This document shows positions 1 through 12,809 of a stretch of DNA of 12,809 nt, one piece after another. The notes under the pieces were generated by a model, which was not told where the DNA came from, searched no databases, and worked only from the letters and a program-made list of their open reading frames with translations. Every line of letters starts with the position of its first letter. The stretch's first letter is position 1. Position numbers and translations under genes: made by a program. The stretch is from Tannerella sp. (GTDB lineage: Bacteria > Bacteroidota > Bacteroidia > Bacteroidales > Tannerellaceae), in assembly GCA_031282485.1 (NCBI GenBank), contig JAITDQ010000288.1, positions 1 to 12,809 on the forward strand, given 5' to 3'.

Positions 1-1140
1 CGTATCGGCGATTTGGCGACGGTGTTCTCAACGGATTACTTGCTTCGCCTGCCGGTGATTTTTGCCGTGAGCTATGTGGTCTTTGCGCTGGGGTATGTTA
101 TGCAGGGGAAGTCGCTAAAAGATACGTTGGGTTATATCATCATCTTCCTGTTAGCCGCAGTCGCTTTGATAATCGGCGGTAACCGCACGATCAATCACTG
201 GGGGCTGGAAAGCGTTATTTTCAGTTTGACGGCAGGGTTGCTGATCAATAACGTTTTCGGCGTCCCCGAATGGATGAAAAAGTCGCTGTCGTCGGAGTTG
301 TATATCAAGATAGGGCTGATATTGCTCGGTGCAACCATCCTTTTTCAGAATTTGTTGAAGTCGGGTACACTGGGTTTGATACAGTCGGTCGTAGTCGTAT
401 TCGGCGTCTGGTATTTTTCTTTTTGGCTGTGCCGCCGTTTCAGGATCGACAGGGAATTGTCGGTAATGCTTTCGAGTGCGGTTTCGATTTGCGGTGTGTC
501 GGCAGCAATTGCAAGTGCGGGAGTTATCAAGGGCGATCCGAAAAAACTGCTGTACGTCGTATCGCTTGTACTGATTGTCGCCGTGCCGATGATTCTCGTT
601 ATGCCTCCGTTGGCTCGCTTGATGGGATTGAACGAAACGCTGGCCGGAGCATGGATCGGCGGCACGATCGACACTACCGGGGCGGTAGTCGCTACCGGAA
701 CTTTGTATGGAGAGGAAGCCCTGAAGATGGCTACGATCGTGAAGTTTTCGCAAAATGTCCTGCTGGGCATTGCCGCATTTCTGATTGCCGTTTACTGGAA
801 TTATACGAAGCAGCATAAAACGGATGCTTCCGGTGAAAAACCTTCATTGAGCCTCCTGTGGGAACGTTTTCCGAAGTTCGTTTTGGGATTTGTGTTTGTA
901 TCGCTGCTGTTCTCCGTATGTTTCGCGGGCGAGGAATACGATCCGCTTGCCGGCTCGTTGAAAAAGTTTCAAAATCTTTGGTTTACACTGGGTTTTGTCT
1001 CCATCGGTCTGGAAACGAATTTCAGGACGCTAATCAACGGCGAAAACCGTAAGGCCACATTCGTATTTCTCGGCGCACAATTGTTCAACGTTGTTTTTAC
1101 GCTTTTGGTGGCGTTTCTGGTTTTTGGAATTAAGTATTAA
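1..1140 (+). CDS. YeiH-family putative sulfate exporter (5' partial)
   Basis: Integral inner-membrane protein of the YeiH / putative sulfate exporter family (formerly conserved hypothetical 698). The frame is open to the first base of the window, so the true start is probably upstream; a TTG at 13 is possible but lacks support. Numbering from that TTG, the sequence is almost wholly hydrophobic, with about 10-12 membrane segments. It carries the family's conserved stretches SICGVSAAIA (158-167), GGTIDTTGAVVA (216-227) and KFSQNVLLG (244-252). The stop is TAA at 1138-1140, and the next gene begins 11 bp later, which suggests cotranscription with the sulfatases. Export of sulfate is the family's annotation rather than a well-proven activity. 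A role in disposing of sulfate or sulfite linked to desulfation is an inference from position. The family call is secure; the substrate is not. Confidence 0.88.
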   Translation, partial: RIGDLATVFSTDYLLRLPVIFAVSYVVFALGYVMQGKSLKDTLGYIIIFLLAAVALIIGGNRTINHWGLESVIFSLTAGLLINNVFGVPEWMKKSLSSELYIKIGLILLGATILFQNLLKSGTLGLIQSVVVVFGVWYFSFWLCRRFRIDRELSVMLSSAVSICGVSAAIASAGVIKGDPKKLLYVVSLVLIVAVPMILVMPPLARLMGLNETLAGAWIGGTIDTTGAVVATGTLYGEEALKMATIVKFSQNVLLGIAAFLIAVYWNYTKQHKTDASGEKPSLSLLWERFPKFVLGFVFVSLLFSVCFAGEEYDPLAGSLKKFQNLWFTLGFVSIGLETNFRTLINGENRKATFVFLGAQLFNVVFTLLVAFLVFGIKY

Positions 1141-1151
1141 AATAAGAAATT

Positions 1152-2951
1152 ATGAAAATCAATAAAGTTAAAAATCAAATTTCGCAAAGGGGAATCCGGT
1201 TATGTACGTTCGGATTCACTGCCGGGACTGGTATCCTGGCCGCTGCTTCGTGTGCAACAAACACGGAAGAAAAGAAACTTCCGAATATCATCCTGATTAT
1301 GTCGGACGATATGGGTTACTCGGATATCGAACGGTTCGGAAGTGTCATTCACACTCCGAATTTGAACAGACTGGCTGATGAAGGCGTCAGTTTCAGGCAG
1401 TTCTATAACACGGCAAGAAGCTGTCCCACGCGGGCGAGCCTGCTTACCGGATTGCATCCGCATCAGGCCGGCATCGGACACATGATGAACGACAGGGCGG
1501 TAGATGGATACCGCGGCGATTTAAGCCCCCACAGCGTTACCATTGCGGAGGCTTTGAAACCGGCCGGATATAAAAATTACGCCGTCGGCAAGTGGCATGT
1601 TACCCGGCATATCACGGAAAACAGCTCTAAACACAACTGGCCGCTGCAACGCGGGTTCGACAAATATTACGGTATTCTGTCGGGCGCTGCCAGCTATTAT
1701 GATCCGGGAGCGCTGTGTCGCGACAATCAGTTGATCTCCCCCTTCAATGATCCCGACTATACCTATCCGGCAACCGGCGAAGAAAGTTATTACCTGACCG
1801 AAGCATTAGGCGATAATGCGGTTAAATTCATCCGGGAACATAACCGTGAAACCGCCGACAAACCGTTTTTTATGTATGTCACTTTTACGGCAGCACACTG
1901 GCCGATGCAAGTTCCCGAAAGGTTTGTGACGCCGTATTACGGAAAATTCGACAAGGGATGGGATGAATTGCGCAGAGAAAAGTATGCACATCAGGTGGAA
2001 CAGGGTATCGTCGATGCCCGGTGGGATTTGTCGGCAGACAGTACCGTCACGCCTTGGGATGCGGTCGAAGACAAACGGTTTGAAACGCGCTGCATGGAAG
2101 TTTACGCAGGCATGATTTCGTGTCTGGATAAAAATATCGGCAAAATTATTGACGAATTGCAAGCAACAGGTCAACTGGATAACACGGTCGTACTGTTTTT
2201 ACAGGACAATGGCGCCTGTGCCGAAATCACGGGACGCGAGAGGCCGCTGTATTATGCTCCCGTACCCGAAGGAGAAAAACTCGAACCCATGCAACCCGAC
2301 GAACTGCAAAAGGACGGACGCCCCTGGCGTACGCGTGACGGCCTGCCGGTAAAACGCGGCTACGGAGTGCTGCCTGGCGGACATGATACATATATCGCTT
2401 ACGGAAAAGGATGGGCTTATTACAGCAACACTCCTTTCCGTGAATACAAACACTGGGTTCACGAGGGTGGCATTTCAACACCCTTGATTGTACGCTGGAA
2501 GAACGGCATAAAGGCCGCCGGAGAAATTCGCCAAACACCCGGACAGTTACCCGATATTATGGCTACTCTGGTCGATATTTCGGGCGCCGGATATCCCCAA
2601 AGCTACAATGGAAATACAATTGTCCCCTTGCAGGGCGTCAGTCTGAAACCGGCATTTGAGAAAGATACGGAAAGCGACAGATTCCTGTTTTGGGAACACG
2701 AAAACAATAAGGCCATTCGGCAGGGGAAATGGAAATTAGTCTATAAATTCACCCCACAGGATGAATATAAAGATGTCGACAGACCGACGCCATACGACAA
2801 ATGGGAATTGTACGACCTGGAAAACGACCGGACGGAAACGAAGAACATAGCCGGGAAGTATCCTGAAAAAGTCAGGCAATTAGCCGACGAATGGGAGCGA
2901 ATCGCATGGAAAAGCCTCGTCAAGCCCTATCCCGAAGAAAAGTATTTTTAA
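1152..2951 (+). CDS. Ser-type S1 arylsulfatase, lipoprotein
   Basis: Sulfate ester hydrolase of the formylglycine-dependent S1 family, 599 aa. The N-terminus is a lipoprotein signal ending TFGFTAGTGILAAASC, with lipidated Cys34. The catalytic motif is S90-C91-P92-T93-R94: Arg lies four residues after Ser90, so Ser90 is the formylglycine precursor and Cys91 is only the variable position. Predicted metal ligands are D52, D53, D352 and N353. Other family active-site positions are K147 and H149 (GKWHV), H249 and K433. The C-terminal part (about 440-599) is the usual sulfatase subdomain, with the ELYDLENDRTET motif. The start ATG follows the transporter by 11 bp. The nearest relative in the window is the sulfatase at 6017, which shares the signal peptide type and the WVHEGGISTPLI segment. 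Sulfatase identity is certain. The substrate is unknown, and 'arylsulfatase' is a family label only. Confidence 0.95.
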   Translation: MKINKVKNQISQRGIRLCTFGFTAGTGILAAASCATNTEEKKLPNIILIMSDDMGYSDIERFGSVIHTPNLNRLADEGVSFRQFYNTARSCPTRASLLTGLHPHQAGIGHMMNDRAVDGYRGDLSPHSVTIAEALKPAGYKNYAVGKWHVTRHITENSSKHNWPLQRGFDKYYGILSGAASYYDPGALCRDNQLISPFNDPDYTYPATGEESYYLTEALGDNAVKFIREHNRETADKPFFMYVTFTAAHWPMQVPERFVTPYYGKFDKGWDELRREKYAHQVEQGIVDARWDLSADSTVTPWDAVEDKRFETRCMEVYAGMISCLDKNIGKIIDELQATGQLDNTVVLFLQDNGACAEITGRERPLYYAPVPEGEKLEPMQPDELQKDGRPWRTRDGLPVKRGYGVLPGGHDTYIAYGKGWAYYSNTPFREYKHWVHEGGISTPLIVRWKNGIKAAGEIRQTPGQLPDIMATLVDISGAGYPQSYNGNTIVPLQGVSLKPAFEKDTESDRFLFWEHENNKAIRQGKWKLVYKFTPQDEYKDVDRPTPYDKWELYDLENDRTETKNIAGKYPEKVRQLADEWERIAWKSLVKPYPEEKYF

Positions 2952-2974
2952 AGAGAATATGTTATCAAGTTATT

Positions 2975-3129
2975 ATGAAAGGTATTATAAACAGCAAAAA
3001 TCTTGGGCTGGTATCCTCCGCTTTACTGCTGGGTGGAAATGCTATTGCACAGTACAGTCCCACGCTTGCGCTGGACAGACTTGCTAATAACGGACTTCGT
3101 TTTACGAATTTCCACACCTGTACATTCAG
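2975..3129 (+). pseudogene. Remnant of a sulfatase 5' end, internally deleted
   Basis: This stretch is paralogous to the first part of the sulfatase at 3726. Bases 2990-3070 align without gaps to 3741-3821 at roughly 80% identity. Bases 3068-3129 align to 3981-4042 at roughly 75%. The 162 bp between these blocks in the intact gene (54 codons, carrying the metal-binding Asp pair D68-D69) are missing here. The homology stops exactly at CATTCAG, inside the codon of the formylglycine serine, so no catalytic function remains. Most substitutions are silent, which indicates that the two copies diverged under protein-level selection before this one was truncated. The remaining ~1.9 kb of the copy is not seen before 3726. 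Confidence 0.82.
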
Positions 3130-3616
3130 ACGGATGACATTATTCCTTGTCCTGTTTGTTCAAATTTGTAGTGTTGGATGCAGTGATAAAAACAAACAAT
3201 CGCCTGTTGAAGAATCCATAATAGACAATGAGGAAGAAATATTGGTATGCAATGACCTGCTCAATAAAAACAATAAAAATGTTACGGAGATTAAAGACAT
3301 AAAAACCAAACTGTTTTTTGAAGTTCGTGACCCGCTTGGACATCCACAACGGTTTGGAGAAGGCATAAGTTATATAAAAACAGACAGTACGGCATTATTT
3401 CGGTATTATATTTATTATAACAACAATGATGTCGGCCCGATTATTTACACTTATGTGTGTGATATATGCAATTTTCCTGATTATGCAACCGAATGGGAAC
3501 GGCAGGAAGAGGGAATTGATATTGTTATAAACGGAAACATCTATCCTTCATTTGAATCCGAAAAAGAAATTCATGGTATTTTAGAATTAACAACATTAGA
3601 AAGAACTAAACAATAA
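2975..3616 (+). CDS. Chimeric ORF: sulfatase leader fused to putative lipoprotein
   Basis: A 213-aa frame from the ATG at 2975, which lies 23 bp after the preceding sulfatase. Residues 1-52 copy the N-terminus of the sulfatase at 3726, including its Sec signal (SSALLLGGNAIAQYSPT), but lack the segment between the signal and ALDRLANNGLRFTNF. At residue 53 the sequence switches to an unrelated protein. That part opens with its own hydrophobic leader from Met54 (ATG at 3134) and ends in a possible lipobox, SVGC (Cys69), giving a 160-aa lipoprotein with an acidic and polar linker. It is then rich in Tyr, Ile and Asn, including DICNFPDYATEWERQEEGID. I do not recognise a family for it. The lipoprotein part is markedly AT-rich (about 25-33% G+C in sampled 60-base lines, against about 60% in a sampled line of the next gene). 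Translation could start at 2975 or 3134; neither has a clear ribosome binding site. The frame also extends upstream to an ATG at 2891, inside the previous gene, which is an unlikely start. Confidence 0.6.
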   Translation: MKGIINSKNLGLVSSALLLGGNAIAQYSPTLALDRLANNGLRFTNFHTCTFRRMTLFLVLFVQICSVGCSDKNKQSPVEESIIDNEEEILVCNDLLNKNNKNVTEIKDIKTKLFFEVRDPLGHPQRFGEGISYIKTDSTALFRYYIYYNNNDVGPIIYTYVCDICNFPDYATEWERQEEGIDIVINGNIYPSFESEKEIHGILELTTLERTKQ

Positions 3617-3619
3617 AAC

Positions 3620-3653
3620 GATTTATTTTACTTTTTGTATTAGCAAATAAATC
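3620..3653. repeat. AT-rich 9-bp inverted repeat after the chimeric ORF
   Basis: GATTTATTT at 3620-3628 and AAATAAATC at 3645-3653 are perfect inverted complements around a 16-base loop, starting 3 bp after the stop of the chimeric ORF. It could be a weak terminator hairpin or an operator-like site. The stem has one G-C pair and no clean T-tract follows, so it may equally be chance in AT-rich DNA. It sits in the only gap over 40 bp in the window (3617-3725), the most plausible place for an internal promoter. I could not identify a convincing Bacteroidota promoter there (-33 TTTG with -7 TAnnTTTG). Confidence 0.3.
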
Positions 3654-3725
3654 TTGACAGAAAAATTATCGTACAACATTGATATTTATAGTGAGCAATC
3701 TAAAATTTAAATAAACTGTATAAAT

Positions 3726-6020
3726 ATGAGTACAAAGTTAAACAGCAAACATCTGGGGCTGCTCTCTTCCGCTTTACTGCTGGGCGGAAGCGCCGTTGCG
3801 CAATACAGCCCCACGCCCGCGTTTGAGGGCAAAATCGGCAAAACACCGGCCGATACAAAGGAATCGCTGCCGAAAACGCAGCCTGTAGCTTCCGAAGATG
3901 CGCCTAACGTAATCTGGTTCATCATTGACGACATCGGTTACGGCGCGGCGTCTGCTTTCGGCGGACTGATTGAAACGCCTGCGCTGGACAGGCTGGCCAA
4001 CCAGGGGTTGCGTTTCACGAACTGGCATACCTGCGCATTCAGCGCACCCACGCGGGCTGCCCTGCTGACCGGACGCAATCAACATTCCGTGCATTTCGGC
4101 TATTTCGCCAATTCTTCGTACGGAACGCCCGGCTACGACGGGTACCTGCCGTTCGAGAAAGCTACCATTGCCGAAATCCTGCGCGAAAACGGCTATAATA
4201 CGTTTGCCATCGGCAAATATCACGTCACCCATTCGGCTGACGCATCGCAGGCCGGACCGTTCAATCGCTGGCCGACCGGACGCGGATTTGATCACTACTT
4301 CGGTTATTCGCCGGACTCCGGCGCCGACGACCAGTGGCATCCTACGCTCTATCGCGATACGCAACGCGAACCGGAAGATCCGCAGGGACGCCACGTGAAT
4401 GAACTGTTTGCCAACGAAGCGATCCGTTACATTTCCGACCAGAAATCGGCGGCGCCCGACAAACCGTTTTTCCTCTATTTCTCAACCGGATCGGGACATG
4501 CTCCGCATCACGTTCAGAAGGAATGGATCGACAAATACAAAGGCAAATTCGACAAAGGTTGGGACTGGTATCGCGAAGAAACCCTTGCCCGCCAGAAACA
4601 GTTGGGCGTCGTCCCGGCCAATACCCCGTTGTCGCCACGAAACCCGGAAGTCAAACCGTGGGACGAATTGACGGCCGACGAAAAAAAACTGTTCACGCGC
4701 CATATCGAAACATACGCCGGATTCATTTCACAGACAGACAGCGAAATCGGCCGGATCGTCCGTTTCATCGAAGAAATCGGACAATTGGACAATACGCTGA
4801 TTGTCGTCATGATCGGTGACAATGGAGCGGAAGGTTCGGGCAAAGCCTTAGGTCGTTTCCTGTCGAACGCACAAGACGCCTCGCGCGAACAGATCGTAAA
4901 CAAAGCCGTCAGGAATCTGGATTTGCTGGGCACCGAATATTCGTTCCCCAATTATCCCGACGGATGGGCAGCGGCAACCAACACGCCTTTCCGTTACTAT
5001 AAAGGCTACGCTACGTACGAAGGAGGTACGCATGACCCGCTGATCCTGTTCTATCCGAAAAAGATCAGGGATAAAGGCGGCATCCGGCATCAGTATTCGT
5101 ATGTGAGCGATATCCTCCCGACTACGGTTGAACTGGTCGGCGCCAAAGTACCCACGGTCATCAACGGTTATCCGCAGGAACCCGTCGAAGGCATCAGCCT
5201 GGCATATACCATTGCACCGGAAAACAAAAATCTGCACGAGCGTCACACCGTTCAGTATCACGAAATGGTCGGCTCGTACGCCATTTACAAAGACGGCTGG
5301 AAAGCGTCGTTCCCAAGCCGGATTGACCGTTATGATCGTTTGCCCGAAAACGAAAAAAAGTGGCATCTGTACCATGTATCGGAAGATTTCAACGAACTAA
5401 ATGATCTGGCAGACCAATATCCGGACAAGATAAAGGAACTGATCGACGTGTTCGACAGCGAAGCCTGGAAATACAACGTCTACCCGCTGAAAGAACAGTG
5501 GGAAACAAAAAACTGGAGCATCCACGACAGCGACAGGCAGGTGACCATTTACACCTCCGGACGTCCGTATGCCGAAGCCAATGGATTCCGTTTCTCAACC
5601 GGCTCCTATGCGGTCACAGTATATGCGGAAATCCCAAAGACCGGAGCCGAAGGCGTCCTGTTCTCCTCCGGAAACGGAACGACAAGCGGCGTCAGCCTGT
5701 ATGTAAAAAACAGGAAACCGGTTTTTGCCTATAACGCCGAAGGACAACTGATTGAGCTGATTTCCGACAAGACGCTTCCTGCCGGCGACGTCACAGTGAA
5801 AGCAGAAGTCATTTACAGCAACGAAAAAGGAACGGACAAAACCATTACGCTCTACGTCAATGGCGAAAAAGCGGGGACAAAAGAAATCGGACGCATTGCC
5901 AACGCCGGCAGCAACCTTCTGCAGGCCGGACGCAATTTCGGAACGCCTGTTTCTCCGGCCTACAAATCGCCGTATATCTTCACCGGCAACCTGAAAAAAG
6001 TAGTAATTGATAAGTTATGA
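3726..6020 (+). CDS. Large Ser-type S1 arylsulfatase with C-terminal beta-sandwich
   Basis: Formylglycine sulfatase of the large (about 760-790 aa) arylsulfatase type, 764 aa. A Sec signal with probable cleavage after SAVA (residues 22-25) sends it to the periplasm or beyond as a soluble protein. The catalytic motif is S106-A107-P108-T109-R110, with serine in place of the more usual cysteine. Predicted metal ligands are D68, D69, D365 and N366. Other active-site positions are K164 and H166 (GKYHV), H258 and K426. Residues about 603-764 form a glycine-rich, probably LamG-like beta-sandwich typical of this large type; it may support folding or substrate binding. It has no lipobox, unlike its neighbours at 1152 and 6017. 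Its stop codon overlaps the next start (ATGA, 6017-6020), implying translational coupling. A degenerate copy of its 5' end lies upstream at 2975-3129. Substrate unknown. Confidence 0.95.
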   Translation: MSTKLNSKHLGLLSSALLLGGSAVAQYSPTPAFEGKIGKTPADTKESLPKTQPVASEDAPNVIWFIIDDIGYGAASAFGGLIETPALDRLANQGLRFTNWHTCAFSAPTRAALLTGRNQHSVHFGYFANSSYGTPGYDGYLPFEKATIAEILRENGYNTFAIGKYHVTHSADASQAGPFNRWPTGRGFDHYFGYSPDSGADDQWHPTLYRDTQREPEDPQGRHVNELFANEAIRYISDQKSAAPDKPFFLYFSTGSGHAPHHVQKEWIDKYKGKFDKGWDWYREETLARQKQLGVVPANTPLSPRNPEVKPWDELTADEKKLFTRHIETYAGFISQTDSEIGRIVRFIEEIGQLDNTLIVVMIGDNGAEGSGKALGRFLSNAQDASREQIVNKAVRNLDLLGTEYSFPNYPDGWAAATNTPFRYYKGYATYEGGTHDPLILFYPKKIRDKGGIRHQYSYVSDILPTTVELVGAKVPTVINGYPQEPVEGISLAYTIAPENKNLHERHTVQYHEMVGSYAIYKDGWKASFPSRIDRYDRLPENEKKWHLYHVSEDFNELNDLADQYPDKIKELIDVFDSEAWKYNVYPLKEQWETKNWSIHDSDRQVTIYTSGRPYAEANGFRFSTGSYAVTVYAEIPKTGAEGVLFSSGNGTTSGVSLYVKNRKPVFAYNAEGQLIELISDKTLPAGDVTVKAEVIYSNEKGTDKTITLYVNGEKAGTKEIGRIANAGSNLLQAGRNFGTPVSPAYKSPYIFTGNLKKVVIDKL
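3813..3983. repeat. Short direct repeats bounding the segment missing from the remnant
   Basis: ACGCCCGCG at 3813-3821 and ACGCCTGCG at 3975-3983 match at 8 of 9 bases, are spaced exactly 162 bp apart and lie in the same reading frame. The remnant upstream has a single ACGCTTGCG (3062-3070) at the corresponding place. This is the pattern expected if slippage between such repeats removed 54 codons from the other copy. Confidence 0.65.
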
Positions 6021-7669
6021 ACAGTCAAATGTTTCAAACAGGAAACCGGTTCCGCACGTTCGGATTCGCAACGGGAACCGGTTTCCTGGCGTTCACAGCA
6101 TGTACGAACGACGCCAACACGGACAAGCGTCCGAACATTCTGCTTATCGTAGCCGATGATATGGGCTACTCCGACCTCGGATGTTTCGGCGGAGAAATAG
6201 AAACGCCGAATATAAACGGCCTGGCATCAAACGGACTTCGTTTCACCCATTTTTACAATGCCGGACGGTCGTGGCCGACACGTGCTTCGCTTATGACGGG
6301 TTATTATTATCAGGCTGTGCAAAAATCGTCGGAGGGGAACCGACCGGAAAAATGGTCCCGCTCCATAGCGCATTTTCTGTCATCTGCCGGATATCACAGC
6401 TATCAATCCGGGAAGTGGCATGTGAACGAAATGCCGAAACCTCATGCCGATGCGGGTTTTGAACATTCATACCTGACTTCGTACGGTGCAAGTCATTTTG
6501 TGCCGAAAGATTATGTCGACGATGAGTTGGCCGATGTCGATTCAATCGGTTATTACCAGGCAACCGCCATTACCGACCGGGCGATAAGCATGTTGAAAGG
6601 CCACAGGGAACAGTATCCCGATGCTCCTTTTTTTCTCTATCTGACATATCATACGCCTCATTTCCCTCTACAGGCGCCACCGGAAGACATCGAAAAATAT
6701 AAGAACCGTTATCGGGAAGGATGGGATAAATTACGCGAAGAACGACTGTTTCGCCTGCGTCAACTGGGGATTGCAGATTACCCGCAGGCTGTCATAGAGC
6801 CGCAGGCACACTGGATCTATCAGGACGAAACATTGCTCCGGGACACCTTCGGTATAAATGAAGTCTACGAATATGTACCCTGGGAAACTTTGAGCGAAGA
6901 ACAAAAAGAATTTCAGGCAACTAAAATGGCAATACATGCAGCCATGATCGACCGGATGGATCAAGAAATCGGACGAACACTCAATCAATTACGTGAAAGC
7001 GGTGATTTCGACAATACCGTCATTTTCTTTCTTTCCGATAATGGCTGTTCGACTGAAATCATGGTACGTGGAGAAGGACATGACCGAAATGCGCCAATCG
7101 GCTCCGTAAATACTCACCTCTGTCTCGGACCGGGATTTGCCGCAGCCTCAAACACTCCTTTGCGTCGCAGTAAGGTATGGGTACATGAAGGCGGTATTTC
7201 CACTCCTTTGATAATCCATTGGGGTAAAGGCCTTCATGTCGGAGACGAACTGCGTCATACGCCCGCGCATCTGGTCGACCTGATGCCGACGATACTGGAT
7301 TTAGCCGGCGGAATCAATCCGTACGACGTTGCAGGAACGGATTATCCCGCTCTTCATGGTAAAAGTCTGCTGCCCGCTTTTTCCGAAGACAAAACGGTTG
7401 AACATGATTATATCTATTTTAATCACCAGCGAAATTACGCATTGCGTATGGGAGACTGGAAAATCGTCACGTCGGAACTTGACGGTCATGTATGGAGCCT
7501 CTACAATATTTCCGAAGACCGCGGCGAGACAAATGACCTCGCATCCGTCTATCCCGATTTATTGAAAAGTATGCTGAATAAATGGAACGCTTTGACCGAA
7601 GAATTTAGCAGTCAAAATCAAAATCCAACTCAACAACAGATAGTTGATGGCGTTATCGTGAAAAAATAA
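6017..7669 (+). CDS. Ser-type S1 sulfatase, lipoprotein
   Basis: Formylglycine sulfatase, 550 aa. The leader TFGFATGTGFLAFTAC resembles that of the sulfatase at 1152 and ends in a probable lipidated Cys29, so the enzyme is predicted to be membrane-anchored. The catalytic motif is S85-W86-P87-T88-R89, with serine encoded by TCG; the other three sulfatases use AGC. Predicted metal ligands are D47, D48, D341 and N342. Other active-site positions are K133 and H135 (GKWHV), H215 and K386. Compared with the sulfatase at 1152, the region just after the catalytic helix is diverged: the HPHQAGIGHM stretch is replaced by YYYQAV. This may reshape the substrate pocket. It starts inside the stop codon of the preceding gene (4-bp overlap). 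WVHEGGISTPLI (388-399) is shared with the 1152 enzyme, supporting tandem paralogy. Substrate unknown. Confidence 0.94.
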   Translation: MNSQMFQTGNRFRTFGFATGTGFLAFTACTNDANTDKRPNILLIVADDMGYSDLGCFGGEIETPNINGLASNGLRFTHFYNAGRSWPTRASLMTGYYYQAVQKSSEGNRPEKWSRSIAHFLSSAGYHSYQSGKWHVNEMPKPHADAGFEHSYLTSYGASHFVPKDYVDDELADVDSIGYYQATAITDRAISMLKGHREQYPDAPFFLYLTYHTPHFPLQAPPEDIEKYKNRYREGWDKLREERLFRLRQLGIADYPQAVIEPQAHWIYQDETLLRDTFGINEVYEYVPWETLSEEQKEFQATKMAIHAAMIDRMDQEIGRTLNQLRESGDFDNTVIFFLSDNGCSTEIMVRGEGHDRNAPIGSVNTHLCLGPGFAAASNTPLRRSKVWVHEGGISTPLIIHWGKGLHVGDELRHTPAHLVDLMPTILDLAGGINPYDVAGTDYPALHGKSLLPAFSEDKTVEHDYIYFNHQRNYALRMGDWKIVTSELDGHVWSLYNISEDRGETNDLASVYPDLLKSMLNKWNALTEEFSSQNQNPTQQQIVDGVIVKK

Positions 7670-7707
7670 GGATCATCCGTTGATATTTCAAACTATAAAC
7701 AAATCCA

Positions 7708-9588
7708 ATGAAAAATAAGAAGACAATAACCTCATGCTTCCTGTCATCATTAGCACTAACAGGCATAGCATCCGAAAGACCTAACATCTTGTGGATCACA
7801 AGTGAAGACAACAGCCCGATGCTGGGTTGCTACGGCGACAAGTTTGCCGTAACGCCTAACCTCGACCGTCTGGCAGCCGAAGGCTTTCGTTACACACATG
7901 CTTACGCCTGCGCTCCGGTAAGCGCACCTGCCCGAAATACGATTATAACGGGCGTATATGCCTGTTCGGCAGGCAATCAACACATGCGCAGTTGGTACGG
8001 AAAATCAAATACGGTGCATTATTATCCCGAATTTTTGCGCCAGTCGGGTTATTATTGCACTAATAACCCGAAAGAAGACTACAATCATCCGGCAGAGCAA
8101 ACCCGTGACATCTGGGATGAATCGGGCCGAGACGCCCATTACAGGAACAGGAAACCGGGACAACCGTTTTTCGCCGTGTTTAACAGCTCTATTTCTCACG
8201 AAAGCTGTATTCACAAATCTATCCCGCCGGATGAACTCCGCCATGACCCCAGTCTGGTTACATTACCCCCATATCATCCCGACACGAAGGAACTTCGCCA
8301 TGACTGGGCGCAGTATTACGACAAAATAGAAGATATGGACGCCTGGGTGGGCGAAATACTCAAGGAGTTGGAAGAAAGCGGAGAGGCAGACAATACAATC
8401 GTCTTTTATTACAGTGATCACGGGGGCGCACTATGCCGCAGCAAACGTTATGTCTATGAAACGGGGACGCATGTCCCGTTCATCGTCAGGATTCCCGAAA
8501 AATTCAAACATTTGTTCCCCGAACACAAACCGGACACAACGGTCGACCGTCTCATCAGTTGGGTAGATTTAGCGCCCACTTTATTGAGCATCACAGGAAT
8601 CCCTGTTCCCGAATGGATGCAGGGGACTGCGTTCCTCGGACAACAGACGGCGACCGAACCGGAATATGTCTTCATGTTCAGAAATCGTATGGACGAACGT
8701 TATGACATGTCGCGTGCCATCCGCGACAAGCGTTTCCGCTATATCCGCAATTATCAGCCACACCGTATATACGGACAACACAACAATTACCTTTGGCTTG
8801 CTCCTTCGGTAGCGTCATGGGAAAATGCATACAAGTCGGGACTTTGTAATCGTGTCCAGTCCGTATTCTGGGAAACAAAACCGGCAGAAGAATTGTATGA
8901 TACGGAAAATGATGTATGGGAAATCCATAACCTTGCCGACAATCCGGATTACAGACAGGAACTTGAACGACTTAGAAATGCCCTGAATGACCGGATGATA
9001 AATATCTGCGATGCAGGTTTTATTCAAGAAGGTGAATATGAACGCATCAACAACACGACGACGATGTATGATTACCTGCGCTCGCCGGAATATCCGATTG
9101 CCGAAATCGTCCGTGTGGCCAATATTGCCACCCTGAAAGACAAAAAAAATCTGCCTGATTTGACGGAATACTTAAAAAGCAACAACCGGATTATTCGTTA
9201 TTGGGCGGCAACCGGACTGCTGATTCTCGGCAAAGATGCGGAAAGTAGCGTGGATCATCTGACTACCGCACTTCAAGACCCTTCTCCCGATGTGACAATC
9301 GTAGCGGCAGAGGCTTTGTATCGTCTCGGCCAACGTCAAAAAAGTGTGGAAACTTTGTTGACGGCCTTAGAAAATCCGAATGTCTCGGTTCGAACTTTCG
9401 CCTTGAATATTATTGATAATTTGGACGAAAGAAGCCCTCGTGTCAGACAGGCGGTCGAAAAACTCGGCAAAAAATCGAAGGACGACAAAAACCCGGAACG
9501 ACACGATCTGCGGATGGTGAACTGGCTCGCAACAAAATGGAATAATAACGTAAACCACTCCGTAGAACTTTTCCCCAAATTACAATAA
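7708..9588 (+). CDS. Ser-type heparan N-sulfatase-like sulfatase with HEAT-like repeats
   Basis: Formylglycine sulfatase of 626 aa, resembling the heparan N-sulfatase (sulfamidase, SGSH) group of S1. It has a Sec signal (residues 1-22, cleaved near GIAS) and no lipobox. The catalytic motif is S72-A73-P74-A75-R76; the usual form in relatives is C-A-P-A-R. The metal site differs from the other three enzymes: the first acidic pair is E33-D34 (TSEDNSP) and the second pair is D237-H238 (SDHGG). H164, K122 and K246 are likely active-site contacts. From about residue 466 to 590 there are two to three helical HEAT-like repeats (for example VRVANIATL, IIRYWAATGLLILG, VTIVAAEALYRLG). Such an extension is known in bacterial sulfatases and may mediate protein or glycan contacts. 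It starts 38 bp after the preceding gene. Activity on N-sulfated glucosamine is only one possibility; related proteins act on other sulfated sugars. Confidence 0.93.
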   Translation: MKNKKTITSCFLSSLALTGIASERPNILWITSEDNSPMLGCYGDKFAVTPNLDRLAAEGFRYTHAYACAPVSAPARNTIITGVYACSAGNQHMRSWYGKSNTVHYYPEFLRQSGYYCTNNPKEDYNHPAEQTRDIWDESGRDAHYRNRKPGQPFFAVFNSSISHESCIHKSIPPDELRHDPSLVTLPPYHPDTKELRHDWAQYYDKIEDMDAWVGEILKELEESGEADNTIVFYYSDHGGALCRSKRYVYETGTHVPFIVRIPEKFKHLFPEHKPDTTVDRLISWVDLAPTLLSITGIPVPEWMQGTAFLGQQTATEPEYVFMFRNRMDERYDMSRAIRDKRFRYIRNYQPHRIYGQHNNYLWLAPSVASWENAYKSGLCNRVQSVFWETKPAEELYDTENDVWEIHNLADNPDYRQELERLRNALNDRMINICDAGFIQEGEYERINNTTTMYDYLRSPEYPIAEIVRVANIATLKDKKNLPDLTEYLKSNNRIIRYWAATGLLILGKDAESSVDHLTTALQDPSPDVTIVAAEALYRLGQRQKSVETLLTALENPNVSVRTFALNIIDNLDERSPRVRQAVEKLGKKSKDDKNPERHDLRMVNWLATKWNNNVNHSVELFPKLQ

Positions 9589-9615
9589 AACAGGATTTCC
9601 ATCGTTTTCCGATAT

Positions 9616-11589
9616 ATGCGATTCATTCGTTACATAGAACTTGTGCTGGCAGGGATATTGCTCTTCTCCTGCAAAAGTGTTAAACTCAGTGTTGCCGAAG
9701 AAAAGCAACGCATAGGGGAGTATTATGAAGCGGCGAACATGTACCGAAAACTGTATTCGAAAGCCAAACCTGACGAACGCGACATGCGGGCATACGTTTC
9801 CTACCGTATGGGTATCTGCTATCAGAAAATCAACGATGTATCGCGGGCTACAAGCGCCTACCTGAGCGCTCTGAGGTACAATTATCCCGACAGCCTGCTG
9901 AACCTGCGGCTCGCACAGACGTATCATCAGGGCGGACGATACGGCGATGCCATCAACTGTTATAATAAGTTTCTGGAACAAACCCCGGAAAGCTTAATCG
10001 CAATAAACGGATTGAAAGGATGCGCACTTGCCGTGGAAATGAAGGAAAAGCCCACCCCGTACCAGGTTCGCAAAATGGATATTTTTAATTCCCGTTACGG
10101 CGAATTTAGCCCGGCGCTTACGGGTGATGATTATGATAAACTGTACTTTGCATCGTCGCGCGCAAAGAAAGTAAGCAAAGATTCCTTGAGCAGTATAACG
10201 GGGCAGTTAGTCAATAACATCTACCTCGCGGAAAAAGATGAAAAGGGCGCATGGAAAAAACCGGTAGAACTCGAAGACGCCATCAATACGAAGTTTGACG
10301 AAGGAACACCGTCCCTGTCTGCCGACGGCAACACGATGTATTACACCTATTGCGAAAGCGACCCGATAAGCGCGCGACCTGCGGAAATACACATCTCTAC
10401 CCGCAGCGGAGCGTCATGGGGCGCAGGCTCGCGGGCTAACTTAGTAAAAGATTCCATCACAAACGCAGGGCATCCGGCAATATCGCCCGACGGTAAATAT
10501 CTGTATTTCGTATCCGACATGGGCGGTTATGGCGGAAAAGACATCTTTCGTGCGCGGCTTGTCGGAATGAACGATTTCGGCGGCATAGAAAACCTCGGCC
10601 CGCAGATAAACACCGCCGGCGACGAAATGTTCCCATACGTACGCGATTCGGCAACCATCTATTTCTCCTCAAACGGACATCCCGGACTGGGCGGCCTCGA
10701 CCTGTTCAAGGCGTCCGTAGACAGCGTAGGCGTATGGCATGTGGAAAACATGGGCTACCCCGTAAATTCCATGGGAGACGATTTCGGCATCACATTCGAA
10801 GGAAACCGGGAAAGAGGATTTTTCTCATCCAACCGGAACGACGCCCGCGGATACGACCATATTTATGCATTTGAACGCCCGTCCGTAACGATTTTCATCG
10901 AAGGATACGTCTCCGACGCCGAAGGAAATCCTGTCGAAGGGGCATTAGTGCGCATCGTAGGCAAAGACGGACTGAACGAAAAAGTGCCGGCAAAACCGGA
11001 CGGTTCATACAAAGTCGAACTCGAACGCGACATAAGTTACGTGATGATGGCAAGCGCCCCCGATTACCTGAACCAGAATTTCGAACTGAAGACCGACCCC
11101 GACGAACGGAACGAAACCTATTACGTGGACTTCTATCTGTCGCCCATTCATAAACCTACCGTTGTGGAAAATATCTTCTACGCCTTCGATTCGGCAACCC
11201 TCCGCCCGGAATCGAAAGAAGCCCTCGACGAAATCATTCAGGTGCTGAACGACAATCCCAACATAACCATAGAAATGGGTGCACATACCGACCGGAAAGG
11301 TTCCGACAGCTATAACGAACGACTGGCGCAACGGCGTGCACAGTCGGTCGTCGACTACCTGATTGAAGCCGGTATCCCGGCAGACCGCCTGACGGCCAAA
11401 GGTTACGGCAAATCCGAACCGAAAACCGTGACGGGGAAAATGGCCGGAGAACACGATTTCCTTCATGAGGGAGATGTCCTTACGGAACAGTACATCCTCC
11501 GCCTGACGCCGGAACAGCAGGAAATCGCCGACCAGTACAACCGCCGGACGGAATTTAAAGTAACCGGAATGACTTATAACCTTTATTAA
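9616..11589 (+). CDS. PorE-like OmpA-family lipoprotein (TPR-PD40-CRD-OmpA)
   Basis: A 657-aa envelope protein whose domain order matches PorE, a peptidoglycan-binding accessory component of the Bacteroidota type IX secretion system. A short leader with lipobox LFSC (Cys19) predicts a lipoprotein. Residues about 25-135 are TPR-like helices. Residues about 155-420 are PD40/WD40-like propeller blades (for example HPAISPDGKYLYFVSD and FPYVRDSATIYFSS). Residues about 425-510 are a carboxypeptidase regulatory-like domain (GYVSDAEGNPVEGALVRI). Residues about 517-605 are an OmpA C-terminal domain with the peptidoglycan-contact pair D559 and R574 (HTDRKG, NERLAQRRA). It follows the sulfatase by 27 bp and precedes the maturase by 24 bp. 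Many Bacteroidales encode several proteins with this architecture, so a role in secretion is a hypothesis. None of the sulfatases here shows a type IX sorting domain. It may simply anchor envelope complexes to peptidoglycan. Confidence 0.88.
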   Translation: MRFIRYIELVLAGILLFSCKSVKLSVAEEKQRIGEYYEAANMYRKLYSKAKPDERDMRAYVSYRMGICYQKINDVSRATSAYLSALRYNYPDSLLNLRLAQTYHQGGRYGDAINCYNKFLEQTPESLIAINGLKGCALAVEMKEKPTPYQVRKMDIFNSRYGEFSPALTGDDYDKLYFASSRAKKVSKDSLSSITGQLVNNIYLAEKDEKGAWKKPVELEDAINTKFDEGTPSLSADGNTMYYTYCESDPISARPAEIHISTRSGASWGAGSRANLVKDSITNAGHPAISPDGKYLYFVSDMGGYGGKDIFRARLVGMNDFGGIENLGPQINTAGDEMFPYVRDSATIYFSSNGHPGLGGLDLFKASVDSVGVWHVENMGYPVNSMGDDFGITFEGNRERGFFSSNRNDARGYDHIYAFERPSVTIFIEGYVSDAEGNPVEGALVRIVGKDGLNEKVPAKPDGSYKVELERDISYVMMASAPDYLNQNFELKTDPDERNETYYVDFYLSPIHKPTVVENIFYAFDSATLRPESKEALDEIIQVLNDNPNITIEMGAHTDRKGSDSYNERLAQRRAQSVVDYLIEAGIPADRLTAKGYGKSEPKTVTGKMAGEHDFLHEGDVLTEQYILRLTPEQQEIADQYNRRTEFKVTGMTYNLY

Positions 11590-11613
11590 AAACAGATATA
11601 AAAAGAGTAAATC

Positions 11614-12809
11614 ATGGGAGAAACGCTATATTTCAGTCCGCTGTCATTTCCGTTATATGTAATGGCAAAACCTGCCGGCCCGATGTGCAATATGGATTGC
11701 GAATACTGTTATTACTTAGAAAAAAGCGAACTGTTCGCCGGACGGAACGGATATAAAATGCAGGAAGACCTGCTCGAACGGTTCACCGACGAATACATAA
11801 ACTGCCAGACCTCGCCATTCGTCCAGTTCACGTGGCACGGAGGCGAAGCCCTGCTCCGCAGCATAGACTTCTACCGCAAAGCGATACGTCTGCAACAACA
11901 GTACGGGCGCGGACGCGAAATATCAAACTGCATCCAGACAAATGGACTGTTACTAAACGACGAATGGTGTCGTTTCTTCAAAGACAACAATTTCCTGATC
12001 GGCATCTCCATCGACGGGCCGGAAAGGATTCATGACCATTACCGCAAAGACCGCGGCGGACGCGGAACCTTCAAACGTGTGATGCGGGGGATTGAACTGC
12101 TGCAGAAACACGGCGTAGAATTTAATACGCTGTCTGTAATCAATGACTATAATGTCGGGTATCCGGTTGAAATATACCGCTTTTTTAAAGAAATAGGAAG
12201 CCGCTACATGCAGTTTTCTCCCATTGTGGAACGGTTGGGCACACGGGCTGACGGACTTGAAATGCTCACAGCCGACGACCGTCCCGACGACGGTGAAATC
12301 GCCTCCTGGTCAGTCAATCCCGTTGCTTACGGGAATTTTTATATCCGCATGTTCGACGAATGGGTACGCCACGATGTAGGCCGGTATTACGTGCAACTTT
12401 TCGACGCCACACTGGCCGGAATGGTACACGAACAGCCCGGCGTATGCATCTATGCCGAAACATGCGGCCACGCCCTCGCCATGGAACATAACGGAGACGT
12501 CTACGCATGCGACCATTTCGTATATCCCGAATACCTCAGGGGTAACATCCTGCACGATTCGCTTGTAAGCATAACGCTTTCCGGCGAACAAAAGCGATTC
12601 GGTAACGACAAACGCGACCGTCTGCCCCTGCAATGCCGCACCTGCCGTTTCCTGAACCTTTGCAACGGCGAGTGTCCGAAAAACCGGATAGCAACAACCG
12701 CCGCCGGCGAGTACGGCCTGAATTACCTCTGCCCCGGCCTCCGCATGTATTTCGAACACGTATATCCCTATATGGAATTTATGGCGGAAGAACTGCGCAA
12801 CCAAAGACC
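11614..12809 (+). CDS. Anaerobic sulfatase-maturating enzyme, radical SAM/SPASM (3' partial)
   Basis: A cytoplasmic radical-SAM enzyme that oxidises a Cys or Ser of nascent sulfatases to formylglycine without oxygen. 398 codons are visible and no stop is reached; relatives are about 370-415 aa, so little is missing. The SAM cluster motif is C25-N-M-D-C29-E-Y-C32, followed by GGE (76-78) and SIDGP (132-136). The C-terminal SPASM region has the full set for two auxiliary [4Fe-4S] clusters: C278, C284, C299, C341, C344, C350, C354 and C373. Their spacing is nearly the same as in the characterised Clostridium perfringens anSME, and D300, right after C299, corresponds to its proposed catalytic base. 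CNGECPK (350-356) has Glu where CNGGCPK is usual. The chosen ATG is 24 bp after the preceding stop. In this cluster all four candidate substrates are Ser-type, which makes this their likely dedicated maturase, although anSMEs commonly accept both residues. Confidence 0.95.
   Translation, partial: MGETLYFSPLSFPLYVMAKPAGPMCNMDCEYCYYLEKSELFAGRNGYKMQEDLLERFTDEYINCQTSPFVQFTWHGGEALLRSIDFYRKAIRLQQQYGRGREISNCIQTNGLLLNDEWCRFFKDNNFLIGISIDGPERIHDHYRKDRGGRGTFKRVMRGIELLQKHGVEFNTLSVINDYNVGYPVEIYRFFKEIGSRYMQFSPIVERLGTRADGLEMLTADDRPDDGEIASWSVNPVAYGNFYIRMFDEWVRHDVGRYYVQLFDATLAGMVHEQPGVCIYAETCGHALAMEHNGDVYACDHFVYPEYLRGNILHDSLVSITLSGEQKRFGNDKRDRLPLQCRTCRFLNLCNGECPKNRIATTAAGEYGLNYLCPGLRMYFEHVYPYMEFMAEELRNQR

Follow-up and report, generated by a model that had tools for sequence, protein, structure and literature searches.

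Serine-type sulfatases near an anSME gene in Tannerella sp. reflect a genome-wide and nearly genus-wide state

We analyzed a DNA stretch of 12,809 nucleotides (the window), which is contig C280 of a Tannerella sp. assembly (2.56 Mb, 384 contigs, 80.28% complete). Its four intact sulfatases all carry serine as the formylglycine precursor, as do all other motif-bearing sulfatases found in this genome and nearly all of those sampled in the genus. The window is very probably an ordinary sulfatase cluster beside a porE-anSME gene pair, with one anSME (anaerobic sulfatase maturase) serving the genome and serine as the state of the lineage. According to this explanation, an ordinary Bacteroidales arylsulfatase cluster, comprising a PF03601 transporter, three AtsA-like sulfatases and one S1_8-like sulfatase, would have come to lie 5' of porE and anSME. 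The single anSME would convert the serine of the four window sulfatases and of the others in the genome to formylglycine, as in Bacteroides thetaiotaomicron. The serine would follow from Tannerella sulfatases being Ser-type as a set; this state of the lineage is tied to anSME (acting on Ser and Cys) and not to FGE (acting on Cys). Conversion by the window anSME, a common transcript, and the export and substrates of the sulfatases are what we infer; the residues, the gene identities, a single detected anSME, serine throughout the genome and nearly throughout the genus, and the lack of conserved linkage are what the data show. Since serine is the rule in the genome and almost everywhere that the genus was sampled, we see in the cluster a common component of a system already known. 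The initial annotation, which had read the cluster as a system of its own, is partly supported; the trait is one of genome and genus and not of the cluster.

The features of the window are listed in Table 1. All four sulfatases passed the Pfam Sulfatase cut-off of 25 bits (133.3 to 197.1 bits), and each has the C/S-x-P/A-x-R motif with serine; translation confirmed S90, S106, S85 and S72 as first annotated. The assignment of these proteins to at least three distinct subgroups found no support in the nearest solved structures, which put the first three with the 7all/1hdh arylsulfatases and the fourth with an S1_8C sulfatase. An anSME was correctly recognized 3' of them, on the same strand and with small gaps (TIGR03942, PRK13745), except that porE intervenes after the last sulfatase. 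The genes spanning 3726 to 12807 have gaps of -4, 38, 27 and 24 nt between them; given this tight spacing, co-transcription with the anSME is possible in the window. The first sulfatase starts 11 nt after the end of the PF03601 gene, which reached 79.5 bits against TIGR00698, where 232.6 are needed. ORF 2891-3616, with no Pfam match and no formylglycine motif, holds a decayed arylsulfatase start, as its repeats show. Type IX sorting tails on the window sulfatases were absent from the Pfam and NCBIfam matches, and no tRNA was found in the window.

Table 1. Features of the window, with coordinates, strand and the evidence for each
Feature	Coordinates	Strand	Evidence
PF03601 membrane protein (YeiH-like putative sulfate exporter family), 5' end outside window	1..1140	+	Pfam 169.9 bits, cut-off 24.5
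S1 sulfatase, Ser-type, S90 (SCPTR)	1152..2951	+	Pfam 189.2 bits; motif; nearest solved 7all, then 1hdh (arylsulfatases)
S90 codon AGC, formylglycine precursor	1419..1421	+	Translation
Arylsulfatase 5'-end remnant, internal gap, within ORF 2891-3616	2988..3129	+	Repeats of 3739-3826 (81%) and 3975-4042 (75%)
S1 sulfatase with C-terminal Laminin_G_3 domain, Ser-type, S106 (SAPTR)	3726..6020	+	Pfam; motif; nearest solved 1hdh
S106 codon AGC	4041..4043	+	Translation
S1 sulfatase, Ser-type, S85 (SWPTR)	6017..7669	+	Pfam; motif; nearest solved 7all
S85 codon TCG	6269..6271	+	Translation
S1 sulfatase with C-terminal HEAT repeats, Ser-type, S72 (SAPAR)	7708..9588	+	Pfam; motif; nearest solved 9bba, S1_8C sulfatase
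S72 codon AGC	7921..7923	+	Translation
PorE, type IX secretion system protein (OmpA, PD40, TPR matches)	9616..11589	+	NF052230 929.6 bits, cut-off 600; Pfam
anSME (radical SAM/SPASM), open at window end	11614..12807	+	TIGR03942 478.1 bits (cut-off 349.45); PRK13745 596.4 (cut-off 484)

We scanned the whole assembly for the S1 motif and counted anSME genes. PF00884 matched at 18 places, among which 15 sulfatases with the formylglycine motif were counted (16 listed rows minus one truncated duplicate). At 80% completeness of the genome, all 15 are Ser-type, among them L014 with SANAR and two genes truncated at contig ends (L013, L015); in the gene-tree test described below the genome contributes 14, because two paralogues have an identical core. 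Three further places (L016, L017, L018) showed no motif at the nucleophile position; the CDPVR of L018 lies upstream of it and was not called by the masked HMM. The 11 sulfatases on other contigs are thus Ser-type without exception, which goes halfway to refuting the initial reading, yet there is only one detected anSME for those too, the window gene being its own sole match in the genome. A second maturase may have been missed because the assembly is 80% complete and in 384 contigs. None of the three PF03781 proteins in this incomplete genome has the FGE catalytic Cys pair, judged by the motif that we take to mark it. The idea that serine is no accident and goes with radical-SAM maturation was upheld: serine tracks anSME, and no Cys-pair FGE was seen in this incomplete assembly.

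By its title, a 2008 study by Benjdia that PMC5872301 cites reportedly found anSME to act on both residues. AtsA/AtsB of Klebsiella combines a sulfatase of the Ser type with a maturase of the radical SAM family, a pairing that the window shares; unlike in Klebsiella, the maturase of the window is not directly beside a sulfatase, with porE between, and 11 further Ser sulfatases lie elsewhere. A passage of PMC6388578 gives Cys or Ser as the target residue of anSMEs, and Cys as that of FGEs. AtsA/AtsB had been offered as the precedent for the cluster, but the arrangement of one anSME and many sulfatases in B. thetaiotaomicron, as described in passages of PMC6388578 and PMC5872301, is nearer. This member of the anaerobic Bacteroidales has one anSME (chuR, BT_0238) with several S1 sulfatases, and its growth on chondroitin sulfate requires that single anSME (passage of PMC5872301). 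At least one of its sulfatases is likewise Ser-type, namely BT4656 with Ser77, which was changed to Cys for E. coli (passage of PMC7897442). In contrast to B. thetaiotaomicron, four sulfatases of the window stand close to the anSME gene, separated from it by porE. By analogy with this species, the single anSME would most probably act for all sulfatases of the genome. Ser-type sulfatases are given in a passage of PMC5066984 as occurring only in facultative or strict anaerobes, bar two eukaryotic entries; in PVC bacteria, a passage of PMC6388578 counts 5 Ser in 2040, though both study strains carry one anSME each. The one-maturase, many-sulfatases arrangement and the Ser-type in anaerobes are therefore known already, and the window would add one more example.

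The nearest named relatives of the window anSME are from Tannerella sp. MAGs (76-94% identity), a Porphyromonadaceae MAG (90%) and T. forsythia (75-77%); from their isolate codes, we would guess that several of the MAGs are of termite-gut origin. PorE lies directly 5' of anSME in 9 of 80 named loci, namely in 8 of 12 Tannerella sp. MAGs and in one Porphyromonadaceae MAG, and was not in the anSME flank covered for the other 4 Tannerella sp. MAGs or for either T. forsythia locus. Upstream of PorE, seven of these nine loci could be judged, and in six of them a queuosine synthesis gene directly adjoins it (the family was checked on two, the others were assigned by 70-77% identity). The seventh (L021 of genome G008) has one sulfatase and a small ORF upstream of porE-anSME, which does not sit well with the preferred explanation. 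A counterpart of the window cluster was found on contig C228 of G007 (L413), with PF03601, two 3726-like genes, one 6017-like gene and one 7708-like gene at 70-86% and without a 1152-like gene; the only strong anSME match of that genome is on C187. By the queuosine gene and the split in G007, the window layout is a local juxtaposition, perhaps shared with G008. The sulfatase-anSME linkage, for which neighborhood co-occurrence with this anSME clade had been proposed as a check, is not conserved in relatives. A more distant cluster in G242 (C16, L411; same class, other family) is similar in its related sulfatases (37-49% identity) and PF03601 transporter (56%); unlike the window, it holds Cys-type sulfatases and also a canonical FGE, and no anSME exceeded the cut-off.

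These neighborhoods bear on whether the four sulfatases and the anSME form a self-contained, Ser-only desulfation operon, co-evolved and co-expressed as a unit. The spacing from 3726 is close and on one strand, but PorE lies between, and the 11 other Ser sulfatases are on other contigs. A sulfatase upstream of porE-anSME recurs in G008, but six of the seven relatives have the queuosine gene and no sulfatases there, and G007 keeps cluster and anSME on separate contigs. Sulfatases in the flanks of 12 of the 80 named anSME loci are all Ser (14/14), which favors an operon; the other 68 have no sulfatase in the available flank, the flanks being of unequal length. We therefore regard such an operon as improbable, and the claim of self-containment fails against serine throughout the genome and in nearly all of the genus as well as the unconserved linkage.

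Sulfatases were typed with an HMM in which the formylglycine column was masked. It replaced regular-expression motif scans, which were dropped for close but unequal counts (95 and then 88 Ser in the genus, 13 in the own genome; in the order 51 Ser with 28 Cys, and in another scan 48 with 28); two of their matches, with E or C, were called neither by a stricter scan nor by the HMM. Outside the own genome, the typed sulfatases are a non-random sample of higher-scoring matches and chance ones in loci fetched for anSME or PF03781. In this sample, the 31 other Tannerella genomes gave 106 Ser and 2 Cys among 108 typed sulfatases; both Cys proteins belong to G035, where an anSME relative of 45% identity lies about 0.9 kb away. 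Four of four Ser is therefore expected in this genus. The initial argument that it was unlikely by chance stands only relative to the database as a whole, for which a passage of PMC5066984 gives 78.9% Cys and 21.1% Ser in SulfAtlas (probability about 0.002).

Among the other Bacteroidales, 32 of 118 genomes were typed, with 62 Ser and 37 Cys: 23 genomes are all-Ser, 8 all-Cys and one (G357) mixed. Where at least two sulfatases were typed, 1 of 21 genomes was mixed, versus 15.6 expected from 20,000 label shuffles (minimum 9). Ser versus Cys behaves as a genome-level trait. This uniformity was not met in a literature search limited to passages, and may be published. The all-Cys genomes G300 and G324 have an anSME above the cut-off. 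Outside the order, 7 of 11 genomes with an anSME above the cut-off yielded typed sulfatases in the stretches fetched, 17 Cys and no Ser; another 26 genomes without an anSME above the cut-off, picked up by similarity to the gene at 3726, gave 46 Cys and no Ser. The best 120 database relatives of the gene at 3726 comprised 82 Ser and 38 Cys; all 12 rows visibly named Tannerella are Ser, and the Cys rows include Dyadobacter, Sphingobacterium and Chitinophagaceae.

On a tree of 278 sulfatase sequences, at least 46 Ser/Cys changes were required, compared with a mean of 81.8 and a minimum of 71 in 100 shuffles; single branches are weak because FastTree was used. Three of the four window sulfatases are related to one arylsulfatase group, as might follow if the Ser-type were due to chance or to common ancestry of a few recently duplicated sulfatases. 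Such an origin is hardly credible, since the 46 changes point to the Ser sulfatases of one genome belonging to separate subfamilies that are represented by Cys in Cys genomes, and genomes are uniform all the same.

The association with the maturase was examined on independent pairs in the tree. With 26 pairs (starred branches, 262 rows), Ser went with anSME in 15.9, against it in 0 and equal in 10.1 (median p 3e-5). Left out were 16 of the 278 rows, the anSME status of their genomes being uncertain: 15 Ser rows in G012, G018, G019, G026, G032, G038 and G297 (60-81% complete, no anSME found), as well as a single Cys row of G292, where a truncated piece of anSME lies at the edge of a contig. Repeating the test on the full 278 rows, with any undetected anSME scored as absent, gave a weaker result with the direction unchanged (27 pairs; 15.3 with, 1.5 against, 10.2 equal; median p 0.001). 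Overall, 164 of 179 Ser rows are in genomes with a detected anSME, the other 15 being in the seven genomes just named, and the Cys rows divide into 34 with and 65 without. In this sample Ser therefore mostly implies anSME, not vice versa. The seven all-Ser genomes in which no anSME was detected are at odds with the preferred explanation.

The FGE Cys pair is in the best PF03781 match of 11 of 12 anSME-lacking Cys genomes (the exception is G190). Of 12 anSME genomes, 4 have no PF03781 match. GG-C-x4-C was found in none of 11 PF03781 loci of the other 8, the C-terminal stretch being located in 7 of the 11 loci (4 of the 8 genomes). Among the best one or two PF03781 matches of each of 24 further genomes, the Cys pair appeared in two, G403 (all-Cys) and G035 (mixed).

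The maturase itself offers a lead. The CX3CX2C of the window anSME is CNMDCEYC, and it is invariant, with 8 further Cys that are presumably auxiliary cluster ligands, in a 55-row alignment (46 rows from Ser genomes, 9 from Cys genomes). The nearest solved maturase is PDB 4k36 (also 4k37-4k39; 183 bits), which we take to be the Clostridium perfringens anSME. That enzyme has Gln64 where the window anSME has His75, a site preceding the GGE motif. Of 47 all-Ser genomes, 40 have His at residue 75, and all 9 of the 9 all-Cys genomes have Gln there; Gln also occurs in 7 all-Ser genomes, and His in the mixed genome G357. The site changed about three times on the tree, and on average 2.7 of 3 independent pairs showed no difference. 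As an independent marker of Ser preference it was rejected because the split, with only about three changes, tracks the tree; the His/Gln difference is a lead and no evidence of specificity. It touches on a further explanation, compatible with the preferred one, in which Bacteroidales anSMEs became Ser-adapted and the sulfatase set followed, with Ser enforced and not tolerated. The uniform genomes (1 of 21 mixed) and the distribution of His and Gln would agree with this, but the split follows the tree, the seven all-Ser genomes with Gln and G357 with His break it, and anSME acts on both residues according to a passage of PMC6388578. Overall we consider Ser adaptation rather unlikely.

We tentatively suggest, as a possibility short of even odds, that the precursor residue in Bacteroidota may be set genome-wide: anSME-dependent Bacteroidales would have moved or kept nearly all sulfatases at Ser across many subfamilies, with other anSME lineages all-Cys. 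If true, a genome-level pressure, either a Ser-adapted maturase or a cost of free Cys, would act on every sulfatase at once. With the present results, a local curiosity becomes a testable genome-level rule, that Ser-type goes with anSME and that genomes are nearly always of one type, as in our sample. This can guide the choice of maturase when gut sulfatases are to be expressed, and it raises the question of why, with the same maturase family, all-Ser and all-Cys genomes both occur among those that use anSME.

For the most part, a Tannerella genome has one of two kinds of the anaerobic sulfatase maturase anSME, with either 75-94% or approximately 60% identity to the anSME of the window (L202-L227). 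In the window's anSME, a residue preceding the GGE motif, His75, corresponds in alignment to Q64 of the enzyme from C. perfringens. This position is His in 40 of the 47 genomes whose typed sulfatases are all Ser and Gln in all nine all-Cys genomes, a split that tracks the tree rather than being independent of it. One genome, G035, for which the listed contamination is 6%, carries a divergent anSME near two Cys-type sulfatases; its remaining three typed sulfatases are Ser. A canonical FGE, the formylglycine maturase acting on Cys, is also present in G035 (L381).

Regarding gene neighbourhoods, porE, encoding a type IX secretion system protein, adjoins anSME at eight of the 12 named Tannerella sp. 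loci and at one Porphyromonadaceae locus, and is missing from the flanks examined at the two T. forsythia loci. This is an odd coupling of a secretion gene with a maturation gene. Also, a PF03601 (YeiH-like) gene repeatedly adjoins AtsA-like arylsulfatases, both in Tannerella and in genomes from another family of the same class; the encoded protein possibly has a role in sulfate export. In the window, the lipoprotein-like stretch of ORF 2891-3616 gave no match in a Pfam search.

Features of the window and of the compared genomes
Feature	Window position	Other loci	Remark
PF03601 (YeiH-like) membrane protein	1-1140	L410, L411, L412, L413, L417	beside AtsA-like arylsulfatases
ORF	2891-3616		shortened arylsulfatase start (2988-3129), then lipoprotein-like stretch
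porE-anSME pair	9616-12807	L020-L026, L028, L037	
anSME residue 75	11836-11838		His
Divergent anSME		L419 (G035:C133)	45% identity; nearby sulfatase motif CTAGR
Loci of G381, G293, G328, G358		L330-L333, L338-L339, L242, L244, L321	
Loci of G190		L180, L273, L289, L418	sulfatases Cys-type

In G190, whose sulfatases are Cys-type, no anSME exceeded the cut-off, and the Cys pair marking a canonical FGE was absent from both matches to the FGE-family domain PF03781 inspected. Four Bacteroidales genomes of 93-99% completeness, in which every typed sulfatase is Cys (G381, n=11; G293, n=5; G328, n=1; G358, n=2), likewise showed no anSME over the cut-off. Their PF03781 matches did not score higher than 205 bits, and the one or two inspected lacked the FGE Cys pair. 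These four genomes may possess a different sort of maturase.
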